This document shows, in pieces, positions 1-64,000 of a stretch of 64,000 bases of DNA (position 1 is its first letter; each line of letters opens with the position of its first letter). Location of the stretch: the NCBI GenBank assembly GCA_018812715.1, contig JAHJCT010000011.1, positions 50,614 to 114,613 on the forward strand, in the 5' to 3' direction. A program made the position numbers and the translations under genes. The notes under the pieces are model-generated. The model saw only the letters and a program-made list of their open reading frames with translations, was not told the DNA's origin and did no database searches. Source of the DNA: Microcaldota archaeon. Lineage in GTDB: Archaea > Micrarchaeota > Micrarchaeia > Anstonellales > Bilamarchaeaceae.

Positions 1-234
1 TCTAGACATATTTATCACTAATAATCTACTGATAAATCTTTAAAAAGCCATTGATTACAACATTTACTTCTTTTTGCGGATTAATTTGTTGCTATTATCA
101 AAAATATAAAAAGAGAAATTTGCATGCTCCCTTTTTTACGCCGTAAATTGTGTATCTATTTGTTATAAAAATAGTAAAAAGAACGTCCCTGGAAGGATTA
201 TGAGTTTTGACTGGAATCACTTTCAATACTTTTC

Positions 235-558
235 CTAACCAAAAGTTAAAACCCGGTCGGATTCCTCAACCAATTCAAGCAAGTCCTTCATGGTCGAGAT
301 AGGACAAACATTACTGCCCTCTTTCTGCCTTGATCTCAAGCAGGTTCCACAAGCCAATATCTCCCCCTTATTCTCAATGAAAGAGTCAGTCTGTTTCTTT
401 ACATCGTATTTCTCGTTTTTGATTTCTCCTACTTCCACACCTTTGTTTATCAGGAAGACTTTCGCTTCATGACCTGCTTTCAATGATGTAACGCCAAACC
501 TAAAAGCATTCCAGACAATTTCCGGTTCATTTGTGCTTATTACGATCCCAATTTTCAT
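235..558 (-). CDS. DsrE/TusD-like sulfur-relay family protein
   Basis: A 107-residue single-domain protein. It starts MKIGIVIST and has the DsrE-like pattern of a first beta strand, a helix with NAFRFGVTSLKAG and a second strand KVFLINKGVEV. A cysteine motif ACGTCL sits near residue 73, in the loop where DsrE proteins carry a reactive cysteine. Members of this family move sulfur or bind small redox ligands in the cytoplasm, but the substrate cannot be read here. I chose the ATG at 558 over an upstream GTG at 567 because GTGAT lies just before it as a ribosome site. It lies 32 nt downstream of a nitroreductase gene on the same strand and may be co-transcribed with it. Family confidence is good, function uncertain. 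Confidence 0.75.
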   Translation of the reverse strand: MKIGIVISTNEPEIVWNAFRFGVTSLKAGHEAKVFLINKGVEVGEIKNEKYDVKKQTDSFIENKGEILACGTCLRSRQKEGSNVCPISTMKDLLELVEESDRVLTFG

Positions 559-590
559 TTTTATCACTTTATAATTAAGAGATATTTTGT

Positions 591-1121
591 TTATATCCTC
601 TGTTCTTCTTCATACAAAACAATATCACGCAATGGTTTTCTGTTGTTTTTACTTTGCTGCAGCGCCGCATTCTTCGGATAGCCAATAGCAAGTCCGCCTA
701 AAATTCTCTGTTCCTTTCCAATTGCCAGTATCCTTTTTGTTGATCTGTCATCTAAACTCACCCAACAACATCCTAACCCAAGATCCCAAGCAGCAAGCCA
801 CATATTCTGCATCGCACATACCCCGCTATATGTATGTTGATCATGCTCGGCTAACCATTCATCCACCTTTGCTTTTATATCAACGGTAACAACAATAAGT
901 GTGTCTGCTTGAGATAAAAATTTTGCATGCTTGGACCTAATGACAAGCCTGTCAAATGTTTTTTTATTCCGGATTACAATGAAATGCCAAGGTTGGGAAT
1001 TAAGGGGACTCGGAGCGAACCGTCCTGCTTCTAAAATCTGGATAAGCTTTTTTTTCGGAATCCTTTTATCCAGCCATTCACGAACAGAACGCCTAGTTAA
1101 TATGGCTTCTATAGTTTTCAT
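591..1121 (-). CDS. Nitroreductase-family flavoprotein
   Basis: A 176-residue nitroreductase-fold protein. The N-terminus TIEAILTRRSVREW is the usual FMN-phosphate binding start, followed by the APSPLNSQPWHFIVI segment that packs on the flavin. The central AMQNMWLAAWDLGLGCCWV helix and the C-terminal IGYP segment are also typical. Such enzymes use NAD(P)H to reduce quinones, nitro compounds or other small molecules; the substrate is not predictable from sequence. The length is normal for a compact archaeal member. It starts at an ATG and is followed closely by the DsrE-like gene on the same strand. Confidence 0.88.
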   Translation of the reverse strand: MKTIEAILTRRSVREWLDKRIPKKKLIQILEAGRFAPSPLNSQPWHFIVIRNKKTFDRLVIRSKHAKFLSQADTLIVVTVDIKAKVDEWLAEHDQHTYSGVCAMQNMWLAAWDLGLGCCWVSLDDRSTKRILAIGKEQRILGGLAIGYPKNAALQQSKNNRKPLRDIVLYEEEQRI

Positions 1122-1270
1122 TCAACAAACACCGTGCTACAATGAACTTAAAAATATAAAAAAGAATCTAAAGAAAGTGCTTGCTAAGATTAGCCTATTA
1201 ACTATCTGAACTCTTACTAATTAGAGAAAAGTAGAGCATCCACCGACGTTAACATCAACTAAATACAGAT

Positions 1271-1474
1271 CGCCCCGGGAAGGACTCGAACCTTCGGCCT
1301 GCTGATTTGCGCTTTTTAAGAAAAAGCACCCAAAAACGGGGTCTCGTTTTTCCAAAAAACTAACAGTCAGCCGCTCTACCAAGTTGCCCTGCACCTTTTA
1401 GTAAAAGGCGCCCCAAAACCAATTCTCGTTTTTAGGACATCTTTTTTCAAAAAGCGCGTCTGAGCTACCGAGGC
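1271..1474 (-). tRNA. tRNA-Asn (GTT) with two introns
   Basis: The minus strand folds into a tRNA with acceptor GCCTCGG pairing with CCGGGGC, discriminator G, D-stem GCTC/GAGC, anticodon stem GCTGA/TCAGC with loop CTGTTAA, and T-arm GAAGG-TTCGAGT-CCTTC. Two insertions interrupt it. About 77 nt (roughly 1383-1459) split the D-loop between CAG and TTGGTA, and about 54 nt (1307-1360) follow A37 in the anticodon loop. Removing both gives a normal 73-nt tRNA. Both introns consist of A/T hairpins similar to those in the other tRNA genes here. The exact D-loop junction could move by 1 nt. Confidence 0.93.
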
Positions 1475-1511
1475 ATTAGATTACAATTGTTTAAGGATAG
1501 CAGTTTTAATA

Positions 1512-1640
1512 TTATGCCTCCTCGCAAGAACTCCAACCGCAGGAGTCACATTCCATGCAACCCTCTTTGTGGTGTAGTTTATTCTTGCATAATGGACATA
1601 TTCCACTAACCACCAATTCTTTTATTTCGTCCTCTGTCAT
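1512..1640 (-). CDS. 42-residue zinc-ribbon protein
   Basis: A short reading frame whose ATG overlaps the stop of the upstream gene (ATGA at 1640-1637), which indicates translational coupling. The 42-residue product has a CPLC knuckle, a GCMECDSCGW knuckle and a further Cys, giving one zinc ribbon. The arrangement CPxC...GCxxCxxCGWSxC resembles the C-terminal ribbon of adenosylcobalamin-dependent ribonucleotide reductase and similar detached ribbons. No reductase domain is nearby. It probably works with the product of the preceding gene. Coding is well supported by the motif and overlap; function is unknown. Confidence 0.7.
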   Translation of the reverse strand: MTEDEIKELVVSGICPLCKNKLHHKEGCMECDSCGWSSCEEA

Positions 1641-2029
1641 TTTGCTCCCATTATGGACTTCAGGCCTTTGATAATGCCTTCAGATTTAGCCTTCCATCCT
1701 GCTAGGAATCCCTGAAGACCATCCATTCCGCCTAGCATACTGAGCACTTCATCTGCTGAATCAAGTACTGCTTTATCTGAATCATAACTTCCAAAAAGGG
1801 CACGAAGAAGTGCAGATATCCCTCTTTTTGTATAAAGTGGCCCATCTCCCCTTTTCTTTCCTGCCCATTTTTTTATAAAATTCTTGGCTTTCAGTGTTCC
1901 TAAAAAATCGTCTGCATTGGCTGATTTTGTTGCTCCTGAAGGCTTCTGAGTCGTCTCTGGTTCTTCTCTCTCCTCGTCTCCCATCATCTTCTGTCTAAAC
2001 TGGCCAAGAAACATGTCAGTACCACTCAT
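1637..2029 (-). CDS. Hypothetical protein, upstream partner of the zinc-ribbon gene
   Basis: A 130-residue protein I do not recognise. Residues 15-40 are a polar, acidic linker. The rest is predicted helical and basic, including NFIKKWAGKKRGDGPLYTKR and a Gly/Met-rich segment LSMLGGMDGLQGFLAG near residue 100. There is no signal peptide or membrane segment. It is followed with a 4-nt overlap by a 42-residue zinc-ribbon gene, so the two are likely co-translated. The nucleotidyltransferase gene lies 20 nt upstream on the same strand. Confidence 0.65.
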   Translation of the reverse strand: MSGTDMFLGQFRQKMMGDEEREEPETTQKPSGATKSANADDFLGTLKAKNFIKKWAGKKRGDGPLYTKRGISALLRALFGSYDSDKAVLDSADEVLSMLGGMDGLQGFLAGWKAKSEGIIKGLKSIMGAK

Positions 2030-2049
2030 AAAAGTTTTATAAATTTACC

Positions 2050-2574
2050 CTAAATTCCGAGCCTGTCTAGGATTTTACCTGTCTTGAAAATAGAATCGTC
2101 TATCTTTTTTTCTAGTTTTATTATCTCTACTCCTTCCGGCTTCAGGAATTCAGACTGGTCATACCCATAAACTATTACATTTGGTTGGACAAATTCCAGC
2201 ATTTTTTTTGGATCATCAAATCCTTCTAAAGCTATATCAACTGCTTTTAATGATTCTACCATGATTTTTCTATACTCCTGCGAATGTACTGGTTCTCTTC
2301 CTTTTTTTCTTATGTGCTCATCTTTTGCTACTGCCACAACAAGCACGTCACCATATTCTTTTGCTTCATTTAACGTTACTACATGGCCTATGTGCAATAC
2401 GTCATATACTCCCCCAGTTAGAACTACCTTTATTTTCTTTCTTTCCTCTGGCTTCAAAAAGAATCTTCCTTCTTTCTCAATAAGTAATTCTCTTTCATGC
2501 TCAGGAAGAAAATGATATGCATCTTCTGGTATTCCTGCATATTTGAGTTGCATCACAAAGAGCTTTTTTCGCAT
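2050..2574 (-). CDS. Cytidylyltransferase-fold nucleotidyltransferase (FAD synthetase RibL-like)
   Basis: A 174-residue protein with the nucleotidyltransferase signature VVLTGGVYDVLHIGHV (residues about 48-64), including the catalytic HIGH. Further along are VVAVAKDEHIRKK and NVIVYGYDQ, which match the glycerol-3-phosphate cytidylyltransferase/archaeal FAD synthase group. These enzymes transfer CMP or AMP to a phosphorylated substrate. An extra N-terminal segment of about 45 residues, which I cannot assign, precedes the catalytic domain. FAD synthesis would fit the flavoprotein nearby, but the substrate is inference; an LPS-sugar or CDP-alcohol role is possible. Confidence 0.8.
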   Translation of the reverse strand: MRKKLFVMQLKYAGIPEDAYHFLPEHERELLIEKEGRFFLKPEERKKIKVVLTGGVYDVLHIGHVVTLNEAKEYGDVLVVAVAKDEHIRKKGREPVHSQEYRKIMVESLKAVDIALEGFDDPKKMLEFVQPNVIVYGYDQSEFLKPEGVEIIKLEKKIDDSIFKTGKILDRLGI

Positions 2575-2625
2575 GTTTATCTCTTATTTGTCGATGTTTT
2601 TAAACAATACTGCGGAAGCCTATAC

Positions 2626-2961
2626 ATGATAGATGGGTATTCATTTGGTCGTATTGTAGTAAATGGAAAAACCTATACAAATGATATCAAAATTTTCAAC
2701 AATATCATAAAACCAGATTGGTGGCGTAAAGAAGGCCACAAACTCTACTTAGAAGATATGCGGGATGTTCTTGCAGAAAAACCAAAAATAATAATCATAG
2801 GTTGTGGGCATGATGGTGTTATGAAAGTTATGCCAGAAGTTCATGAGTACTGTCAAAAGAATAAAATAGAATTAATCGAACTTTGGACTACTGAAGCAGT
2901 AAAAAAATTCAATGAATTAGCTGGGCCAGGAGTTATCGGTCTTTTCCATCTAACTTGCTAA
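2626..2961 (+). CDS. Mth938-like domain protein
   Basis: A 111-residue protein with the Mth938/AAMDC fold signature: IDGYSFGRIVVNGKTY at the start, PDWWRKEGHKL near residue 32 and IIIGCGHDGVMKV near residue 62. The ATG at 2626 was chosen because the family begins with this segment; longer upstream reading frame would overlap the divergent nucleotidyltransferase gene. The family is widespread in archaea and bacteria but its biochemical role is not settled. The last four bases overlap the 3' end of the convergent aldehyde dehydrogenase gene. Confidence 0.82.
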   Translation: MIDGYSFGRIVVNGKTYTNDIKIFNNIIKPDWWRKEGHKLYLEDMRDVLAEKPKIIIIGCGHDGVMKVMPEVHEYCQKNKIELIELWTTEAVKKFNELAGPGVIGLFHLTC

Positions 2962-4406
2962 TCAATTTGTGCCTTTTGCAATTTTCCTGAATAATCTACA
3001 TACACTGTTTTGAGATATGAAAATTCATCTATTCCTGTAATTCCTGCTTCTCTTGTATGGCCTGTTCCTTTTATCCCACCAAATGGTAAATGCACTTCAG
3101 ATCCTATCGTGCTGGAATTAATGTATGTTAAACCAGCCTCAATTTTCTGTACTGCTCTAAATCCATTACTAACATCCTTGGTGTAAATAGAAGAACTAAG
3201 GCCATACTCAATATCATTTGCCATTTCTATAGCATCATCTAATCTATCAAATTCTAAAACAGAAAGAATTGGTCCAAATATCTCTTCTTGGGCTATGTGC
3301 ATATCATTTGTTACTGATGTGAAAATTGTTGGCTGGTGGAAAAATCCCCTTCCAAATGCTTTTTTCCCTCCACAAAGCATTTTTGCCCCTTCCTTTTTTC
3401 CTATTTCAACATATCTCGCTGTTTTTTCCTGAGCTTTTTTGTTGATCAGTGGCCCAACATCAGTTGTTTTCAAAAGCGGATTCCCTAATCTCAGTTTTTT
3501 TGTTCTTTGCACAAGAGCTGCCAACAATTTTTCTTTTACTTTTTTGTGTACTATAACTCTGCTTGCAGCAGTGCATCGCTGTCCTGCTGTTCCAAATGCG
3601 CCCCAAAGTATTCCATCTACAGCAAGAGAAAGATCAGCATCGTCCATTACAATAATCGGATTTTTTCCTCCCAACTCCAACCCTACTTTCTTTAGTCCTG
3701 CATTTTTGACAATCCATTCCCCAGTAAATTTCGATCCTGTAAAAGACAAACCATGGATTTTTGGGTGTTTTACTATTGCTTCTCCAACATCTGAGGCTGA
3801 TCCAGTAACAAAGTTTACAACGCCAGGAGGAACACCCGCTTTTTCTAATATTTTTACAAGTTCATAAGCGCAAAGCGGCGTATCAGAGCTTGGCTTGAAT
3901 ACCACAGTATTCCCGCATACAAGTGCGGGAGCAATTTTCCATGCTGGTATTGCTATTGGGAAGTTCCAAGGGCTTATCAATCCCATAATCCCAACCGGCA
4001 TTCGTATTGTCATAGAGAATTTATTTCTCAGTTCACTTGTTGTTGTATGACCAAAAAGTCTCCTTCCTTCACCTGCCATATATTCAAAAACATCTATCGC
4101 TTCTTGTACATCACCAAGTGCTTCTGGCAAAACTTTTCCCATCTCAGTAGATACAAGTCTTCCTAATCTTTGCTTATCCTTTCTCAGTAAATCGGCTATA
4201 TTTTGTAATAATCTTCCACGTGTTGGCGGAGGAGTTTCAGACCATTTTTTGTAGGCATCTTCAGCAGCACCTACTGCCATTTTTACGTGCTTGTCTTTTC
4301 CTTTTGGGAATTTTGCAATTATTTTTTCTGTCGTTGGATTTATTGTTTCAAAAGTTTCGTCAGCACCAATCCATTTCCCATCAATGTACATCTTATAAAC
4401 AGGCAT
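2958..4406 (-). CDS. NAD(P)-dependent aldehyde dehydrogenase (succinate-semialdehyde/lactaldehyde type)
   Basis: A full-length 482-residue aldehyde dehydrogenase. The coenzyme-binding PWNFPIAIPAWKIAPAL segment, the GSKFTGEWI loop, the general base in LELGGKNP and the catalytic cysteine in AGQRCTAASR are all present. The C-terminal HLPFGGIKGTG loop is intact. These enzymes oxidise aldehydes to acids with NAD or NADP. The closest annotated group by motif is succinate-semialdehyde or lactaldehyde dehydrogenase, but the substrate remains inference. The gene stands alone, convergent with the Mth938-like gene and divergent from the dUTPase-fold gene across a 51-nt promoter region. Confidence 0.92.
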   Translation of the reverse strand: MPVYKMYIDGKWIGADETFETINPTTEKIIAKFPKGKDKHVKMAVGAAEDAYKKWSETPPPTRGRLLQNIADLLRKDKQRLGRLVSTEMGKVLPEALGDVQEAIDVFEYMAGEGRRLFGHTTTSELRNKFSMTIRMPVGIMGLISPWNFPIAIPAWKIAPALVCGNTVVFKPSSDTPLCAYELVKILEKAGVPPGVVNFVTGSASDVGEAIVKHPKIHGLSFTGSKFTGEWIVKNAGLKKVGLELGGKNPIIVMDDADLSLAVDGILWGAFGTAGQRCTAASRVIVHKKVKEKLLAALVQRTKKLRLGNPLLKTTDVGPLINKKAQEKTARYVEIGKKEGAKMLCGGKKAFGRGFFHQPTIFTSVTNDMHIAQEEIFGPILSVLEFDRLDDAIEMANDIEYGLSSSIYTKDVSNGFRAVQKIEAGLTYINSSTIGSEVHLPFGGIKGTGHTREAGITGIDEFSYLKTVYVDYSGKLQKAQID

Positions 4407-4457
4407 AGTTTAGCGTCTTCTCCAAACATTATAAACTTTTGTTGAGTACAATAAAGT

Positions 4458-4943
4458 ATGATTCTACCAAAACAACATCTTGAGAAAGGCAACATTATCG
4501 ATGGCTTACATGACAGCCAATACCAACCATGTGGCATAGACATAACTTTGAAAGAAGTCTATGGTTTCAAATCATCTGGTTTGATAGATTTTGATAATTC
4601 TGAAAGAAAGATTAGTGAGGTTGAACCTTTAGCTTTTGAAAATGATAAAGTCACACTAAAACCTGGTGCGTATAAAGTAATATTCAACGAATATGTTCGC
4701 ATACCTTCTGATGTAGCAGCAATGTGTCTTCCGCGTTCTTCCCTTCTTCGTTGTGGTGTAACACTTGAGTGTGCTTTATGGGATCCTGGCTATGAAGGAA
4801 GAAGCGAGGCACTTTTGTTAGTAAAAAATGACCACGGAATTACATTCAAAAGAAATGCAAAAATAGGGCAAATGGTTTTTGTCAAACTTCCAGAAGATGC
4901 CAAATCTGTTTATGAAGGCCAATACAAAGGAGAAAACAAATAA
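4458..4943 (+). CDS. dCTP deaminase / dUTPase family protein
   Basis: A 161-residue trimeric dUTPase-fold protein. It begins MILPKQHLEKGNIIDG, as archaeal family members do, has QPCGIDITLKEV as motif 1, IPSDVAAMCLPRSSLLRCG as the nucleotide-binding segment and ALWDPGYEGRSEALL as the catalytic strand. Enzymes of this fold hydrolyse dUTP or deaminate dCTP to keep uracil out of DNA. Sequence alone does not settle which activity this one has. Length is normal. It is convergent with the cDPG synthetase gene, meeting it without spacer. Confidence 0.85.
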   Translation: MILPKQHLEKGNIIDGLHDSQYQPCGIDITLKEVYGFKSSGLIDFDNSERKISEVEPLAFENDKVTLKPGAYKVIFNEYVRIPSDVAAMCLPRSSLLRCGVTLECALWDPGYEGRSEALLLVKNDHGITFKRNAKIGQMVFVKLPEDAKSVYEGQYKGENK

Positions 4944-6267
4944 TTATTTCAATATCTCATCAACTAATTCTGTAAGACTTCCTTTTCTCTCTTTAATACT
5001 GTAATTAATGTGCAAAACAGGAATATCTACTTTCAGAATTTTTGTTAAGTCTACAGGAGTTCCTGAAATCACAACATCTGCTCCACTTTTGTTTATTGTT
5101 TCTGCAAGATCTTCAATTTGCGTGCCATAATATCCCATTGCAGGTACTACCTTTTCCAGGTGTGGATACTTTTCATAAGTTTCTTTTATGCTCCCAACTG
5201 CATGAGGCCTTGGATCTATAATTTCAGCTCCATTCTTGCGTGCATATTCAAATCCTGCACCAAAAGTCATGCCACCATGCGTAACAGTTGGGCCATCCTC
5301 AACAACAATTGCTTTTTTCCCGTTTATATCCATCTTCTTATCTGCTGTAAGCTCCAAATCTGTTTCCAGAACCTTTGCATTAGGATTAGCCTTCTCCACA
5401 TTCTTCATTATTCTCTTTACATCAGCAGGGTTTTCTTCGACTTTGTTTATCACTATTACATCAGCTGATCGGAAATTTGTCTCTCCTGGATAATAGTACA
5501 TTTCATGTCCAGGCCTTAATGCATCAGCAACTACGAAATAAAGATCTGATTTAATGAATGGCATATCATTATTTCCCCCATCCCATATTACAACATCTGC
5601 TTCTTTCTCTGCTTCTTTAAGTATCTCAGCATAATCTATTCCAGCATAAACAACAATTCCATTTTTGATGTGTGGTTCATATTCTTCTCTTTCTTCTATG
5701 GTGCACTCGTGCTTGTCAAGATCTTCCATAGTTGCAAATCTTTGTATTTTTTGCTTTGCCAAATTCCCATACGGCATAGGGTGTCTTATAACTACAGTCT
5801 TTATTCCTCTTTCTTTCAGTATTTTTGTAAGCGTACGGGTAAGCGGACTTTTTCCACACCCAGTTCTTACAGCTGTTACTGCTATGGTTTTCTTTTCACT
5901 TTTAAGCATCGTTTCTCTGGGACCTAAAAGAACAAAACTTGCTCCACTTGCTTGCGTACGGGAAGCAAGATGCATAACATATTCATGAGACACATCAGAG
6001 TATGAAAAGTATACTTCATCTACCGAATGCTCTTTGATTAGTTTTTCCATATCTTTCTCATCATAAATTGCTATGCCTTCAGGGTAAAGCTTTCCTGCTA
6101 ATTCTGGCGGATATTTCCTGCCTGCAATTTTTGGTATCTGGGTTGCAGTAAACCCAACTACTTGATAAGCAGCATTACTTCGAAAAAACATATTGAAGTT
6201 ATGGAATTCGCGAACCTTCTGGCTAATCACGTCCTGCTGCACCGAGTATCAAAACCTTCTTTTTCAT
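4944..6267 (-). CDS. cpgS: Cyclic 2,3-diphosphoglycerate synthetase-like P-loop protein, interrupted by a 19-nt putative intron
   Basis: Exon 1 (6267-6226) encodes MKKKVLILGAAGRD. A 19-nt insertion (6225-6207) with an immediate TAG follows, then exon 2 (6206-4944) starts FHNFN and runs to the stop. Joining the exons recreates the conserved family start GAAGRDFHNFN and gives a 434-residue protein, the family's usual length. The P-loop VRTGCGKSP is near residue 130. WDGGNND and VINKVEENP follow, as in this COG2403 family. The enzyme makes the thermolyte/phosphate store cDPG from 2,3-DPG and ATP in the cytoplasm. Without splicing, only a GTG at 6242 could start the main frame, which would lose the conserved N-terminal Gly-rich strand. 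The 5' 41 nt overlap the end of the endonuclease gene. Confidence 0.85.
6207..6225 (-). other. Putative 19-nt BHB intron in a protein-coding gene
   Basis: On the minus strand the junction folds as a canonical bulge-helix-bulge. The outer exon helix is GGA with TCC. The central 4-bp helix is CGTG (exon) with CGCG (intron). The first 3-nt bulge is AT^T and the second is AA^T. The inner helix is AGCC with GGTT, closed by an AGAA tetraloop. Cutting at the standard position in each bulge releases exactly 19 nt and joins GAT to TTC, restoring GRD-FHNFN. The intron contains an in-frame TAG and has length 1 mod 3, so unspliced mRNA cannot give the full protein. The fold and frame were read directly; splicing is inferred. 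Confidence 0.8.
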
Positions 6268-7303
6268 GCTCTCTACTCTCATTTAGCATTTTAATAAGTT
6301 CCTCTCCTCTTTTTGAAAGTGAATAAAATTTGAAATATGGTGCATCACTTCCGGTTACACGTTTTTTTATGACTTTTGTCAAACCAAAATAAGTATCTTT
6401 TCCTAATGCATCTCTAACTGACCAATGAGAACGATTTGTTTTATCTGCAATCTCATTTATCAAAAGAGGTGGGCTGTCCATTAAAATAGACCAATATCTC
6501 ATATGTGAACGCGTGTATTGTTTTCTCAGATAACATTTTATCAATTTAGTCCATTGTCTTTTGGATGAACTAAAATGCCCATCAAGAATTAAATTTGTCA
6601 TATTATGTACGCCAGTAATGCTTATCTCAAATGAGCCTTTTGTATATCGTATACGTGGTACTGTATCATACAATTCTTTGAAACAATCATAAAGGAAATC
6701 TTTCATATCTCCATCTTTGACAGTTATGCAGATTCCATACAAGTATCCATTTCTCTGAAGGATGGAGCCATCACCAACTTCATACCCATCTAAGAAACTT
6801 TTTGTAAGATCTTTATTGTTTTTTATTATCTGAAGTGATTTTTTTACAATCTTATTGAAAATAATTGCAAAAATGGTATTGTGTATTCGTAAGTCAACAA
6901 TATCCTGTCTCGCTTTTTTGGTATTATTCGCTTTAATGTGCTCTATATCTAATTTCTTTTTCCACAATTTTTCAATTTTATTTAAATTCTTTCTATCCAT
7001 CGGAGTTTTGATATATGCTCTCCACATCTTACTATTGACACCAAATTCCTTTTCTATTGCCCTCTTGAATTTTTCTATCAATTCTATTTCACGATTTGCT
7101 ATTCCAATACCAGAGTACATTTGTTTAGATCCCTCAGCAATAAAAAATCCGATTAACCAAGCTACCTCTTTGTTTATACTGATGTATCGTGCCATCTCAA
7201 TTTTTGTTCTTTTTGAGGCACTAACTAAAACTAATTTTTCATTATTCTTACTATAGATTGTTTCGTTACTAATAAGGTTTTCTATGTCTAATTTTTCTAT
7301 CAT
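6227..7303 (-). CDS. LAGLIDADG homing endonuclease
   Basis: A 358-residue protein with two LAGLIDADG motifs: WLIGFFIAEGS at about residues 49-59 and FLDGYEVGDGS at about 170-180. A C-terminal region with a winged-helix look (INEIADKTNRSHWSVRDAL) follows. The acidic residue ending each motif is kept, so it is likely an active monomeric nuclease that cleaves a long DNA target. There are no intein splicing motifs at its ends, so it is freestanding. Its final codons read through the start of the cDPG synthetase gene in another frame, and its TGA stop (6229-6227) sits one base before the proposed exon 1/intron junction. A promoter with the shared motif at 7339-7360 lies upstream. Confidence 0.88.
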   Translation of the reverse strand: MIEKLDIENLISNETIYSKNNEKLVLVSASKRTKIEMARYISINKEVAWLIGFFIAEGSKQMYSGIGIANREIELIEKFKRAIEKEFGVNSKMWRAYIKTPMDRKNLNKIEKLWKKKLDIEHIKANNTKKARQDIVDLRIHNTIFAIIFNKIVKKSLQIIKNNKDLTKSFLDGYEVGDGSILQRNGYLYGICITVKDGDMKDFLYDCFKELYDTVPRIRYTKGSFEISITGVHNMTNLILDGHFSSSKRQWTKLIKCYLRKQYTRSHMRYWSILMDSPPLLINEIADKTNRSHWSVRDALGKDTYFGLTKVIKKRVTGSDAPYFKFYSLSKRGEELIKMLNESREHEKEGFDTRCSRT

Positions 7304-7338
7304 TATCTAATTTACTTTTCCCTAATTAATAAATAAAC

Positions 7339-7360
7339 AGAGACCTCATTTCCGCAGAAA
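7339..7360 (-). promoter_or_regulatory. Promoter-proximal motif, copy 1 (upstream of the endonuclease gene)
   Basis: Read on the minus strand this is TTTCTGCGGAAATGAGG followed by TCTCT. It matches two other sites at 34707-34728 and 45988-46009 at most positions. A TATA-like TTTATTTATTAA follows at once (about 7325-7337), and the endonuclease ATG lies 35 nt from the motif. The position just upstream of TATA is where archaeal BRE elements and activator sites sit. The factor that binds it is unknown. Confidence 0.55.
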
Positions 7361-7391
7361 CTCTCTTAAATTTAGACAATAAAAATCCTTT

Positions 7392-8270
7392 ATGCGTATT
7401 GTAATAGCATTGGGAGGAAATGCTCTCTTACCTAAAGGGGCAAAAGGCACTGCAGGCGAGCAATTAGATGCTGCAAAAAAAGCAATAACAGAAATCGAAG
7501 ATGTTCTTAAAAAAAATCAAGTTGTTTTGACACACGGAAATGGTCCGCAGGTTGGTAATCTCTTGCTTCAGCAATCTGGTACAAAGGAAGTAGCAGAAAT
7601 GCCCTTAGATGTTCTTGATGCAATGACTCAAGGGCAGATAGGTTATTTTATCGCCAGTGCAATTTCTTTAACTGGCCTTCACTCAGCAACTCTTATTACT
7701 AGAGTTGTTGTTGATCCTGAAGACAAGGCATTTGAGAATCCAACAAAACCAGTAGGGCCTTTTTATGAAAAACAAATAAAGCCAGGAATGAAAATGGATG
7801 CAGGGCGTGGATATAGGCTTGTTGTTCCTTCGCCTACGCCACTCAAGATAAGGGAACACGATGCTATTAGTGCCCTTTTAGAAAGAAATTTCGTAGTCAT
7901 TGCAGTTGGGGGTGGGGGAATACCAATAAAAAATAATGGTGAAGGGCTTGAAGCAGTAATTGATAAAGATAAAGCCACCTCTCTTCTTGCAACACAGATA
8001 AATGCAGATCTCCTTGTTTTTGTTACTTCTGTTGATTGTGTTTATCTTAATTTTGGCAAGCCTAATCCGTCTAAACTTTCAAAAACAAGTATTTCAATTG
8101 CCAAAAAATATATGGCAGAAGGGCACTTTGCTGAGGGCAGTATGAAACCTAAAGTTGAATCTGTAATAAAGTTCTTGGAAAATGGGGGCAAGAAAGCAAT
8201 CATTTGTTCTATAAATAATATTCGTTTAGCATTACAGGAAAAAGCAGGAACAATAATCTCAAACGTCTAA
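7392..8270 (+). CDS. arcC: Carbamate kinase
   Basis: A 292-residue amino-acid-kinase-fold protein. It starts MRIVIALGGNALLPKG, the carbamate kinase signature, followed by VLTHGNGPQVGNLLLQ, the long insert with VVDPEDKAFENPTKPVGPFY typical of the ArcC subfamily, and the nucleotide-binding IAVGGGGIPI. It interconverts carbamoyl phosphate + ADP with carbamate + ATP. In archaea it can supply carbamoyl phosphate or regenerate ATP from fermentative nitrogen catabolism. No deiminase or ornithine carbamoyltransferase gene is adjacent, although a secreted deiminase-like gene lies at 31.9 kb. Convergent overlap of 12 nt with the archease gene. Confidence 0.93.
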   Translation: MRIVIALGGNALLPKGAKGTAGEQLDAAKKAITEIEDVLKKNQVVLTHGNGPQVGNLLLQQSGTKEVAEMPLDVLDAMTQGQIGYFIASAISLTGLHSATLITRVVVDPEDKAFENPTKPVGPFYEKQIKPGMKMDAGRGYRLVVPSPTPLKIREHDAISALLERNFVVIAVGGGGIPIKNNGEGLEAVIDKDKATSLLATQINADLLVFVTSVDCVYLNFGKPNPSKLSKTSISIAKKYMAEGHFAEGSMKPKVESVIKFLENGGKKAIICSINNIRLALQEKAGTIISNV

Positions 8271-8687
8271 GATTGCAAATGCCTTCCATGCATCTGTTTT
8301 TTCTACTTTATACATATGCCAGCTGACTGCTTTAACATCAACAATCATATGGTGTTTTTTGTTGTCAATTTTTTCACCTTTCAATGATGCTTCAAGTATT
8401 ATTTCTTCTCTTTTTTTGGAAAATTTAAGTTCATATTTGCTAAAAATAAGCATCTCAGCATCTTTGTAGAATACAATCTCAGAAAGAAAATTATGGAGAA
8501 GCTTTTCTTCAGTGGTTGATTTCAGGCAAAATGTTACTGTTTCCTTTGCTTCTATTTTTTCAGGATTTTCTATCATTGAATTTGTTAAAGCTCTTCCTGC
8601 ACTTTCAAAAAGTTCTTCCAGTGTTTTTCCTGTGGCTTCAAATGCCACATCAGCCATTGCAACTCCTTCAACAAATTTGTACGGCAT
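8259..8687 (-). CDS. Archease, RtcB cofactor
   Basis: A 142-residue archease. The N-terminal FVEGVAMADVAFEATGKTLEELFE, LLHNFLSEIVFYKDAE and the C-terminal VKAVSWHMYKVEK (metal-binding region) match the family. Archease activates RtcB by promoting guanylylation and multiple turnover during tRNA ligation. The gene follows rtcB with 1 nt between the rtcB stop and its ATG, so they are one transcription and translation unit. This partnership matters here because at least four tRNA genes and one mRNA in the window carry putative BHB introns. Confidence 0.92.
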   Translation of the reverse strand: MPYKFVEGVAMADVAFEATGKTLEELFESAGRALTNSMIENPEKIEAKETVTFCLKSTTEEKLLHNFLSEIVFYKDAEMLIFSKYELKFSKKREEIILEASLKGEKIDNKKHHMIVDVKAVSWHMYKVEKTDAWKAFAILDV

Positions 8688-8688
8688 C

Positions 8689-10146
8689 CTATCCCTTTAC
8701 ATTACCCAAAGGCAGAAGTTTTACGACCTTCTTTGATATACCTGCATTATGTGTTGATTCTATTACTTCATCTATTGGCTTATATGCTCCACCTGCTTCT
8801 TCAGCAAGACCAGCAAACGATACAGTTTTGATATAAATTCCTTTTTTCTCTAATTCTTTTTGCAATGTGTCTCCTCTGTATTTGCGTTTTGCTTCTGCCC
8901 TGCTCATAACCCGTCCTGAACCATGTGCTGTAGTAAACCATGTTTCTTTTGCACTTTCCTGCCCTACAAGAAGCCAGGAACCAGTTTCCATGCTTCCGCC
9001 TATTAGTATTGGCTGGCCATCGTCTCTGTAAAACGGTGGGATCTCTTCGCGTCCTGGTCCAAATGCTGCGGTGGCACCTTTTCTATGTACTATAAGCTCA
9101 CGCATTTGTCCATCAACTTCATGTTTTTCAACAGATGCTCTGTTATGACAGATATCATAGATCTGATGCATTCCAAGATCTTCTGCACTTTGCCCAAATA
9201 TTTTTGCAAAGCTTTCTCTTATTCTATGTGCTATTGTCTGTCTGTTAGCAAAACCCATATTCACAGCACAACTCATTGCAGCAAAATAATCCTGTCCTTC
9301 TGGAGAATTGAAAGGTGCCGAAGCAAGTTCCTTATCAAGTATTTTGATCTTATATTTGCTCTCCATCACATTTAGGAAAAGATCCAGGTAATCACTTGCT
9401 ACTTGATGGCCAAAACCCCTACTACCACAATGAAACATAACTACTATTTGATCAGGAAAGATGCCCCATTTCTTTGCAAGTTTTTCATCTACAATGTTTT
9501 CTTCTTTAACATGTTGAATTTCCAGATAATGATTTCCAGAACCCAATGTTCCGACCTGATTAAGTCCTCTTTTTATTGCTTTTTTGCTTACCTTACTTGA
9601 ATCTGCTTCTTTGACTCCACCATACATCTCGGTTCTTTCTAAATCCTCTTTCCATCCATATCCTTTTTCTACACACCATTTAGCTCCGGTATCCACTAAT
9701 TCATTGAATTCGTTTGGATTCAATTTCAAAATACCAGAGCTTCCTACGCCGGCAGGAACGTCTTTGTAAAGAGTGTCAACCAATTGATGAAGTTTCGGTT
9801 TTACATCGTTGATAGTAAGATTTGTTCTAATTAATCTCATTCCACAATTAATGTCAAAACCAATTCCACCCGGGCTTATCACTCCTTCATTTACATCCAT
9901 CGCTGCCACTCCACCTATGGGGAATCCGTATCCCGAGTGGCCGTCAGCCATACAAAATGCATATTTTTGGATTCCAGGAAGTGTTGCTACATTGCTTATT
10001 TGATCATAAACATGCAGGTCCATTTGATCAAGCAGGTTCTTACTGGCGTATATTCTTGCCGGAACTCTCATTCCTTCTTTATAGTCGGTTCCTATTTCCC
10101 AAATATAATCACTAATCTTTTTGAAATTCGGTTTTTTAAATTCCAT
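8689..10146 (-). CDS. rtcB: tRNA-splicing ligase RtcB
   Basis: A full-length 485-residue RtcB without intein. The manganese-binding DINCGMR has Cys near residue 101, LGSGNHYLEIQ and FHCGSRGFGHQ supply metal-site histidines, and AAMSCAVNMGFANRQ, HNRASVEKH and VHRKGATAAFGPG follow. The guanylylated histidine is His about 408 in TTAHGSGRVMSR. RtcB joins the 2',3'-cyclic phosphate of one exon to the 5'-OH of the next after cleavage of BHB introns by the splicing endonuclease. An AGGTGA ribosome site precedes the ATG at 10146. It is followed directly by archease. Confidence 0.97.
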   Translation of the reverse strand: MEFKKPNFKKISDYIWEIGTDYKEGMRVPARIYASKNLLDQMDLHVYDQISNVATLPGIQKYAFCMADGHSGYGFPIGGVAAMDVNEGVISPGGIGFDINCGMRLIRTNLTINDVKPKLHQLVDTLYKDVPAGVGSSGILKLNPNEFNELVDTGAKWCVEKGYGWKEDLERTEMYGGVKEADSSKVSKKAIKRGLNQVGTLGSGNHYLEIQHVKEENIVDEKLAKKWGIFPDQIVVMFHCGSRGFGHQVASDYLDLFLNVMESKYKIKILDKELASAPFNSPEGQDYFAAMSCAVNMGFANRQTIAHRIRESFAKIFGQSAEDLGMHQIYDICHNRASVEKHEVDGQMRELIVHRKGATAAFGPGREEIPPFYRDDGQPILIGGSMETGSWLLVGQESAKETWFTTAHGSGRVMSRAEAKRKYRGDTLQKELEKKGIYIKTVSFAGLAEEAGGAYKPIDEVIESTHNAGISKKVVKLLPLGNVKG

Positions 10147-10217
10147 ATTTTCACCTAAAAAAATATTGTTTTTGTGAGCGATACATAAATTAAACCTAAT
10201 GGGTATAATATGTTTCT

Positions 10218-10949
10218 ATGTCTTCTAAGGAAATATGGCTCAAGGCAGGTAAAATAGCCAAAAGCGGTAAGACAACTTACGAAGTATGGACAGAATTGAA
10301 ATCATGGGCTATTAAGGCCAATGATCCACTTGCTATGAAAGCGGCAGTATTTGAATTTCTTGCTGTTCATGGCACAAGGCCAGAAGCAGCCCCTCTTCTT
10401 CCTGAAATAATGCGTGATGCTGCTCACATCTCTCCTACATTGCCTGAAGAAGAGAAGAAAAGACTTATTGAACTTACAAATAATGTATCATTAGCACTCA
10501 AAGCTCCTCCAACTTTAATGCTTGAACCAATTAAACCCACTCTCCCAGTTGCTGGTAATAGGCCTGCTCCAATTCTTTCTTTCAATCTAAATCAAGAAAA
10601 TATCCTCACTCCATTAACTCCAGCAACAGATATTGATGGCCTTATCAAAGCCCGAGATACATTACTCAAAGTTAATGAAAATGTACTTACTATGAATGTT
10701 CCTCAAAAACATGCAATGAACGCTTCAATGGCTAGTGATAAAGGAGAAGAGCTCATACAATCTCTTATTGAAAAATTACAAAGCCACAGTGCTAATGAAA
10801 TGCAATCATATTCTATTCAAAAATCAGAAGAACCAAAAAAAGCCAAGAAAAAACCAAAAAAGAAAATCACTCCAAAGAAGAAGGTCAAGAAAAAAACAAA
10901 ACCTAAAAAAGCCAAGAAAAAATCTGCAAAAAAGAAGAAAAAACGATAA
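10218..10949 (+). CDS. Hypothetical protein with lysine-rich tail
   Basis: A 243-residue protein I do not recognise. Residues 1-110 are helical and contain SKEIWLKAGKIAKSGKTTYE. Residues 110-190 are a Pro/Leu-rich linker followed by helices. The last 40 residues are almost pure Lys with Pro and Ala (KKPKKKITPKKKVKKK). Such tails bind nucleic acid, and this one could be a chromatin- or RNA-associated protein. Promoter TATA-like bases lie just before its ATG, in the divergent region with rtcB. Function unknown. Confidence 0.72.
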   Translation: MSSKEIWLKAGKIAKSGKTTYEVWTELKSWAIKANDPLAMKAAVFEFLAVHGTRPEAAPLLPEIMRDAAHISPTLPEEEKKRLIELTNNVSLALKAPPTLMLEPIKPTLPVAGNRPAPILSFNLNQENILTPLTPATDIDGLIKARDTLLKVNENVLTMNVPQKHAMNASMASDKGEELIQSLIEKLQSHSANEMQSYSIQKSEEPKKAKKKPKKKITPKKKVKKKTKPKKAKKKSAKKKKKR

Positions 10950-10955
10950 ATCTAA

Positions 10956-10965
10956 TTTTATAAAC
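10956..10965 (+). promoter_or_regulatory. TATA box of the tRNA-Glu gene
   Basis: TTTTATAAAC lies 24 bp before the first base of tRNA-Glu, the normal archaeal TATA to start distance, in the short gap after the lysine-rich ORF. Confidence 0.7.
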
Positions 10966-10988
10966 TCTTAGTATAAAAGAAGAAACTA

Positions 10989-11197
10989 GCTCCTGTAGTC
11001 TAGTGGCCTTTTGACTTCTGCATTTCTTAGGACAAAACCCCAGGGAAAAGTCCTGAGGTAGACTAAGTCAAAGGTTGGATATTCCGGTCAAGGATATCAG
11101 ACTCTCAGAAACTTTTTAGGAAAAAGTTTCATCAAAAACTGGTTCTTGATAAGTTTGGAGTTCTCTGAGGACCCGGGTTCGAATCCCGGCGGGAGCA
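10989..11197 (+). tRNA. tRNA-Glu (CTC) with two introns
   Basis: Acceptor GCTCCTG pairs with CGGGAGC, with discriminator A. The D-stem is GTCT/GGAT as in other tRNA-Glu, the anticodon stem TCAGA/TCTGA encloses loop CTCTCA-C with anticodon CTC, and the T-arm is complete (CCGGG-TTCGAAT-CCCGG). About 81 nt (11007-11087) interrupt the D-loop after AGTGG, and about 55 nt (11108-11162) follow A37. Removing both leaves 73 nt. The D-loop intron is closed by a long stem CCTTTTGACTT/AAGTCAAAGG. The anticodon-loop intron carries the hairpin GAAACTTTTT-AGG-AAAAAGTTTC. Junctions could shift by 1-2 nt. Confidence 0.93.
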
Positions 11198-11216
11198 ATC
11201 AATACAAATATTTTTA

Positions 11217-11501
11217 ATGATCAGATACATACTGCTACGTATGACCTTTGAAATAAGTCTGCTGAATTTCATCTTGAATGTGGCAATAATAGTTGTTGGT
11301 TTTTTAGCTTACCAAAAGAGCAAGAATTTTGTTCCACTCTATCTAGCCGGAGCATTTGTACTCTTCTCAATAACGCATCTTCTTACTTTGCTTGGCATGG
11401 CTGAAACACTGCTTTATCCTATCCTGGTGATAAGAACTGTAGCCTATCTGACAATCATCTTCACACTCTATAAACTCCTGACCACGTCAAAGAAGAAGTG
11501 A
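11217..11501 (+). CDS. Small membrane protein, three transmembrane helices
   Basis: A 94-residue hydrophobic protein with helices at roughly residues 12-31, 38-60 and 65-85 and a basic C-terminal tail KLLTTSKKK, so the C-terminus is likely cytoplasmic. No family is recognised. It starts 19 nt after tRNA-Glu. An in-frame ATG at 11241 (MTFEISLLNF) is an equally possible leaderless start and would keep all three helices. Confidence 0.65.
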   Translation: MIRYILLRMTFEISLLNFILNVAIIVVGFLAYQKSKNFVPLYLAGAFVLFSITHLLTLLGMAETLLYPILVIRTVAYLTIIFTLYKLLTTSKKK

Positions 11502-11560
11502 CAATGGCTGGAGCAATTATATCTGGAGGATGCCAGCATCACCATCTTTAATCTTTTTTC

Positions 11561-11929
11561 ATGGTAAATAACTTTATGTTGGATAAAAAAACTCTCATGC
11601 CCAGAGTACTTAAGGCTGCTCTCTTCACCACACTAACAATAGTTTTAGTTCTGGCAATTGATTTTCCGATCTATTACGCTATTATACTTATTGCATTTTT
11701 TTGGATAAGAGTATTCCCATTCACAAAATTCATCGATAAAAAGCTGTCAGAGTCGCATTCAATCTACAGAACTTCACACCCATTAATGAGAAAAGCAGTT
11801 CCATATGTTATTTATATTGCATTCATAATTATCCTGAAAATACTTGTTATTGATATCATCATGCCAGAAATTCTCCATATCCCAGTTAGAGACCAACTAT
11901 ATGAATTTCTGAACATTCCGCAGTCTTGA
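11561..11929 (+). CDS. Small membrane protein
   Basis: A 122-residue protein with hydrophobic helices near residues 20-50 (FTTLTIVLVLAIDFPIYYAI) and 85-105 (VIYIAFIIILKILVIDI), separated by a basic loop. No family is recognised. The start could also be the ATG at 11576 (MLDKKTLMPR). It follows the previous membrane protein gene on the same strand and could share its transcript. Confidence 0.6.
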   Translation: MVNNFMLDKKTLMPRVLKAALFTTLTIVLVLAIDFPIYYAIILIAFFWIRVFPFTKFIDKKLSESHSIYRTSHPLMRKAVPYVIYIAFIIILKILVIDIIMPEILHIPVRDQLYEFLNIPQS

Positions 11930-11981
11930 TATGTCGTTGCAGGGCTCGAGCATATATTTTTTACTGGCAAATTTCGCAGAA

Positions 11982-12401
11982 TTACAATTCCTTGAAATAA
12001 AGCATACGATATGGTCTGAATCCATATTTTTCATAAAGTGAAGCTGCTCTGTCATTATCTAGATCAGCTGTGAGCGAAACATTCCTGTAACCATTTTCTT
12101 TTAATGCTGCAAGGGATTTTTCCATCAACTTTCTTCCAACTCCTTTTCCTTGCCATTCTTTTTTCACAAAAAATGACACTACATATGCTGCGTTTTTAAG
12201 GAATGTTACTTTCTTTTTTACAATAATCGCACCTAAAATCTGCTGGCTTTCTTCAGCAACTAAACATGCCCCATTTATTCTTCTTCCCCATGCATTCTTG
12301 AATATTTTTAAAGTCTGTGCTTCTGTTGTGTCCATGAATATTTCTACATTTAATGCAGCCAAACCCTTCAAATCATTCTCTTCAATTTTTCTTATTAGCA
12401 T
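11982..12401 (-). CDS. GNAT-family N-acetyltransferase (RimI-like)
   Basis: A 139-residue GNAT protein. It starts MLIRKIEENDLKGL and carries the acetyl-CoA pyrophosphate-binding loop VKKEWQGKGVGRKLMEKS, then VSLTADLDNDRAASLYEKYGF, the conserved last part of the fold. These enzymes acetylate protein N-termini, side chains or small amines. The ATG at 12401 has GTGATG just upstream as ribosome site and was preferred to the GTG at 12410. It is single, with no informative neighbours. Confidence 0.85.
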   Translation of the reverse strand: MLIRKIEENDLKGLAALNVEIFMDTTEAQTLKIFKNAWGRRINGACLVAEESQQILGAIIVKKKVTFLKNAAYVVSFFVKKEWQGKGVGRKLMEKSLAALKENGYRNVSLTADLDNDRAASLYEKYGFRPYRMLYFKEL

Positions 12402-12595
12402 ACCCATCACACAACTTATGTTATTTTGGTTATTAATAGTTGCTTTTGATAAATTTTCAAATCAAAATTATTCTAACTTCACATCAGAATCTGGGAGGCA
12501 GCACATTATACTTGAAATCACAACTTGTTATGGTTCGTTAATAAACGTGGTACTTAATAAACATTGCCTGCTATAATATATACAGGTGTTTATTC

Positions 12596-12778
12596 ATGAA
12601 GTTTGGAAGAAGTGTAAAATTTATAGTAGAGAATGACGAGCTAAATGCGTTTAATATTAGTAATGATATTAATCAGCTTAGCGAATTGTTGGATAGAATC
12701 AATACTAAGTCAAATGTAGTATTCCTTTCTGGCTTATTGTCTAATATAAAATTATCTTTGGAGTCTAATCAGGCCTAA
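12596..12778 (+). CDS. Small hypothetical protein
   Basis: A 60-residue protein, mixed alpha/beta, starting MKFGRSVKFIVENDEL and ending in amphipathic helices. It has a good archaeal promoter (TATAATATATA about 25 nt upstream) and an AGGTG ribosome site, which support coding. Two copies of TTAATAAAC with a short spacer lie about 50 nt upstream and could be an operator. No family is recognised. Confidence 0.55.
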   Translation: MKFGRSVKFIVENDELNAFNISNDINQLSELLDRINTKSNVVFLSGLLSNIKLSLESNQA

Positions 12779-12901
12779 TTTTATGATTGGGCATTCTCCA
12801 CTTCAAGCAGCTTTATATAATGGAGACCACAATATTATGATATTATCCTATGCAGAATTTTTTCTGACAAACTCAGGACTACTTCTGAAAAAGTGAAACA
12901 A

Positions 12902-14023
12902 ATGAAATTCGTAGAGTTAAAACTAGATGGAAAAACTGTAAAATCCATAAATAATTATGGATATATGGAAGCAACTGAGGTACAGGAAAAAACAATACCT
13001 CAAATAATTGCAGGCAATAATCTTATTGTCAGAAGCCAAACCGGAACAGGTAAAACTGCCGCATTTGGCATTGGACTTATGGAACGCATTACATCAGGAT
13101 CAACTGATAAAGCACTCATACTTGTACCAACGCGAGAACTTGCAGTACAAGTATGTACCGAGCTTAGAGGGCTATGCCACGTCCAGCAACTAAAAATCTG
13201 CTCAGTTTATGGTGGACAAAGTATGGGCATCCAAATCAGGGATCTAGAGAAAAGATATGAAATCCTGGTTGCGACACCAGGAAGATTACTGGATCTCTAT
13301 AGACGTAGAAAGGTTGATCTTTCAAAATTCAATGCTATTGTTCTTGATGAAGCAGATCATATGCTTGATCTTGGTTTCCAAACTGATGTTTTTGAAATTC
13401 TCGATAAATTACCTAAAGAAATGTTGATGCTTTTATTCTCAGCTACAGTCGATCAAAGCATAAAACGTATTGCGTCAAGATATATGCCAAATTCCGAGAC
13501 AATAACCATTGGTGAAATGGAGGTCGTCTCAACAATCAAAGAAGAGCAACTTCATGTGCCACACAGTGGGAAATTCACCAAACTTGTAGAATTACTTAAA
13601 CTGCACACGAAAATGAAAATACTTGTCTTTGCTAGGACAAGAAGAGGTGTGATAAGACTAAAAAAGAGTCTTGAAAATAGTGGTTTTCGCGGAATAGGAA
13701 TGCTTCAAGGGGATATGCCACAAGCAAGAAGAATCAAGGTATTAACACAGTTCAAAGAGAATGGACTATCTGTTCTTATAGCTACCAATGTTGCTTCAAG
13801 AGGTTTACATATAGATAATGTTGGTCTGATAATAAACTATGATCGAGCAGAAAATAAGGAAACACATCTTCACCGTGTTGGTCGTACTGGGAGAATGGGT
13901 GCTGAAGGAAAAGTAATTAATTTTGTTTCAAATGATGAGCCAAGACCAAGCCGTGGGAGAAGACAAGGCAATAGAAGATCGAGCAATAGAAATTACCAGT
14001 GGCACGGAAAGAGACGCAGATAA
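12902..14023 (+). CDS. DEAD-box RNA helicase
   Basis: A 373-residue compact DEAD-box helicase. Present in order are the Q motif GYMEATEVQEKTIP, Walker A SQTGTGKTAAF, motif Ia PTRELAVQV, the DEAD box LDEADHML, SAT, and in the second domain ATNVASRGLHI and HRVGRTGRMG. The C-terminus is an Arg-rich tail (RRQGNRRSSNRN) likely to bind RNA. Such enzymes unwind short RNA duplexes in ribosome assembly or cold adaptation. A TATA-like TTTATATAATGG near 12812 would give a leader of about 60 nt. The ATG at 12902 was preferred to a GTG at 12893. Confidence 0.95.
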   Translation: MKFVELKLDGKTVKSINNYGYMEATEVQEKTIPQIIAGNNLIVRSQTGTGKTAAFGIGLMERITSGSTDKALILVPTRELAVQVCTELRGLCHVQQLKICSVYGGQSMGIQIRDLEKRYEILVATPGRLLDLYRRRKVDLSKFNAIVLDEADHMLDLGFQTDVFEILDKLPKEMLMLLFSATVDQSIKRIASRYMPNSETITIGEMEVVSTIKEEQLHVPHSGKFTKLVELLKLHTKMKILVFARTRRGVIRLKKSLENSGFRGIGMLQGDMPQARRIKVLTQFKENGLSVLIATNVASRGLHIDNVGLIINYDRAENKETHLHRVGRTGRMGAEGKVINFVSNDEPRPSRGRRQGNRRSSNRNYQWHGKRRR

Positions 14024-14067
14024 AGATAAAAGCATACTATTCCTAAGCTTTATCCATTGGTGAAATA

Positions 14068-14223
14068 ATGGGATTAAGTAAAAAAGATTTATCAAGAAAA
14101 AAAGCTAACTTGAAAGCAAAATTAGCAGAACTTGAAAAGAAAGCTCAAATGGACCCACTTAAAAGAAACAAAGCACTTCACGATGAAATCGCAGATTTAC
14201 AGAAAAAACTTGCAGAAAAGTAA
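14068..14223 (+). CDS. 51-residue lysine-rich coiled-coil protein
   Basis: A short frame downstream of the helicase with GGTGA 5 nt before its ATG. The product is all helix with a heptad look (LKAKLAELEKKA and LHDEIADLQKKLAEK) and over one quarter Lys. It starts MGLSKKDLSRKKAN. It may be co-transcribed with the helicase 44 nt upstream and act as a small RNA- or protein-binding partner; that is inference. Confidence 0.65.
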   Translation: MGLSKKDLSRKKANLKAKLAELEKKAQMDPLKRNKALHDEIADLQKKLAEK

Positions 14224-14225
14224 TC

Positions 14226-15185
14226 TCAAAAGAAAATGTTGAATGTATATCCGATCAAAATTATTCCTGCAGCTACCAGTCCAAAGAATAATGCTACTAA
14301 TTTCAATCTCATTACTCTTCTAAGTATTATGGCTTCAGGCAGGCTAAGTGCTGCAGTAGCCATCATAAAGGCCAAAGCAGTACCTAATGGGACACCCTTC
14401 TGGAAAAGCACAACTGCAATCGGGACAACTGCACTGCAATTAGCATATATAGGAATCCCTACAAGCACTGCAAGCGGAACTGCAAAAATGCCCCCGTTAC
14501 TTATAATCGATTCTACCACTTCCTCAGGAATAAACCCATGAATAACCGCTCCAATACCTACACCAAACATAATCCAGAGCCACAGTTTGCTTACAATATC
14601 TTTTGCTTCCGAATACGCAAATGCCAGTCTTTCTTTATATGAATTGAATTTTGCTTCTTTCTTAGGATTTTTTTTGTGCATTGCAATATCTTTTACAAGA
14701 TATTTTTCCATGCCCATGCGGCCAATAAATAGACCCGCAATCATTCCGAGTATTACACCTGCAATTACATATGCAACAGCAACCTCCCAACCAAAAAATC
14801 CTAACATGAGAACAGCAACGTATTCATTGACAAGCGGGGAGGTTACAAGAAATGAAAATGCAGTTCCAAGAGGAACGCCTGCTTCAAGAAAACTGATAAA
14901 AATGGGAATCGATGAACAAGAACAAAAAGGTGTCGCCGCACCAAAAAGAGAGGCAAAAAAATTTGGAACAAGAGGAACCCTTCCTGAGAGTACTTTCTTT
15001 ATTCGTTTCTGTGAAATGTAACTTCTAATCACTGCCATAACAAATATAATGACAAAAAGTAATAGCACGATCTTTATACTATCATAAATGAAAAAATCCA
15101 GAGTTGTCCCAACCTTAGACCCTACTGCAAACCCCAGCGCATCATAAACGAGCCATTCTGAAAATAGCTGCAATGGGTCACTCAT
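14226..15185 (-). CDS. Permease, ArsP / SO_0444 metal-efflux family
   Basis: A 319-residue membrane protein with about eight to nine helices. The first half carries ATPFCSCSSIPIFISFLEAG, the conserved Cys-Ser-Cys-Ser-Ser motif of the DUF318 family, and the second half repeats it as GIPIYANCSAVVPIAV. Family members export organoarsenicals or copper/zinc. The ATG overlaps the stop of a Cys-rich 35-residue gene, which itself overlaps an ArsR-type regulator. The three form one metal-response operon. A long basic cytoplasmic loop (HKKNPKKEAKFNSYK) separates the halves. The transported ion is unknown. Confidence 0.88.
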   Translation of the reverse strand: MSDPLQLFSEWLVYDALGFAVGSKVGTTLDFFIYDSIKIVLLLFVIIFVMAVIRSYISQKRIKKVLSGRVPLVPNFFASLFGAATPFCSCSSIPIFISFLEAGVPLGTAFSFLVTSPLVNEYVAVLMLGFFGWEVAVAYVIAGVILGMIAGLFIGRMGMEKYLVKDIAMHKKNPKKEAKFNSYKERLAFAYSEAKDIVSKLWLWIMFGVGIGAVIHGFIPEEVVESIISNGGIFAVPLAVLVGIPIYANCSAVVPIAVVLFQKGVPLGTALAFMMATAALSLPEAIILRRVMRLKLVALFFGLVAAGIILIGYTFNIFF

Positions 15186-15289
15186 TTACATTTACCCTCG
15201 CAACAACATTTCTTTTTTGATTCTCTCTCCATTTTTTTGTCGAGCCTTTCCAATATTTTTTCAACAAATCCCTTTTTTTCTTCTGACAT
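15182..15289 (-). CDS. 35-residue Cys-rich peptide in the metal operon
   Basis: A very short frame with a strong GGAGGT ribosome site 7 nt before its ATG. The product is a charged helix MSEEKKGFVEKILERLDKK ending in a cysteine cluster KCCCEGKCK. The stop overlaps the permease ATG (ATGA) and the start overlaps the end of the ArsR gene, so it is embedded in the operon. Four cysteines in eight residues suggest soft-metal binding, perhaps as a chaperone delivering metal to the permease. That role is inference. Confidence 0.7.
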   Translation of the reverse strand: MSEEKKGFVEKILERLDKKMERESKKKCCCEGKCK

Positions 15290-15551
15290 CTTTCTTACCT
15301 CCATTTAATGCAATCATTACTCTCTTCACTTTATCATCAGCAATGGAATAGTACATATATTTACCATCACGCCTTTGCTTAACAATGCCCAAATCTTCAA
15401 GTTTGCTCAGCTGAAAAGATATTGTTGGCTGGGAACGTTTTACACAGGGATAAATTTTACATACGCATTGTTCTCCACCGAGAAGAAACTCAACAATCTT
15501 CAAACGTGTTTCATTAGCAAGTGCCTTTAAAAGCTTAAGTTGCTGTTTCAT
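15261..15551 (-). CDS. ArsR-family metal-sensing repressor
   Basis: A 96-residue winged-helix protein. It has LKALANETRLKIVEFLLGGE at the start, the sensor loop EQCVCKIYPC in helix 3 and the recognition helix SQPTISFQLSKLEDLGIV, then the wing RRDGKYMYYSI. The Cys-x-Cys in the recognition region is the type-1 arsenic/antimony or cadmium site of ArsR/CadC. Apo-repressor should bind the palindrome directly in front of the gene and release it on metal binding. It is first in the operon with the Cys-rich peptide and the permease. Confidence 0.92.
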   Translation of the reverse strand: MKQQLKLLKALANETRLKIVEFLLGGEQCVCKIYPCVKRSQPTISFQLSKLEDLGIVKQRRDGKYMYYSIADDKVKRVMIALNGGKKDVRRKKGIC

Positions 15552-15575
15552 ATTTACATATTTAAATATGTAAAT
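15552..15575 (-). promoter_or_regulatory. Perfect 24-bp palindromic operator of the ArsR operon
   Basis: The half-site ATTTACATATTT is followed immediately by its exact reverse complement. It abuts the ArsR start codon and lies next to a TATA-like ATTATAAATTT, so a repressor bound here would block transcription. The perfect symmetry and position make autoregulation by the ArsR protein likely. Confidence 0.8.
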
Positions 15576-15666
15576 TTATAATCTTTTGGCCCATCTCTCT
15601 CAAGCATTAATATGAACATGTTAGATCACATAAACTAATTTAAATAAGGCCAATCAATTAACTTTG

Positions 15667-15972
15667 ATGATTTCAAAACAACGAGCTTTGCTTAATATCT
15701 GTGTGCTTGCATCTCTATTATTCTTTGGCCTGCTCTACTCGGCATTATTTCATCCAGGCATTCCAAACAGCATTATTATTCCAACAATAGGCGGAGGACT
15801 AATGAATCTTGGTTTCTGGTTCTTCTATAAAAGCACATTTGCGCCTATCCCAGAACTCAGTAAAAGCATAATCGGAAAAAGAACAGGTTTTCTGTTTGTA
15901 TCTTTTCTTCATCTAATCGCGATATCCCTACTGCTCATCTTTGATATCAGTTGGATTTTTGAATTATTCTAA
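15667..15972 (+). CDS. Small membrane protein, three transmembrane helices
   Basis: A 101-residue protein with helices near residues 9-27 (LLNICVLASLLFFGLLYSAL), 38-57 and 77-97. No family is recognised. An A/T-rich promoter (TTTAAATAAGG) lies about 25-30 nt upstream, suggesting a nearly leaderless start. ATG 15667 was chosen over the TTG at 15664. It is divergent from the ArsR operon but not obviously related to it. Confidence 0.6.
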   Translation: MISKQRALLNICVLASLLFFGLLYSALFHPGIPNSIIIPTIGGGLMNLGFWFFYKSTFAPIPELSKSIIGKRTGFLFVSFLHLIAISLLLIFDISWIFELF

Positions 15973-15986
15973 AGAATAAATATTAT

Positions 15987-17126
15987 ATGCTGAGTAGAGA
16001 GGAAATTTCTGAGTTTAAAAAAGTGCACTACAAGTTGAAAACAGGAGGAAAACAAAATTCGACTGTTGTAGAACTCTCAGCATTACTAAAAGATTTAATA
16101 GAAAATATTGAATCTACTTCTGAAAGGGAAAAAACACTATGGAATCCAGATATAAGCACTAAGATAAAACTTGCAAAAAAAGGAGCAAGGCTTTACAAAA
16201 AATTAGAATATTTTGAAATCGATGTAGTTAAAGAATTTGAGAATGGCAATGTTACAGAAGATATTGGCAAAAAGTTTATGTTAGTAACAAAGCTAATTAA
16301 AAATAACAAATTGGACCTCGCAAAAAAAGAATTTGTTTATTTTGAAAAGATCCTCAAATTGAACAAAGAGTATGAACAATCTATGGAAGAAATGGAAAAA
16401 AAGGATAAAATGCTAAAAAAAGAACGGCACAGAATGGAAAATCTACTGGCTGAGATTTCTGGACTGGAAAAAATCAGAATTGATTCAGAAAAAGTTCAAC
16501 AATATGAGAACCTACTAAGCAGTTTAGAAAAACTGGAAAAAATCAGAATGCAATACATATCATCATTTACTTCCCAACCAATAATTGAATTAGTTAAAAA
16601 TTCGGATCCAATATCTGAATACTTGCCTCTTCCTAAAAAAGAAGAATTAGATGAGATAAAACAGTTCTTTGTTGGATATCCAGATATTGGAAAATACGAA
16701 CCAGATAAAATTTGTGAGCTCTTTGATTTCAGTGAGAAAAAACTCTCACACATCTGCCCAGAAACTTCTAGATTTAAGAAAATCATACTAAGCAATAGAA
16801 AATACTTCGAAACATTGCGTGATCTTGAGAGAAGCAATTTTCTAGCACTAGATGATGAAAAAGCATTGAGTTTTTATGCTAAAATTGCTGATGCACAAGA
16901 AATAGTAGGACAAATAAAATCCGTTAGAAAAGATCAATCCTGCAAAGAAGAATATGAAAAAAAGAAACAATTCGAAGAAAAGAAGAAAGAGCTTTTAAAA
17001 TATTCAAAAAATGATCTTGAGAAAGAGCTTGAAGAAATCAATTCTCTTCTTGAATTTTTACATTCAGTTCCAGAGGAAAAAGAAGAAGGATTTCTCTCTA
17101 AGCTTTCATCGTTATTAAAAATTTAG
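15987..17126 (+). CDS. Coiled-coil hypothetical protein
   Basis: A 379-residue hydrophilic protein dominated by predicted coiled coil: residues about 115-190 (MEEMEKKDKMLKKERHRMEN) and 300-365. Between them is a folded region with PISEYLPLPKKEELDEIKQF. There is no signal peptide, membrane segment or nucleotide-binding motif. It may be a structural or tethering protein. The gene begins 14 nt after the preceding membrane protein gene and its 3' end meets a minus-strand structured RNA. Confidence 0.7.
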   Translation: MLSREEISEFKKVHYKLKTGGKQNSTVVELSALLKDLIENIESTSEREKTLWNPDISTKIKLAKKGARLYKKLEYFEIDVVKEFENGNVTEDIGKKFMLVTKLIKNNKLDLAKKEFVYFEKILKLNKEYEQSMEEMEKKDKMLKKERHRMENLLAEISGLEKIRIDSEKVQQYENLLSSLEKLEKIRMQYISSFTSQPIIELVKNSDPISEYLPLPKKEELDEIKQFFVGYPDIGKYEPDKICELFDFSEKKLSHICPETSRFKKIILSNRKYFETLRDLERSNFLALDDEKALSFYAKIADAQEIVGQIKSVRKDQSCKEEYEKKKQFEEKKKELLKYSKNDLEKELEEINSLLEFLHSVPEEKEEGFLSKLSSLLKI

Positions 17127-17261
17127 ATTCTGCAGGATTTTATAGCCGAAGCCACAAGTCGATGGCTCTAATCAAAGTTGATAACCGGACTTGCACGTTC
17201 AGCCATTTCCTTACAAGACCGTTGCTAAGATCAGAGGCTTCCACAACCCTGCAGAAGGGTT
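17127..17261 (-). ncRNA. Structured RNA candidate of about 135 nt with its own promoter
   Basis: The minus strand has a strong promoter TTTATAAATA (17279-17288) preceded by a purine-rich GGGAAAGG. Transcription should start near 17261. The RNA is closed by TTCTGCAGG/CCTGCAGAA, then GAAGCC/GGCTTC and CTCTGATC/GATTAGAG, and an inner stem GGTCTTG/CAAGTCC. An apical-loop ATGGCT can pair with AGCCAT on the 3' side, a possible pseudoknot. A 5' hairpin AACCCT/AGGGTT competes with the closing stem. It ends before a T-rich stretch. I do not recognise RNase P, SRP or box C/D features. No minus-strand coding gene follows closely, so it is probably a stand-alone RNA. Confidence 0.6.
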
Positions 17262-17324
17262 TGTTACTAACACTTTAATATTTATAAACCTTTCCCGCAT
17301 CTGATTCACGTTGTAATCCATTGT

Positions 17325-18560
17325 TTATTCTGTTTCTAATACAATCTTTCCAATATGCATTCTATAGCGGTCTCTTTCTCCTAATACTGCTCCGGCAGCC
17401 GTGAAATAGAAATAATCTGATCCTGTATCTTTGCTAATTACCCCTGGCATGTATGCTCCTTCTTTCCATGAAGGGTTGTCACCGCTTTCAAAAAGTGAAG
17501 CAATCTTTGTCCACGGCCCCCACGGGTTTGGTGCTTCAAATAATCCTCCATCAGGGAGTGCTGTCAAAAATACGTATCTTCCGGTTCCTTCATGATACAT
17601 GGAAGATGCTATCAGGAATGTTTCAATTCCTTCTACTGCTTCTGCGTCATCTTGATTACCAGACCAAACAGGCTCTTCATTTTCTAATCCCGTATAATAC
17701 TCATAAGCATTATAATTCGCAATTGATGTTTTTGGAACACGAGCCAGATATACTTTTCTTTCATGCCAGTCTATTTCACTACCTATGCCGAAAGCATAAA
17801 CATATCCATCTTCATTGAGTTCGTAGTCTTTACCCATATTGATAAACATCAATATCTTGAAAACACTATCACCGGCCCAAGGTGAATTTTCAACCTCTGT
17901 CCATGTTTTTCCATAATCGTTTGAATAAGCAATATACCCAAATTCAGGACTTTCAGCAGGGCTATGGCCTGCCCAATATAACGTTCCATTGTAGAAAAGC
18001 AAACTAGATGGTTTGTCATTTCTATCTCCTTGGTTTCTTAAAAAGTCCACTGGAATACCACTAGGAACATCGACACTAACGATACATTTGTCCTGGCAAT
18101 TATCAAAGTAGGGTGCGTTTCCACTCATCACAACTAGCCCTGCATCGCTTACATTACAACTCTCATAACATTCCTGACAATCAACTTGATTGCAGAAAAG
18201 AGTTTGGAATGGGCATGCATCAAAGTTTCCACAAGGTGCACTCATAGGGCAAGTATTTTCTATAGGAATTACTGTTGGAAGGCAGTTCATACGTCCAGTG
18301 CCATCTCCCCATGAAGCATAAACATTGTCATCATCAGCCCAAGTGTTAAACCACAAATCTCCAAATTTTGGCTGGAAAACAGGTTCACCAACAATCTTTG
18401 CCGATGTAATAATTGGTTCTCCTTTACAATCTGCTTGACAACTACCAATATTCTCTCCTTCGTAATACTCACAAATTCCATTACCACAATTAATTGGTTC
18501 TTCTATACAACCAAAAAACATAAACAATACCAAAATCAAAATAATACTCTTGTTAGCCAT
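17325..18560 (-). CDS. Secreted lipoprotein, DUF4185-like
   Basis: A 411-residue protein with a signal sequence SIILILVLFMFFGC, whose lipobox cysteine suggests a lipid anchor outside the membrane. Next comes a short Cys-rich motif CGNGICEYYEGENIGSC seen in many archaeal surface proteins. The rest is beta-rich with sialidase-like strands (FGYIAYSNDYGKTWTEV, DNPSWKEGAYMPGVI), resembling DUF4185 propeller proteins. It probably binds or trims surface glycans; the substrate is unknown. ATG 18560 has GAGG 5 nt upstream. Downstream on the same strand is the structured RNA at 17127-17261. Confidence 0.78.
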   Translation of the reverse strand: MANKSIILILVLFMFFGCIEEPINCGNGICEYYEGENIGSCQADCKGEPIITSAKIVGEPVFQPKFGDLWFNTWADDDNVYASWGDGTGRMNCLPTVIPIENTCPMSAPCGNFDACPFQTLFCNQVDCQECYESCNVSDAGLVVMSGNAPYFDNCQDKCIVSVDVPSGIPVDFLRNQGDRNDKPSSLLFYNGTLYWAGHSPAESPEFGYIAYSNDYGKTWTEVENSPWAGDSVFKILMFINMGKDYELNEDGYVYAFGIGSEIDWHERKVYLARVPKTSIANYNAYEYYTGLENEEPVWSGNQDDAEAVEGIETFLIASSMYHEGTGRYVFLTALPDGGLFEAPNPWGPWTKIASLFESGDNPSWKEGAYMPGVISKDTGSDYFYFTAAGAVLGERDRYRMHIGKIVLETE

Positions 18561-18610
18561 ATCCCTCATTCTAATGTAATTCTTTAAAACTTTCTATTGA
18601 ATTTTACTTT

Positions 18611-18889
18611 ATGGAAGAAACAGATCCAGATCTAAAGGAAGCTATCGAAGCATGTGCAAAAATAATAGAAGCGAAATGCAAGAAAAGGCCCTACATGATT
18701 GTAATAAGCAAAGCAGATGTTGGTTTTGCTTCCAAAGAAGAGCACCAGAAAGGTATTCTTAGAGGCAAAGCAAGTTATATGTATATGGCACGGCCAACAA
18801 TCCGACCAGATGGCATTAGCAAGGTTTTAATTGGAGCTTCAAAAAAAGCCCTTGAGATGGCAGAAAAAGAAGCTTCAGGGAAATCATGA
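18611..18889 (+). CDS. Small conserved-looking hypothetical protein
   Basis: A 92-residue soluble protein, MEETDPDLKEAIEACAKI, with a strand RPYMIVISKADVGF and a C-terminal helix ISKVLIGASKKALEMAEKEA. I do not recognise it. Its stop overlaps the start of the amino-acid permease gene (ATGA), so the two are translated together and may function together. Confidence 0.65.
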   Translation: MEETDPDLKEAIEACAKIIEAKCKKRPYMIVISKADVGFASKEEHQKGILRGKASYMYMARPTIRPDGISKVLIGASKKALEMAEKEASGKS

Positions 18890-20145
18890 AACTTAAGCGA
18901 GAACTTGATCTTTTCAGCACCACCTTATACGGAATTGGTATAATTCTTGGTGCTGGCATTTACGCTCTTATAGGGGTAGGTGCCGGACTTGCCGGCAATA
19001 TGCTTTGGCTTGCATTTCTTATCTCTGCAATAATTGCAATTTTCACAGGCATGAGTTATGCTGAACTCTCAAGTAGATTCCCAAAAGAAGCTGCAGAGTA
19101 TACATATACAAAAAAGGCTTTCAATAAAGAACTATTTTCATTCGTAATCGGTTGGCTTCTTGTGGTTGCTACTGTTATTGCCGCATCAACTGTTGCCTTA
19201 GGATTTGCAGGTTATTTCTCTCATATGTTTGGAGGTGAGCCAAAAATTATAGCAGCTGGCATCATCCTCATCATGACTTTCTTAAACTATTTTGGCATCC
19301 GTGAATCTGCCAATTTCAATAATTTTTCATCCATAATTGAAGCATCCGGTCTAATACTGGTTATAGCGATCGTATTTCTTTTTCCTCCACTAACAGAAGT
19401 AAATCTTTTGCAAATGCCAGAAACAGGATTTGCAGGTATTATGGCAGCAATTTCTGTTATCTTCTTTGCCTATATCGGTTTTGAGAATGTTGCTAATCTA
19501 GCAGAAGAAGTTAAAGACAGCAGAAATGTTGTTCCAAAGGCCCTTCTCCTTTCTCTTGCAATTTCTACAATTCTTTACATGCTTGTATCTGTTGCAGCAG
19601 TGAAAGAAGTTGGATGGGAAGCACTTTCACAATCGCAGGCGCCTATTACTCTTGTTGTTTCAAGAGTTCTTGGCCAATATGCATTTATCCTCTCAATCAT
19701 TGCATTGTTTGCAACAGCAAATACAGTACTTATATTTCTCATAGCAAGTTCTAGAATTCTTTATGGAATGTCTCACGGTAAATCATTACCAAACTTTTTT
19801 TCAAAAATTGGTTCAAGAGGCACACCCTATCTCTCTGTAGCACTTGTTGGCATTATTGCTGCTCTTGCTGCTTATGCTAGCGATATAAAAACAGTTGCCC
19901 AGCTCAGTGATTTAGCCGTCTTTATTGCATACTTTGCCGTAAATATAGCTCTCATCGCTTTGGCTGGCTCTATAAGCAAAACTCATTTCCATAGTCCACG
20001 CATTGCCGGCATTCCAATCTTTGCATATTTAGGGGCAGCAAGTGCACTTTTCATGCTACTTTACTTTGATCTCAACCTTTGGCTACTTGAATTAGTTGTA
20101 GTGCTAATAGGTCTGATCATATTTTTAATTAATAAAAAAAATTAA
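18886..20145 (+). CDS. APC-superfamily amino acid permease
   Basis: A 419-residue transporter with about 12 helices. Helix 1 contains LYGIGIILGAGIYALIGVGA, the unwound substrate-binding segment of APC permeases. FFAYIGFENVANLAEEVKD in helix 6 and VPKALLLSLAISTILYM follow as in the family. It imports an amino acid by proton or sodium symport or by exchange. Amino-acid import fits the reduced gene set. It is translated with the small upstream gene and convergent with the CaCA exchanger gene. Confidence 0.92.
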   Translation: MKLKRELDLFSTTLYGIGIILGAGIYALIGVGAGLAGNMLWLAFLISAIIAIFTGMSYAELSSRFPKEAAEYTYTKKAFNKELFSFVIGWLLVVATVIAASTVALGFAGYFSHMFGGEPKIIAAGIILIMTFLNYFGIRESANFNNFSSIIEASGLILVIAIVFLFPPLTEVNLLQMPETGFAGIMAAISVIFFAYIGFENVANLAEEVKDSRNVVPKALLLSLAISTILYMLVSVAAVKEVGWEALSQSQAPITLVVSRVLGQYAFILSIIALFATANTVLIFLIASSRILYGMSHGKSLPNFFSKIGSRGTPYLSVALVGIIAALAAYASDIKTVAQLSDLAVFIAYFAVNIALIALAGSISKTHFHSPRIAGIPIFAYLGAASALFMLLYFDLNLWLLELVVVLIGLIIFLINKKN

Positions 20146-21077
20146 TGATAAGCAAACACAAGTGAAAATAAGTAAATTCCTATACACAATATGGCAGCAT
20201 ATTTATCTATCTTTTTTCTCCATGCAAACATTGAAACAACTAATATAGATGCTATTATTAGATAGAAAGCTAGGGGGGCTATTATTCCAGAATTAATCTC
20301 TGTTGGAAAAAGAAGAGGACCTATTCCTAAAGCTAATGTTGCATCTGTAATATTACTTCCCATCAAATCTCCAACAGCCAATCCATAATTCTTTTTCCTT
20401 ATTGCTGCTAATTCTACTGAAAGCTCAGGTAAAGATGTTCCTATTGCTATCACAAAAAAACTTACAAAAAATTCTGGGAGGCCAATTACGTTTGATAATT
20501 CTATGGCTGATTCGACAACAATTACAGAACCTATGATGACAAATACCAAACCAAATACCAGTCTTATGAAAGTTACTACTGTTCCGTGTTTACTACATGA
20601 CAAATCAACTTCTTTTTTTCCATACTCGCCCGTAGTGAATTTTATGGATATACCAAGTAAAATGATATATGAAAGGATAAGTATGGCTGCATCTATTCTT
20701 GTCAATTCTCCATCGAGAACCACAATACTTGCTAATAAAGCAGCTAAAGTTACACATCCACCGAGAACTAGTATGTTCTTTCTATGTGCTTTTATTGTTC
20801 CTCCAAGTAACGTCACAAGACCAAGAACAAGTGTTATTTGAGTGAGGCATGAACCCAATGCATTTCCAACATTTATGTCTCCATAATCACTATATGAGGA
20901 GAATACAGAATTGGCTATCTCAGGAATATCAGTACCTACTGAAATTAATAGAACCCCAATTATCAGTGGCGGTAATTTGAATTTATGTGCTATATGTGTT
21001 GAACACGTGACCACTCTTTCACTTGCATAAGAAATAATTCCGAGGCCAATCAATAAAACAACTAATTGAATTATCAC
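20142..21077 (-). CDS. Calcium/cation-sodium antiporter (CaCA family, YrbG-like)
   Basis: A 311-residue exchanger with ten helices in two inverted repeats. The alpha-1 repeat reads LISVGTDIPEIANSVFSS and the alpha-2 repeat FVIAIGTSLPELSVELAA, with GNALGSC and GDLMGSN ion-binding segments. These proteins extrude calcium in exchange for sodium or protons. The first repeat has Asp where most members have Ser or Leu before PE. The gene is single and convergent with the permease. Confidence 0.93.
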   Translation of the reverse strand: MIIQLVVLLIGLGIISYASERVVTCSTHIAHKFKLPPLIIGVLLISVGTDIPEIANSVFSSYSDYGDINVGNALGSCLTQITLVLGLVTLLGGTIKAHRKNILVLGGCVTLAALLASIVVLDGELTRIDAAILILSYIILLGISIKFTTGEYGKKEVDLSCSKHGTVVTFIRLVFGLVFVIIGSVIVVESAIELSNVIGLPEFFVSFFVIAIGTSLPELSVELAAIRKKNYGLAVGDLMGSNITDATLALGIGPLLFPTEINSGIIAPLAFYLIIASILVVSMFAWRKKIDKYAAILCIGIYLFSLVFAYH

Positions 21078-21106
21078 GTAAATCTAATGCAGCATTGAAA
21101 TATAAA

Positions 21107-22546
21107 TCAGGCAGTTTCTGCTCCGCCTTTGTCTGTACTTACTCCATAATCAGCTGCTTCTGCAGACCACCAATTCCCATATCTCTCCTTTATTTTCTCT
21201 TCTATAGGTCTGCCATCCTTTATTGCTTTTACTACGTCTTTCTTTTCAATCATTTCTTTTTTCTCTGTTACTGCCATGTCGCCTGCCATCTTAATTATGC
21301 CCGCGAGATTTCTAAGTCGCAGTGTTAATCCCTTTGCATTATCTATTCTTCGTGCTATGTTTCTTGATTCTTCGATAACTAATGAAACTGCCGCATTATC
21401 CGCATGCGGTATTTTGCCATCCTTCAGTATTTCCTGTGCCACAAATTGCGCTACTTTCTCTTCATTTTCAACAGTATCATCCATGTAACTGTGCATAAGT
21501 ACCTCATAACCATCACCACGTATTCTTGAGCGTAGTGGTGGCACTATTCTCTTGATGTCATTTATGTTACATGCACCAACAAATATGAAATCACATGGAA
21601 CGCATTCTACACGTACTGCTGCTCCGCTGCTCATTGGATTTCTTCCTGTAATCGGGAATTGTTTGTCTTGCATAGCACTGAGGATATATCTTTGTATCTC
21701 CCCAAGTGTTGAAAGCTCATCTATGAACAATACTCCTTCATGCGATTCATGAACTGCTCCAGGAACAACACGTTGATATGAAGCTGTTCCAAGACTTTGA
21801 TGACCACCATATGGGTCATGTCTTATATCTCCCAACAACTCAGTTTCTGTTCCGCCGCTTGCCTGTATAAAATTAGAACGTTTAAGGGGAACAATAATCT
21901 TTCTTTTTGATTTACTATTCAACTTTTCCATCTTCTTTATCTCTTCCTGTTTGAGCATGAGTATTTTTCCATCTAAGGTTCTTTCATATATAATAATCTC
22001 TTCTTTACCTTCTGGACTTCTTCTTGTTGTGGCGACTCTCATCCTGTCTAACATCGGATTGATATCCATTGCAGGTGCAATTCCATACTTATCAAATAAA
22101 TTACTCTTTTGTAGTTTTGAAGCACCGCATTGTGGACATACCGCTTCAGTAAAGGAACTAAGGGCTCCACATCGTCTACATCTAAAACCTAATTTTTCAG
22201 CAACAAAAGTTGGAACATCAAATGCAGAAACTTCCACACCAATCTTTTTTTCCATCCCCTTGTCTCTTTTTATCTGACTTTCGTCACGTATTTCAATTAT
22301 TGGTTTATCTGGATTTTCAGGATTATCAAGAACTGAAATTTCATATTTTGGTTTTTGAATTACGCTTGATATGGCCTGAGCAATCATACTCTTTCCTGTA
22401 CCTGGTGGTCCTACAAGTAAAAGATGCCTTCTTTGTTGTGGTATCATTTTAGCAATTTCAACTGCTTCTTCCTGGCCTATAATTCGCTGAAACGGGTCTT
22501 TTGGAATTTCGATTTCGGCAGTCGTATCAAAGTTTAGTCTTGCCAT
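21107..22546 (-). CDS. LonB-like AAA+ ATPase with zinc ribbon and no protease domain
   Basis: A 479-residue protein matching the AAA+ part of archaeal LonB: FQRIIGQEEAVEIAKMIPQQ, Walker A VGPPGTGKSMIAQ, Walker B GVLFIDELSTLG, sensor FIFVGACN and RSRIRGDGYEV. Where LonB has two membrane helices, this protein instead carries a zinc ribbon CRRCGALSSFTEAVCPQCG near residues 121-140. The chain ends after the AAA+ lid and a short WWSAEAADYG tail, so the Ser-Lys protease domain is absent. It is probably an ATP-driven remodeller or unfoldase. No separate protease gene follows in this window. Confidence 0.85.
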   Translation of the reverse strand: MARLNFDTTAEIEIPKDPFQRIIGQEEAVEIAKMIPQQRRHLLLVGPPGTGKSMIAQAISSVIQKPKYEISVLDNPENPDKPIIEIRDESQIKRDKGMEKKIGVEVSAFDVPTFVAEKLGFRCRRCGALSSFTEAVCPQCGASKLQKSNLFDKYGIAPAMDINPMLDRMRVATTRRSPEGKEEIIIYERTLDGKILMLKQEEIKKMEKLNSKSKRKIIVPLKRSNFIQASGGTETELLGDIRHDPYGGHQSLGTASYQRVVPGAVHESHEGVLFIDELSTLGEIQRYILSAMQDKQFPITGRNPMSSGAAVRVECVPCDFIFVGACNINDIKRIVPPLRSRIRGDGYEVLMHSYMDDTVENEEKVAQFVAQEILKDGKIPHADNAAVSLVIEESRNIARRIDNAKGLTLRLRNLAGIIKMAGDMAVTEKKEMIEKKDVVKAIKDGRPIEEKIKERYGNWWSAEAADYGVSTDKGGAETA

Positions 22547-22609
22547 GTATTTAACATGTACTTTCTCTTTTTAAATTAGTAATGCCACCATCCGATACAA
22601 GTAATAACA

Positions 22610-22963
22610 CTATTTCTTCACAGGATTTGCTCCTGGAAGCTGTTTTTTATAATGTTTTTTCTTTTTCTCTGCAATTTCATAATCATTGGAGAACCATATA
22701 ACTTTAACTGGGCAAACTTCTGCACAAAGTCCACAAAGTATGCATAAACTTCTATCTACCACAGCATATTTCTTTTTAGGATCAACTATGATCGCACCTG
22801 TCGGACAGTTTACTTCACAAAGCTTGCATGAAATACACTTCTTCTGATCAATATGAATTACTCCCCTAAAATTTATCGACACTTTACTCTTCTTTTTAGG
22901 GTATTCACTGGTAAATGGACGTTTCAGAAGATTTTTCAACACCTTTAATACCATCGAAACCAT
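22610..22963 (-). CDS. Energy-converting hydrogenase ferredoxin subunit (NuoI/EchF-like)
   Basis: A 117-residue protein with two [4Fe-4S] motifs, CISCKLCEVNCP near residue 40 and CILCGLCAEVCP near residue 75. It is the electron-input polyferredoxin of a group 4 [NiFe] hydrogenase, receiving electrons from soluble ferredoxin and passing them to the NuoB-like subunit. A basic N-terminus would associate it with the membrane arm. The upstream NuoH-like gene stops 3 bp before this ATG. It is last in the operon. Confidence 0.9.
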   Translation of the reverse strand: MVSMVLKVLKNLLKRPFTSEYPKKKSKVSINFRGVIHIDQKKCISCKLCEVNCPTGAIIVDPKKKYAVVDRSLCILCGLCAEVCPVKVIWFSNDYEIAEKKKKHYKKQLPGANPVKK

Positions 22964-22965
22964 GT

Positions 22966-23793
22966 TCACACCAAGAAGAATATGTCCACAAAAGCCAAAG
23001 CAGCCAAAAATAAAAACGTCTTAACAGTGACGACCGTAGAATATCTTGGAGAGCTTGTTAGCATGATCATGTAGAATAACATAAAGAGTGGAGAAAGTAA
23101 TAATGCGTATGTTTTTCCCACTATCAAAAATCCAAGTAATATGTAAATTACAAAGTTTTTGATAAATTCTGCCAATTCAAGCATTGCAAGCGAAGTTCCT
23201 GAATATTCTGAGAAAAACCCTGCTGAGATCTCTGCTTCTGCTGCCATCACATCATAAGGTGTTATTCTAAGTATCACAAATCCAGTGAAAAGAAGGAGAA
23301 TTGAAACAAGTGGTAATTGCGTAAAAGCAAATTCTGCATTATAATTCTGGAAACTTGTTGCTCCAGCACCATAAAAGAACAATGCAAGTACTATCAAAAA
23401 TGTTATTTCATATCCCAACATTAGCAATAATTCTCTTACACTTGCAAACATTCCAAATGGTGATCTGCTTGCTATTGCTCCGAATATGTAAAATGTATCT
23501 TGCAAGATGAATATGTAACCAACTACAAGAAAATCATAATCGAATCCAATTATTGAAAATGGAATTATTAGTATTATCAATAATGAACAAATTAGTGCTA
23601 AGTAAGGTACCAAATTAAAAATTTCATTTCTATTTTGAAATTCTTTTTTACTAATTAATTTTGCAATATCATAGAACGGTTGCATTAGAGGCGGCCCCAC
23701 TCTATTGTGCATGCGTGCGACAATCCTCCTTCTTACACCTTCGAAAACAAGAGCAAGAGGAACAAGTAATAACACAAATAATATTTCAATCAT
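22966..23793 (-). CDS. Hydrogenase membrane subunit (NuoH/EchB-like)
   Basis: A 275-residue membrane protein with eight helices. It carries the NuoH signatures FEGVRRRIVARMHNRVGPP near the start, the Glu-rich loop VMAAEAEISAGFFSEYSG and SPFGMFASVRELLLMLGYE. NuoH-like subunits connect the hydrogenase module to ion translocation. The ATG at 23793 with GAGGGG upstream was preferred to a longer start at 23808. It overlaps the end of the large-subunit gene. Confidence 0.92.
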   Translation of the reverse strand: MIEILFVLLLVPLALVFEGVRRRIVARMHNRVGPPLMQPFYDIAKLISKKEFQNRNEIFNLVPYLALICSLLIILIIPFSIIGFDYDFLVVGYIFILQDTFYIFGAIASRSPFGMFASVRELLLMLGYEITFLIVLALFFYGAGATSFQNYNAEFAFTQLPLVSILLLFTGFVILRITPYDVMAAEAEISAGFFSEYSGTSLAMLELAEFIKNFVIYILLGFLIVGKTYALLLSPLFMLFYMIMLTSSPRYSTVVTVKTFLFLAALAFVDIFFLV

Positions 23794-24946
23794 ATTTCTT
23801 CCCCTCAAAAAGCTCGTGGCTTGTCCAGTTTTCTTGCTTTCCGTTTCTTATTACTGCGACTCTTTCCATACATGAAATACATGGATCAAGACTCATTACT
23901 ATTACTGGGACATCTGTTATGTCTTCTCCTTCCATTATTCTAGCATATGAAATAACATTCGCAAGTGTTGGCGTCCTCAATTTTAATCTTTTTATCCTAT
24001 TGTTCTCTATTGCTACAAAATGGAAATTCTCTCCACGCGGAGCCTCTGTTCTTCCCCTGCTAAAATCTCCCTTTGCAATTAGATTCTTCTTTTTTGGAAC
24101 TTCTTCGTTTGGATCTATCATCTCACATGCTTTTCTTACCAATCTCATAGATTCAAAGATCTCATCACATCGAATCATTGTTCTTCCCCATGAATCTCCT
24201 TCGCTTCTTATCACTGGTTTTACCTTGAGCTCCTTTATTCCGTATGCCATATAAGGCGCATTCTGTCTTACATCATAATTCACACCAGAAGCCCTTGCAG
24301 TAGGCCCAACTAAATCAAGATCTTCCGCCATTTTCTTTGGTATATTCCCATGTTTCTTGAATCTACTGGTTATTACATCGTGGTTTTCCATCACATTTCT
24401 CAATTCTTTTATCTCTGGTTCTACAAGATCTAATTTTTCTAATACCATCTGAAGATTCTCTTTGTTAAAACTTCTTTTTGCGGTTCCAATCAAGTCTGGT
24501 GAATGGTGAACTCTGTTTCCTGTAAGTTCATCAAATATATCAAGTATGTGCTCTCTTTCTCTCCAATAATACATGAATAGTGTTTCAAGCCCTATTTCAT
24601 GTGCCATTACTCCGCCCCAAAGAAGGTGAGAATGGATTCTCTCTAACTCTGCGGTAATTAGTCTTTGTAAGTAAACTTTTTCAGGAACCTGCACACCCGT
24701 CATGGGCTCTACTGCATTAAGAAATGCCATTGAATGGCATTGCGAGCAAATGCCGCATGTGCGTTGAACTGCATGCAAAGCAGTATCAAGAAGATAACCT
24801 TCTGCACATTTTTCTACTCCTCTATGCGTATAACCAAGATTGAATTCAGCCTTAGTAATATAGCTGCCATCAACATGTAGTTTAAGGAATATTGGTTCTT
24901 TGAGAGAAGGATGTTGTGGACCTATTGGAAATATTTTCTCATGCAT
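23786..24946 (-). CDS. Group 4 [NiFe] hydrogenase large subunit (EchE/MbhL-like)
   Basis: A 386-residue large subunit. Both nickel-binding pairs are intact: RTCGICSQCHS (Cys64, Cys67) and SLDPCISCMER (Cys356, Cys359). This separates it from NuoD of complex I, which lacks them. A C-terminal tail of about 25 residues after CMER would be clipped by the maturation protease encoded at the head of the cluster. The enzyme should evolve hydrogen from ferredoxin electrons and conserve energy as an ion gradient. Gene overlaps on both sides show a tight operon. Confidence 0.95.
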   Translation of the reverse strand: MHEKIFPIGPQHPSLKEPIFLKLHVDGSYITKAEFNLGYTHRGVEKCAEGYLLDTALHAVQRTCGICSQCHSMAFLNAVEPMTGVQVPEKVYLQRLITAELERIHSHLLWGGVMAHEIGLETLFMYYWREREHILDIFDELTGNRVHHSPDLIGTAKRSFNKENLQMVLEKLDLVEPEIKELRNVMENHDVITSRFKKHGNIPKKMAEDLDLVGPTARASGVNYDVRQNAPYMAYGIKELKVKPVIRSEGDSWGRTMIRCDEIFESMRLVRKACEMIDPNEEVPKKKNLIAKGDFSRGRTEAPRGENFHFVAIENNRIKRLKLRTPTLANVISYARIMEGEDITDVPVIVMSLDPCISCMERVAVIRNGKQENWTSHELFEGKKYD

Positions 24947-25283
24947 CTTTTTTCACCCTGTTAGTTCCTATATTTATACATCTCTTTGGCCCTTCACTTC
25001 CTTCTGCCTGGAAAAGTCTTTGCCCACTATGGGGATTTCCTTCAAATTTTACTCCAAATAATTCAGTAAGTTCTGCTTCAAGCAAAGCGGCATTCTCATA
25101 GACTGTTATTGCACTTTCCACTTTCTCTCCTTTAGGAACTTCTATTGAGAATTCTTTGATTTCTACTTGATCATTAAATGAAAAGTGATAGTAAAGTGTA
25201 TCTCCCCCATCTTTTGGAACACTGGTAATGCTAATGAGCCGATCAGCCTTGATTTTTTTAATCTCATCTACTACGTTTATCAT
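24939..25283 (-). CDS. Hydrogenase subunit, NuoC/EchD-like
   Basis: A 114-residue protein with the 30-kDa NuoC core: DTLYYHFSF strand, ESAITVYENAALLEAELTEL helix and LFGVKFEGNPHSGQRLF loop. It is shorter than bacterial NuoC and of EchD size. It packs on the large subunit. It overlaps the NuoB-like gene by 20 nt and the large subunit by 8 nt. Confidence 0.88.
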   Translation of the reverse strand: MINVVDEIKKIKADRLISITSVPKDGGDTLYYHFSFNDQVEIKEFSIEVPKGEKVESAITVYENAALLEAELTELFGVKFEGNPHSGQRLFQAEGSEGPKRCINIGTNRVKKDA

Positions 25284-25671
25284 TCAAACACTTCCTTATC
25301 CCATCTATTATTGATTCTGGTCTTGGTGGACAACCAGCCACATAAACATCCACTGGTATAACTTTATCTACGGGCCCTGCTTGAGAATAAGACCCTTTGT
25401 AAAGTCCGCCTGTTATGGCACATGCTCCTATTGCAACAACTCTTTTTGGCTCTGGTAATTGTTCGTATATATTCAGCAATCTTTTCTTATTATGATTATT
25501 TACAATTCCAGTTACAAGCAAAATATCTGCATGTTTTGCACTTGCTTTAAGTTCCATCCCAAATCTAGTGACATCATATCTGGGGTTAAAACATGCAAAA
25601 CACTCAAGAGTACATCCGTTGCAACCCCCAGCATTGAAAAAACTTATCCATGGTGATTTTTTGATGCTCAT
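25264..25671 (-). CDS. Hydrogenase small subunit, NuoB/EchC-like
   Basis: A 135-residue protein with the proximal [4Fe-4S] ligands CNGCTLE near residue 18, GACAITGGLY near residue 83 and GCPPRPESI near residue 112. It passes electrons from the ferredoxin subunit to the NiFe site. The NITRATE-type long C-terminal domain is absent, as in other group 4 enzymes. Its ATG overlaps the stop of a 39-residue gene. Confidence 0.93.
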   Translation of the reverse strand: MSIKKSPWISFFNAGGCNGCTLECFACFNPRYDVTRFGMELKASAKHADILLVTGIVNNHNKKRLLNIYEQLPEPKRVVAIGACAITGGLYKGSYSQAGPVDKVIPVDVYVAGCPPRPESIIDGIRKCLNDKRSR

Positions 25672-25787
25672 CTTTTACCCCCAAGAATATCCTTTATAAA
25701 TGATACTAGAAAATCTGTAAAGTCTGTTGGCATCATCTCATCCTCATCTATTTCCTCTCCGCCAAGGTAGACCTGTGTTTTCTTCAT
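25668..25787 (-). CDS. 39-residue protein of the hydrogenase operon
   Basis: A short acidic protein MKKTQVYLGGEEIDEDEMMP ending in FLVSFIKDILGGKR. The start overlaps the stop of the NuoN-like gene (ATGA), and the stop overlaps the start of the NuoB-like gene (ATGA). This double coupling between two conserved subunit genes strongly supports coding. I know no family. It may be a small accessory subunit or assembly factor. Confidence 0.72.
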   Translation of the reverse strand: MKKTQVYLGGEEIDEDEMMPTDFTDFLVSFIKDILGGKR

Positions 25788-26488
25788 GCATACCACTCCA
25801 AAATCTGCATTAGAATATTAGGTATCACTCCAAGAACCACTATCAACAATGCCAATAATGTTATAATGAATCTGGAGATCAGACCAAGCTGTATTGATTT
25901 TTTCACTTTTCCTGCAAACATCACATAACAAATTCTGAAATAGAAAATAAAACATAAAAGCCCTGCAAAAATAGCCAAAACAGTGAGCGCTGGATGGATC
26001 ACAAACAATGAACTATAAATGATGAATTCCCCGACAAAAATATTGAATCCAGGCATTCCCCCCAAAGCAAGACAGCTTATGACAAGTGCCAGTATAATAA
26101 ACTGGTTGTTCTCATAGAATCCTGCATACTCAGGCACCCCCTCTTTTCTTATTGTATTATGAAGTAAGGCGATAATTAATGCAAATAAAGACCCGGCGAT
26201 CATGAAATTTATGAATTGAATCACTGCAAAAGAAACTGGCTTGTTTATGAGGAACGCAGTACTAATATCAAGTAAGAAATAGGCAAATTGTATAATTGCT
26301 GAATAATATGCATACTTTATGATGGACTTTTCAAAAAGACCAATAACACTGAATGCCCCTATAGCTAGAATAGATAAAATAGCAAATGGAATTTCAAATT
26401 CTGGTGCAATTTCAAATCCTTTCAACAGAATTCCCAGCATTACCGCTGCTGCTATGAAAAATGCTAAGAGCGGTAACAATTGTCGCAT
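25784..26488 (-). CDS. Truncated antiporter-like hydrogenase subunit (NuoN/NuoM C-terminal half)
   Basis: A 234-residue protein with about seven helices. It matches the second half of NuoL/M/N-type subunits: SIIKYAYYSAIIQFAYFLL corresponds to the K-R-x-LAYSS helix 8 region, and LGGMPGFNIFVGEFIIYSS to the conserved P-G-F-x-x-K/E-F helix 11/12 region. Full-length members have about 450-500 residues, and the first half-channel is missing here. The operon has no other antiporter-like gene. It heads the structural genes. Either the complex is minimal or this protein pumps through one half-channel. Confidence 0.82.
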   Translation of the reverse strand: MRQLLPLLAFFIAAAVMLGILLKGFEIAPEFEIPFAILSILAIGAFSVIGLFEKSIIKYAYYSAIIQFAYFLLDISTAFLINKPVSFAVIQFINFMIAGSLFALIIALLHNTIRKEGVPEYAGFYENNQFIILALVISCLALGGMPGFNIFVGEFIIYSSLFVIHPALTVLAIFAGLLCFIFYFRICYVMFAGKVKKSIQLGLISRFIITLLALLIVVLGVIPNILMQILEWYA

Positions 26489-26518
26489 AATTTTACTAAC
26501 AAGCCAAGGAATATAAAT

Positions 26519-26962
26519 TTAGTTGAGATTGTTTAAAACTTCAATAATCTGTTTTCCGCCTAATTTTACTTCAACACTCATCTTCTGACCGAATTCAAGT
26601 GCCTTTGGCTGAACACCTAGAAGCAGTATTTTTATCCCAGGTAGCATCTTTGCCATAACCGTCAATGAGATGGAATGAGTACTCAAACTGCTCCCTTCAA
26701 GTTCCTCTATATTACTAAAAATTATCTCTCCTGGCCTTTCGTTAAAATCTATAGCGTCAACTATTACAATAACGTCTGGGTCGACCTTCCTTATCTTGCT
26801 AATATAATTTTCGGGCATTTCACCAGCAAAGAGCTTTCGATCTGTCGCGATGTTGTCATAGACATATCGCCCTAATGCATCATCGCCTTTCATTTCATTG
26901 CCTACACAGAGAATAAATGTTTTTTTACCTGTGAGCTTCTTGAGTTCATCTTTCCATGACAT
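26519..26962 (-). CDS. Hydrogenase maturation endopeptidase (HycI-like)
   Basis: A 147-residue protease. It contains FILCVGNEMKGDDALGRYVY, with the Asp and Glu nickel-sensing residues, and VIVIVDAIDFNERPG in the middle, then STHSISLTVM with the third metal-binding residue. It removes the C-terminal tail of the large subunit after nickel insertion. Finding it next to the large-subunit operon supports that the enzyme is a true hydrogenase. A hairpin followed by a T-run lies just upstream of the gene, perhaps an attenuator. Confidence 0.92.
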   Translation of the reverse strand: MSWKDELKKLTGKKTFILCVGNEMKGDDALGRYVYDNIATDRKLFAGEMPENYISKIRKVDPDVIVIVDAIDFNERPGEIIFSNIEELEGSSLSTHSISLTVMAKMLPGIKILLLGVQPKALEFGQKMSVEVKLGGKQIIEVLNNLN

Positions 26963-26981
26963 AGATAGAACTAGAGGTATG

Positions 26982-27033
26982 AAAAAATAAAAAAAGAGAT
27001 TGCCCTAGAAACCCTGGTCAGAGTCTCTAGGCA
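26982..27033 (-). terminator. Hairpin plus T-run between the winged-helix gene and the hycI-like gene
   Basis: On the minus strand CCTAGA and TCTAGG flank a 16-nt loop (27004-27031). A T-rich run follows within 10 nt (T7 then T6 near 26981-26996). This looks like an intrinsic terminator for the upstream gene or an attenuator ahead of the hydrogenase cluster. Confidence 0.5.
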
Positions 27034-27054
27034 GAGTGGGAGGATAACAGGTGA

Positions 27055-27102
27055 GAACGGATCTATAAAAGATGAGAGAGGCGGGAGGTTTATGATCCGT
27101 TC
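27055..27102. repeat. Inverted repeat with 9-bp arms, GAACGGATC/GATCCGTTC
   Basis: Nine-base arms pair exactly, and just inside them ATAAA pairs with TTTAT. A TATA-like CTATAAAAG on the plus strand and ATCATAAACC on the minus strand lie inside the repeat. It could be an operator over a promoter for the hydrogenase cluster or a hairpin in a leader RNA. Confidence 0.45.
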
Positions 27103-27120
27103 ATCGCCCTGCTATTAACG

Positions 27121-27552
27121 TTATATCGGAAAGAAGTATACCTTCTTCCCGGCCTGCTTTTTCTGCAGCAATCCCATGGCGTGCAGCTTATTCAATCTTG
27201 CTGAGGCAGCATTTTTTCCTTTATATTTAAATTCCTTCCTTATATCTTCGGCGGTCACCTTGCCTTTTTTTATGATCGTGTTAAGTATCTGTTCGTCGAT
27301 TTCAGGGAGAAGCGGTTGCTCTATTATTTGTCGGGCTTCTGACCCTCCTTTTGCTTCCACTGTGTCTAATTTTTGGAGTATATTCTTGAGGAGTCTGTTG
27401 GTGTTCTCTCTTTCCTCGAGCAATCGAAAGACCAATTCGCCAAGCACTACAGGGTCTCTAAATTTTTCCATGTTGTGCTCGAGGTCGCTTCGTATTTCTT
27501 GGGTGAACGCGCTGTCAATAGGTTTATATTTCTTGTCGTCGTTATCAGTCAT
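27121..27552 (-). CDS. Winged-helix transcriptional regulator
   Basis: A 143-residue protein. Residues 1-75 are charged helix with a likely coiled coil (NTNRLLKNILQKLDTVEA). Residues 80-143 form a winged helix: EIDEQILNTIIKKGKVTAEDI, the recognition helix NAASARLNKLHAMGLLQK and wing QAGKKVYFF. It precedes the hydrogenase cluster on the same strand and could regulate it. A dyad at 27592-27608 lies over its own promoter. The regulated genes are inference. Confidence 0.78.
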   Translation of the reverse strand: MTDNDDKKYKPIDSAFTQEIRSDLEHNMEKFRDPVVLGELVFRLLEERENTNRLLKNILQKLDTVEAKGGSEARQIIEQPLLPEIDEQILNTIIKKGKVTAEDIRKEFKYKGKNAASARLNKLHAMGLLQKKQAGKKVYFFPI

Positions 27553-27591
27553 CGAACATCACCGTATGGTTGCGATAAAATCACGCAACTG

Positions 27592-27608
27592 TCATGATAT
27601 GATCATGA
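27592..27608 (-). promoter_or_regulatory. Dyad operator TCATGAT-N3-ATCATGA
   Basis: A perfect 7-bp dyad with a 3-nt centre lies in the divergent promoter region between the winged-helix regulator and the plus-strand nuclease cluster. A TATA-like TTTTAAAAATG sits next to it on the minus side. It is a candidate autoregulatory site. Confidence 0.55.
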
Positions 27609-27660
27609 TACATTTTTAAAACTATCGCTAACCCCCCCAATCTACGTCGAAGGTGGCCTC

Positions 27661-28209
27661 TTGAAATTGATATTAGACCTTGGTCCCAAGATTCTTCTTG
27701 CTTTTAGAAATAGAAGTCAACGACGTTTAAGAAAGCTTAATGATGCCATACTAAAGGCCGCTGCTCTTGATTGTAACAAAATTAATTTCAATCTTGCAAT
27801 TCTATCCTATGTGCTTTCTAAAATTGTTTCTAAACCCCGTTTTCTGAGACGTGATTATTCTTCTAGTTTGGAATCTATAGAAAAAATTCTTGAAACACTA
27901 ATCAACGCAGCCAGAAAAGGCAATGAGGAAGAAGTTCTGGAAATTTTTTCCACAATGGAAAAATCCTTTATTACATTAGACAAGAAAGATCCTCGTTTTC
28001 TTATTAGTCTTGTTTCAAAAGGCAAACTAAAGATGGCAGCAACATTCTATGCGCAAGGCATGAGCCTTGGTGTTGCTTCTGAGATGACTGGTTTGGAAAA
28101 ACAAGAAATTCTTGATTATGCAGGGCAAACAATGATGTTTGATCGTGTTAAAGAAGAAGTGCCCATATCAGAAAGGATGAAACGTGCCAGGAGATTTATC
28201 ACCGGATGA
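27661..28209 (+). CDS. Hypothetical helical protein, first gene of a nuclease cluster
   Basis: A 182-residue all-helical protein starting MKLILDLGPKILLAFRNRSQ from TTG (GGTGG ribosome site 5 nt upstream; no ATG fits). The C-terminal part MAATFYAQGMSLGVASEMTG followed by EKQEILDYAGQTMMFDR looks like a helix-turn-helix-like segment. I do not assign a function. It is followed 4 nt later by the YjbQ gene and then PIN and XPF-type nucleases, so a role in nucleic-acid processing is plausible. Confidence 0.7.
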   Translation: MKLILDLGPKILLAFRNRSQRRLRKLNDAILKAAALDCNKINFNLAILSYVLSKIVSKPRFLRRDYSSSLESIEKILETLINAARKGNEEEVLEIFSTMEKSFITLDKKDPRFLISLVSKGKLKMAATFYAQGMSLGVASEMTGLEKQEILDYAGQTMMFDRVKEEVPISERMKRARRFITG

Positions 28210-28213
28210 TCCT

Positions 28214-28606
28214 ATGAAACAAATAGACATTAAAACAACACAAAAAGTACAAATCATTGACATTACTGGCAAAGTAGCGGTATATAGAGAAATAAAAGAC
28301 GGCTGTATCGTTATTTTTGTTCCACATACTACTGCTGCCTTGATTGTCAATGAACATGAGCCAAATTTAGAAGATGATATGATGCATTTCTACACTACAC
28401 TTGCCAAAGGTGATTGGCATCACAACCGGGTTGATAACAATGCCGAAGCGCACCTTGTTTCAACAACCCTACACAGTTCTATTGTTGTTCCTATTAAAGA
28501 TGGTGAACTTACATTAGGAACCTGGCAGAGCATACTCTTTATTGAGCTTGATGGCCCAAAAGAAAGGAAAGTTTATGTCAAGGAGTTGACCAAAAATGTC
28601 TCGTGA
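28214..28606 (+). CDS. YjbQ/UPF0047 family protein
   Basis: A 130-residue protein with the UPF0047 signature: GCIVIFVPHTTAALIVNEHE, then HHNRVDNNAEAHLVSTTLHSS with conserved histidines, and GTWQSILFIELDGPKERKV at the end. YjbQ proteins form trimers and have weak thiamine-phosphate synthase activity; their real job is unsettled. The start MKQIDIKTTQ was chosen because the family begins there. It overlaps the PIN gene by 11 nt. Confidence 0.9.
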   Translation: MKQIDIKTTQKVQIIDITGKVAVYREIKDGCIVIFVPHTTAALIVNEHEPNLEDDMMHFYTTLAKGDWHHNRVDNNAEAHLVSTTLHSSIVVPIKDGELTLGTWQSILFIELDGPKERKVYVKELTKNVS

Positions 28607-29276
28607 TATCCTCTGTGATTCAAGTGTTTTGATTTCCCTCACATCAGCTTGCCTTGACAATCTTCTTCATTTTTTTGCTGAAAGAAATGATGTACGATTT
28701 ATTATTCCTCCATCTGTTGAATATGAAACTGTAACCAGACCCATGAAAAACAATCTTCGCAAATATCTTTTTTCTGCCATGCGAATCAAAGATGCAATAA
28801 ACGATGGCGTTGTAGTAATAGTTGATGCGAAGGTGGAGGACAGGACAAGACGAGTAATGGATCTTGCTAATAATATGTTTTTCATAAGAGGTAAACCACT
28901 TCGTCTTCTTCATTTTGCTGAATCTGAAATGCTAGCCTTAGCAAAAAAACTTGATATCGAGTATATCCTTATCGATGAACGAACTACGAGAATGCTCATG
29001 GAAGCCCCATATAAACTCAAAGGTCATTTTGAAAAAGAATTTAATGTAAACGTGATGATCAATAAGAAAAATTATCAAGAACTTGTTTCAGAAATCTCAC
29101 CTTTGAAGGCTTTGAGAAGCAGTGAACTTGTGATGCTTGCTTATGAAAATGGATATTTCAAAAACTTTGAAAAACTTGAAAAAGAAGTTATAGAAGCTGC
29201 GCTTTATCAAATGAAATATGCTGGCTGCTCCATAGGATTTGATGAAATTAATGAATACTTGAAAAAGGTGGAGTAA
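28596..29276 (+). CDS. PIN-domain ribonuclease
   Basis: A 226-residue protein with an N-terminal PIN fold: ILCDSSVLISL supplies the first Asp, SVEYETV the conserved Glu, and the AESEMLALAKKLDIEYILIDE segment the later acidic residues. A helical C-terminal domain of about 80 residues follows. PIN proteins are metal-dependent RNases. No antitoxin-like gene is adjacent, and coupling to YjbQ and XPF makes a house-keeping RNA or DNA role more likely than a toxin. Confidence 0.82.
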   Translation: MSRDILCDSSVLISLTSACLDNLLHFFAERNDVRFIIPPSVEYETVTRPMKNNLRKYLFSAMRIKDAINDGVVVIVDAKVEDRTRRVMDLANNMFFIRGKPLRLLHFAESEMLALAKKLDIEYILIDERTTRMLMEAPYKLKGHFEKEFNVNVMINKKNYQELVSEISPLKALRSSELVMLAYENGYFKNFEKLEKEVIEAALYQMKYAGCSIGFDEINEYLKKVE

Positions 29277-29959
29277 TGCAACAATTTCTTGAAACTGAAA
29301 GCGACACTATTCAGATTGCCGTTGATCATAGAGAAGCTGAAGAATTTGATGAACTTTTGAAAAAAATGGGCGCTACAGTAAAACGTACTGTTCTTCCTAT
29401 TGGTGATTTCATTTGTTCTGCCAGACTTATAATAGAAAGGAAAACTAGATCTGATTTTGAACAATCTATAATTGATGGAAGATTATTCTCACAGCTTCCT
29501 GATCTTGTATCAAATTATGAACGTGCTGTTATCATTGTTGAGGGAACTACTGCAGAGGGAAGAATAAATCATAATGCACTGCTCGGCGCATATGCAAGCA
29601 TAATCGCCAATTATGGCGCATCACTAATCTTTACGCGCAATATCCATTCAACAGCTGAATTGATTTTTCACTTTGCCAAATACGAACAAATAACGAAAAA
29701 ACAACCAATGCGTATTTATGCAAAAAGAAGAACCCTCACTCCTTCTCAAACGACACGCTCTATCATTGAAATGCTGCCTATGGTTGGACCAAAGCTTGCC
29801 AAAGCACTTCTCAATCATTTCGGAACAATAGAGAATCTTGCTCTCGCATCGGAAAGGGACATAGCTGCAGTTTCTGGAGTTGGGAAAAAGCGTGCCAAGC
29901 TTATCAAAGATATCTTTTCCTATGCGTATGTTGAAGATGAAGATCCGTCCATGTACTAA
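29276..29959 (+). CDS. XPF/ERCC4-type structure-specific endonuclease, short form
   Basis: A 227-residue nuclease. The ERCC4 domain has QIAVDHREAEEFDELL and the catalytic IERKTRSDFEQSIIDGRLFSQ (ERK-x3-D). A tandem helix-hairpin-helix ends the protein (MLPMVGPKLAKALLNHF and VSGVGKKRAKLIKDIF). It lacks the helicase domain, like the short XPF of Crenarchaeota that depends on PCNA. It cuts flaps and branched DNA in repair. The start overlaps the PIN gene stop (TAATG). Confidence 0.93.
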   Translation: MQQFLETESDTIQIAVDHREAEEFDELLKKMGATVKRTVLPIGDFICSARLIIERKTRSDFEQSIIDGRLFSQLPDLVSNYERAVIIVEGTTAEGRINHNALLGAYASIIANYGASLIFTRNIHSTAELIFHFAKYEQITKKQPMRIYAKRRTLTPSQTTRSIIEMLPMVGPKLAKALLNHFGTIENLALASERDIAAVSGVGKKRAKLIKDIFSYAYVEDEDPSMY

Positions 29960-29988
29960 TTTATAATATTTATTGGCATTTACTGAGC

Positions 29989-30306
29989 ATGAAAACTACA
30001 ATTCTGTTTGTTGTTTTGGCCTTGTTGTTCCTTGGTTGTATTGGTGAGAACTATACAAGTATCAAGGATATCAAAGAAGATCCAGGAACATACTTGGGAG
30101 AAAAAGTTTTAGTAACGGGGACAGTCAAGGATTCATTCAAACTAGGGCAACTTTCTGGGTTTACACTAGAAGGGGATAATGAAACCATCTTTGTATCAAG
30201 TTCTATGTTGCCTGTTGAAGGAACTGAAGTAGTGGTAGAAGGTACTGTGATGCAAGAAATAATCGTTGGCTATTACATTCTAGCTAAAGATGTTACCACA
30301 ACCTGA
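29989..30306 (+). CDS. OB-fold lipoprotein
   Basis: A 105-residue protein with signal TILFVVLALLFLGC and a lipobox cysteine near residue 17. The remainder is an OB-fold of the cytochrome c-maturation or tRNA_anti-like type: GTYLGEKVLVTGTVKDSF, SGFTLEGDNETIFVSS and GTEVVVEGTVMQE. It is an extracellular, lipid-anchored binding protein. The ligand is unknown. Confidence 0.72.
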   Translation: MKTTILFVVLALLFLGCIGENYTSIKDIKEDPGTYLGEKVLVTGTVKDSFKLGQLSGFTLEGDNETIFVSSSMLPVEGTEVVVEGTVMQEIIVGYYILAKDVTTT

Positions 30307-30338
30307 ACACATTTAATTTTTCTTTACTAAATTGCACC

Positions 30339-31226
30339 ATGCACATCCCATGCAATGGAATTAACATCGGGCTTGACAATTCAAGCGGTGACATTCCATT
30401 TCTTTCACATGCTCATTCTGATCATACTTCAGGTCTAAAAAGTCAACCAAAAATTCTCACTACTCTTGAAACCCGTGATCTGGCCGACATAAATGCAGCA
30501 TTAGCAAATATTGATGGGACCGCTATGCTTGATGCAGGCCATATGCTTGGTGCCCGTCAACTTGCTATCGAGGGTGATGGTGAACGAGTAGTTTACACTG
30601 GTGACATCTCCCTTAAAGCAAATATCTTTGGATGGAAAGCAGAACTTCCGCAATGTGATCATTTAATCATGGAGGCAACCTATGGAGATCCGACCTATAT
30701 TTTTCCTCCTTTGGAAGAAATTTATTCTCAAATTAATAGATGGGTTTCAGAAAACGATACAAGTAATCTTATCATTGGATCTTATGAATTAGGAAAAACC
30801 CAAGAATTGATTCGTGTTCTTAATGAATCTTCAGTAGCACCAATTGTTACAGAAAAAGCAGAGAACTTTTGCAAAATTTATGAAAAATACGGCGTAAAAT
30901 TAGATCGGGTAGTTATAGGAACTAATGAAGCTGAAGAAGCAATGTCAAGGAGATTTGTTGCAATAGTTCCAATGAGAAAAGCCAAAAAATACTTTGCAGC
31001 TAGGTTAGAAAAAGCCTTTGAACGCCAGACGCTGTGTGCAGTAGCTACTGGCTGGGCTTTGCATTATCGTTTCAATACTGATGCTGCATTTGCTCTAAGT
31101 GACCATGCTGACTTCGATGATTTAGTATATTATATAGAGCAAAGTGAGGCAAAAGATGTAGAATTCTTCTGTGGTGATGGATCAAAGGTACTAGCAGCTA
31201 CAAAAGGAGTTCTTTTAAATATTTGA
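30339..31226 (+). CDS. Metallo-beta-lactamase-fold exonuclease-like protein
   Basis: A 295-residue MBL-fold protein with the metal motif SHAHSDHTSG near residue 24, GHMLGARQLAIEG, VVYTGDIS and MEATYGDP, and a C-terminal SDHADFDDLVYYI. The order is that of the short beta-CASP / SNM1-like mRNA or DNA processing nucleases. It probably cleaves nucleic acids in a zinc-dependent way. The gene ends 26 nt before tRNA-His. Confidence 0.83.
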   Translation: MHIPCNGINIGLDNSSGDIPFLSHAHSDHTSGLKSQPKILTTLETRDLADINAALANIDGTAMLDAGHMLGARQLAIEGDGERVVYTGDISLKANIFGWKAELPQCDHLIMEATYGDPTYIFPPLEEIYSQINRWVSENDTSNLIIGSYELGKTQELIRVLNESSVAPIVTEKAENFCKIYEKYGVKLDRVVIGTNEAEEAMSRRFVAIVPMRKAKKYFAARLEKAFERQTLCAVATGWALHYRFNTDAAFALSDHADFDDLVYYIEQSEAKDVEFFCGDGSKVLAATKGVLLNI

Positions 31227-31252
31227 TAACATCTTCTTTCTTCTATTCTTAT

Positions 31253-31354
31253 GGCCACGATGGCGTAAACCTCTGAACGTTTTGTTCAGAAGGCGTAATG
31301 GTAGCGTGAGGGGTTGTGGTCCCCTAGGCCTGAGTTCGATTCTCGGTCGTGGCC
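31253..31354 (+). tRNA. tRNA-His (GTG) with a D-loop intron
   Basis: Acceptor GCCACGA pairs with TCGTGGC, with the extra G-1 (31253) opposite C73 (31354) that marks tRNA-His. The anticodon loop TTGTGGT contains GTG, and the T-arm GCCTGAG-TTCGATT-CTCGG is intact. About 30 nt are inserted in the D-loop near 31268-31297, forming a hairpin TCTGAAC-GTTTT-GTTCAGA. A direct repeat GGCGTAA flanks the insertion, so the exact junction is ambiguous. TATA-like TTTTAAATATT lies about 35-40 nt upstream. Confidence 0.93.
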
Positions 31355-31370
31355 CTTATTTTTCAAACAA

Positions 31371-31458
31371 GGCACCTCAAAAACCCTCGGTTTTCAAGGT
31401 AGCCCTTCTTCTTTTTTAGGAAAAAAGAAGCAAAAAACTGCTTGTCGTTTTAGACACT
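31371..31458 (+). repeat. A/T hairpin element resembling the tRNA introns
   Basis: Between tRNA-His and the next gene there is no coding sequence. The stretch holds CAAAAACC/GGTTTT, then a long hairpin CTTCTTCTTTTTT-AGG-AAAAAAGAAG, then CAAAAAAC-N6-GTCGTTTT. The same order of a T/A hairpin next to a CAAAAC...CTCGTTTT unit occurs inside the tRNA-Asn and tRNA-Pro introns. It may be a relic intron, a degenerate tRNA or a dispersed element. Confidence 0.55.
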
Positions 31459-31511
31459 CTCGAGAAAGTTTGAATAAACTTTTCTAAATCTTTCTTTCTT
31501 AATTTATCAAT

Positions 31512-31829
31512 ATGATCTCTAGAAGAAATCTAGATAAGAGTCTTGCCAGTGAGGGCGTTGACCTTCTATTTTATCTTATCATTGAGAAGAAAGGAAAGCG
31601 CATGCTCAAGCCATTGAAAATTGATACCAAAGTTCCTCTGAAGCTTGTTCGGGCAATAGCTGATGATACAATAATCCCAAGTTTCTACAGTACACTTGCT
31701 AAAAATCTTCGTGAAAGAGGTGTTGCTCCAGGTTCTAAGGTGCAGCTCAGGGCAAAATTCAGTCCTTCCCATGAGATGATTGACCCAGTACTAAAGGGCA
31801 CAAGAATACTTTGTGAAGTTGACGTTTGA
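31512..31829 (+). CDS. Hypothetical protein
   Basis: A 105-residue soluble protein, MISRRNLDKSLASEGVDLLF, with a basic centre and a C-terminal beta strand GTRILCEVDV. No domain is recognised and there is no signal peptide. The A/T-rich promoter just upstream overlaps the hairpin element. Stand-alone gene. Confidence 0.6.
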   Translation: MISRRNLDKSLASEGVDLLFYLIIEKKGKRMLKPLKIDTKVPLKLVRAIADDTIIPSFYSTLAKNLRERGVAPGSKVQLRAKFSPSHEMIDPVLKGTRILCEVDV

Positions 31830-31916
31830 ACTAAATAATTTATTTACTGGGATTAAGAAATATCTCCGCCGTTGAATTTTATATGCCTTTTTATTTTTTA
31901 TCATAGTAAACCTCCC

Positions 31917-33365
31917 ATGGAAGTTTCAAACAGAGATCTTGCTTTTGAATTTTTTGCTGGTGTTATTGTAGCATTAGTATTTACTCAACTCATTATCCCT
32001 GCATTTATGCAATTTATGATTCAACGAGAACTAGTAACTCAAATTGAAGAAGGGAAATTACCATTTCCATTTCACATGTTTGGCCCACATTCTTTGAAAA
32101 CTACTATTGCGCGTTTAGCTCCAGATGCAGTCCCTTATCTAACAGATGAAGTTATTTCAACTGTTCATACTACAGTTCAAACAAAATATAACCTTCAAAT
32201 CAAAGCTGCTGTTGAAGGCATTTCATCAGATGAAGAAATGGTAGCTTATTTGAAAGATTCTGGGTTATTGGAAGAACTGGGATTGGATGAAACCCCTACT
32301 CTTCAAAGATTGAGAAGTATGAACTATTCAAAATACTATTTCGAACCATTGGCAAATTCCACTCAATACTATCCAAACACTCCACCGGTAGGAGTGAGAC
32401 TACCCGCTGAATATGAACCCATAGGAGCCGTACTTGTATCCTGGCCAGTTTATTATGAACCTGGAGCAATTTGGGATGTACATACAAGTCTTGTAGGTAA
32501 TATTACTTCTGATGCAGAAGCATGGATACTAGTGCCAAATAAATACTGGCAAAAAGGAATCCATTTATACTTAAGTGAAAAAGGCGTTGATCTTTCTAAT
32601 GTTACATTTTTCCACATACCATCAAATGGTGTTTGGACAAGGGATTATGGTCCAACTACAGTAATCGGAGCCAATAATTCATCAGCATTTATCTGGAATC
32701 CTTATATCATAGATGGCGTTCCTTATTCCAAATCTGATGTAGAAGTGGGGACTACACTAGGACTTTATCTTGATGTTCCTGTTTATCGTTTGCCTATTGT
32801 AATCGAGGGCGGTAACATAATCTCAGATGGAAAAGGGACAATAATGGTAATGGACTCTGTCCTTACTAATAATGCTGATATCGATCAATCTCATTTAGAG
32901 TCAATAATGGAAGATTATTATGGTGCCAAAAGATTGATCATTCTTCCAGAAGCACCTGGAGAACTTTGTGGGCATATAGATCTTATAGTAAAATTTGTTG
33001 ATGAAGATACTTTACTAGTAGCTCAAGCGCCAGTTGATCATAAATGGCACGATTCTTTAGAATCAATCGCAGATCAATTGGAGAATATAACTGCTGCAAA
33101 TGGTAAAAATTATGAGGTAATAAGAGTCCTAATTTCCAGTACTACTGATGAAACCGCAGAATGGTCCTATATAAACAGCCTCACATTGAATAGTAAAGTA
33201 CTAGTGCCAATATACGGTACTCCTGAAGATGAACAAGCACTTGAACTCTATCGCCAAGCAATGCCAGAATATGAGATTATTGGCATCAACGACAGTATCT
33301 ACCCTATAGGTGCAATACATTGTCAGACTAAGGAAATTCCTCTTGCTGCAACAAATAATTATTAA
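31917..33365 (+). CDS. Membrane-anchored peptidylarginine/agmatine deiminase-like protein
   Basis: A 482-residue protein. Residues 10-30 (FFAGVIVALVFTQLIIPAFM) form an N-terminal signal anchor. After a helical stalk, residues about 150-482 match the PAD_porph (agmatine deiminase) fold: AEYEPIGAVLVSWP, NGVWTRDYGPT, IVIEGGNIISDG, GELCGHIDLIVKF and the catalytic GAIHCQTKEIP. Asp, Glu, His and Cys of the guanidine site are all visible. Cytoplasmic agmatine deiminases lack a membrane anchor; secreted relatives citrullinate proteins. The substrate, a surface protein arginine or agmatine, is open. ATG 31917 was chosen because the segment before it is not hydrophobic signal. Confidence 0.85.
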   Translation: MEVSNRDLAFEFFAGVIVALVFTQLIIPAFMQFMIQRELVTQIEEGKLPFPFHMFGPHSLKTTIARLAPDAVPYLTDEVISTVHTTVQTKYNLQIKAAVEGISSDEEMVAYLKDSGLLEELGLDETPTLQRLRSMNYSKYYFEPLANSTQYYPNTPPVGVRLPAEYEPIGAVLVSWPVYYEPGAIWDVHTSLVGNITSDAEAWILVPNKYWQKGIHLYLSEKGVDLSNVTFFHIPSNGVWTRDYGPTTVIGANNSSAFIWNPYIIDGVPYSKSDVEVGTTLGLYLDVPVYRLPIVIEGGNIISDGKGTIMVMDSVLTNNADIDQSHLESIMEDYYGAKRLIILPEAPGELCGHIDLIVKFVDEDTLLVAQAPVDHKWHDSLESIADQLENITAANGKNYEVIRVLISSTTDETAEWSYINSLTLNSKVLVPIYGTPEDEQALELYRQAMPEYEIIGINDSIYPIGAIHCQTKEIPLAATNNY

Positions 33366-33393
33366 TAGTTGCGTGTACTTGTAAAGTGGGATT

Positions 33394-34599
33394 ATGTTAG
33401 AAGAAACTAAACAATTTCTTAAAACTCCATTCAATAAATACCTTGTAATAGCACTTCTAGTGCTGGGCCTAATTCTCCTCGCTTTTGAATATGCACCTAC
33501 TCAAGATAATATTACAGATGATAACATAGTAGTGGATTTTTTCTTCAGTCCAACATGTCCACATTGTGCTGCACAAAAGATTTTCAATGAGAAATTAATG
33601 GAAGAATTTCCAAATGTTAAATTCATTTACCATGACATAACTATTCCTGCTGAATCAACATATTTGCAGATTATGGCTCAAAACCATAGCGTTGCAATGT
33701 CAGAACTTGGTGTTCCAGCAACTTTCATAGGAGATCAAGTTTTCATTGGATTCGTGTCAGAAGAAACTAGTGGTGCTGAAATACGTGCTGCACTAGAAGG
33801 AACGATTGCTGATGGACAAATTACGGAGACAGGAACAGCAACAAAAGAAGAGCTTACTCAAGAAGTGGATCTGCCATTCTTCGGAAAAACAGATCTTTCA
33901 AATCTTTCTCTTCCTATGCTTGCTGTTGTTCTTGGTTTATTGGATGGCTTTAACCCATGTGCTATGTGGGTTTTAATCTATCTAATTGCCCTACTTATGG
34001 GTTTGAACTGTAGAAAGAAAATGATGATCGTTGTAGGGACTTTTGTGCTTTCCTCCGGTATTCTTTATTTCCTTTTCATGACTGCATGGCTAAATGTTTT
34101 TCTTTTCCTTAGCTATGTTAGAGCAGTAACTATAATTGTAGGACTTGTTGCTTTAGGTGGAGGTATACTATCAATAAAAGATTATTTAGAAACAAAAGGG
34201 GCACCAGTCTGCAAAGTTACTGATGCAGAAGACCGAAAGAAAATGATGGATGATATGAAACGCATGCTCTCTGCCCCATTAACCTGGGCCACTATGGGTG
34301 CCATTGTCATTCTTGCATTTACTGTAAATTCAGTTGAATTTCTATGTTCTTTTGCACTTCCTGCTGTTTTCACACAGGTACTTGCTTTGAGCAATCTCTC
34401 TTTCATGGAGTATTACTTATACATCGGTTTGTACGATCTCTTCTTTATGCTTGATGATATGATTATATTTGGTCTTGCTGCTTGGACTCTTTCCGGAACA
34501 GTGGGAGAAGAATACTCAAAGTACTGTAAGATTATTGGCGGTTCTGTTCTTCTTATTCTTGGTATACTGCTGCTCTTTGCTCCACAACTGCTCGGTTAA
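33394..34599 (+). CDS. Thioredoxin-like domain fused to a CcdA/DsbD-type membrane domain
   Basis: A 401-residue protein. An N-terminal anchor (residues 14-29) leads to an extracytoplasmic thioredoxin/glutaredoxin-like domain with SPTCPHCAAQ near residue 52. Residues about 165-400 form a six-helix CcdA-like domain with LLDGFNPCAMWVLIYL and VNSVEFLCSFALP, whose cysteines carry electrons across the membrane. Together they would oxidise, reduce or isomerise disulfides outside the cell. The next gene encodes a protein with over 100 cysteines, a natural client. That link is inference. Confidence 0.88.
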   Translation: MLEETKQFLKTPFNKYLVIALLVLGLILLAFEYAPTQDNITDDNIVVDFFFSPTCPHCAAQKIFNEKLMEEFPNVKFIYHDITIPAESTYLQIMAQNHSVAMSELGVPATFIGDQVFIGFVSEETSGAEIRAALEGTIADGQITETGTATKEELTQEVDLPFFGKTDLSNLSLPMLAVVLGLLDGFNPCAMWVLIYLIALLMGLNCRKKMMIVVGTFVLSSGILYFLFMTAWLNVFLFLSYVRAVTIIVGLVALGGGILSIKDYLETKGAPVCKVTDAEDRKKMMDDMKRMLSAPLTWATMGAIVILAFTVNSVEFLCSFALPAVFTQVLALSNLSFMEYYLYIGLYDLFFMLDDMIIFGLAAWTLSGTVGEEYSKYCKIIGGSVLLILGILLLFAPQLLG

Positions 34600-34659
34600 T
34601 CTTCTTTTTCTTATTTCATCCAACAAAACATAGTCATCCTCAGAAATCCAAAATTCCAT
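34516..34659 (-). CDS. Possible 47-residue protein downstream of the shared promoter motif
   Basis: A minus-strand frame starting MEFWISEDDYVLLDEIRKRR with GGTGA 5 nt upstream and a TATA-like AAAGTATATTTAAG at the right distance. The last 84 nt overlap the 3' end of the convergent CcdA-fusion gene, which lowers confidence. It is one of three genes headed by the motif at 34707-34728. No family is recognised. Confidence 0.42.
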   Translation of the reverse strand: MEFWISEDDYVLLDEIRKRRLTEQLWSKEQQYTKNKKNRTANNLTVL

Positions 34660-34706
34660 ATAGTCACCAAAGAGACTGCAAATCACTCTTAAATATACTT
34701 TTACGC

Positions 34707-34728
34707 GGACACCTAATTTCCCGGGAAA
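34707..34728 (-). promoter_or_regulatory. Promoter-proximal motif, copy 2
   Basis: On the minus strand: TTTCCCGGGAAATTAGG then TGTCC. The palindromic core TTTCCCGGGAAA is perfect. A TATA-like element begins about 7 nt downstream, and the 47-residue frame starts 47 nt beyond. It also lies 29 nt before the plus-strand start of the giant Cys-rich lipoprotein gene, so it could act on either. Confidence 0.6.
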
Positions 34729-34756
34729 CGCAGAAAGATAATCTTTTAATAATACC

Positions 34757-37700
34757 ATGTTTATTTCCTGCGGTGGATTCGTGTTAAATATTCGAACTAT
34801 TCTTGGATTGGTATTTCTGTTTGTTGTTTTTGCCGGGTGTATAATTCCTGGTCAGGTTGTGCGCACCGATGCTATTGCTGTTTGGCAACATGATGGAGAC
34901 ATCTATTACTCTGTTTGGGATCATGATGGTAAAGCATGGTATGTCCCAGGTGGATTTGGTATTTCAGCTCCTATTGCTACTGACAGTGATGCTGATTATG
35001 ATCCTGATGTTTCATCTAATGAAAAGAATGCTATAGCCGTCTGGACAAAAGGTGGAAATACAATATATTACTCTTTTTGGGAGAATTCTGTTTGGTCTGC
35101 CCCAACAGAAATAAGTAACCTTAATAGCAATACTGATCCCACTGTTGCAATGGATCCTAGCGGTAATGCATTGGCAGTTTGGGTTACTGGACAAACATCT
35201 CTCTCCTATTCATATTATAAAACTGGTATTGGTTGGACTACTCCATCCGCAATAGAAACCAATCTTGCAAAAGTTTCTCTTCCTGAAGTTGCATTTAACC
35301 CACAGGATGGAATATTCTATCTAGTATTTACAGGAAATAATGCTACCAGTACTAATGCATACGCGCTTGGTTATAGTACAACTGCTGGTTGGTCTCTTCC
35401 TGCTCTTATTGGAACTGATGCAGTTCTTGACAATAATCTACCAACAAATCAAAGAACTGGCGTATCTGCTGCAGAAAATAATCTGGAAGTAACGATGGTA
35501 TGGCCTGGAGCTGGTGAAATTTACTCAATAACTTTAGGTGGCTCTGGAAAGAACTTTGATGCTGGTGCAATGCCTGATGTAGCTTATGATTACAATGATG
35601 ATGCAAATGGAGCTTACACAAGACAAAAAGATCTTTACCACCAACCTGATGTTAATACACCAACAACACCTTCTACAATTTCAACACTTTCTGAAAGTGA
35701 TGACCGTGCTTCATTAACATTCATAAGAGATAGAACTATTGGTCTTGTTGTTTGGTGGAATGAAGTTGTATCACCAGGACAAATATATTACTCATATTAT
35801 GAAGGAGGCAACTGGAATGCTGCTGCACAATTAGATATTTCATTAGAACCTGGTTTAGACAGAAACCCAGCAGTAACTCCTCTCAGAAGAATTGTAATTA
35901 ATGAAACAATCCAACCATTCTGTGGAGATGGGATACTTCAATGGCCTTGGGAACAATGCGAAGTTGGAATTCCATGTCCAAATCTTTTAGATTGGTGTAA
36001 TCTTGCAGATTGTCAATGTTACTCTGATTACCCACCACCAAATGATTCGCTCTCTTGCTATGAAAACAGCTGGGTCGCTGCCTTTGGTATGTCCATGTTT
36101 GTACCTGGCATGATGTGTTTTGATGACTGTAATCGACTCGGCAATGAATATGAATGCGATATGACAACATGCGAATGCGAGAAAAAAGTAACTAACTTAT
36201 CATGTTCACTCAATTCAATGGCCTTAGCATTTGGACCAGCTGGTTTATTTGCACCTGGCATGATTTGTGTCGATGACTGCGATGAACTCGGGGATGAGTA
36301 TATCTGTGATATGACAACTTGTGCTTGCGTAGAAGATGATGAATCCGTTTCTTGTTCAAGTAATACCTGGGGAACAGCGCTTGGTGCTCCAAGTAGTTTC
36401 CATCCAGGTATGATGTGTCAGGATGACTGCGATAACCTTGGCGATGAATATGTCTGCGACTTTAAGGATTGTGTTTGCGTAGAAGATGATGATGAACCAG
36501 TTTCTTGCTCTGGCAATACTTGGGGCATGGCCTTTGGGGCAACAAACCAATTTGCAGCAGGTATGTTATGTAGAGACGATTGTGAAAATCTAGGAGATAA
36601 TTTAGAATGTGATTTCACAACTTGTCTTTGTGAAGAAGAAGATGATGGCCCGGTATACTGTGCAGCACATACAAAGGATGTTATTGCTACAGATGTAAAC
36701 AACTTCGATGCAACCACAATGATCTGTGAAGATAATTGTAAAGAACTTGGAGAAGATTATGAATGTAATCTTGGTTCATGTACATGTACTAGACCACCTC
36801 CAAAACAAAACACAAGCTGCTTTGGTAATAGCTTCGATACCATAGTTGGAACAACCAATGGTTTCAACCCACAAACAATGATTTGTGTCGACAATTGTAA
36901 AGAATATTTAGGTACTGGTTTCTATTGTGATATCGAGCCATGTACTTGTACGACTGATGAAGTATTAACCTGTGCAGGACATACCCTTGAAGTTATCGAG
37001 ACAGACGTAAACAATTTCAATCCAAACTCAATGATCTGCTATGATAATTGTGAAGAACAATTAGGCAGTGAATACGAATGTAATCTTGGTTCATGCACAT
37101 GTACCAAAAAGCCAAAAGAAGACGTGAGCTGTTCTGGCAATACCATGGAGTATGCCACGTCATACACCACAGGCAACCAATTTGATCCATCGTCAATGCA
37201 ATGTGTTGATGACTGCGAAGAACTCTTTGATGTTCCAATGACATGTAATGCAGAAACATGTGTTTGTGAACCAAGCTACGTTAGTTGTAAAGAACACACT
37301 TCAGAAGTTGATGCTACAGATGTAAATACATTCAATCCTGCAGATGCAATGATCTGTGAAGATGATTGTGCCACTGGATATGAATGTGTTGTTGATTCAT
37401 GTACTTGTGTAAAGAGACAAAAGAACGTAACATGTTCTGGAAATACTATGGACTTTGGTTTCTCATATACTACAGGTAACCAATTTGATTCATCAGCAAT
37501 GCAATGCGTTGATGACTGCAAAGAATACTTCTCTAATCTTGATATACCAGTAGTCTGTGATGCAACTGATTGTATTTGTCTGCCAGAGAAGAAAGTAACA
37601 TGCACGGGCAATACTTATGATGTAGCAATATATAAAGAGTACAACACTTTCAATCCAAATTACATGATCTGTGAAGACAATTGCGAAGATATGGGAGAAG

Positions 37701-39211
37701 GAATGTACTGTGACATAAAATCGTGCATGTGTAGGAAGAAACCAGGTACAAATGTCTACTGTGCAGCGAATAGTGATGAAGCAATTATTACTAATGCATT
37801 AGGCGTTACTGCAACACACTTCAATTCACAAACTATGCAATGTCTAGACAATTGTAAAGAAATCTATGGCGAGGGCGCTGTTTGTGATACAGAATCCTGC
37901 TATTGTGTACCTGATGAAGGAGAAACTGTTAGCTGTGCACGTTATACTGGATATGTTGATGCAACGGATGTCAATAACTTCAATCCACAAACCATGATCT
38001 GTGAAGATGATTGTGAATACCTTGGCACTGGTTATCAATGTCATCCAAGCTCATGTACTTGTACAAAAACAACACGCACTCCAGTAAGCTGTTCAGTAAA
38101 TGATTATTCAACCGGCTCTCTGGACGAAATATTCCCAAGTGGCTGGTATTGCAAAGATGACTGCGATGATGGTTATGAATGCAATGCAAATTGTAATTGT
38201 GTCCAGTCTGTTGAACCAGTTTGTGGTGATGGGGCAATAACATCTCCAGAAGAGTGTGATTATGGAAGCTCTACAACAAATAAGTGCGGAGAAGGCGAAT
38301 ATTGTTCAGAAAGTTGCATGTGCAATGATCTAGAAACATCAGTAGTCTGTGGAGATGGAAAAATATCCTATCCATATGAAGATTGTGATGGAGGCAATGT
38401 AAAATTCAACATTTGCCCTGAAGGTCAAGAATGTGTCATCTGCAAATGTGTTGGTGAAACAGCCGAATGTGGAGATGGTACGGTTACACCTCCAGAAGAA
38501 TGCGATCATGGAAATAGCTACACAGCACAATGTCCTGGTGCACAGCTATGTTCGTCATGCCAGTGTGTTGATTATGAAGATACATCTCACAAGGAATGTC
38601 TTGATGAAGAATGTGTTTCTGTAACTGGCCTAGGCCAAGATGAATGCACATATGATTATCAATGCGAAGAAATTGAAGAAGGATATTGTGGAGATGGGGA
38701 TATTGGTGCTGGCGAAGAGTGCGAAGATGACAATGATTGTGGCAGTGATGAATTCTGTCATAATTGCCTCTGCTATGAAATACCCTCCTATTGTGGTAAT
38801 GGAAGAGTTGATAGCGGAGAATCCTGTGATCCTAAAGCAAATCCAACTGGCTGTGATGAAACAGGCGTTTGTTCATCAGGATGCAAATGCGTCTACCCAC
38901 CAAGTTTAGATTGTGAATATGTTTGTTCACAAACTTCTGGTGCACAAAGCTTTGGAGGACAATATTCATCTGGAGCCGAATGCAAAGCAGGTGTAGGAGA
39001 GTATTATGGTAGTACAATGTGTTATCTTACCTGTGCATATTCTTGGTATTATGAAGTATCAAATATTGCAGGTGAGGCAAGTTGCTGCTGTGGTATGAAA
39101 AAGATGTTCGCATGTGAAAATTGTCCATGTTATGGCCAGGGTTGTGAGCCAACCTGTCCGCCTACTGAAGAAACCTGCGCAGCCAACGCCCCAAGTTGGC
39201 ATTCTCCTTAA
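34757..39211 (+). CDS. Giant Cys-rich surface lipoprotein with propeller-like head and 14 six-Cys repeats
   Basis: A 1484-residue protein. The signal ILGLVFLFVVFAGC ends in a lipobox cysteine. Residues about 35-370 carry beta-propeller strands of the type AIAVWQHDGDIYYSVWD, repeated five or six times. Residues about 430-1130 hold 14 repeats of about 50 residues with six cysteines each, such as PGMMCQDDCDNLGDEYVCD and SCTCT. Five CGDG/CGNG-x-PEECD units and a final Cys-rich cap follow. All cysteines occur in even sets, so they are probably disulfide-bonded outside the cell. A GTG at 34781 with GGTGG upstream is an alternative start. Likely roles are adhesion or stalk formation; this is inference. 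Confidence 0.85.
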   Translation: MFISCGGFVLNIRTILGLVFLFVVFAGCIIPGQVVRTDAIAVWQHDGDIYYSVWDHDGKAWYVPGGFGISAPIATDSDADYDPDVSSNEKNAIAVWTKGGNTIYYSFWENSVWSAPTEISNLNSNTDPTVAMDPSGNALAVWVTGQTSLSYSYYKTGIGWTTPSAIETNLAKVSLPEVAFNPQDGIFYLVFTGNNATSTNAYALGYSTTAGWSLPALIGTDAVLDNNLPTNQRTGVSAAENNLEVTMVWPGAGEIYSITLGGSGKNFDAGAMPDVAYDYNDDANGAYTRQKDLYHQPDVNTPTTPSTISTLSESDDRASLTFIRDRTIGLVVWWNEVVSPGQIYYSYYEGGNWNAAAQLDISLEPGLDRNPAVTPLRRIVINETIQPFCGDGILQWPWEQCEVGIPCPNLLDWCNLADCQCYSDYPPPNDSLSCYENSWVAAFGMSMFVPGMMCFDDCNRLGNEYECDMTTCECEKKVTNLSCSLNSMALAFGPAGLFAPGMICVDDCDELGDEYICDMTTCACVEDDESVSCSSNTWGTALGAPSSFHPGMMCQDDCDNLGDEYVCDFKDCVCVEDDDEPVSCSGNTWGMAFGATNQFAAGMLCRDDCENLGDNLECDFTTCLCEEEDDGPVYCAAHTKDVIATDVNNFDATTMICEDNCKELGEDYECNLGSCTCTRPPPKQNTSCFGNSFDTIVGTTNGFNPQTMICVDNCKEYLGTGFYCDIEPCTCTTDEVLTCAGHTLEVIETDVNNFNPNSMICYDNCEEQLGSEYECNLGSCTCTKKPKEDVSCSGNTMEYATSYTTGNQFDPSSMQCVDDCEELFDVPMTCNAETCVCEPSYVSCKEHTSEVDATDVNTFNPADAMICEDDCATGYECVVDSCTCVKRQKNVTCSGNTMDFGFSYTTGNQFDSSAMQCVDDCKEYFSNLDIPVVCDATDCICLPEKKVTCTGNTYDVAIYKEYNTFNPNYMICEDNCEDMGEGMYCDIKSCMCRKKPGTNVYCAANSDEAIITNALGVTATHFNSQTMQCLDNCKEIYGEGAVCDTESCYCVPDEGETVSCARYTGYVDATDVNNFNPQTMICEDDCEYLGTGYQCHPSSCTCTKTTRTPVSCSVNDYSTGSLDEIFPSGWYCKDDCDDGYECNANCNCVQSVEPVCGDGAITSPEECDYGSSTTNKCGEGEYCSESCMCNDLETSVVCGDGKISYPYEDCDGGNVKFNICPEGQECVICKCVGETAECGDGTVTPPEECDHGNSYTAQCPGAQLCSSCQCVDYEDTSHKECLDEECVSVTGLGQDECTYDYQCEEIEEGYCGDGDIGAGEECEDDNDCGSDEFCHNCLCYEIPSYCGNGRVDSGESCDPKANPTGCDETGVCSSGCKCVYPPSLDCEYVCSQTSGAQSFGGQYSSGAECKAGVGEYYGSTMCYLTCAYSWYYEVSNIAGEASCCCGMKKMFACENCPCYGQGCEPTCPPTEETCAANAPSWHSP

Positions 39212-39309
39212 TTTTTTTTATTCGTTTTTTGTCGTAATACTATCAAGTTAATGTCATATTTTTTAAATCCTATTCATAAATTTAATTTTAAGTTTTTTGA
39301 GATGGTTTA

Positions 39310-41229
39310 ATGGTATCTGTAACTGAAAAAATATTGGTCCAACATTTAGTGGAAGATAAATTACCGGAAGCAGGAGATGAGATTAATATAAGGATAGATC
39401 AGACACTTACCCAGGATGCTACTGGAACCATGGCTTATCTAGAATTTGAAGCCTTAGGCATCCCAAAAGTGAAAACTGAGCTTTCGCTAAGTTATGTCGA
39501 TCATAATATGCTTCAAACTGATTTCAAAAATGCAGATGATCATGATTATTTGAAAAGTGTTGCAGCAAAATATGGTGTTTATTATTCCAGACCAGGGAAT
39601 GGTATCTGTCATCAGGTTCATCTTGAGAGATTTGCAGCTCCTGGGAAAACACTCTTAGGTTCTGATTCTCATACCCCTACTGCAGGAGGTATTGGTTCTC
39701 TTGCTATTGGAGCAGGAGGCCTTGATGTGGCATTAGCTATGGGTGGGGCTCCATTCATATTAAACATGCCTAAAATTGTTGGTGTGAAACTCACAGGAAA
39801 ATTACAGTCATGGGTAAGTGCCAAAGATGTTATTTTAGAGTTATTGAAAATGCTTAAAGTAAAGGGCGGAGTAGGCAAAGTATTGGAGTATTTTGGTCCA
39901 GGAGTAGAAACATTAAGTGTTCCTGAAAGAGCTACTATTACAAACATGGGTGCTGAGCTTGGTGCCACATCATCAATTTTCCCATCTGATGAACAAACAA
40001 GAGAGTATCTAAAAACACAAGGAAGAGAAGACTCTTGGAAAGAATTAAAGGCAGATTCAGAATCTGATTTCTCAGAAATTATTGAACTTGATCTTTCAAA
40101 AATAGAGCCAAATGTTGCACAACCCCACATGCCTGACCAGGTATGCAAAGTATCTGAACTTGAAGGGCAAAAAGTGAATCAGGTGATTGTTGGTAGCTGT
40201 ACGAATTCATCCTATCGTGATCTTATGATTGTTGCTCTTGCACTCAAAGGCAAGAAAGTTCATTCTGATGTTTCTTTTTGTATCCTTCCTGGTTCTAGGC
40301 AAGTTTATGAGACTATTGCAAGAAATGGTGCTCTTGCAGATCTAATTTCAGCCGGTGCACGAATACTTGAATCTGCGTGCGGACCTTGTATCGGAATGGG
40401 TCAAGCTCCAAGGAGTGGTGCCATTACTGTTCGTACATTCAACAGAAATTTCAAAGGAAGGTGCGGGACACAAGATGCAGGAGCTTACTTAGTTTCTCCA
40501 GAAACTGCCGCCGCCATAGCCCTTAATAGTGTGTTTACAGATCCAAGAAAACTTGGTCAAACACCAGCTATCCCAGTAACTGATCTTGTAGTAGATGATA
40601 CTATGATAATTGAACCTCCTTCTGATGGTTCTGGTGTTGAAATAATTCGCGGCCCTAATATCGCTCCACTTCCTGAACTAAAGGCTGTGGAAGACGAAAT
40701 TGAAAAAGAAGTTCTTCTGAAAACCGGCGATAATGTTACAACAGATCATATTATGCCTGCAGGAGCAAAGATACTTCCACTAAGAAGTAACATTCCAGCC
40801 ATCAGTGAATATGTTTATGTAAATGTTGATCCAGATTTCCCCAAACGAGCAAAAGAAAAGAATGGGGGATTCATCATTGGTGGAGAAAATTATGGCCAAG
40901 GTTCTTCACGTGAACATGCTGCTATAGCTCCACTTTACCTTGGAGTAAAAGCAGTCCTTGTGAAAAGCTTTGCAAGGATTCACAAAGCTAATTTGGTTAA
41001 TTGGGGCATAGTACCATTAGAATTTGAAGATGCTGCTAGTTATGATAAAATAGATCAAGGCGATGTACTTACAATAACTAATTTACGTGAGGGAATCAAA
41101 AACGGAAAAGTAAAAATTTCTAATAAATCAAAAGGGACGGAATTTAATGCAGTATGTGATCTAGGAGATAAATCAAAGGATATTCTTCTAGCTGGTGGAA
41201 GTATAATGTATGCAAAATCTACAGGGTGA
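39310..41229 (+). CDS. acn: Aconitate hydratase
   Basis: A 639-residue aconitase. Cluster ligands are in [11 protein letters not shown] and [11 protein letters not shown], substrate residues in [15 protein letters not shown] and [14 protein letters not shown]. The length fits the compact archaeal/bacterial type that lacks the N-terminal extension of AcnA. It interconverts citrate and isocitrate. It is first in a four-gene citrate operon with isocitrate dehydrogenase and ATP-citrate lyase. ATG 39310 is the natural start. Confidence 0.96.
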
Positions 41230-41233
41230 TATT

Positions 41234-42448
41234 ATGGAAGGGAATAAGATTGAAATGAAAGATGGAAAATTAATTGTGTCTGATACTCCAATTATACCGT
41301 ATATAGACGGCGATGGCGTAGGTGTTGACATCTCTCCAGTAATGAGGCATGTTGTTGATGCTGCAGTTACTAAAGCATATGGTGGCAAAAGAAAAATCAT
41401 CTGGAAAAAGATTCTTGCAGGTGAAGAAGCACAAAAAGAAAAAGGCGAATTTTTACCTCAGGAAACTGTTGATGCAATAAAAGATTATTTAGTTGCAATA
41501 AAAGGTCCACTCACAACTCCTGTTGGTGGTGGCCACAGAAGTTTGAACGTAACACTTAGACAAGTTCTTGAACTTTACTCATGCGTTAGACCAGTTCGTT
41601 GGTTTGAGGGTACTCCAGCACCAGTAAAAGAACCTAATAAATTGAATGTTGTTATTTTCAGAGAAAATACTGAAGATGTTTATGCTGGTATTGAATGGAA
41701 AGAAGGAAGTGAAGAAGCAAAAAAAGTCATTAATTTCCTTAATGGAGAGATGGGAAAAAAGGTACGTAGCGATTCTGGCATTGGTGTGAAACCAATATCC
41801 ATAAATGGTACAAAAAGACTTGTTGCAGCTGCTATTCAATATGCAATAGATAATAATCGCAAATCAGTTACTTTGGTTCATAAAGGCAACATAATGAAGT
41901 TTACTGAGGGTGCTTTCAGAGAGTGGGGCTATGAAGTAGCAAAAGAAAGATTTGCAGATAAAGTTGTATTTGAATCAGAACTTGGAGATGGTGGCACTGT
42001 TCCTGAAGGAAAAATTTTGATAAATGACCGAATTGCTGATGCTATGTTCCAACAACTACTGTTAAGACCTGCAGAATATGATGTTATTGCAACACCAAAC
42101 TTGAATGGTGATTATGTATCTGATGCGTGCGCAGCTCAAGTTGGTGGTTTAGGTATGGCCCCGGGAGCTAATATCAATTATATCTCAGGACATGCCTTAT
42201 TTGAAGCAACACACGGCACTGCTCCAAAACATGCAGGGCAGAATAAAGTCAATCCTGGTTCTTTGCTTCTTTCTGCAAGCATGATGCTTACTTACATTGG
42301 TTGGAAAGAGGCTGCAAAGCTTGTTGAAGATGGGCTTGAGAAAACAATACGCTCAAAAAAAGTTACATATGATCTCGAAAGACAAATAGACGGAGCAACA
42401 CTTCTCAAATGCTCTGAGTTTGGTGATGAGATCATCAGAAACATGTGA
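41234..42448 (+). CDS. icd: Isocitrate dehydrogenase
   Basis: A 404-residue isocitrate dehydrogenase. It has [18 protein letters not shown], the phosphorylation/substrate loop [30 protein letters not shown], the Tyr/Lys-containing [11 protein letters not shown] and the coenzyme segment [19 protein letters not shown] with [19 protein letters not shown]. Residues near [10 protein letters not shown] suggest NADP use. It makes 2-oxoglutarate from isocitrate, or the reverse with CO2. It starts 4 nt after aconitase. Confidence 0.95.
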
Positions 42449-42453
42449 TAAAT

Positions 42454-43708
42454 ATGGCAAGAAGGAAAATTCGTGAATATAGCGCAAAAAGACTACTCAG
42501 CAAGTATCTAGAGTTACCTATTCGATCTTTGCAGGTAACTTCTGATATTGATTTTAAGAAACTTGCAAAAGAAAATCCTTGGCTACATGATGAAAAGCTG
42601 GTTGTGAAACCAGATATGTTATTTGGTAAACGAGGCAAACATAACTTAGTATTACTTAATGCCAATCTACAAGGTGCAGAGGAGTTTATTAAAGAGAAAC
42701 TTGGTACTGAAGTAGAAATAAGTGGCATCAAAGGTCCAATCACGCATTTTATTCTTGAACCATTTGTCCCCCATAATGATGAATATTATTTATCCATTCT
42801 TTCTACAAGAGAAGGTAGCTTTATCAGTTTTTCCACTGCTGGCGGGATGGAAATTGAAGAAAATTGGGGAAAGATGAAAACCATCACCGTTCCAATTGAC
42901 GAATCTCTTCCTGAAAAAAAATCTTAATGATCTTGTTGCCTCTCTTCCTGATGAAAGAAAAAAGAAAGCAGTTGATTTTATCAGAAGATGCTATAATACT
43001 TTTCTTGATCTTGATTTTAGTCTTCTGGAAATGAATCCGTTTACATTTAATACAGATGGAAATGCAATTCCACTTGATATGCGTGTAGAAGTTGATGACA
43101 CTGCTTCTTTCAAAAACATGAAAAAATGGAATGGTATAATCTTTCCGCAACCATTTGGCAGAAGATTGTATCCAGAAGAACAATTTGTCAAAGAATTGGA
43201 TGAGAAAACTGGAGCATCACTTAAACTCACTGTTCTCAATCCCCGGGGGCATATCTGGACAATGGTTGCTGGTGGTGGAGCGAGTGTAATCTATACCGAT
43301 ACTGTAGTTGATCTTGGTTTTGGAGCGGAACTTGGCAATTATGGAGAGTATAGTGGCGATCCAAATGAAGAAGAAACATATCTATATGCAAAGACAATAC
43401 TTGATTTAGCAACAAGACGTCCAGATGGAAAACCAAGAGCACTTCTTATAGGTGGGGGCATTGCAAATTTTACTGATGTTGCAAAAACTTTCAAAGGCAT
43501 CATTCGTGCTCTTAAAGAATACAAAGAACATTTACAAAAATCCAATACTAGGATTTATGTACGCAGGGGTGGCCCCAACTATCAGACTGGTCTAAAACTA
43601 ATGCGTGAACTTGGAAAGGAACTCGGTGTACCTATAGAGGTTTATGGCCCTGAAACTAGCATGACAAAAATAGTTCCATTGGCTATTGATTATGTAAAAG
43701 GTAGATAA
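42454..43708 (+). CDS. aclB: ATP-citrate lyase small (ATP-grasp) subunit, frameshifted at an A8 run
   Basis: The sequence encodes two adjoining pieces of one protein. Frame 1 (42454-42927) runs from [15 protein letters not shown] through [14 protein letters not shown] to a stop after DESLPEKKS. Another frame continues [16 protein letters not shown] to [11 protein letters not shown] and stops at 43708. Dropping one A from the run of eight A (42914-42921) joins them as [16 protein letters not shown], matching the homologous part of human ACLY, and gives about 417 residues. [24 protein letters not shown] and YGEYSGDP are the ATP-grasp and CoA-ligase-like features. The change could be a sequencing error, a mutation, or a slippage site. 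A TTG at 42896 could start the second piece alone but has no ribosome site. Confidence 0.85.
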
Positions 43709-43710
43709 TT

Positions 43711-45537
43711 ATGAATGCAAAACTTTTTTCTAAGGAAACACAGGCTCTTATCTATAACTTCAAAGCAAACCCTGTGCAAAGAATGCTTGATTTTGATCAT
43801 ATCTCGCAAAGAACAATTCCTTCTATTGCTGCTTTGATCAGTCCAGGTTCAACTGGAGAATTCCACAAGGCCTTTTTTGGCAATAAGGAAATACTACTTC
43901 CGGTCTACGGCAGTATAAAAGAAGCCATTGCAGCCCATCCAAAAGCAGATGTAATGATTAACTTTGCTTCCTTCAGAAGTGCATATGCATCTACTAAAGA
44001 AGCACTTGAAACAGACGGCATTAATACAATTGTAATAATTGCTGAAGGTATCCCAGAAAATGAAACAAAAGAACTCACAGCGCTTTCAAAAAAGAAAAAT
44101 AAAATGATAATTGGTCCAGCTACTGTTGGCGGAGTTCAGGCTGGTGCATTTAAGATAGGCAACACAGCAGGTACTGTTGATAATATAATTGCATGCAAAC
44201 TCCATAGGCCTGGTTCAGTTGGTTTTGTATCAAAATCTGGTGGCCTTTCCAATGAAATGTATAATATTCTTGCACAAACAACAGATGGTCTTTATGAGGG
44301 AATAGCAATTGGCGGTGATGCCTATCCTGGTTCTACCCTTCTCGATCACCTTCTTCGTTTTGAACAAATCCCTGAGATAAAAATGAATGTAATGCTTGGT
44401 GAACTTGGAGGAAGAGACGAATATGAAATAGTTCAAGCTGTCAAGGATAGCAAGATCAAAAAGCCATTAGTTGCTTGGGTGACAGGAACATGTGCATCTA
44501 TATTTCCATCAGAGGTTCAATTTGGTCATGCAGGTGCAAAGAGTGGCAAAGAAGCAGAAAGTGCACAAGCCAAAAATAAAGCATTGAAGGAGGTAGGAGT
44601 TATTGTACCCGATTCATTTGAAGACTTTTCAAAAGTTATTGCCGATACCTATAATGATCTTGTTTCTAAAGGAATAATCACTCCAGCTAAAGATATCGAT
44701 CCCCCTCAAATGCCAATGGATCTCAAAAATGCAATGAAAGAGGGGAAAGTAAGAAAAGCAACAAATTTTGTTTCCACAATTTGTAATGACACAGGAGAAG
44801 AACCAACTTATGTGGGTATTTCGATGTCTGAAGTAATCGAAAAAGATTACTCCGTAGGTGATGTAATATCACTTCTTTGGTTTAAGAGAAAACTTCCCAA
44901 ATATGCAACCAAGTTCATTGAAATGTGTTTGATTATTGCAGCAGATCATGGACCATGTGTTTCTGGTGCCCACAACACTATTGTTGCAGCCCGCGCAGGT
45001 AAAGACCTTGTTTCATGTGTGGCTTCTGGTATGCTTACAATTGGACCACGTTTTGGTGGTGCAATTGATGGTGCAGCATTTTATTTCAAAGATGGGTGCG
45101 ACAAAGGCCTTGCACCAGATGAATTTGTTGAAGATATGAAAAACCAAGGAATGAGAATTCCTGGTATAGGGCATAGAATAAAAAGTGCAAAGAATCCGGA
45201 TAAACGTGTAGAACTGCTAAAAAAATATGCTAAGAAGAATTTCCCATCAACCAAATATCTTGATTATGCTCTTGAAGTAGAGAAATATACTTTGCAAAAA
45301 GCCAACAACCTTATTCTGAATGTAGATGGCTGCATTGGTATTCTTTTTGTTGATCTAATGGCTGGTTCCAAGGCTTTTACTGAAGAAGAAATGAAAGATA
45401 TAATTAGCATCGGTTACTTGAATGGTCTTTTCGTGCTTTCGAGAAGTATTGGTTTGATCGGCCATGCATTGGATCAAAAACGTTTGAAACAACCATTGTA
45501 CAGACATCCTCAAGACGATATTTTGTATGAAAATTAA
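43711..45537 (+). CDS. aclA: ATP-citrate lyase large subunit
   Basis: A 608-residue protein, the size of AclA in reductive-TCA bacteria. The first part is succinyl-CoA-synthetase-like with the phosphohistidine FGHAGAKSG (His273). The second, from about residue 340, is citrate-synthase-like with GISMSEVI, DHGPCVSGAHNTI, RFGGAIDGAA and PGIGHRIKS. With the ATP-grasp subunit it cleaves citrate to acetyl-CoA and oxaloacetate using ATP and CoA, or runs in reverse. It starts 2 nt after the small-subunit stop and ends the operon. Confidence 0.95.
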   Translation: MNAKLFSKETQALIYNFKANPVQRMLDFDHISQRTIPSIAALISPGSTGEFHKAFFGNKEILLPVYGSIKEAIAAHPKADVMINFASFRSAYASTKEALETDGINTIVIIAEGIPENETKELTALSKKKNKMIIGPATVGGVQAGAFKIGNTAGTVDNIIACKLHRPGSVGFVSKSGGLSNEMYNILAQTTDGLYEGIAIGGDAYPGSTLLDHLLRFEQIPEIKMNVMLGELGGRDEYEIVQAVKDSKIKKPLVAWVTGTCASIFPSEVQFGHAGAKSGKEAESAQAKNKALKEVGVIVPDSFEDFSKVIADTYNDLVSKGIITPAKDIDPPQMPMDLKNAMKEGKVRKATNFVSTICNDTGEEPTYVGISMSEVIEKDYSVGDVISLLWFKRKLPKYATKFIEMCLIIAADHGPCVSGAHNTIVAARAGKDLVSCVASGMLTIGPRFGGAIDGAAFYFKDGCDKGLAPDEFVEDMKNQGMRIPGIGHRIKSAKNPDKRVELLKKYAKKNFPSTKYLDYALEVEKYTLQKANNLILNVDGCIGILFVDLMAGSKAFTEEEMKDIISIGYLNGLFVLSRSIGLIGHALDQKRLKQPLYRHPQDDILYEN

Positions 45538-45582
45538 CAAATGAATACGTTATCCTAAGTAAAACATAAGAAAAGTTCATCG

Positions 45583-45680
45583 GGCAGATGAAACTTTATC
45601 ATAAATATACTCCAAGTAAAGTTTCAAAGAGTGGGGAGGTGGCTGCCCGCCGCAGCCCGCCTCTCTCCGTCTGGGGTGTA
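45583..45680. ncRNA. GC-rich structured RNA candidate
   Basis: In an AT-rich background this stretch is strongly GC-rich. GGGCAG pairs with CTGCCC, enclosing the hairpin GAAACTTTA/TAAAGTTTC. A competing stem pairs GGCTG with CAGCC, extended by AGG/CCT and GGGG/CTCC pairs. A TATA-like TATCATAAATATA lies within the plus-strand sequence near 45600-45612. It lies between aclA and the end of the 59-residue minus-strand gene, so it could also be a two-way terminator. Strand uncertain. Confidence 0.45.
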
Positions 45681-45686
45681 TGAGAA

Positions 45687-45866
45687 TTAGCAGTGAACCT
45701 GTAATCTTTTTTGCTGTTCTATTGCTATTCTAAGCAACATACTTTCCAATGCCGTAAGGCTATTTCTCCCATGAGCATAGTCAATTAATTTATCAAATAT
45801 TTCTTTGTCTCTCCCCTCTAACTCATTTCTATATCGAAGCAGCAAATCCATTTTTTCTTCACTCAT
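45687..45866 (-). CDS. 59-residue helical protein with structured leader
   Basis: A frame starting MSEEKMDLLLRYRNELEG with a near-ideal ribosome site GAGGTGAT 5 nt upstream. The product is charged and helical throughout, ending QKRLQVHC. No family is recognised. The promoter (CTTTATAAAC, about 45970-45979) follows the shared motif at 45988-46009, and a leader of about 80 nt with three hairpins separates it from the ATG. Confidence 0.62.
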   Translation of the reverse strand: MSEEKMDLLLRYRNELEGRDKEIFDKLIDYAHGRNSLTALESMLLRIAIEQQKRLQVHC

Positions 45867-45890
45867 ATGATCACCTCGTAAATATAATGA

Positions 45891-45952
45891 GACCCAATAT
45901 GGGCCCCAACTGGTCGTCGTCCGGGGAAACGTCCCCGACTATTTGAACAAAT
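45891..45952 (-). promoter_or_regulatory. 5' leader with three consecutive hairpins
   Basis: On the minus strand the transcript would contain CTATTTG-TT-CAAATAG, then CGGGGA-CGTT-TCCCCG, then GACC...GGTC enclosing TTGGG/CCCA pairing. They precede the ribosome site of the 59-residue gene. Such a leader could be a riboswitch or protein-binding control element. No known riboswitch class is recognised. Confidence 0.45.
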
Positions 45953-45987
45953 AGAGCACAACAAACCTTGTTTATAAAGAAGAACCA

Positions 45988-46009
45988 GGACACCTCATTT
46001 CCCGGGAAA
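45988..46009 (-). promoter_or_regulatory. Promoter-proximal motif, copy 3
   Basis: On the minus strand: TTTCCCGGGAAATGAGG then TGTCC, differing at one base from copy 2 over 22 positions. TATA-like CTTTATAAAC follows about 9 nt later, leading to the 59-residue gene. On the other side it lies 106 nt before a plus-strand lipoprotein gene. Confidence 0.6.
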
Positions 46010-46114
46010 TTGACATGTCCATTTCTTGGTACTATGAGGTAGGGCCCCTTAGCCCGCGGAAATATCAAACCAGACAAGCGAAAGTTATTTAATAAATAAT
46101 AATGGACTCTATCC

Positions 46115-46987
46115 ATGAAACTAGCACATATTCTTTCTTGTCTAATGCTTTTTTTTCTATTCTTTGGATGTATTGATAATGGTGAAGATGAACTAATTAC
46201 AATAGAACAGCCTGAAGAAAATATTATTGAACAAAATGATTCTGAAAATATAAATGATTCACTTCAACAACCTGAAGAAGAAACTCTTGAAAATTTAGTT
46301 GATCCGAGTGTTGAAGTTAGAAAATATGGTTACGATGGTCCTAATAAAATCTCAATGGAATTTTGCAAATCTTTCTATAACGAAACTTCTGAAAAATACT
46401 ATTACCTAGCATCATATTATCATGGAACCTATCCAGAAGAAGGAGATTTTGATCTAATTACAGGAACCTATTTCTGTAGTTCAGAGGCTCATAGGATGGG
46501 TGGCAGTTGTAATGGTAATTTTCCAGGTGGAGACTCAATTTATTGTGGAAAAGGACGTGAAGGTGATTACAGATGCTGGGATGGAACATGCATGACTTTA
46601 GAAGAATATTCTAATAGAACATGTCTTGACAAACAAGGTGGTGATGGCAATTATGAACTTTGCAGTGGCAAACGCTTTGTTCATAAAACTGGCATTGTTT
46701 TTGTTCCATTCTTTGAAACTAATGAATCATATATTCTGATATATAATGCAAACACTTCTAACTTCTCTACAGAATCAGCTTATGGCCCATATCTTGAGCC
46801 AACATATATTGAAACTGAATATGATGTAGTTCAGTTTTCTGTTGCTCAACATCATCCAGAAACAGTGCTTTTGACTATAACAACAAAAGGTGGCCTAGAT
46901 CCAGCTGTTATCCCATGGTGGCCCGGAATGCCACGTGAGTTATGTTTGACAGTATTCCACAACGAAACATATAGGTGTGGTCCATAG
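46115..46987 (+). CDS. Secreted lipoprotein, unknown function
   Basis: A 290-residue protein with signal LAHILSCLMLFFLFFGC and a lipobox cysteine. An acidic, Asn-rich linker (residues 22-60) leads to a Cys-containing domain with TYFCSSEAHRMGGSCNG and YRCWDGTCMTLEEYSNRTC. The C-terminus is beta-rich. Several N-x-S/T sites suggest glycosylation. A TATA-like TTATTTAATAAAT lies about 25 nt before the ATG. It overlaps the BofA-like gene by 13 nt. Confidence 0.72.
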   Translation: MKLAHILSCLMLFFLFFGCIDNGEDELITIEQPEENIIEQNDSENINDSLQQPEEETLENLVDPSVEVRKYGYDGPNKISMEFCKSFYNETSEKYYYLASYYHGTYPEEGDFDLITGTYFCSSEAHRMGGSCNGNFPGGDSIYCGKGREGDYRCWDGTCMTLEEYSNRTCLDKQGGDGNYELCSGKRFVHKTGIVFVPFFETNESYILIYNANTSNFSTESAYGPYLEPTYIETEYDVVQFSVAQHHPETVLLTITTKGGLDPAVIPWWPGMPRELCLTVFHNETYRCGP

Positions 46988-47226
46988 TAGTCGTAGAATT
47001 ATTTGCTCTGCTCATTGCAGTTTTGCTTCTTTATCTATTTTTCAAATTCTTTAAGACAATAGTGAAAATAATTCTCAATTCAATTGTAGGAATTGTAGTA
47101 CTATTTCTACTCAATTTCTTTTTTGACATTCCTATAAACATTTTTTCTATTCTAATTGTGGCACTTGCAGGTTTTCCAGGCGTTCTATTAATATTAATAC
47201 TTCATTTTCTTGGAATTGCATTCTAA
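46975..47226 (+). CDS. BofA-family small membrane protein
   Basis: An 83-residue protein from a GTG start with three hydrophobic segments. The C-terminal half NSIVGIVVLFLLNFF followed by DIPINIFSILIVALAGFPGV matches the BofA domain, known from the pro-sigma-K processing inhibitor of Bacillus and also annotated in many archaea. Sporulation is irrelevant here; in archaea the role is unknown, perhaps control of a membrane protease. The start overlaps the lipoprotein gene, so the two are co-translated. Confidence 0.75.
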   Translation: MWSIVVVELFALLIAVLLLYLFFKFFKTIVKIILNSIVGIVVLFLLNFFFDIPINIFSILIVALAGFPGVLLILILHFLGIAF

Positions 47227-47276
47227 ATTCCGTAAGTTTTTAAATAATCATTACCAATGTTTCCAAAAGTGATCTT

Positions 47277-48185
47277 ATGAAACGTCTATTGATTTTCTTT
47301 GTCCTGCTTGCTGGTTTATCATCAGCATGGACAAATGATGCATTGCCTGATATACTCAATGCACGTTATGAGTATGTATCTTGTGATGTAAATTATGCGG
47401 ATGAGTGGCTTTCAATGAGAGAAGACTGCGCTGATCAGGAGGAAGTTCCTGTTTTTGATTCTTCTGATTACATGAGTACTTTGGAAGATGATCTGGATGA
47501 TCTTAAAGAGGCTGCAGATGAGGCCGATAAATTTGAATTTGGTCTTGCGGCAGTACAGATTGGTGTAGATTCCTTAGATCTTTTAGGTGCAATCTTTCTT
47601 GATGCATTAAACAACAAGACCATGGATTTCTTTTCATGCGTTAGAGATGGCGAACAACCTCTTATGGAAGATCGCAATGATTGCAGGGCAGATGCTATGG
47701 AACTTGAAAGAGAAGCATCGAAGGATTATGTAAATAATGAACTCGATTATGCTAATGAACAAATCGTTGATCTTGAAGAAACTGGTGCCGACACTTCTGG
47801 CATGGAAGAGATTGTTGATTATGGGGAAGAGCTCATTGATGATATAGATCCTGCTTTTGATAGTGGGGATATCAAAGAAGTGAGAAAGCTTTATCTAAGG
47901 CATTCACGACTTGTGCTTCTCTTCAGATTAGAAAAGATGCATTCAACAATAAACTACGTAGAACCAATAATAGAAAGCGGGCACAACGACAACAAAGATG
48001 AAATTCTTGAAAGAGGGGATGACTTAAGAGATGATGTAGAAGATCTCCTTGTTCAGTGTGAATATTCTGATGAGGTTGATGACAATTGGGATTACGCACG
48101 AGACAATCTTGAATGCTGGGGTGATTCCCTTGATCTCTTTGAAGAGTTCATGGCCTTAGGGGCTTTGATATTGGAAGGTGCATAA
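47277..48185 (+). CDS. Secreted acidic helical protein
   Basis: A 302-residue protein with a clear signal RLLIFFVLLAGLSSAWT. The mature part is very acidic and mostly helical, with Asp/Glu-rich segments such as DDLDDLKEAADEADKFEF and scattered Cys (SCDVNYADE, EDCADQEE, SCVRDGE). No family is recognised. Its stop overlaps the region of the next lipoprotein start, which suggests an operon. Confidence 0.68.
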   Translation: MKRLLIFFVLLAGLSSAWTNDALPDILNARYEYVSCDVNYADEWLSMREDCADQEEVPVFDSSDYMSTLEDDLDDLKEAADEADKFEFGLAAVQIGVDSLDLLGAIFLDALNNKTMDFFSCVRDGEQPLMEDRNDCRADAMELEREASKDYVNNELDYANEQIVDLEETGADTSGMEEIVDYGEELIDDIDPAFDSGDIKEVRKLYLRHSRLVLLFRLEKMHSTINYVEPIIESGHNDNKDEILERGDDLRDDVEDLLVQCEYSDEVDDNWDYARDNLECWGDSLDLFEEFMALGALILEGA

Positions 48186-48186
48186 T

Positions 48187-48405
48187 ATGAAGATAAAATT
48201 TTTACTATTGTTACTTTTGGGAGTTTCATTCCTTTTCTTTGGATGTGCAAAGAAAGGAGAAGAAACAAATGTGACTCAAACGCCCAATGCAACACAAAAC
48301 ATAAGTGCAGACGATCAAGAACTTGCAGATCTTTTCCAGATTGATACAGACAGACCATTAGGAGACGAGGGTTTAGATACTGGCACACCAAGTTCTCAAA
48401 ATTAA
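48187..48405 (+). CDS. Small lipoprotein
   Basis: A 72-residue lipoprotein, signal KFLLLLLLGVSFLFFGC with the lipobox cysteine near residue 18. The mature part is only about 55 polar residues (TQTPNATQNISADDQE). ATG 48187 directly follows the stop of the preceding secreted protein gene, so the two are probably co-transcribed. Confidence 0.65.
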   Translation: MKIKFLLLLLLGVSFLFFGCAKKGEETNVTQTPNATQNISADDQELADLFQIDTDRPLGDEGLDTGTPSSQN

Positions 48406-48439
48406 TTCTTTTTTATTTTATCTTTTAGAGGTGTTTATT

Positions 48440-48592
48440 ATGAAGAAATGTTTAATTTGTGGTACTACAAACTCTGATGCTTGGATAGAAAAAGAGAACA
48501 TAGCAGGGGAAAAGGCTTATTTTTGTGGTCCTGAACATTACCAGGAATATAAAAAGAAATCTGCAGAAACAGGTCTATGCGAATTCTGTTAA
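48440..48592 (+). CDS. 50-residue zinc-binding protein (TRASH-like)
   Basis: A short frame with GAGGTG 6 nt before the ATG. The product has MKKCLICGTTNSDAW, a central YFCGPEHYQEY and a final CEFC. The Cys-x2-Cys and Cys-x3-His pattern is like TRASH or YHS metal-binding fingers. It is convergent with the ZIP transporter gene, overlapping it by 4 nt, so it may belong to the same metal-related region. Confidence 0.68.
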   Translation: MKKCLICGTTNSDAWIEKENIAGEKAYFCGPEHYQEYKKKSAETGLCEFC

Positions 48593-49326
48593 CCTGCTCC
48601 ATATACCTTTAGTATCCACATAAACACAATTCCAACGAAGAAAATCAATATGTTCTTTATTCCATCCCACCCCTCAGCTTTATGCATCTCAGGTATGAGA
48701 TCAGAAGCTGCTATATAAATGAAATTTCCTGCAGCAAAAGGAACCAAAAATGCAGTTATCCCCGCCATCATTCCAGAAAGTAAATAGCCAACCAAAGCCC
48801 CTAAGATAATCGTTGATTGTGCAATGAAACTGTAGATTATTGCTTTGTTTCTTGGAAGTCCGCCCTTCACCAACACCCCAAAAATACCTAATTGCTGAGG
48901 TAATTCATGTGCTATTATTGCTATCATGGTAGCAATTCCCAGGGGGATACTAATCAGAAAACTAGCAGCAAGAACCAAGCCACCTAAAAAATTATGAACG
49001 CCATCGCCTATCATCATTACATATGAAAATGGATGTATGTCACATTCTTTGCAGTGGTGCCAATGGACATAAGATTCAAGAAAGATAAATAAAATAAAAC
49101 CAGCCAAAGCAGTCAAAAGAACTATTTCTCCATCCATACTTTCTAATGACTCTGGAAGAAGATGTATGAATGCACCACCAAGAAGACTTCCGGCAGCAAA
49201 TGCCATAAGTATATTGGCTATTTTTTTCATATCTTTATTACTAAGCCAGAGTGAAAATACTCCGACAAAGCCCAAAAGTGCATCAACGATCGCTGAGCCC
49301 ATTATCCATAAGAATTCTTCTGCCAT
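48589..49326 (-). CDS. ZIP-family divalent metal transporter
   Basis: A 245-residue transporter with about eight helices. Metal-binding residues are in GDGVHNFLGGLVLAASF (helix 4) and IIAHELPQQLGIFGVL (helix 5), the classic H-N and H-E sites. Between helices 3 and 4 is a His/Cys loop VHWHHCKECDIHPF. It imports zinc, iron or a related ion. It is divergent from a NikR-like regulator, with dyad sites between them. ATG 49326 was preferred to one at 49338. Confidence 0.9.
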   Translation of the reverse strand: MAEEFLWIMGSAIVDALLGFVGVFSLWLSNKDMKKIANILMAFAAGSLLGGAFIHLLPESLESMDGEIVLLTALAGFILFIFLESYVHWHHCKECDIHPFSYVMMIGDGVHNFLGGLVLAASFLISIPLGIATMIAIIAHELPQQLGIFGVLVKGGLPRNKAIIYSFIAQSTIILGALVGYLLSGMMAGITAFLVPFAAGNFIYIAASDLIPEMHKAEGWDGIKNILIFFVGIVFMWILKVYGAG

Positions 49327-49361
49327 AATGTCATACAAGTGTCAAAGTTAATAAATATTCC

Positions 49362-49410
49362 TTTAAATGTTATTAAGTTTATAATAAAACATTACAAATG
49401 TTAATAATGT
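49362..49410. promoter_or_regulatory. Metal-regulator operator region with nested dyads
   Basis: ACATTA-N10-TAATGT (49389-49410) is a perfect 6-bp dyad next to the NikR-like start. A related AATGTTATT lies at 49366-49374 with imperfect partner AATAAAACATT. Both sit between the divergent ZIP transporter and the regulator, where a NikR-type protein should bind. Confidence 0.55.
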
Positions 49411-49416
49411 GATAAA

Positions 49417-49797
49417 ATGGAGATTGTCAGCGTATCACTTGACAAAACAACACTGGACGAACTCAATAAAACACAGGAGCAATTGGGGTTTAAGAGCAGA
49501 TCCAAGCTCATTCGTGCAACTATAAATTCTCTTCTTAATGAGTACAAGGTATTTGAAGAGCTAAAAGGCCATTGTGATGCGGTATTTACTATAACCCACA
49601 ACCAGCACGAAGGAAGCGAACTTAGTAGAGTAATGAAGCAATTCGAAGGAGTAATCCGCACTGAAATTCATCAACACCATGCAGGCACTTGCCTTCGTGT
49701 ATTGATTGCCTGTGGTGATGCAGAAATGTTGCATCGGCTTTTTTCTCTACTCAAGAAGAGTAAAGGAGTGAGAAGCGTAAAGTGTTCCATGCTCTGA
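49417..49797 (+). CDS. NikR-like metal-responsive ribbon-helix-helix regulator
   Basis: A 126-residue protein. The N-terminal ribbon-helix-helix is EIVSVSLDKTTLDELNK with SRSKLIRATINSLL. The C-terminal ACT-like domain has FTITHNQHEGS and EIHQHHAGTCLRVLIACG, where the His-His and Cys form the nickel site of NikR. Binding metal would switch DNA affinity. The divergent ZIP transporter is the likely target, so the sensed ion may be nickel or zinc. Length is normal for the family. Confidence 0.88.
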   Translation: MEIVSVSLDKTTLDELNKTQEQLGFKSRSKLIRATINSLLNEYKVFEELKGHCDAVFTITHNQHEGSELSRVMKQFEGVIRTEIHQHHAGTCLRVLIACGDAEMLHRLFSLLKKSKGVRSVKCSML

Positions 49798-49877
49798 CGA
49801 AGCAAGCCTTTTAAACCTGTCTTCATAAAGTACTTTTACCGATTTTTAAAACCGATGACAGAAATCGAGGTGTAAAT

Positions 49878-50243
49878 ATGACATATGTGGATTTAGAAAC
49901 TCCAGAGGAGCTTGTGCCTCAAATCGTTGAAATGCTCTCAGTAGCAAAAGACGGTGGAAAAGTAAAAAAAGGCGTTAATGAAACTACAAAATCTATAGAA
50001 AGAAGAACAGCACAGTTTGTTGTTATAGCTGGCGATGTTAGTCCAGAAGAAGTCGTAGTTCACATTCCTATTCTATGTAAAGATAGTGGGATACCATATG
50101 CATTTTTAGCAACGAAAAAAGAATTGGGTACTGCAATTGGTCTTGAAGTCGGTACTTCAGTTGTTGCTGTTGAAAATGCAGGGGGAGCTGCAGAAAAACT
50201 TCAGGATATTATAAAGAAATTACCTAAACCAGAAAAAAAGTGA
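49878..50243 (+). CDS. rpl7ae: Ribosomal protein L7Ae
   Basis: A 121-residue L7Ae. The RNA-binding signature KKGVNETTKSIERRTAQFV and the IPYAFLATKKELGTAIG segment are intact. L7Ae binds kink-turns in 23S rRNA, box C/D and H/ACA RNAs and RNase P. A TATA-like TTTTTAAAAC and AGGTG ribosome site precede it. It opens the standard archaeal cluster L7Ae-S28e-L24e-ndk. Confidence 0.97.
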   Translation: MTYVDLETPEELVPQIVEMLSVAKDGGKVKKGVNETTKSIERRTAQFVVIAGDVSPEEVVVHIPILCKDSGIPYAFLATKKELGTAIGLEVGTSVVAVENAGGAAEKLQDIIKKLPKPEKK

Positions 50244-50248
50244 TCTGA

Positions 50249-50455
50249 ATGTCTGAAGGTTATCCAGCTGAGATTGTAGAAATTCGTACAAAAACAGGAG
50301 TTTACGGAGAGATCTATCAAGTTCTTTGTAAGGTCCTTGAAGGTCCTGATACCGGCCGAGTGATACTTCGTAATATTAAAGGCCCTGTCAAAAAAGGCAT
50401 GATAATTGTTTTACTTGAAACCGATAGGGAAGCAAAAGAAATAAAGGCAAGGTGA
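50249..50455 (+). CDS. rps28e: Ribosomal protein S28e
   Basis: A 68-residue S28e with [20 protein letters not shown] and the C-terminal [15 protein letters not shown], then [14 protein letters not shown], as in all archaeal/eukaryotic S28. It lies in the small subunit near the mRNA exit. Five nt separate it from L7Ae. Confidence 0.96.
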
Positions 50456-50459
50456 AAAT

Positions 50460-50651
50460 ATGAACTGCTCATTTTGTGACGTTCCGATGTCTAAGGGAAG
50501 CGGAACCATGTATGTTAAAAAAGATGGATCTGTTTTCTACTTCTGTTCTAGCAAATGTAGGAAGAACAGTTTAGTATTAAAAAGAGAAGGTAGAAGACAA
50601 AAGTGGACTCCTGCAGCAAAGAAATTTGCAGCAAGACAAGGGAATAAGTGA
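50460..50651 (+). CDS. rpl24e: Ribosomal protein L24e
   Basis: A 63-residue L24e. The zinc-binding CSFCDVPMSKGSGTMYVKK and FYFCSSKCRKN supply the four cysteines, followed by the basic C-terminal helix. It is a large-subunit protein near the factor-binding side. Four nt after S28e. Confidence 0.96.
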   Translation: MNCSFCDVPMSKGSGTMYVKKDGSVFYFCSSKCRKNSLVLKREGRRQKWTPAAKKFAARQGNK

Positions 50652-50655
50652 TAAC

Positions 50656-51114
50656 ATGGATAGGACACTCATCCTCCTAAAACCCGATGCTATTCAACGG
50701 GGATTGTTAGGAAGCATTATTTCAAAATTTGAGAATAAAGGATTCAAAATTATGGGTCTGAAGATGCTTCAAATGAGTAAAGATCTTTCAAAACAACACT
50801 ATGCTCATTTGGTAGATAAACCATTCTACCCTGATCTTGAGAAGTTTGTAACTGAACATCCTATGATAGCAATGGTCATAGAGGGAAAAGATGCTGTAGA
50901 TGTGGTCCGTCTCATTGTTGGTCCAACCAATGCATCCAAGGCACCAGCCGGAACAATAAGAGGAGATTTCTCAAATAGCACATCCAGAAACGTTATTCAT
51001 GCTTCTGATTCCAAAGAAACTGCGGAAAAAGAAATCAAACGTTTCTTTAAAGATAATGATTTATTCAAATATGAATTCAGGAACGGGTATTATTTACGCG
51101 CTTCCGATGAGTAA
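50656..51114 (+). CDS. ndk: Nucleoside diphosphate kinase
   Basis: A 152-residue NDK. RTLILLKPDAIQRG opens the fold, the catalytic histidine is His115 in RNVIHASDS, and APAGTIRGDF is the nucleotide-binding loop. It equilibrates NTP and NDP pools. The start was set at 50656, since a longer frame would overlap L24e. Its position after L24e is the usual archaeal order. Confidence 0.97.
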   Translation: MDRTLILLKPDAIQRGLLGSIISKFENKGFKIMGLKMLQMSKDLSKQHYAHLVDKPFYPDLEKFVTEHPMIAMVIEGKDAVDVVRLIVGPTNASKAPAGTIRGDFSNSTSRNVIHASDSKETAEKEIKRFFKDNDLFKYEFRNGYYLRASDE

Positions 51115-51127
51115 AAGAGGTTAAAAT

Positions 51128-51385
51128 ATGGAAAAGAAATTATATATTGGGAATTTGGCATATAGCGTAACCAATGAACAGCTGAAAGAACTTTTTGCTG
51201 GCTGTGGTGATGTTACTGATGCTCAAGTAATCACAGACCGAAGAACTGGAAGATCCAAGGGCTTTGGTTTTGTTACTTTTGCTGATGAAGCTGGTGCTGA
51301 AAAAGCAGTAAATGAAATGAATGGAAAAGATGTAGAAGGACGCCAACTAAGAGTAAGTGAAGCCAGGCCCCCAAGAGAACGCTAA
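51128..51385 (+). CDS. RRM-domain RNA-binding protein
   Basis: An 85-residue protein consisting of one RNA recognition motif. RNP2 is KLYIGNLAYSV and RNP1 is SKGFGFVTF, with the linker TDRRTGR. It ends with a short RPPRER tail. Such glycine-poor short RRM proteins are common in bacteria and eukaryotes but less so in archaea. It follows ndk by 13 nt with its own AAGAGG-like ribosome site and likely belongs to the ribosomal transcript, acting as RNA chaperone or cold-shock protein. Confidence 0.92.
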   Translation: MEKKLYIGNLAYSVTNEQLKELFAGCGDVTDAQVITDRRTGRSKGFGFVTFADEAGAEKAVNEMNGKDVEGRQLRVSEARPPRER

Positions 51386-51428
51386 AACATTCATTTCTCT
51401 ATTTAAACTTTATTCTCCTTTTTTTCAC

Positions 51429-52280
51429 ATGAATAATGAAGAAAAGACTGCATTCGGGGCATTTCTTACAAATATCTTTCTATTTTTATTGAAAGTTAGT
51501 GCGGCAATACCTTCTGGCAGTCTTGCACTTCTATCCAGTGCTTTTGATTCTTTAAATGATGTTGTTTCTTATCTTATTGGCTATTATTCCATTAGAGAAT
51601 CTGCCCGTGGACCTGATAGGGATCATCCTTTTGGTCATAGAAGAATGCAACCTCTTGCGGCTATTGTTATAGCTATCTTTGCTGCTATTCTTTCTTTTGA
51701 AATACTTCGTTTTACAGTTATTAGTTTTCTTTCTGGTGTTTCTCTATTCGAGATAACTACATATACATTTTTGGTTCTTGTTATAACCATAGTAGTAAAA
51801 TTGATCATGTATTTCTTTCTAAAAAATGCATCTAAGAAAAATCTAAGCAGTGCAATTGATGCAATGATGGTCGATAGTAAAAATGATATTCTCTTTAATT
51901 CAATAGCAATTGTTGGTGTCAGTGGCGCCTATTTTGGGCAGCCTTTTTTGGATGAGGCCGCAGCTGTAATAATAGCTGCGTATATTGCATATTCAGGCTA
52001 TGAAGTCGCAAGAAAAAATTTCAATTATATCGTTGGTGCTAAACCTGATAAAAAAATCATTGATACTATTGCAAAAAAGGCCAGAAAAGTAAATGGAGTA
52101 AAAAAACTTGGACTAATGAGAGCCCATTATGTTGGGGATAGGGTTCATGTTGAGTTGGCAATCCTTGTTGAAAAAGAAACAAAAGGTCTCAAGAGTCATG
52201 AAATAGCATTGAATGTTCAGCATGCAATCGAATCATTGCAAATTGTGGAACGGGCATTCATTCATGTAGATTATGGATAG
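51429..52280 (+). CDS. Cation diffusion facilitator transporter
   Basis: A 283-residue CDF protein with six helices. LLSSAFDSLNDVVSYLIGYYS contains the N/D-x3-D site of helix 2, DRDHPFGHRRMQPLAAI follows, and helix 5 has DAMMVDSKNDILFNS. The C-terminal cytoplasmic domain includes HYVGDRVHVELAILVE. It exports zinc, iron or manganese. ATG 51429 was chosen because earlier frame overlaps the RRM gene. It converges with asnS, overlapping by 10 nt. Confidence 0.92.
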   Translation: MNNEEKTAFGAFLTNIFLFLLKVSAAIPSGSLALLSSAFDSLNDVVSYLIGYYSIRESARGPDRDHPFGHRRMQPLAAIVIAIFAAILSFEILRFTVISFLSGVSLFEITTYTFLVLVITIVVKLIMYFFLKNASKKNLSSAIDAMMVDSKNDILFNSIAIVGVSGAYFGQPFLDEAAAVIIAAYIAYSGYEVARKNFNYIVGAKPDKKIIDTIAKKARKVNGVKKLGLMRAHYVGDRVHVELAILVEKETKGLKSHEIALNVQHAIESLQIVERAFIHVDYG

Positions 52281-53563
52281 CATCTTGTGATTGTTCTTGG
52301 GAAAGGTATCGTGTCCCTTATATGGTCAAGATTCAATATCCATTTCACAAATCTTTCAATACCTAATCCATATCCGGAATGTGGAACACTCCCATATTTC
52401 CTCAGGTCGATATACCATTGATAATCAGGCAAATTAAGATTCTGCTCTTTCATCCGTGCCAATAATTCTTCATAATCCCAAATACGTTCGCTTCCACCGA
52501 TAATCTCCCCATGTCCTCTTGGTGCAAGTAGATCATTATTCAGTACAAGCTCCGGGTTTTGTGGATCTTCCTTCATATAAAATGCCTTAATCTTTTTTGG
52601 ATATTTATGCACAAACATTGGCTTGTCTAATTCCTTTGTAAGCAATGCCTCTTCATCTGCTCCAAAATCTTCTCCATACTCCATTTTTCCTCCAAGTTCA
52701 TTCACTTGGTCTACTGCATCTTTGTATTCCACTCTTTCAAATGGAGTTTTAACTTTTTCAAGGTCTATCGGATCTCTGCCACATATTTTCAGAAGCTCAG
52801 GGTGTTCTTTCATCATCTTTTCTACAACCTTTTGAACCATCTTTTCCTGAAGTTCCATATTCATCTTATGATCGTAGAATGCCATTTCAGGTTCTAAATG
52901 CCAATACTCAGCAAGATGCCTTATTGTTCTTGATTTCTCTGCCCTAAATGAGGGGGCGAATACGAATACTTTTCCTAATGAGAAGATGAATACTTCAGCA
53001 TACATCTGTGAACTTTGTGTTAGATATGCCTTTTCTCCAAAATAATCCATTTCAAATAATGTGCTTCCACCCTCGCATCCTGATTTGGTTATTATCGGCG
53101 GGGCAATTTCATAAAATTCTTCTTTATCAAAAAATTCTCTTAGATAATTAACTATATGGTGCCTTGCCTTCATAACAGCAGTCATCTTCTGAGATCTCAT
53201 CCATAAATGTCTTACATCTAGCAAAAATTCATCACTTAGATCTTTGGATATCGGAAATGGTTCTCCTCTGGATATCAATTCAAAACCAGTTGCCTGTAAT
53301 TCATACCCCCCTGGTGCACGCTCATCTTTCTTCACAATACCTTTCACAACTAGTGAGCTTTCAACATATGCATCATTGGCATCTTTCCAGTTTTTGTCAG
53401 ATACCTTATCTTTTTTTACAGCAACTTGTATCAGTCCGCTTGGGTCTCTTATCACAGCAAAGACCATGTTTCCACTAGTTCTATGCCTATAAACCCAACC
53501 TCTGATACTTACCTCTTTACCTTCAAGTTTACTATGAAAAATAGTGGCTATATTAGTAATCAT
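52271..53563 (-). CDS. asnS: Asparaginyl-tRNA synthetase
   Basis: A 430-residue class IIb synthetase. The N-terminal OB fold (VSIRGWVYRHRTSGNMVFAV) recognises the anticodon. Motif 2 is APSFRAEKSRTIRHLAEYWH and motif 3 GLGIERFVKWI with IPFPRT. Residues EYWHLEPEMAF are typical of AsnRS rather than AspRS. It charges tRNA-Asn directly, as encoded at 1271-1474. The gene is single. Confidence 0.93.
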   Translation of the reverse strand: MITNIATIFHSKLEGKEVSIRGWVYRHRTSGNMVFAVIRDPSGLIQVAVKKDKVSDKNWKDANDAYVESSLVVKGIVKKDERAPGGYELQATGFELISRGEPFPISKDLSDEFLLDVRHLWMRSQKMTAVMKARHHIVNYLREFFDKEEFYEIAPPIITKSGCEGGSTLFEMDYFGEKAYLTQSSQMYAEVFIFSLGKVFVFAPSFRAEKSRTIRHLAEYWHLEPEMAFYDHKMNMELQEKMVQKVVEKMMKEHPELLKICGRDPIDLEKVKTPFERVEYKDAVDQVNELGGKMEYGEDFGADEEALLTKELDKPMFVHKYPKKIKAFYMKEDPQNPELVLNNDLLAPRGHGEIIGGSERIWDYEELLARMKEQNLNLPDYQWYIDLRKYGSVPHSGYGLGIERFVKWILNLDHIRDTIPFPRTITRCYP

Positions 53564-53596
53564 GGTCTCTCTTAGGCTAAAAAAGAATATAAATTG

Positions 53597-53995
53597 TTAT
53601 CTAGCCCTGCTTCTTGCTTCCGTTCTTATGTCAAGTTCATCTAAAATGCGATTTTGTCCTTCTTCGTTTCCCTGTGCAGCACATTCCAATGCCATTTCTC
53701 TGGCCTCATTTTCCATTCCAAGCTGTGCAAAAATCATACCGGCATTTTCATACTCCCCATTTCTCATTTTTTGCCGTGCTTCTTGTGTCATCTGCACACG
53801 TTCTTCTGGAGAGAAACATTCTCCTGATATTCTAAAACGGTCTGGGCATCCTTTAAATCGATTTACCAATCGCTCAATTTGTGCTTCTCTGGCCTGTTGC
53901 ATTCTGTTATATTTCAACAATCCATGTCCTGTAATTGCGCATACTCCTATGGACAGTGCCATTGCTATTGGTAAGTATACATGCCTCTTACTCAT
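53597..53995 (-). CDS. Membrane-anchored hypothetical protein
   Basis: A 132-residue protein with one N-terminal membrane helix (residues 6-26, YLPIAMALSIGVCAITGHG) and a helical soluble domain with SGECFSPEERVQMTQEARQK and ALECAAQGNEEGQN. The helical part looks TPR-like but I cannot confirm it. No family is recognised. Confidence 0.62.
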   Translation of the reverse strand: MSKRHVYLPIAMALSIGVCAITGHGLLKYNRMQQAREAQIERLVNRFKGCPDRFRISGECFSPEERVQMTQEARQKMRNGEYENAGMIFAQLGMENEAREMALECAAQGNEEGQNRILDELDIRTEARSRAR

Positions 53996-54055
53996 ATCCT
54001 TATAATTAGTGAGAAGTGTTTAAAAATATAACTAAATGGAAAAAGAAGAAAAAAA

Positions 54056-55330
54056 TTATGTCATTTCCTTAGGCTTGACATCTAGGACAACACCAGCAGC
54101 AACTGTCTGGCCCATGTCTCTGATAGCAAATCTTCCCAAGGGTGCAAAGTCCTGGAATTTCTCAACAACTATTGGTTTCAATGGCTGGATCTTTATAACA
54201 GCCACATCACCGGTTTTTATGAAATCAACTTTTCCAGGTACTGGCTGGCCACTTTTAGGGTCTTTCTTTTCTACGATTTCAGTAACCCTGCCTGCAAATT
54301 GTGCAGTGTGGATGTGGAATACTGGCGTATACCCAAGTGATATTGCTGTTGGGTGGTTTAACACAACTACCTGTGCTGTGAACTCCGCAGCCACTTTTGG
54401 TGGATTTGTTTTTGGACCGAGAACATCTCCTCTCTTAATGTCCTTCTTATCAACGCCTTTGAGATTGAAACCGACATTGTCACCTGGCTTTGCCTGTTGA
54501 AGTTCCTGGTGGTGCATTTCTATTTTCTTTACTTCACCAGTTGCTCCGGATGGCATGACTATAACATTGTCTCCAGGTTTCATAACGCCTGTTTCAACTC
54601 TTCCTACTGGTACTGTACCGTGACCAGTAATAGTAAATACATCCTGAATAGGAAGTCTAAGAGCCTTATCTGCTGGCTTTGGAGGAACAGTAAACATATT
54701 TATAACTTCCAAAAGTGTTGGACCATTATACCAGGTTGTGTTTGGTGATTTCTTTGTTATATTATCTCCAGCATAACCTGAACATGGAATGAAAGGTACT
54801 TTTGATACATCATATCCAATCCCCTTCAGAAGAGTTTCTACCTCCCCTCTGACTTTATTATAACTTTCTTGTTTGTAACCTACTGCATCCATCTTGTTCA
54901 TGTTTACAGCGATCTGGCCGATACCAAGTACTTTTGCAAGGAATGCATGTTCCTTTGTCTGTGGCTGAACACCATCTTTTACAGAAACAACAAGAACTGC
55001 TGCATCTGCCTGGCTTGCACCAGTAATCATGTTCTTTACAAAGTCTCTGTGCCCTGGGGCATCGATAATTGTACAATGATATTTGTTCGTTTCGAATTCC
55101 CTGTGGGCAATATCGATAGTAACACCACGTTCTCTTTCTTCTTTGAGAGAGTCCATGACAAATGCAAATTCAAATGTTGCCTTTCCTAATTTCGAAGCCT
55201 CGTCTTTCAATCTGTTAAGAACCTGCTCTGAAATAGCTCCGGTCTCATAGAGAATCCTACCAACGCTCGTTGACTTTCCAGAGTCAACGTGTCCTATAAA
55301 CACTAAGTTCAAGTGTTCTTTTTCTGCCAT
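54056..55330 (-). CDS. tuf: Translation elongation factor EF-1alpha
   Basis: A 424-residue aEF1A. G1 is GHVDSGKST, switch 2 [21 protein letters not shown]4 NKMD, and domains 2-3 contain [19 protein letters not shown] and HTAQFAGRV. It delivers aminoacyl-tRNA to the ribosome. A promoter TTTAAAAATTT lies 70 nt upstream (55397-55407). The leader contains a hairpin ACCTTTT-AGA-AAAAGGT (55361-55377) like those in the tRNA introns. Confidence 0.97.
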
Positions 55331-55427
55331 AATTCATTACCTCCACTAACAATCATTTACCTTTTAGAAAAAGGTATTTTTCCTTTAATAGGAGAAATTT
55401 TTAAAGGTTTCTCTTATTCTTAGAGGA

Positions 55428-55874
55428 TTAGTGCATAATAATCATGGTCTGAGTCTTTGAAACTCCTTCAAGTAATTGTAACTTTTCTAAAAGTAATTTA
55501 TCAAATTCTTCTATATCTTTTATTCTTACTTGGGCTATAAGATCAGCACCGCCAGCAACAATGTCAACCTTTTTTACATATGCTAATTTCTTGATCTCCT
55601 CTGCCAGGTCATACTGGCTTTTGTGTTTTTCTTTGAGAAGCTTCAAATCTGCAAAAATAAGCACATATGCCCCTAATTTTAGCCCTAGTTTCTTTTCATC
55701 TACGTCTATAGTAACCCGCTGTATTACACCATTTTTTTTCAGCTTTTTTATCCGGCTATGGACAGTTGTTGGTGCTAATAATGTCTTCTTTGCAATCTGT
55801 CTTACAGTATAATCGCCGTGTTCTTTTAGTATCTCCAGTATTGCCAGGTCTTTTTCGTCTATTCCATGCTCCAT
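55428..55874 (-). CDS. Lrp/AsnC-family transcriptional regulator
   Basis: A 148-residue protein with an N-terminal helix-turn-helix (EKDLAILEILKEHGDYTVRQ, TVHSRIKKLKKNGVIQR) and a C-terminal RAM domain (YVKKVDIVAGGADLIAQVRI). Such regulators sense amino acids. It is divergent from an asparagine synthetase-like gene, the classical target of AsnC-type proteins, across 107 nt. Confidence 0.92.
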   Translation of the reverse strand: MEHGIDEKDLAILEILKEHGDYTVRQIAKKTLLAPTTVHSRIKKLKKNGVIQRVTIDVDEKKLGLKLGAYVLIFADLKLLKEKHKSQYDLAEEIKKLAYVKKVDIVAGGADLIAQVRIKDIEEFDKLLLEKLQLLEGVSKTQTMIIMH

Positions 55875-55981
55875 ATTAGAACATACGTTCCGAATATTTT
55901 ATAAAACTATCAATTTTTTAGTGATTTTTTCAGAATTTTTGGGACAAACTATATATAGTGGAAATGCGCTTTCATTTGCTT

Positions 55982-56899
55982 ATGAAACACACAATCAGAC
56001 ATTTAACCAGGCCAGATATGAAGGACATTCTTAGGATTCAGACTGCTGTACTCAAGGCACTCCATGATTTTATGTGGGATGAAAGCATCGTACAGCTCAT
56101 GCCAGTAATGCTGTCGCCTTTTACAGATCCTTTAGCACATAATGTATATGATGGTTCATTGGAGTATGAGGGGCAGAGATTACAGTTAACAAAAAGCATG
56201 ATTTTGCATAAACAGCTCTCTCTTATGCGTGATGATCTAAAAGGCATTTACATTGTTTCCCCAAACATAAGACTCGAAATAGGAAAGACCGGATTAAGTG
56301 GCATGCATTTGTTAGAGTTTAGTCAGGTGGATATAGAACTTAAGCAAGCCAGCTACAAAGATTTTATGGCATTTATGGAGAGGCTTTATGTTCACATCGC
56401 AGGTTTTGTAGTATCAACTTGCCCTGATTCACTCGAACGGCTGGGAAGAACAATTCCAATTCCCTCATCCCCATTCAAACTCTATGAAAGTACTGAATTG
56501 AAAGAAAGATTTGGTAAAGACTGGGAACATGAGATCTCTATAAAAGAAAAACAGCCATTTTGGGTAATGGACCATTTTAGGGAATTCTATGATAAAGAGG
56601 ACCCAAGCACAGGAAAACACATAAACTATGATCTGGTATATCCAGAGGGATTTGGAGAAGCACTTTCTGGAGCCGAAAGAGAAACTGAATACGATGTTAT
56701 TATCAGAAAAATGAAAGAACGAAAAACTGATGCTGCAGATTATGCTTCATACCTAGAAATTGCAAAAAAAGGACTTCTCAGCCCTACTGCTGGTGGCGGT
56801 TTTGGAGTAGAACGATTAGTGCGGTACTTCAGTGGTAAAAAAGAGATACGGGAAGTATGTATGTTCCCAAGAATACCTGGAGAAAAAGTTGTAATATAA
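55982..56899 (+). CDS. Archaeal asparagine synthetase A-like protein (AsnRS paralog without anticodon domain)
   Basis: A 305-residue class II synthetase catalytic core with no OB-fold anticodon domain. It has KSMILHKQLSLMRDDLKG, SPNIRLE (motif 2 region), a PEGFGEALSGAERE segment and motif 3 GGGFGVERLVRYF. This is the plan of the AsnRS-related asparagine synthetase of Pyrococcus, which makes asparagine from aspartate and ammonia. TATA CTATATATAG near 55948-55957 predicts a start close to the ATG at 55982, leaderless. The divergent Lrp regulator probably controls it. Confidence 0.85.
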   Translation: MKHTIRHLTRPDMKDILRIQTAVLKALHDFMWDESIVQLMPVMLSPFTDPLAHNVYDGSLEYEGQRLQLTKSMILHKQLSLMRDDLKGIYIVSPNIRLEIGKTGLSGMHLLEFSQVDIELKQASYKDFMAFMERLYVHIAGFVVSTCPDSLERLGRTIPIPSSPFKLYESTELKERFGKDWEHEISIKEKQPFWVMDHFREFYDKEDPSTGKHINYDLVYPEGFGEALSGAERETEYDVIIRKMKERKTDAADYASYLEIAKKGLLSPTAGGGFGVERLVRYFSGKKEIREVCMFPRIPGEKVVI

Positions 56900-56958
56900 A
56901 TGAGGTAAGTGGTACACCCGAAGGCTCCACTCCCCCCACTCTTTGTTGCTCGAGCAGA
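56900..56958 (-). ncRNA. Small hairpin RNA candidate with UUCG loop
   Basis: On the minus strand TATAAAAATC (56976-56985) should start a transcript near 56958. The RNA begins with the palindrome TGCTCGAGCA, then GAGTGG-AGCC-TTCG-GGTGTACCACTT, a hairpin with a C(UUCG)G-type tetraloop, followed by T-rich sequence. It is GC-rich against its surroundings. It could be a small RNA or a terminator for the AsnA-like gene on the other strand. Confidence 0.45.
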
Positions 56959-57083
56959 ATCTGTTTAATCGTAAAGATTTTTATACCTGAATTTTTTCTC
57001 CTGAATTTTGAAATCACAAAAATGCTTTTTTTGCGATTCAGTTCGATATTGTGTTTATAAGTTTTGCTGCTGTCATATGAGGT

Positions 57084-58301
57084 ATGCCAGAGAAAAATTA
57101 TAGCTTCAGAAAAACTGATCAAAATCCAATGCTCATACTAGGCATTTTACTTATCCTCATTGTTCTCTTTGGTGGAGCACTCATCTTTCTGTTAGACAAT
57201 CGTGTTATTGACATTCCAGAAATTTTTACTAATGAAACACCACCTGAAGAGGAACCAGAAGAGTTTTTAGTTAATCAAACAAATGTTACTGAAATTTGTG
57301 ATGATAATTGTTATTATGAACTGGCAATTGAAACTCAAACCTTTTCTTTATGTCAAAATATAACTGACAATATGACACAACAAGATTGTTATGAAGCACT
57401 TTCCAATTTTTCTCTAGATGCATGTATTGGCCTTGAAAATCAATCAAAAAAAGAAACTTGTATTATTTTATTTGCTAAAAGTGAATCCAATCTTTCTCTC
57501 TGTGATTATTTAGAAGAAAAAGAAAATTGTCAATTTGAAGTAGATCCATGCTTAGCAGAAGATGATGTAAATTTATGTAGGGCATTAACTTCTAGTGAAC
57601 CATCAGAATGTAAAGAAGATTCATTGTGTCTTTTGAATTATAGCATAACTAAATCAAATTCAACTACTTGCGATCTAATCCAAAACAGCGTCATTTCAAC
57701 CGCATGTACATCTATTCTAACTAGAAATGACAAATGTTATACATTGGGGCGTCAAACAGAACAAGATTATTGCTATCAGTTATATGCGATATATACTGAT
57801 AATTATGTTCAGTGCACTCAAATAACATATAACACCCAATATGCTCTCGAATGCTATTCTTATTTTGCAGGAAAATACAATGATCTTTCAATTTGTGATG
57901 CAGATGGTTTTGAACTTAACAACAAATGGGATTGTTATACTGCATTCTCACTCACAAGCGGTAATATAAGCGGTTGTGAAGCAATCCATGAATTAGCTAC
58001 AACAAGTCGCTTCAACTGTGCTTTTGAATTTGCCAAAAAATATGGAAACCCCGGTGCATGTAATGTTATACAAGCTCTACCAACCAGAAGCACATGTTAT
58101 CAAGGTGCAATACTCTATTCAAATGAAAATCTTAACTGGACTTATTGTGTTGATGTTCTAAACTTCGATTGGCGCAATAAATGTTATTCAGAAACTGCAA
58201 AACTATATGATGATATCAGTTTGTGTGATTATATCTCTGAAGACTTTGCAAAAGAGGCCTGTGAAATAGCCTATGAAGTAAATAAAAGTGAAGAAAGTTA
58301 A
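57084..58301 (+). CDS. Membrane-anchored Cys-rich surface protein
   Basis: A 405-residue protein with one N-terminal helix (residues 17-37, LILGILLILIVLFGGALIFLL) and an extracytoplasmic part with about 30 cysteines in a periodic pattern, roughly every 10-25 residues, such as CDDNCYYELAI and CQNITDNMTQQDCYEAL. Many Asn-x-Ser/Thr sites occur in the first half. It looks like a disulfide-rich repeat protein of the cell surface. TATA GTTTATAAG and a GAGGT ribosome site precede the ATG. Function unknown. Confidence 0.75.
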   Translation: MPEKNYSFRKTDQNPMLILGILLILIVLFGGALIFLLDNRVIDIPEIFTNETPPEEEPEEFLVNQTNVTEICDDNCYYELAIETQTFSLCQNITDNMTQQDCYEALSNFSLDACIGLENQSKKETCIILFAKSESNLSLCDYLEEKENCQFEVDPCLAEDDVNLCRALTSSEPSECKEDSLCLLNYSITKSNSTTCDLIQNSVISTACTSILTRNDKCYTLGRQTEQDYCYQLYAIYTDNYVQCTQITYNTQYALECYSYFAGKYNDLSICDADGFELNNKWDCYTAFSLTSGNISGCEAIHELATTSRFNCAFEFAKKYGNPGACNVIQALPTRSTCYQGAILYSNENLNWTYCVDVLNFDWRNKCYSETAKLYDDISLCDYISEDFAKEACEIAYEVNKSEES

Positions 58302-59182
58302 TCTTTCTTCTTGGTTTCTTCTTTCTCAGCTCTCTTTGGCTTTTCTTCCTTAGCTTTTTCCGCTGATTTCTCATCCTCAGGTTCTTCTTTTTGAGATTTT
58401 TCCTCAACCTTTTCTTTCTTCTCAGACTTTACTGGTTTCTTTTCGTGCTCTTTTACAGCTTCCTTTTTTGGTTCTATCTCTTCCTTTGACTTCTCTCCAG
58501 TCTTCTTTTCCTTAGCTTTTTCTTCTTTCTTTGTCTCTTCTTCAGGCTCCGATATGTCTTCCTCAACCTTATCTTCTTCTAACAATTCTTCAAAGTATTG
58601 TATATCATAAGTGAATTCGTCGTATGATTTTATCTTTCCCTGAGACATCATCATCTCTCTTGCAAGAACATAGAAAGCCAATGCAAGTGAGCGTTTTCCT
58701 TTATTGTTTATTGGCACTATATAATCTACATACTTTGTTTCATTATTCGAATCACAGAAAGCGATAACCGTTACTCCGTTTTGAGCACTTTCCATCAATG
58801 CTTCTCTTTCTCCTTTTGGATCACACACTAAAATGAGTTTTGGCTCAGTGAATCCTTTGCATGTCATGTTTGTCATTGTTCCAGGAGTAAATCTTCCTCT
58901 AATGATGTTTATTCCTGTAAGCTTGGCAAATTTCTTTGCAGGGTTTCCTGAGTATATACGTGATGCTACTACAGTTACATCCTGCGGATCATATTTGGAT
59001 ATGAGCTTAGCAGCAGCCATAAGACGTTCAGCACTTTGACGTAGATCTAAAATATAAAGACCATCATCCCGTCTTTTGAAAATAAATTCCCTCATATCAC
59101 TTGTCCTTATCTTGGTGCCGATATGTACACCAGCCTCAAGAAAAATATCTTGTTTTAAAGGCATTCCAGTTTTTTCATCCAT
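58298..59182 (-). CDS. rps2: Ribosomal protein S2 with long charged C-terminal extension
   Basis: A 294-residue S2. Residues 1-195 are the S2 core: FLEAGVHIGTKIRTSDMREF, FAKLTGINIIRGRFTPGTMTN and EPKLILVCDPKGEREAL. Residues about 200-294 are a Lys/Glu-rich tail (KEEKAKEKKTGEKSKEE), absent from bacterial S2 and longer than usual in archaea. AGGAGGT lies 7 nt before ATG 59182, so earlier starts, which would run into tRNA-Pro, are rejected. The tail may bind rRNA or partner proteins. Confidence 0.93.
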   Translation of the reverse strand: MDEKTGMPLKQDIFLEAGVHIGTKIRTSDMREFIFKRRDDGLYILDLRQSAERLMAAAKLISKYDPQDVTVVASRIYSGNPAKKFAKLTGINIIRGRFTPGTMTNMTCKGFTEPKLILVCDPKGEREALMESAQNGVTVIAFCDSNNETKYVDYIVPINNKGKRSLALAFYVLAREMMMSQGKIKSYDEFTYDIQYFEELLEEDKVEEDISEPEEETKKEEKAKEKKTGEKSKEEIEPKKEAVKEHEKKPVKSEKKEKVEEKSQKEEPEDEKSAEKAKEEKPKRAEKEETKKKD

Positions 59183-59224
59183 TTCATCTACCTCCTGATA
59201 GTTCATCTGCTTTGCAGATAAAAT

Positions 59225-59409
59225 GGGGCCGCCGAGATTAATTCTCTTCAACCGCAGGTGTTTGTAGTCGAAGAGTTGAATTTCTGTGCGCCTTTTTGTA
59301 AAAGGCGCCCCAAAACTTATTCTCGTTTTGAAGCATCTTTTTTCTAAAAAGCGCAACTCAGATAATGTCCACCCCAAGGACACAGGATACCAGGTTACCT
59401 CACGGCCCC
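59225..59409 (-). tRNA. tRNA-Pro (GGG) with two T-arm introns and a 5-nt internal exon
   Basis: Acceptor GGGGCCG pairs with CGGCCCC, the D-arm is AGGT/TCCT, and the anticodon stem TGTCC/GGACA holds loop TTGGGGT with anticodon GGG. The anticodon loop has no intron. The T-arm is split twice: CTGAG | 75 nt | TTCAA | 37 nt | ATCTCGG. Both introns (59282-59356 and 59240-59276) fit BHB geometry. For the first, the central helix is TCTG/CAGA with bulges AG^T and AA^T. For the second it is ATTC/GAAT with bulges AA^C and TA^A. Removal gives T-loop TTCAAAT and a 73-nt tRNA. Confidence 0.9.
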
Positions 59410-59470
59410 TCGTGGGGATATTATGCTTTTTATCCGTAGGATTTAAATATCCTCTACGTGGTTTCTACCT

Positions 59471-59941
59471 ATGAGATCTCCGGTAATTTTCCTGCTTTTA
59501 GGTACATTGGTATTTGCAGACATTGGCCCTTCCCCATCACAACCTCCATTAACTGTTATTTTTACACAAAACAGCCAAGTCTATGATGGTCCCATAACAC
59601 TTCTTTATCATTGTTCTCTTCCGGTACTTCCGAATTCAGGAGGGCCCATGTCAGATCGAGAAGTAAACATGTCATGTTCTCAAGGAGTGTGTACAAACGA
59701 TTTTTGGTTCTATAAATTCAATCCATGCTTTGATAACGGTGAAGGTTATTTCTCTTATCAAACATCGAATCAACAATTCCGTTCCACCAACCCTATCTCG
59801 TTCAATGATAGTGGTGCGTTAGTTACCATAGATATTGATGATGCATACGCAACAACATCTCCACAAGAACCACCTCCTGGCATTCCCTGTTTATCATTTC
59901 TATTACTCCCAATGATTCTACTATTCTCGAGGATCCAATGA
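59471..59941 (+). CDS. Secreted protein with C-terminal membrane anchor
   Basis: A 156-residue protein with signal RSPVIFLLLGTLVFAD, a beta-rich ectodomain with cysteines (YHCSLPVLP, NMSCSQGVC, NPCFDNGEG) and a C-terminal hydrophobic segment CLSFLLLPMILLF. No family is recognised. A TATA palindrome GGATTTAAATATCC near 59440 gives a short leader. Its stop overlaps the start of the next membrane gene, so they are coupled. Confidence 0.65.
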   Translation: MRSPVIFLLLGTLVFADIGPSPSQPPLTVIFTQNSQVYDGPITLLYHCSLPVLPNSGGPMSDREVNMSCSQGVCTNDFWFYKFNPCFDNGEGYFSYQTSNQQFRSTNPISFNDSGALVTIDIDDAYATTSPQEPPPGIPCLSFLLLPMILLFSRIQ

Positions 59942-60252
59942 TACTTTTTTTTCTTACAATTGCTATAGAAACAATAATTCTTTTCTTTCTCCTTAGAAAA
60001 AGATATGACTCCATGTTAATTGTTCGCAATTCTGTCCTGGCAAGCAGCCTTACACTTCCTTTTGTTTGGTTTCTTTTTCCTTTGCTGCCTCTTTCATATT
60101 CATTACAGATATCTCTCTCAGAAACCTTTGCAGTTGGTGTTGAAACATTAATTTATTTCATGTTTTTCAAAAATTTAAATTTCAAAGAAGCATTTTTCTT
60201 AAGTCTAATTTGTAATTTCATTTCATTTTCAATTGGTCTGCTTTTAACATAA
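59938..60252 (+). CDS. Small membrane protein
   Basis: A 104-residue protein with three or four hydrophobic helices, starting MILFFLTIAIETIILFFLLR and ending FISFSIGLLLT. No family is recognised. Start and stop overlap (ATGA) with the preceding secreted protein gene suggests a pair that works together at the membrane. Confidence 0.62.
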   Translation: MILFFLTIAIETIILFFLLRKRYDSMLIVRNSVLASSLTLPFVWFLFPLLPLSYSLQISLSETFAVGVETLIYFMFFKNLNFKEAFFLSLICNFISFSIGLLLT

Positions 60253-60293
60253 ATATGAAATTGAAAAAGAAAGAAAAGGATGTTCAAATCACC

Positions 60294-60794
60294 TCACATC
60301 TGCATTTCTTGCTGAAGGGGCGGATTATCTACTGTTCTGATTCCATACTGAAGAAGTATTCCAGTGGTTTCTTTGATTTCTTCTTCTCTTAATCCGCACT
60401 TAATGAGTTCTTGTTTTGACTTTAGAATAAAATCTCTTACAGTATTTATTCCTGCAGCTTTTAATGATGTTGTTGTATCTGCAGAAAGCGGTTGGTAGAC
60501 ATCAAGTGACGTGTTAAGAGTGACTTCATTATGTTCATCTGCTCTCATTTTAAGAAATCTAATTGATATTGCAGCTCCTCTTGGCGTCATACCAGCCATT
60601 CGCCTACGCATAAATTCATGGCTATCACTGCCATAATGTTCTCCAAGTTCTAAATCAAGTTCTTTTAATCTATCCTGGCCAAGCATTCTGGCCATTGTTC
60701 TCATAGTCTTTCGACTAAGCTCGGGCATAGTTTCATCAATAGTTCTTCGGACATTCAAAAAATTTCTTCTCTCCTCTCCTGTGTATTTTTTCAT
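60294..60794 (-). CDS. Helical protein with C-terminal RNA polymerase alpha-CTD-like HhH
   Basis: A 166-residue protein. Residues 1-95 are basic helices (TMRTMARMLGQDRLKELDLE). Residues about 105-155, TTTSLKAAGINTVRDFILKS followed by QELIKCGLREEEIKET, resemble the helix-hairpin-helix of bacterial RNA polymerase alpha C-terminal domain. Archaeal RNA polymerase has no such domain, so this is a separate DNA- or protein-binding module. Function unknown. ATG 60794 is in a good promoter context. Confidence 0.62.
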   Translation of the reverse strand: MKKYTGEERRNFLNVRRTIDETMPELSRKTMRTMARMLGQDRLKELDLELGEHYGSDSHEFMRRRMAGMTPRGAAISIRFLKMRADEHNEVTLNTSLDVYQPLSADTTTSLKAAGINTVRDFILKSKQELIKCGLREEEIKETTGILLQYGIRTVDNPPLQQEMQM

Positions 60795-61010
60795 ATTTAT
60801 CCCACCTTTTACATATTTTTCACAATTAATAAATTATATTGTGGTAATCTTAATAAAGATTTGTTTTTTCTTAATAACTATTTACATTTCAATGGAAGAA
60901 TAGTTCCAACATTGGTTATAACAAAAATCCGAATGCTAGCGCTCAACCGTTATTCCCTTCCGTTTGCTTTTAACATAAATATTTTATATCCATTTACACA
61001 TTCATCAATC

Positions 61011-61931
61011 ATGATTCTGGATTTTTCTAATGAAGATTACAGGCTTTATAAAGTCGAAAAAGAAAATTTACCTAAAAATACATACATTCTTTGCTCTGAT
61101 GCTTCCAGATCTATTCTCTACAATCCCCATATTGCTGGAAAAGAACTTCAAATGAGAATGGAAAAACTTAGCCCTCTTTTCATAGATGCTGCAACTGAAA
61201 AAGCCCTCAAAGGAACAAAATTAGACAATATTGTTGAATTTATTCTTCTTGCTGGCGGTCTTTATTATTACATTGCACGGGGTTTCAGAACGGTTCATGA
61301 TTATGCTTTGCCACAATGTTTCCTTGGAATAAAAAGACAAAGAATAGAAGGGACTGAAGGACAATTCAAGGCAGTTTCAACATATGAGAATTTTGAATCA
61401 CTTCCAAAGAATGCATTAGTTATGATAGGGGATACTATTGCTACCGGAGCAACAGTTATCAGAGCAATCAATGAATTAGAACGTGCATCTGCTGAAATCA
61501 ATGGAACCATTGACAAACTCATTGTGTTTTCTTTGGCATGTTCTACAGAGGGTGCAAGAAGACTAAAAAAACTCGAAGAAAAAATGATTGAAACGAATCC
61601 AGATTTTAAATTTTATCTAATTGTTGCAGAACAGCTTTTCCATCTTATGCCTGATGGCACTGATCTGAGATTTTTAAAAGAAGATGCTATCATGCCCGAT
61701 GAAACAAGAAATTATACACTTGAAAAATATGGCAAGTCTCTTGGAAAAGAAATGAAATGTGCTGTTTTTGATTGGGGCACAAGATGCAAAAATCCAAAAA
61801 AACATTATTCCGAATTTCTTGAATTTGCTGATGAAATAATTGATAAACTTGATGAAAAAGGAAAAGTTGAACTAAAAAGAATGCAAAAAGAAATTCAAGA
61901 AGAATTCAAAAACCTTGAAAAAATACTTTAG
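61011..61931 (+). CDS. Phosphoribosyltransferase-like protein
   Basis: A 306-residue protein with the PRPP-binding loop ALVMIGDTIATGATVIRAI near residue 135, the core of type I phosphoribosyltransferases. A possible substrate-side segment precedes it, and a C-terminal helical extension follows (KKHYSEFLEFADEIIDKLDE). Uracil phosphoribosyltransferase is the nearest guess because a uridine phosphorylase-like gene is convergent with a 4-nt overlap. TATA TTTTATATCC near 60978 predicts a leaderless start near 61011. The base specificity is not readable. Confidence 0.72.
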   Translation: MILDFSNEDYRLYKVEKENLPKNTYILCSDASRSILYNPHIAGKELQMRMEKLSPLFIDAATEKALKGTKLDNIVEFILLAGGLYYYIARGFRTVHDYALPQCFLGIKRQRIEGTEGQFKAVSTYENFESLPKNALVMIGDTIATGATVIRAINELERASAEINGTIDKLIVFSLACSTEGARRLKKLEEKMIETNPDFKFYLIVAEQLFHLMPDGTDLRFLKEDAIMPDETRNYTLEKYGKSLGKEMKCAVFDWGTRCKNPKKHYSEFLEFADEIIDKLDEKGKVELKRMQKEIQEEFKNLEKIL

Positions 61932-62986
61932 CCGTTCAATTCTCTGGCAATATTGCTGAATGCCTTTGCAGCTATTTTTATTGCATTTTCCTCTGCCTGA
62001 GCAGCGGCATTTCTCTCAGCCTTTGTTTCAGGGAATGATTTACCAGGAATAGCCCCTATAACTGCCGAAACCAGTCCGCTATATGCTGCTACGCCTGCTT
62101 CTCTAAATTCAGCTGCAAGTACATCTATCTGTTGTTGTTCCATCTCAGTACTGAGAACCCCATAAACATCTCTCATTCTTACAAAACCTTCTTCACCTAT
62201 TTCAGCATAAAGCGAATCTTTGCTAAAATTGGCGCCAATCATTACTGGCAACCCAAGATCCCTGGCCGCCATTTGAAGATTTGTAACTGAACGTGGCATG
62301 CTTTTTGTCAAAATGCTGTGTAAATCGTCACTCAACCGTATTGCTTTTTTTGTCAATAGTATTTTTCTCATTTCATCTACTCTTTCAGCAACACATATTC
62401 CAGTAAAATTAATCTCCCCAATTGCGGACTGGATCACAGAACCTATTGAGCCATAAGTTTCATTTGCTATCAAAATATCTCCAATAGAAATTCTTGGCTC
62501 TGAACTGGCATGGCTGTTTACCCCTGCACAGGTTCCTACTCTGGTAACATATATGCCATCACTTCGTACCTCTGTTCCTGAAAAAACATATCCGTCTTCC
62601 CTAGCATAATACATTGCTTCTCTGAGTATTATTTGAGTTGCAGGGCAACCCATTTGTGTTTCTATTACTAGAAGAGGAACTGGATAATCGCCAATTTCAC
62701 TGACCCCTACAAGTACTGAAACCCGGCCAAAAGCATTAATTCCTACTCTTCCCAATGCCTCCTGATCTATAAATACTGGGTCATCGAAGTTCAAAATCTC
62801 TCTAGCTTTCATAACCCTTACTCTACTGCCAACTGCTATGATAAAAGGCGGAAGCATCCCATTATTATCTCTTAAATACGGAAGCTCTTTCCATTTTTTC
62901 AATTCGTGAAGATGACCTACTGCTGTATGTGATCCAAGTGGTTTCAATAGCTTTCTTTGCATAGAATTCGATAATATTATCTGCAC
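61928..62986 (-). CDS. Nucleoside phosphorylase, uridine phosphorylase-like
   Basis: A 352-residue PNP/UDP-family phosphorylase. It has IAVGSRVRVMKARE (phosphate site), PVPLLVIETQMGCPATQII, YVTRVGTCAGVNSH (base site) and GVLSTEMEQQQIDVLAAEF (ribose-binding Met-Glu). The chain is about 80-100 residues longer than usual, with an N-terminal segment and ALA-rich C-terminal helix. It splits nucleosides with phosphate for salvage. A shorter start at 62962 (MQRKLL) is possible. Confidence 0.83.
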   Translation of the reverse strand: MQIILSNSMQRKLLKPLGSHTAVGHLHELKKWKELPYLRDNNGMLPPFIIAVGSRVRVMKAREILNFDDPVFIDQEALGRVGINAFGRVSVLVGVSEIGDYPVPLLVIETQMGCPATQIILREAMYYAREDGYVFSGTEVRSDGIYVTRVGTCAGVNSHASSEPRISIGDILIANETYGSIGSVIQSAIGEINFTGICVAERVDEMRKILLTKKAIRLSDDLHSILTKSMPRSVTNLQMAARDLGLPVMIGANFSKDSLYAEIGEEGFVRMRDVYGVLSTEMEQQQIDVLAAEFREAGVAAYSGLVSAVIGAIPGKSFPETKAERNAAAQAEENAIKIAAKAFSNIARELNG

Positions 62987-63038
62987 ACACTTTTTAAAAA
63001 TTAACCACTAGGTAAAAAACTAAAATAAAAAGAAAAAA

Positions 63039-63725
63039 TTAGAGTTTAAAGTGCTTTCTCCATTTCTTGACAGCATCTTTGGCATCATCCTGGCCACCAA
63101 GACCAAAGGCAATACCCACAGCTAATGCCAGTCCAAATGCTACTGCCTGTACTACTGTCAGGAAAATGTTGCTTGGTAAACTCGTATCATAGCCCACTGT
63201 TGAAAGGGCCATCGTAGCACCAATATAGATTACTACAAGCTTTGTAGCTCGACCTACAAATCTAACTAATGGTGATTTACTAAGCTCAATTATCACTTCC
63301 TTTATGTATTCTCCGAGTATAACCGAGAGAAGCACTACAAGCAAACCCCCTATAAGCGCTGGAGCATATGCCAATACATCTGTTAAGAATGCACTAACAG
63401 TACCGAGGGCAACAAGGTCAACTGCTGCCTGCAAAAATACGAGTATTATGTAGTATTTCAATATTTTTGTAAGCACATTGCTTATTTTAACTGTTCCAAG
63501 AGCATCTTCTACTTTGTGTTCTTTTAGGTAAGCTTCGAGGTTTATAGCCTTGAGTACACCACCGAAAATCCTACTTATAATTACTGCGACAACCCAACCA
63601 AGGATAAATACTAAAATCGCAGCCAGCAATCCAGGCAGAAGTTCTGCCGCGTTCATTACTGTATTATCGACAGCCCTTGTGACTGTCTCCATCAATATTG
63701 AAGTTGTATTATTCAACTCGACCAT
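63039..63725 (-). CDS. Conserved TM-helix repeat protein, mechanosensitive channel-like (CmpX-like)
   Basis: A 228-residue membrane protein with five or six helices. LLPGLLAAILVFILGWVVAV and ALIGGLLVVLLSVILGEYI are the conserved TM-helix repeats of this family, and VAFGLALAVGIAFGLGGQDD is the glycine/alanine-rich pore-like helix shared with MscS. The cytoplasmic beta domain of MscS is missing. It probably forms a small channel or osmotic-response protein. Confidence 0.83.
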   Translation of the reverse strand: MVELNNTTSILMETVTRAVDNTVMNAAELLPGLLAAILVFILGWVVAVIISRIFGGVLKAINLEAYLKEHKVEDALGTVKISNVLTKILKYYIILVFLQAAVDLVALGTVSAFLTDVLAYAPALIGGLLVVLLSVILGEYIKEVIIELSKSPLVRFVGRATKLVVIYIGATMALSTVGYDTSLPSNIFLTVVQAVAFGLALAVGIAFGLGGQDDAKDAVKKWRKHFKL

Positions 63726-63807
63726 TTATTCACCTTACTGTAACCTTATGTTTGAGTTTTTTAAACTTTTCTTTTTTTGTCCAATGCTAAGGTATTTAAA
63801 GGGGAAA

Positions 63808-63894
63808 ATGCATAAATTATTTGGAAAAATTATAAAAAAATACAAAAAATGGCTCCCTTGGGGCAGAATTATCGGGTGGTTTAATGAAAAATAA
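63808..63894 (+). CDS. Possible 28-residue cationic peptide upstream of the Lrp gene
   Basis: A short frame MHKLFGKIIKKYKKWLPWGR ending IIGWFNEK. A TATA-like GGTATTTAAAGG lies just 5' and would place the start near this ATG or between it and the next gene. The stop overlaps the start of the Lrp-like gene. Eight Lys/Arg and several Trp in an amphipathic helix are unusual. It may be a leader peptide or chance. Confidence 0.35.
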   Translation: MHKLFGKIIKKYKKWLPWGRIIGWFNEK

Positions 63895-64000
63895 GATAGA
63901 TACTGTAGACCTAATGATACTAAAAGAGCTTCGTAATGACTGCAAAAGGCCAATGAGAGAACTTGCCCAAACCCTTCGTATGCATCCGAACACTCTATTA
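63884..64000 (+). CDS. Lrp/AsnC-family regulator, 5' part only (runs off the window)
   Basis: The last 39 codons read MKNKIDTVDLMILKELRNDC, then PMRELAQTLRMHPNTLL, the start of an AsnC-type helix-turn-helix. The frame is open at the window end, so the sensor domain is not visible. It is a second Lrp-like regulator in the window, distinct from the one at 55.4 kb. Confidence 0.75.
   Translation, partial: MKNKIDTVDLMILKELRNDCKRPMRELAQTLRMHPNTLL

What the first reader, a model, noticed from the sequence alone, without database searches (positions are those of the whole stretch)
6196..6267. A 19-nt bulge-helix-bulge intron inside a protein-coding gene (cDPG synthetase)
Seen: the gene starts MKKKVLILGAAGRD, hits a TAG, and continues in another frame at FHNFN. 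Exactly 19 nt lie between. They and the flanks fold with the standard BHB geometry: outer GGA/TCC, central 4-bp CGTG/CGCG, two 3-nt bulges, inner AGCC/GGTT and a 4-nt loop. Cleavage at the canonical bulge positions restores GAAGRDFHNFN, the conserved family start. Known: archaeal mRNA introns of this type are rare (cbf5 of Crenarchaeota is the textbook case), and most are longer. Inference: an extremely small, functional, mRNA intron processed by the tRNA splicing endonuclease and RtcB.
Basis: partly seen in the sequence, partly recalled or inferred. Interest (0 to 1): 0.95.

Follow-up and report, generated by a model that had tools for sequence, protein, structure and literature searches.

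The report
Recurrent tiny mRNA intron in Micrarchaeota
A gene in an archaeon known here only from an assembled genome carries a 19-nucleotide insert with the pairing of a bulge-helix-bulge intron, related archaea of other families have different inserts of 19 to 31 nucleotides with the same pairing at exactly the same spot, and these are predicted to be cut out of the RNA by the tRNA-splicing enzymes and may be spread by a predicted DNA-cutting enzyme encoded right beside the gene.

Summary
The 19 nt (6225-6207, minus strand) pair as a canonical bulge-helix-bulge (BHB), and removing them restores GAAGRD|FHNFN. Of 149 genomes of the phylum (Micrarchaeota, judged by named relatives) whose junction I read as DNA, 144 are uninterrupted; five, from four families, carry different inserts (19, 19, 21, 21, 31 nt) at exactly this nucleotide. 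All five pair as the same BHB (40 of 40 central and inner cells; inner helix with two-sided changes). Four further database proteins have intron-type N-termini. Lengths of 0 and 1 modulo 3 fit RNA splicing better than translational recoding. On the gene tree carriers are scattered: 8 changes for 9 carriers, or 36 losses if gained once. The genome encodes a splicing endonuclease and RtcB.

It overlaps exon 1 and ends one base before the splice site; seven database homologues have tails implying the same overlap. I infer collaborative homing, but four intron-bearing genomes lack that endonuclease, so this step is only moderately likely. Splicing itself is untested.

The parts
6226..6267 (-). exon 1 of the cDPGS-family gene, MKKKVLILGAAGRD
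   Evidence: uninterrupted homologues read GAAGRDFHNFN here
6207..6225 (-). 19-nt BHB insert (predicted intron), begins with an in-frame TAG
   Evidence: junction uninterrupted in 144 of 149 phylum genomes read
6203..6234 (-). complete bulge-helix-bulge element (outer 3 bp, 3-nt bulge, central 4 bp, 3-nt bulge, inner 4 bp, 4-nt loop)
4944..6206 (-). exon 2 of the cDPGS-family gene (FHNFN... to stop)
6227..7303 (-). LAGLIDADG endonuclease gene (358 aa, two LAGLIDADG motifs plus C-terminal helix-turn-helix-like part); stop codon 6229-6227 lies one base before the predicted 5' splice site
   Evidence: with P0008 as query the only match among 301 phylum genomes at E<=1e-15
6227..6267 (-). out-of-frame overlap of the endonuclease tail with exon 1; tails of 7 database homologues imply the same overlap
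   Evidence: tail 348-358 has pLDDT under 50 in the model
7392..8270 (+). carbamate-kinase-like gene; 50-54 bp from the cDPGS-family start in 8 genus relatives, 1125 bp here
8259..8687 (-). archease (RtcB partner)
   Evidence: E 4.4e-35
8689..10146 (-). RtcB RNA ligase, the expected exon-joining enzyme
   Evidence: E 5.2e-165

Best explanation
The 19 nt are very likely a bulge-helix-bulge intron of a protein-coding mRNA, one of a set of different short inserts found at the same nucleotide of this gene in scattered genomes of the phylum, and the adjacent LAGLIDADG endonuclease may help such inserts invade intronless copies. Predicted path: the host's splicing endonuclease would cut the two 3-nt bulges of the pre-mRNA, RtcB with archease would join GAT to TTC, and the full GAAGRDFHNFN frame would be restored. 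The exons supply half of the element: GG of the Gly codon pairs with the end of Phe-His (outer helix), and CGNG of Arg-Asp is the 5' strand of the central helix; the insert brings a CGCG strand and a small hairpin. Shown here: position, pairing, covariation, recurrence, the enzyme genes and the neighbouring endonuclease gene. Inferred: cleavage, ligation, and that the endonuclease cuts the intronless GRD|FHN site so that repair copies endonuclease gene and intron together (collaborative homing; I give that step 0.4). The confidence below is for the spliced intron.
For: Exact restoration of the conserved junction. Five DNA alleles at one nucleotide, G000 19 nt, G179 19, G146 21, G192 21, G092 31, each in exact BHB register with p 1.7e-4 to 6.9e-4 against 400,000 shuffles. 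All 40 central and inner cells paired, three inner pairs with a change on both sides, slid registers 17.5 to 56% paired. Lengths 0 and 1 mod 3, with an in-frame TAG in G146 and G192. P0034, P0128 and P0157 have N-termini whose codons permit the BHB (3 of 3, against about 1% of random peptides); P0158 also has an intron-type start. A 394-aa splicing endonuclease matches 4fz2 (the ARMAN-2 enzyme, recalled) at 3.3e-135 over residues 6-394. Scattered gene-tree distribution. For the endonuclease: open frame intact, acids E57 and D178 of the two motifs invariant in 31 of 31 aligned; 8 of 32 family tails, the window's included, carry the exon-1 overlap signature, 0 of 64,000 shuffled tails do.
Against: No RNA data. 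The 72-nt stretch is not more stable than shuffles, and the best fold of the 36-nt element is shifted by one pair. RNAfold on short oligos lacks the outer helix for G146 and G092 (where the central helix also extends into the 3' bulge) and gives a different fold for G192; G179 was not folded. The third outer pair is a mismatch in G179 and G092. The shuffle control for covariation is modest with 5 sequences (26 of 500). Three carriers (P0034, P0128, P0157) lie near each other on the tree, so not all gains need be independent. For homing: G092, G146, G179 and G192 have no match to the endonuclease alignment at E 0.001; the intron state beside the seven database homologues is unknown; the overlap signature was written after looking at the tails.
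Confidence: 0.85

Rival explanations
1. Spliced intron, but of one ancient origin in the phylum and lost many times, with the endonuclease gene a chance neighbour in this genome.
For: Same nucleotide in all carriers; G146, G192 and G179 share AGG at the start and CCCGCG near the end; four carriers lack the endonuclease.
Against: A single gain needs 36 losses on the 158-row tree against a minimum of 8 changes; among listed genomes with the gene only 1 of 16 in genus g1, 1 of 5 in g39 and 1 of 9 in g67 carry it.
Confidence: 0.25
2. Spliced intron, repeatedly gained at this site by reverse splicing or other RNA-level insertion, the exon sequence acting as a preformed half BHB; the endonuclease plays no part.
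For: The exon already supplies the outer helix and the 5' central strand; carriers without the endonuclease.
Against: Does not explain why the tails of 8 of 32 endonuclease family members imply a gene placed exactly here, overlapping exon 1.
Confidence: 0.25
3. No splicing: translation is rescued by frameshift, stop readthrough or a start at GTG 6242.
For: An open frame from GTG 6242 runs to the end; readthrough of one TAG would suffice in G146 and G192.
Against: Inserts of 19 and 31 nt would need frameshifts and those of 21 nt readthrough, so no single recoding device fits all; the pairing in exact register is unexplained; a GTG start loses the segment before FHNFN that 144 of 149 genomes keep in frame.
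Confidence: 0.04
4. Assembly or sequencing artefact, or a decaying gene.
For: All five carriers are draft assemblies of 82-96% completeness.
Against: Five genomes with the same site; no stop inside the rest of the frame in the five; the window's ORF is listed with a contig of 11,366 bp, not the window's 244,331 bp, which may be a second assembly.
Confidence: 0.03

Closest known systems
BHB intron of cbf5 mRNA in Crenarchaeota (PMC2738675, passages seen)
   Same: BHB element in a protein-coding mRNA, 16-44 bp, too short to encode a nuclease, cut by the tRNA splicing endonuclease
   Different: Different gene and phylum; sporadic recurrence at one site rather than inferred ancestral presence with some losses; an endonuclease gene beside exon 1; splicing not yet shown
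BHB in the 5' UTR of HVO_1309 of Haloferax volcanii (PMC7714728, passage seen)
   Same: Splicing endonuclease acting on an mRNA
   Different: In a leader, not in the coding frame
Archaeal rRNA BHB introns that encode LAGLIDADG endonucleases such as I-DmoI (profile match to I-DmoI; rRNA introns with endonuclease frames, passage of PMC2738675; the rest recalled)
   Same: BHB intron plus LAGLIDADG endonuclease
   Different: There the endonuclease is encoded inside the intron; here it is a separate gene upstream, overlapping exon 1
Collaborative homing loci of phages (PMC10448857, passages seen)
   Same: Free-standing endonuclease gene next to the N-terminal exon of an intron-bearing gene
   Different: The phage introns are self-splicing (recalled); here the insert is a 19-nt BHB, and cutting of the insertion site is untested

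Membership tests
Archaeal BHB introns | two 3-nt bulges 4 bp apart at the exon junctions | tested here: met
   pairing in all 5 DNA alleles, outer third pair mismatched in two; best fold of the window's element shifted by one pair
Archaeal BHB introns | excision at the bulge positions restores the gene product | tested here: met
   GAAGRD|FHNFN restored
Archaeal BHB introns | host encodes splicing endonuclease and RtcB | tested here: met
   for G000; not tested in the other four carriers
Archaeal BHB introns | RNA shown to be spliced | not testable with these tools
   no RNA data held
cbf5-type mRNA introns | located in cbf5 of Crenarchaeota | tested here: not met
   the gene belongs to the family named cyclic 2,3-diphosphoglycerate synthase or GTPase, in a Micrarchaeota-like genome
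LAGLIDADG homing endonucleases | LAGLIDADG domain over Pfam cut-off, two motifs with acidic residues, LAGLIDADG fold | tested here: met
   PF14528 38.6 bits against 22.5, over one motif; E57 and D178 invariant in 31 rows, taken as the catalytic acids by motif (assignment recalled); fold matches to WhiA, inteins, E-DreI, I-DmoI
LAGLIDADG homing endonucleases | site-specific DNA cleavage | not testable with these tools
   needs an assay
Collaborative homing unit | free-standing endonuclease gene adjacent to an intron-bearing gene | tested here: met
   endonuclease gene 7303-6227 overlaps exon 1
Collaborative homing unit | endonuclease cuts the intron insertion site of the intronless allele | not testable with these tools
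   needs an assay
Collaborative homing unit | endonuclease and intron travel together | tested here: inconclusive
   in the genus both occur in G000 only, apart from weak LAGLIDADG matches in G008, G012 and G013; but 4 of 5 intron genomes have no such endonuclease

The most novel reading that the evidence does not exclude
The first mobile mRNA intron of archaea: a free-standing LAGLIDADG endonuclease cuts intronless cDPGS-family genes at GRD|FHN, and repair installs the endonuclease gene upstream together with a protein-spliced mini-intron that blocks re-cutting, a collaborative homing system built on the tRNA-splicing machinery. In its boldest form the 4-nt stagger typical of such enzymes (recalled) duplicates the palindromic CGCG of the Arg-Asp codons, and this duplication itself becomes the central helix, so that a repair scar is born as an intron.
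Probability: 0.35. Interest if true: 0.93.

Novelty: new variant of a known kind. Interest (0 to 1): 0.82.

Why it matters
A 2020 paper names the cbf5 mRNA as the only other BHB mRNA intron reported in archaea (PMC7714728, passage), while an earlier one mentions predicted, unconfirmed introns in other genes (PMC2738675). A further gene, in a DPANN-type phylum, with five sequence-distinct alleles at one nucleotide and close intronless relatives, makes gain and loss of protein-spliced introns directly testable. If the neighbouring endonuclease drives it, intron mobility and tRNA-splicing enzymes are linked. It also shows a gene-finding problem: ORF calls give these genes a wrong or missing N-terminus.

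Tried and rejected
Considered and rejected or left open: (1) RtcB and archease next door as a special link to the intron. Within the flanks held, archease lies near the gene in 10 and RtcB in 4 genus genomes without the intron (duplicates removed), so closeness is not evidence. (2) A longer intron containing the endonuclease gene: exon 1 lies directly at the 19-nt insert and fits the family start, so there is no need for it. (3) Endonuclease relatives in viral contigs: 12 remote hits of at most 39% identity, not followed. (4) Contig lengths of endonuclease and cDPGS-family proteins compared by eye to learn the intron state beside the seven homologues: no equal lengths, only a few off-by-one, which I take as coincidence; unresolved. 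(5) G107's in-frame TGA lies late in the gene, not at this site. (6) The target-site-duplication idea: the four CGCG exons all face CGCG in the insert, but pairing alone would favour the same letters; it stays a conjecture.

My notes speak of metagenome proteins and of 225 continuous loci; the sources do not say metagenome for all, and the count is 224.

Not covered: archaeal phyla beyond the 80 loci (the best 80 of 575 confirmed, itself a capped list), G075 (one of 150 genomes with a match, place not printed), splicing enzymes of the other carriers, and a genome-wide search for further mRNA introns in G000.

Full report
What is there. On the minus strand the gene begins at ATG 6267, reads MKKKVLILGAAGRD to 6226, meets TAG, and resumes in another frame at 6206 with FHNFN. 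The best fold of the 36-nt element (-9.9 kcal/mol, z -2.66) is the same element shifted by one pair: a 5-bp central and a 3-bp inner helix between 3-nt bulges. The whole 72-nt stretch is not unusually stable (z +0.89).

Host and gene. Named close loci are Micrarchaeota or unnamed archaea. The gene family is named cyclic 2,3-diphosphoglycerate synthase or GTPase by sources. It matches solved chains of that name only weakly (9sxb, E 3.1e-7) and no NCBIfam model over its cut-off, so the function is a label, not a result.

Empty sites. 224 are continuous and five interrupted. The script's count of 226 'continuous' includes two interrupted rows, L001 and L258, which I moved after reading them. So 5 of 149 in the phylum set and 0 of 80 in the other. 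In the genus 15 of 15 other genomes read are continuous.

The same site in other genomes. G146 has AGGCCACTTTAGGCCCGCGGA, G192 AGGTCTGAATAGACCCGCGGG, G179 AGGCTCTAGGGCCCGCGTA and G092 a 31-nt insert, each exactly between the Asp and Phe codons. They belong to families f20, f21, f20 and f13, the window's genome to f1. All form the central and inner helices in exact register; shuffled inserts do so in 68, 161, 75, 277 and 182 of 400,000 for G000, G146, G192, G179 and G092. On a loop-trimmed alignment 53 of 55 cells pair, the two failures being the third outer pair in G179 and G092; three inner pairs show a change on both sides; slid registers pair 17.5 to 56%. With five sequences the shuffle control is modest (26 of 500). 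Short-oligo folding gives central and inner helices for G146, an extended version without outer helix for G092, and a different best fold for G192; G179 was not folded.

Database proteins. Two searches with intron-type N-termini gave 192 cDPGS-family proteins; six lack GxxGR(D/E) before FHNFN: the window's own, P0224 (begins at RD, a fragment), and P0034, P0128, P0157, P0158, whose N-termini look like read-through of an intron. The searches were built to favour such proteins, so this is no rate. For P0034 (22 nt), P0128 and P0157 (31 nt each; lengths inferred from the proteins) codon choices permit the BHB; 26 to 32 of 3000 random peptides do.

Why splicing. The DNA-level inserts are 19, 19, 21, 21 and 31 nt, a mix of 1 and 0 modulo 3. 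Frameshifting would serve some and readthrough others; splicing serves all. The genome encodes a 394-aa splicing endonuclease that matches 4fz2 over residues 6-394 (E 3.3e-135). 4fz2 as the ARMAN-2 enzyme is recalled; that enzyme is described as accepting BHB and relaxed motifs (PMC12397907, passages). RtcB and archease lie in this window, but their closeness to the gene is also found in genus genomes without the intron and proves nothing.

Distribution. On a 158-row tree of exon-2 proteins (145 of the 149 phylum loci, 7 of 192 proteins, 6 of 80 outside loci) the nine carriers need at least 8 changes; 200 draws of nine random rows need 7 (1), 8 (26) or 9 (173); a single gain needs 36 losses with L046 as outgroup. 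It is a quick tree without mixture model, and P0034, P0128 and P0157 lie near each other, with intronless L010 and L002 among them. Counts of changes cannot tell gain from loss; parsimony favours repeated gain.

The endonuclease. Between the carbamate-kinase-like gene and this gene, 8 genus genomes measured have 50-54 bp (L003-L007, L009, L010, L012); in four others (L002, L011, L014, L015) the nearest upstream match was archease. Here there are 1125 bp that hold a 358-aa LAGLIDADG protein. Its model is confident (pLDDT 92) with fold matches to WhiA, inteins, E-DreI, I-DmoI and I-Tsp061I. The acids of both motifs are kept in 31 of 31 aligned sequences (P0032, a short one, was left out). WhiA is a regulator (recalled), so a regulatory role is not excluded. 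The tail reads exon 1 in another frame and stops at the TGA in cgTGAt, one base before the predicted splice site. Eight of 32 family members, the window's included, end in a signature that fits out-of-frame reading of GA(A/G)GRD; 0 of 64,000 shuffled tails, 0 of 10,354 internal 7-mers and 0 of 192 control C-termini do (the signature was written after looking at the tails). This implies that a family of endonuclease genes sits in the same place beside this gene; I could not read their DNA. With P0008 as query the window's genome was the only match among 301 phylum genomes at E 1e-15; weak LAGLIDADG matches exist in 8 of 58 relatives. G092, G146, G179 and G192 have none at E 0.001 with the alignment.

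Mechanism. I commit to a spliced BHB mRNA intron (0.85), recurrently acquired at a site where the exon already provides half the element. That the endonuclease drives acquisition by cutting the intronless junction, as in phage collaborative homing (PMC10448857, passages), is the most interesting step and only moderately likely (0.4): it explains the position of the endonuclease gene, but four carriers do without it. The two rival origins in the rival list share the spliced intron and divide the rest.

Literature. Eight searches on BHB mRNA introns, BHB with homing endonuclease, DPANN or Micrarchaeota introns, collaborative homing, cDPGS and cbf5 showed no report of this intron in their listings (titles and abstract starts, often capped below the number of hits); most subscription papers are not in the library. 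Passages say that cbf5 introns are 16-44 bp and mention predicted introns in other genes, including putative 12-bp ones in an archaeal virus (PMC2738675), and that by 2020 cbf5 was the only other mRNA case (PMC7714728). Passages of PMC6125680 report LAGLIDADG frames in archaeal group I introns, among them Micrarchaeota rRNA introns, and of PMC13149111 nothing on archaeal mRNA introns.

Noticed in passing
G000 whole genome; window 31284-31354: Only 14 tRNA matches over the Rfam cut-off in a 1.27-Mb genome of 90% completeness, some stretched to 105-164 bp; ARAGORN misses the window's own tRNA. Many tRNA genes may be disrupted by introns.
   Followed up: no
L140 1306-1788 (G000:C7:255843-256088): A second ORF, 160 aa, with a splicing-endonuclease domain over the Pfam cut-off, besides the 394-aa enzyme.
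   Followed up: partly
L271 (G000:C21:27200-27370): Weak LAGLIDADG match inside a 1396-aa open frame, possibly an intein.
   Followed up: no
L152 (G107:C12): In-frame TGA late in the cDPGS-family gene (THG*MPYG): decaying gene, sequencing error or recoding.
   Followed up: no
window 2958-10146 and genus loci L002-L015, L040-L043: Neighbourhood of RtcB, archease, carbamate kinase, cDPGS-family gene, dCTP-deaminase-like and aldehyde-dehydrogenase-like genes recurs, in part or whole, across the genus (the last two names are from sequence look, not from a family search).
   Followed up: partly
window 34757-39211: A 1484-aa cysteine-rich open frame with repeated units.
   Followed up: no
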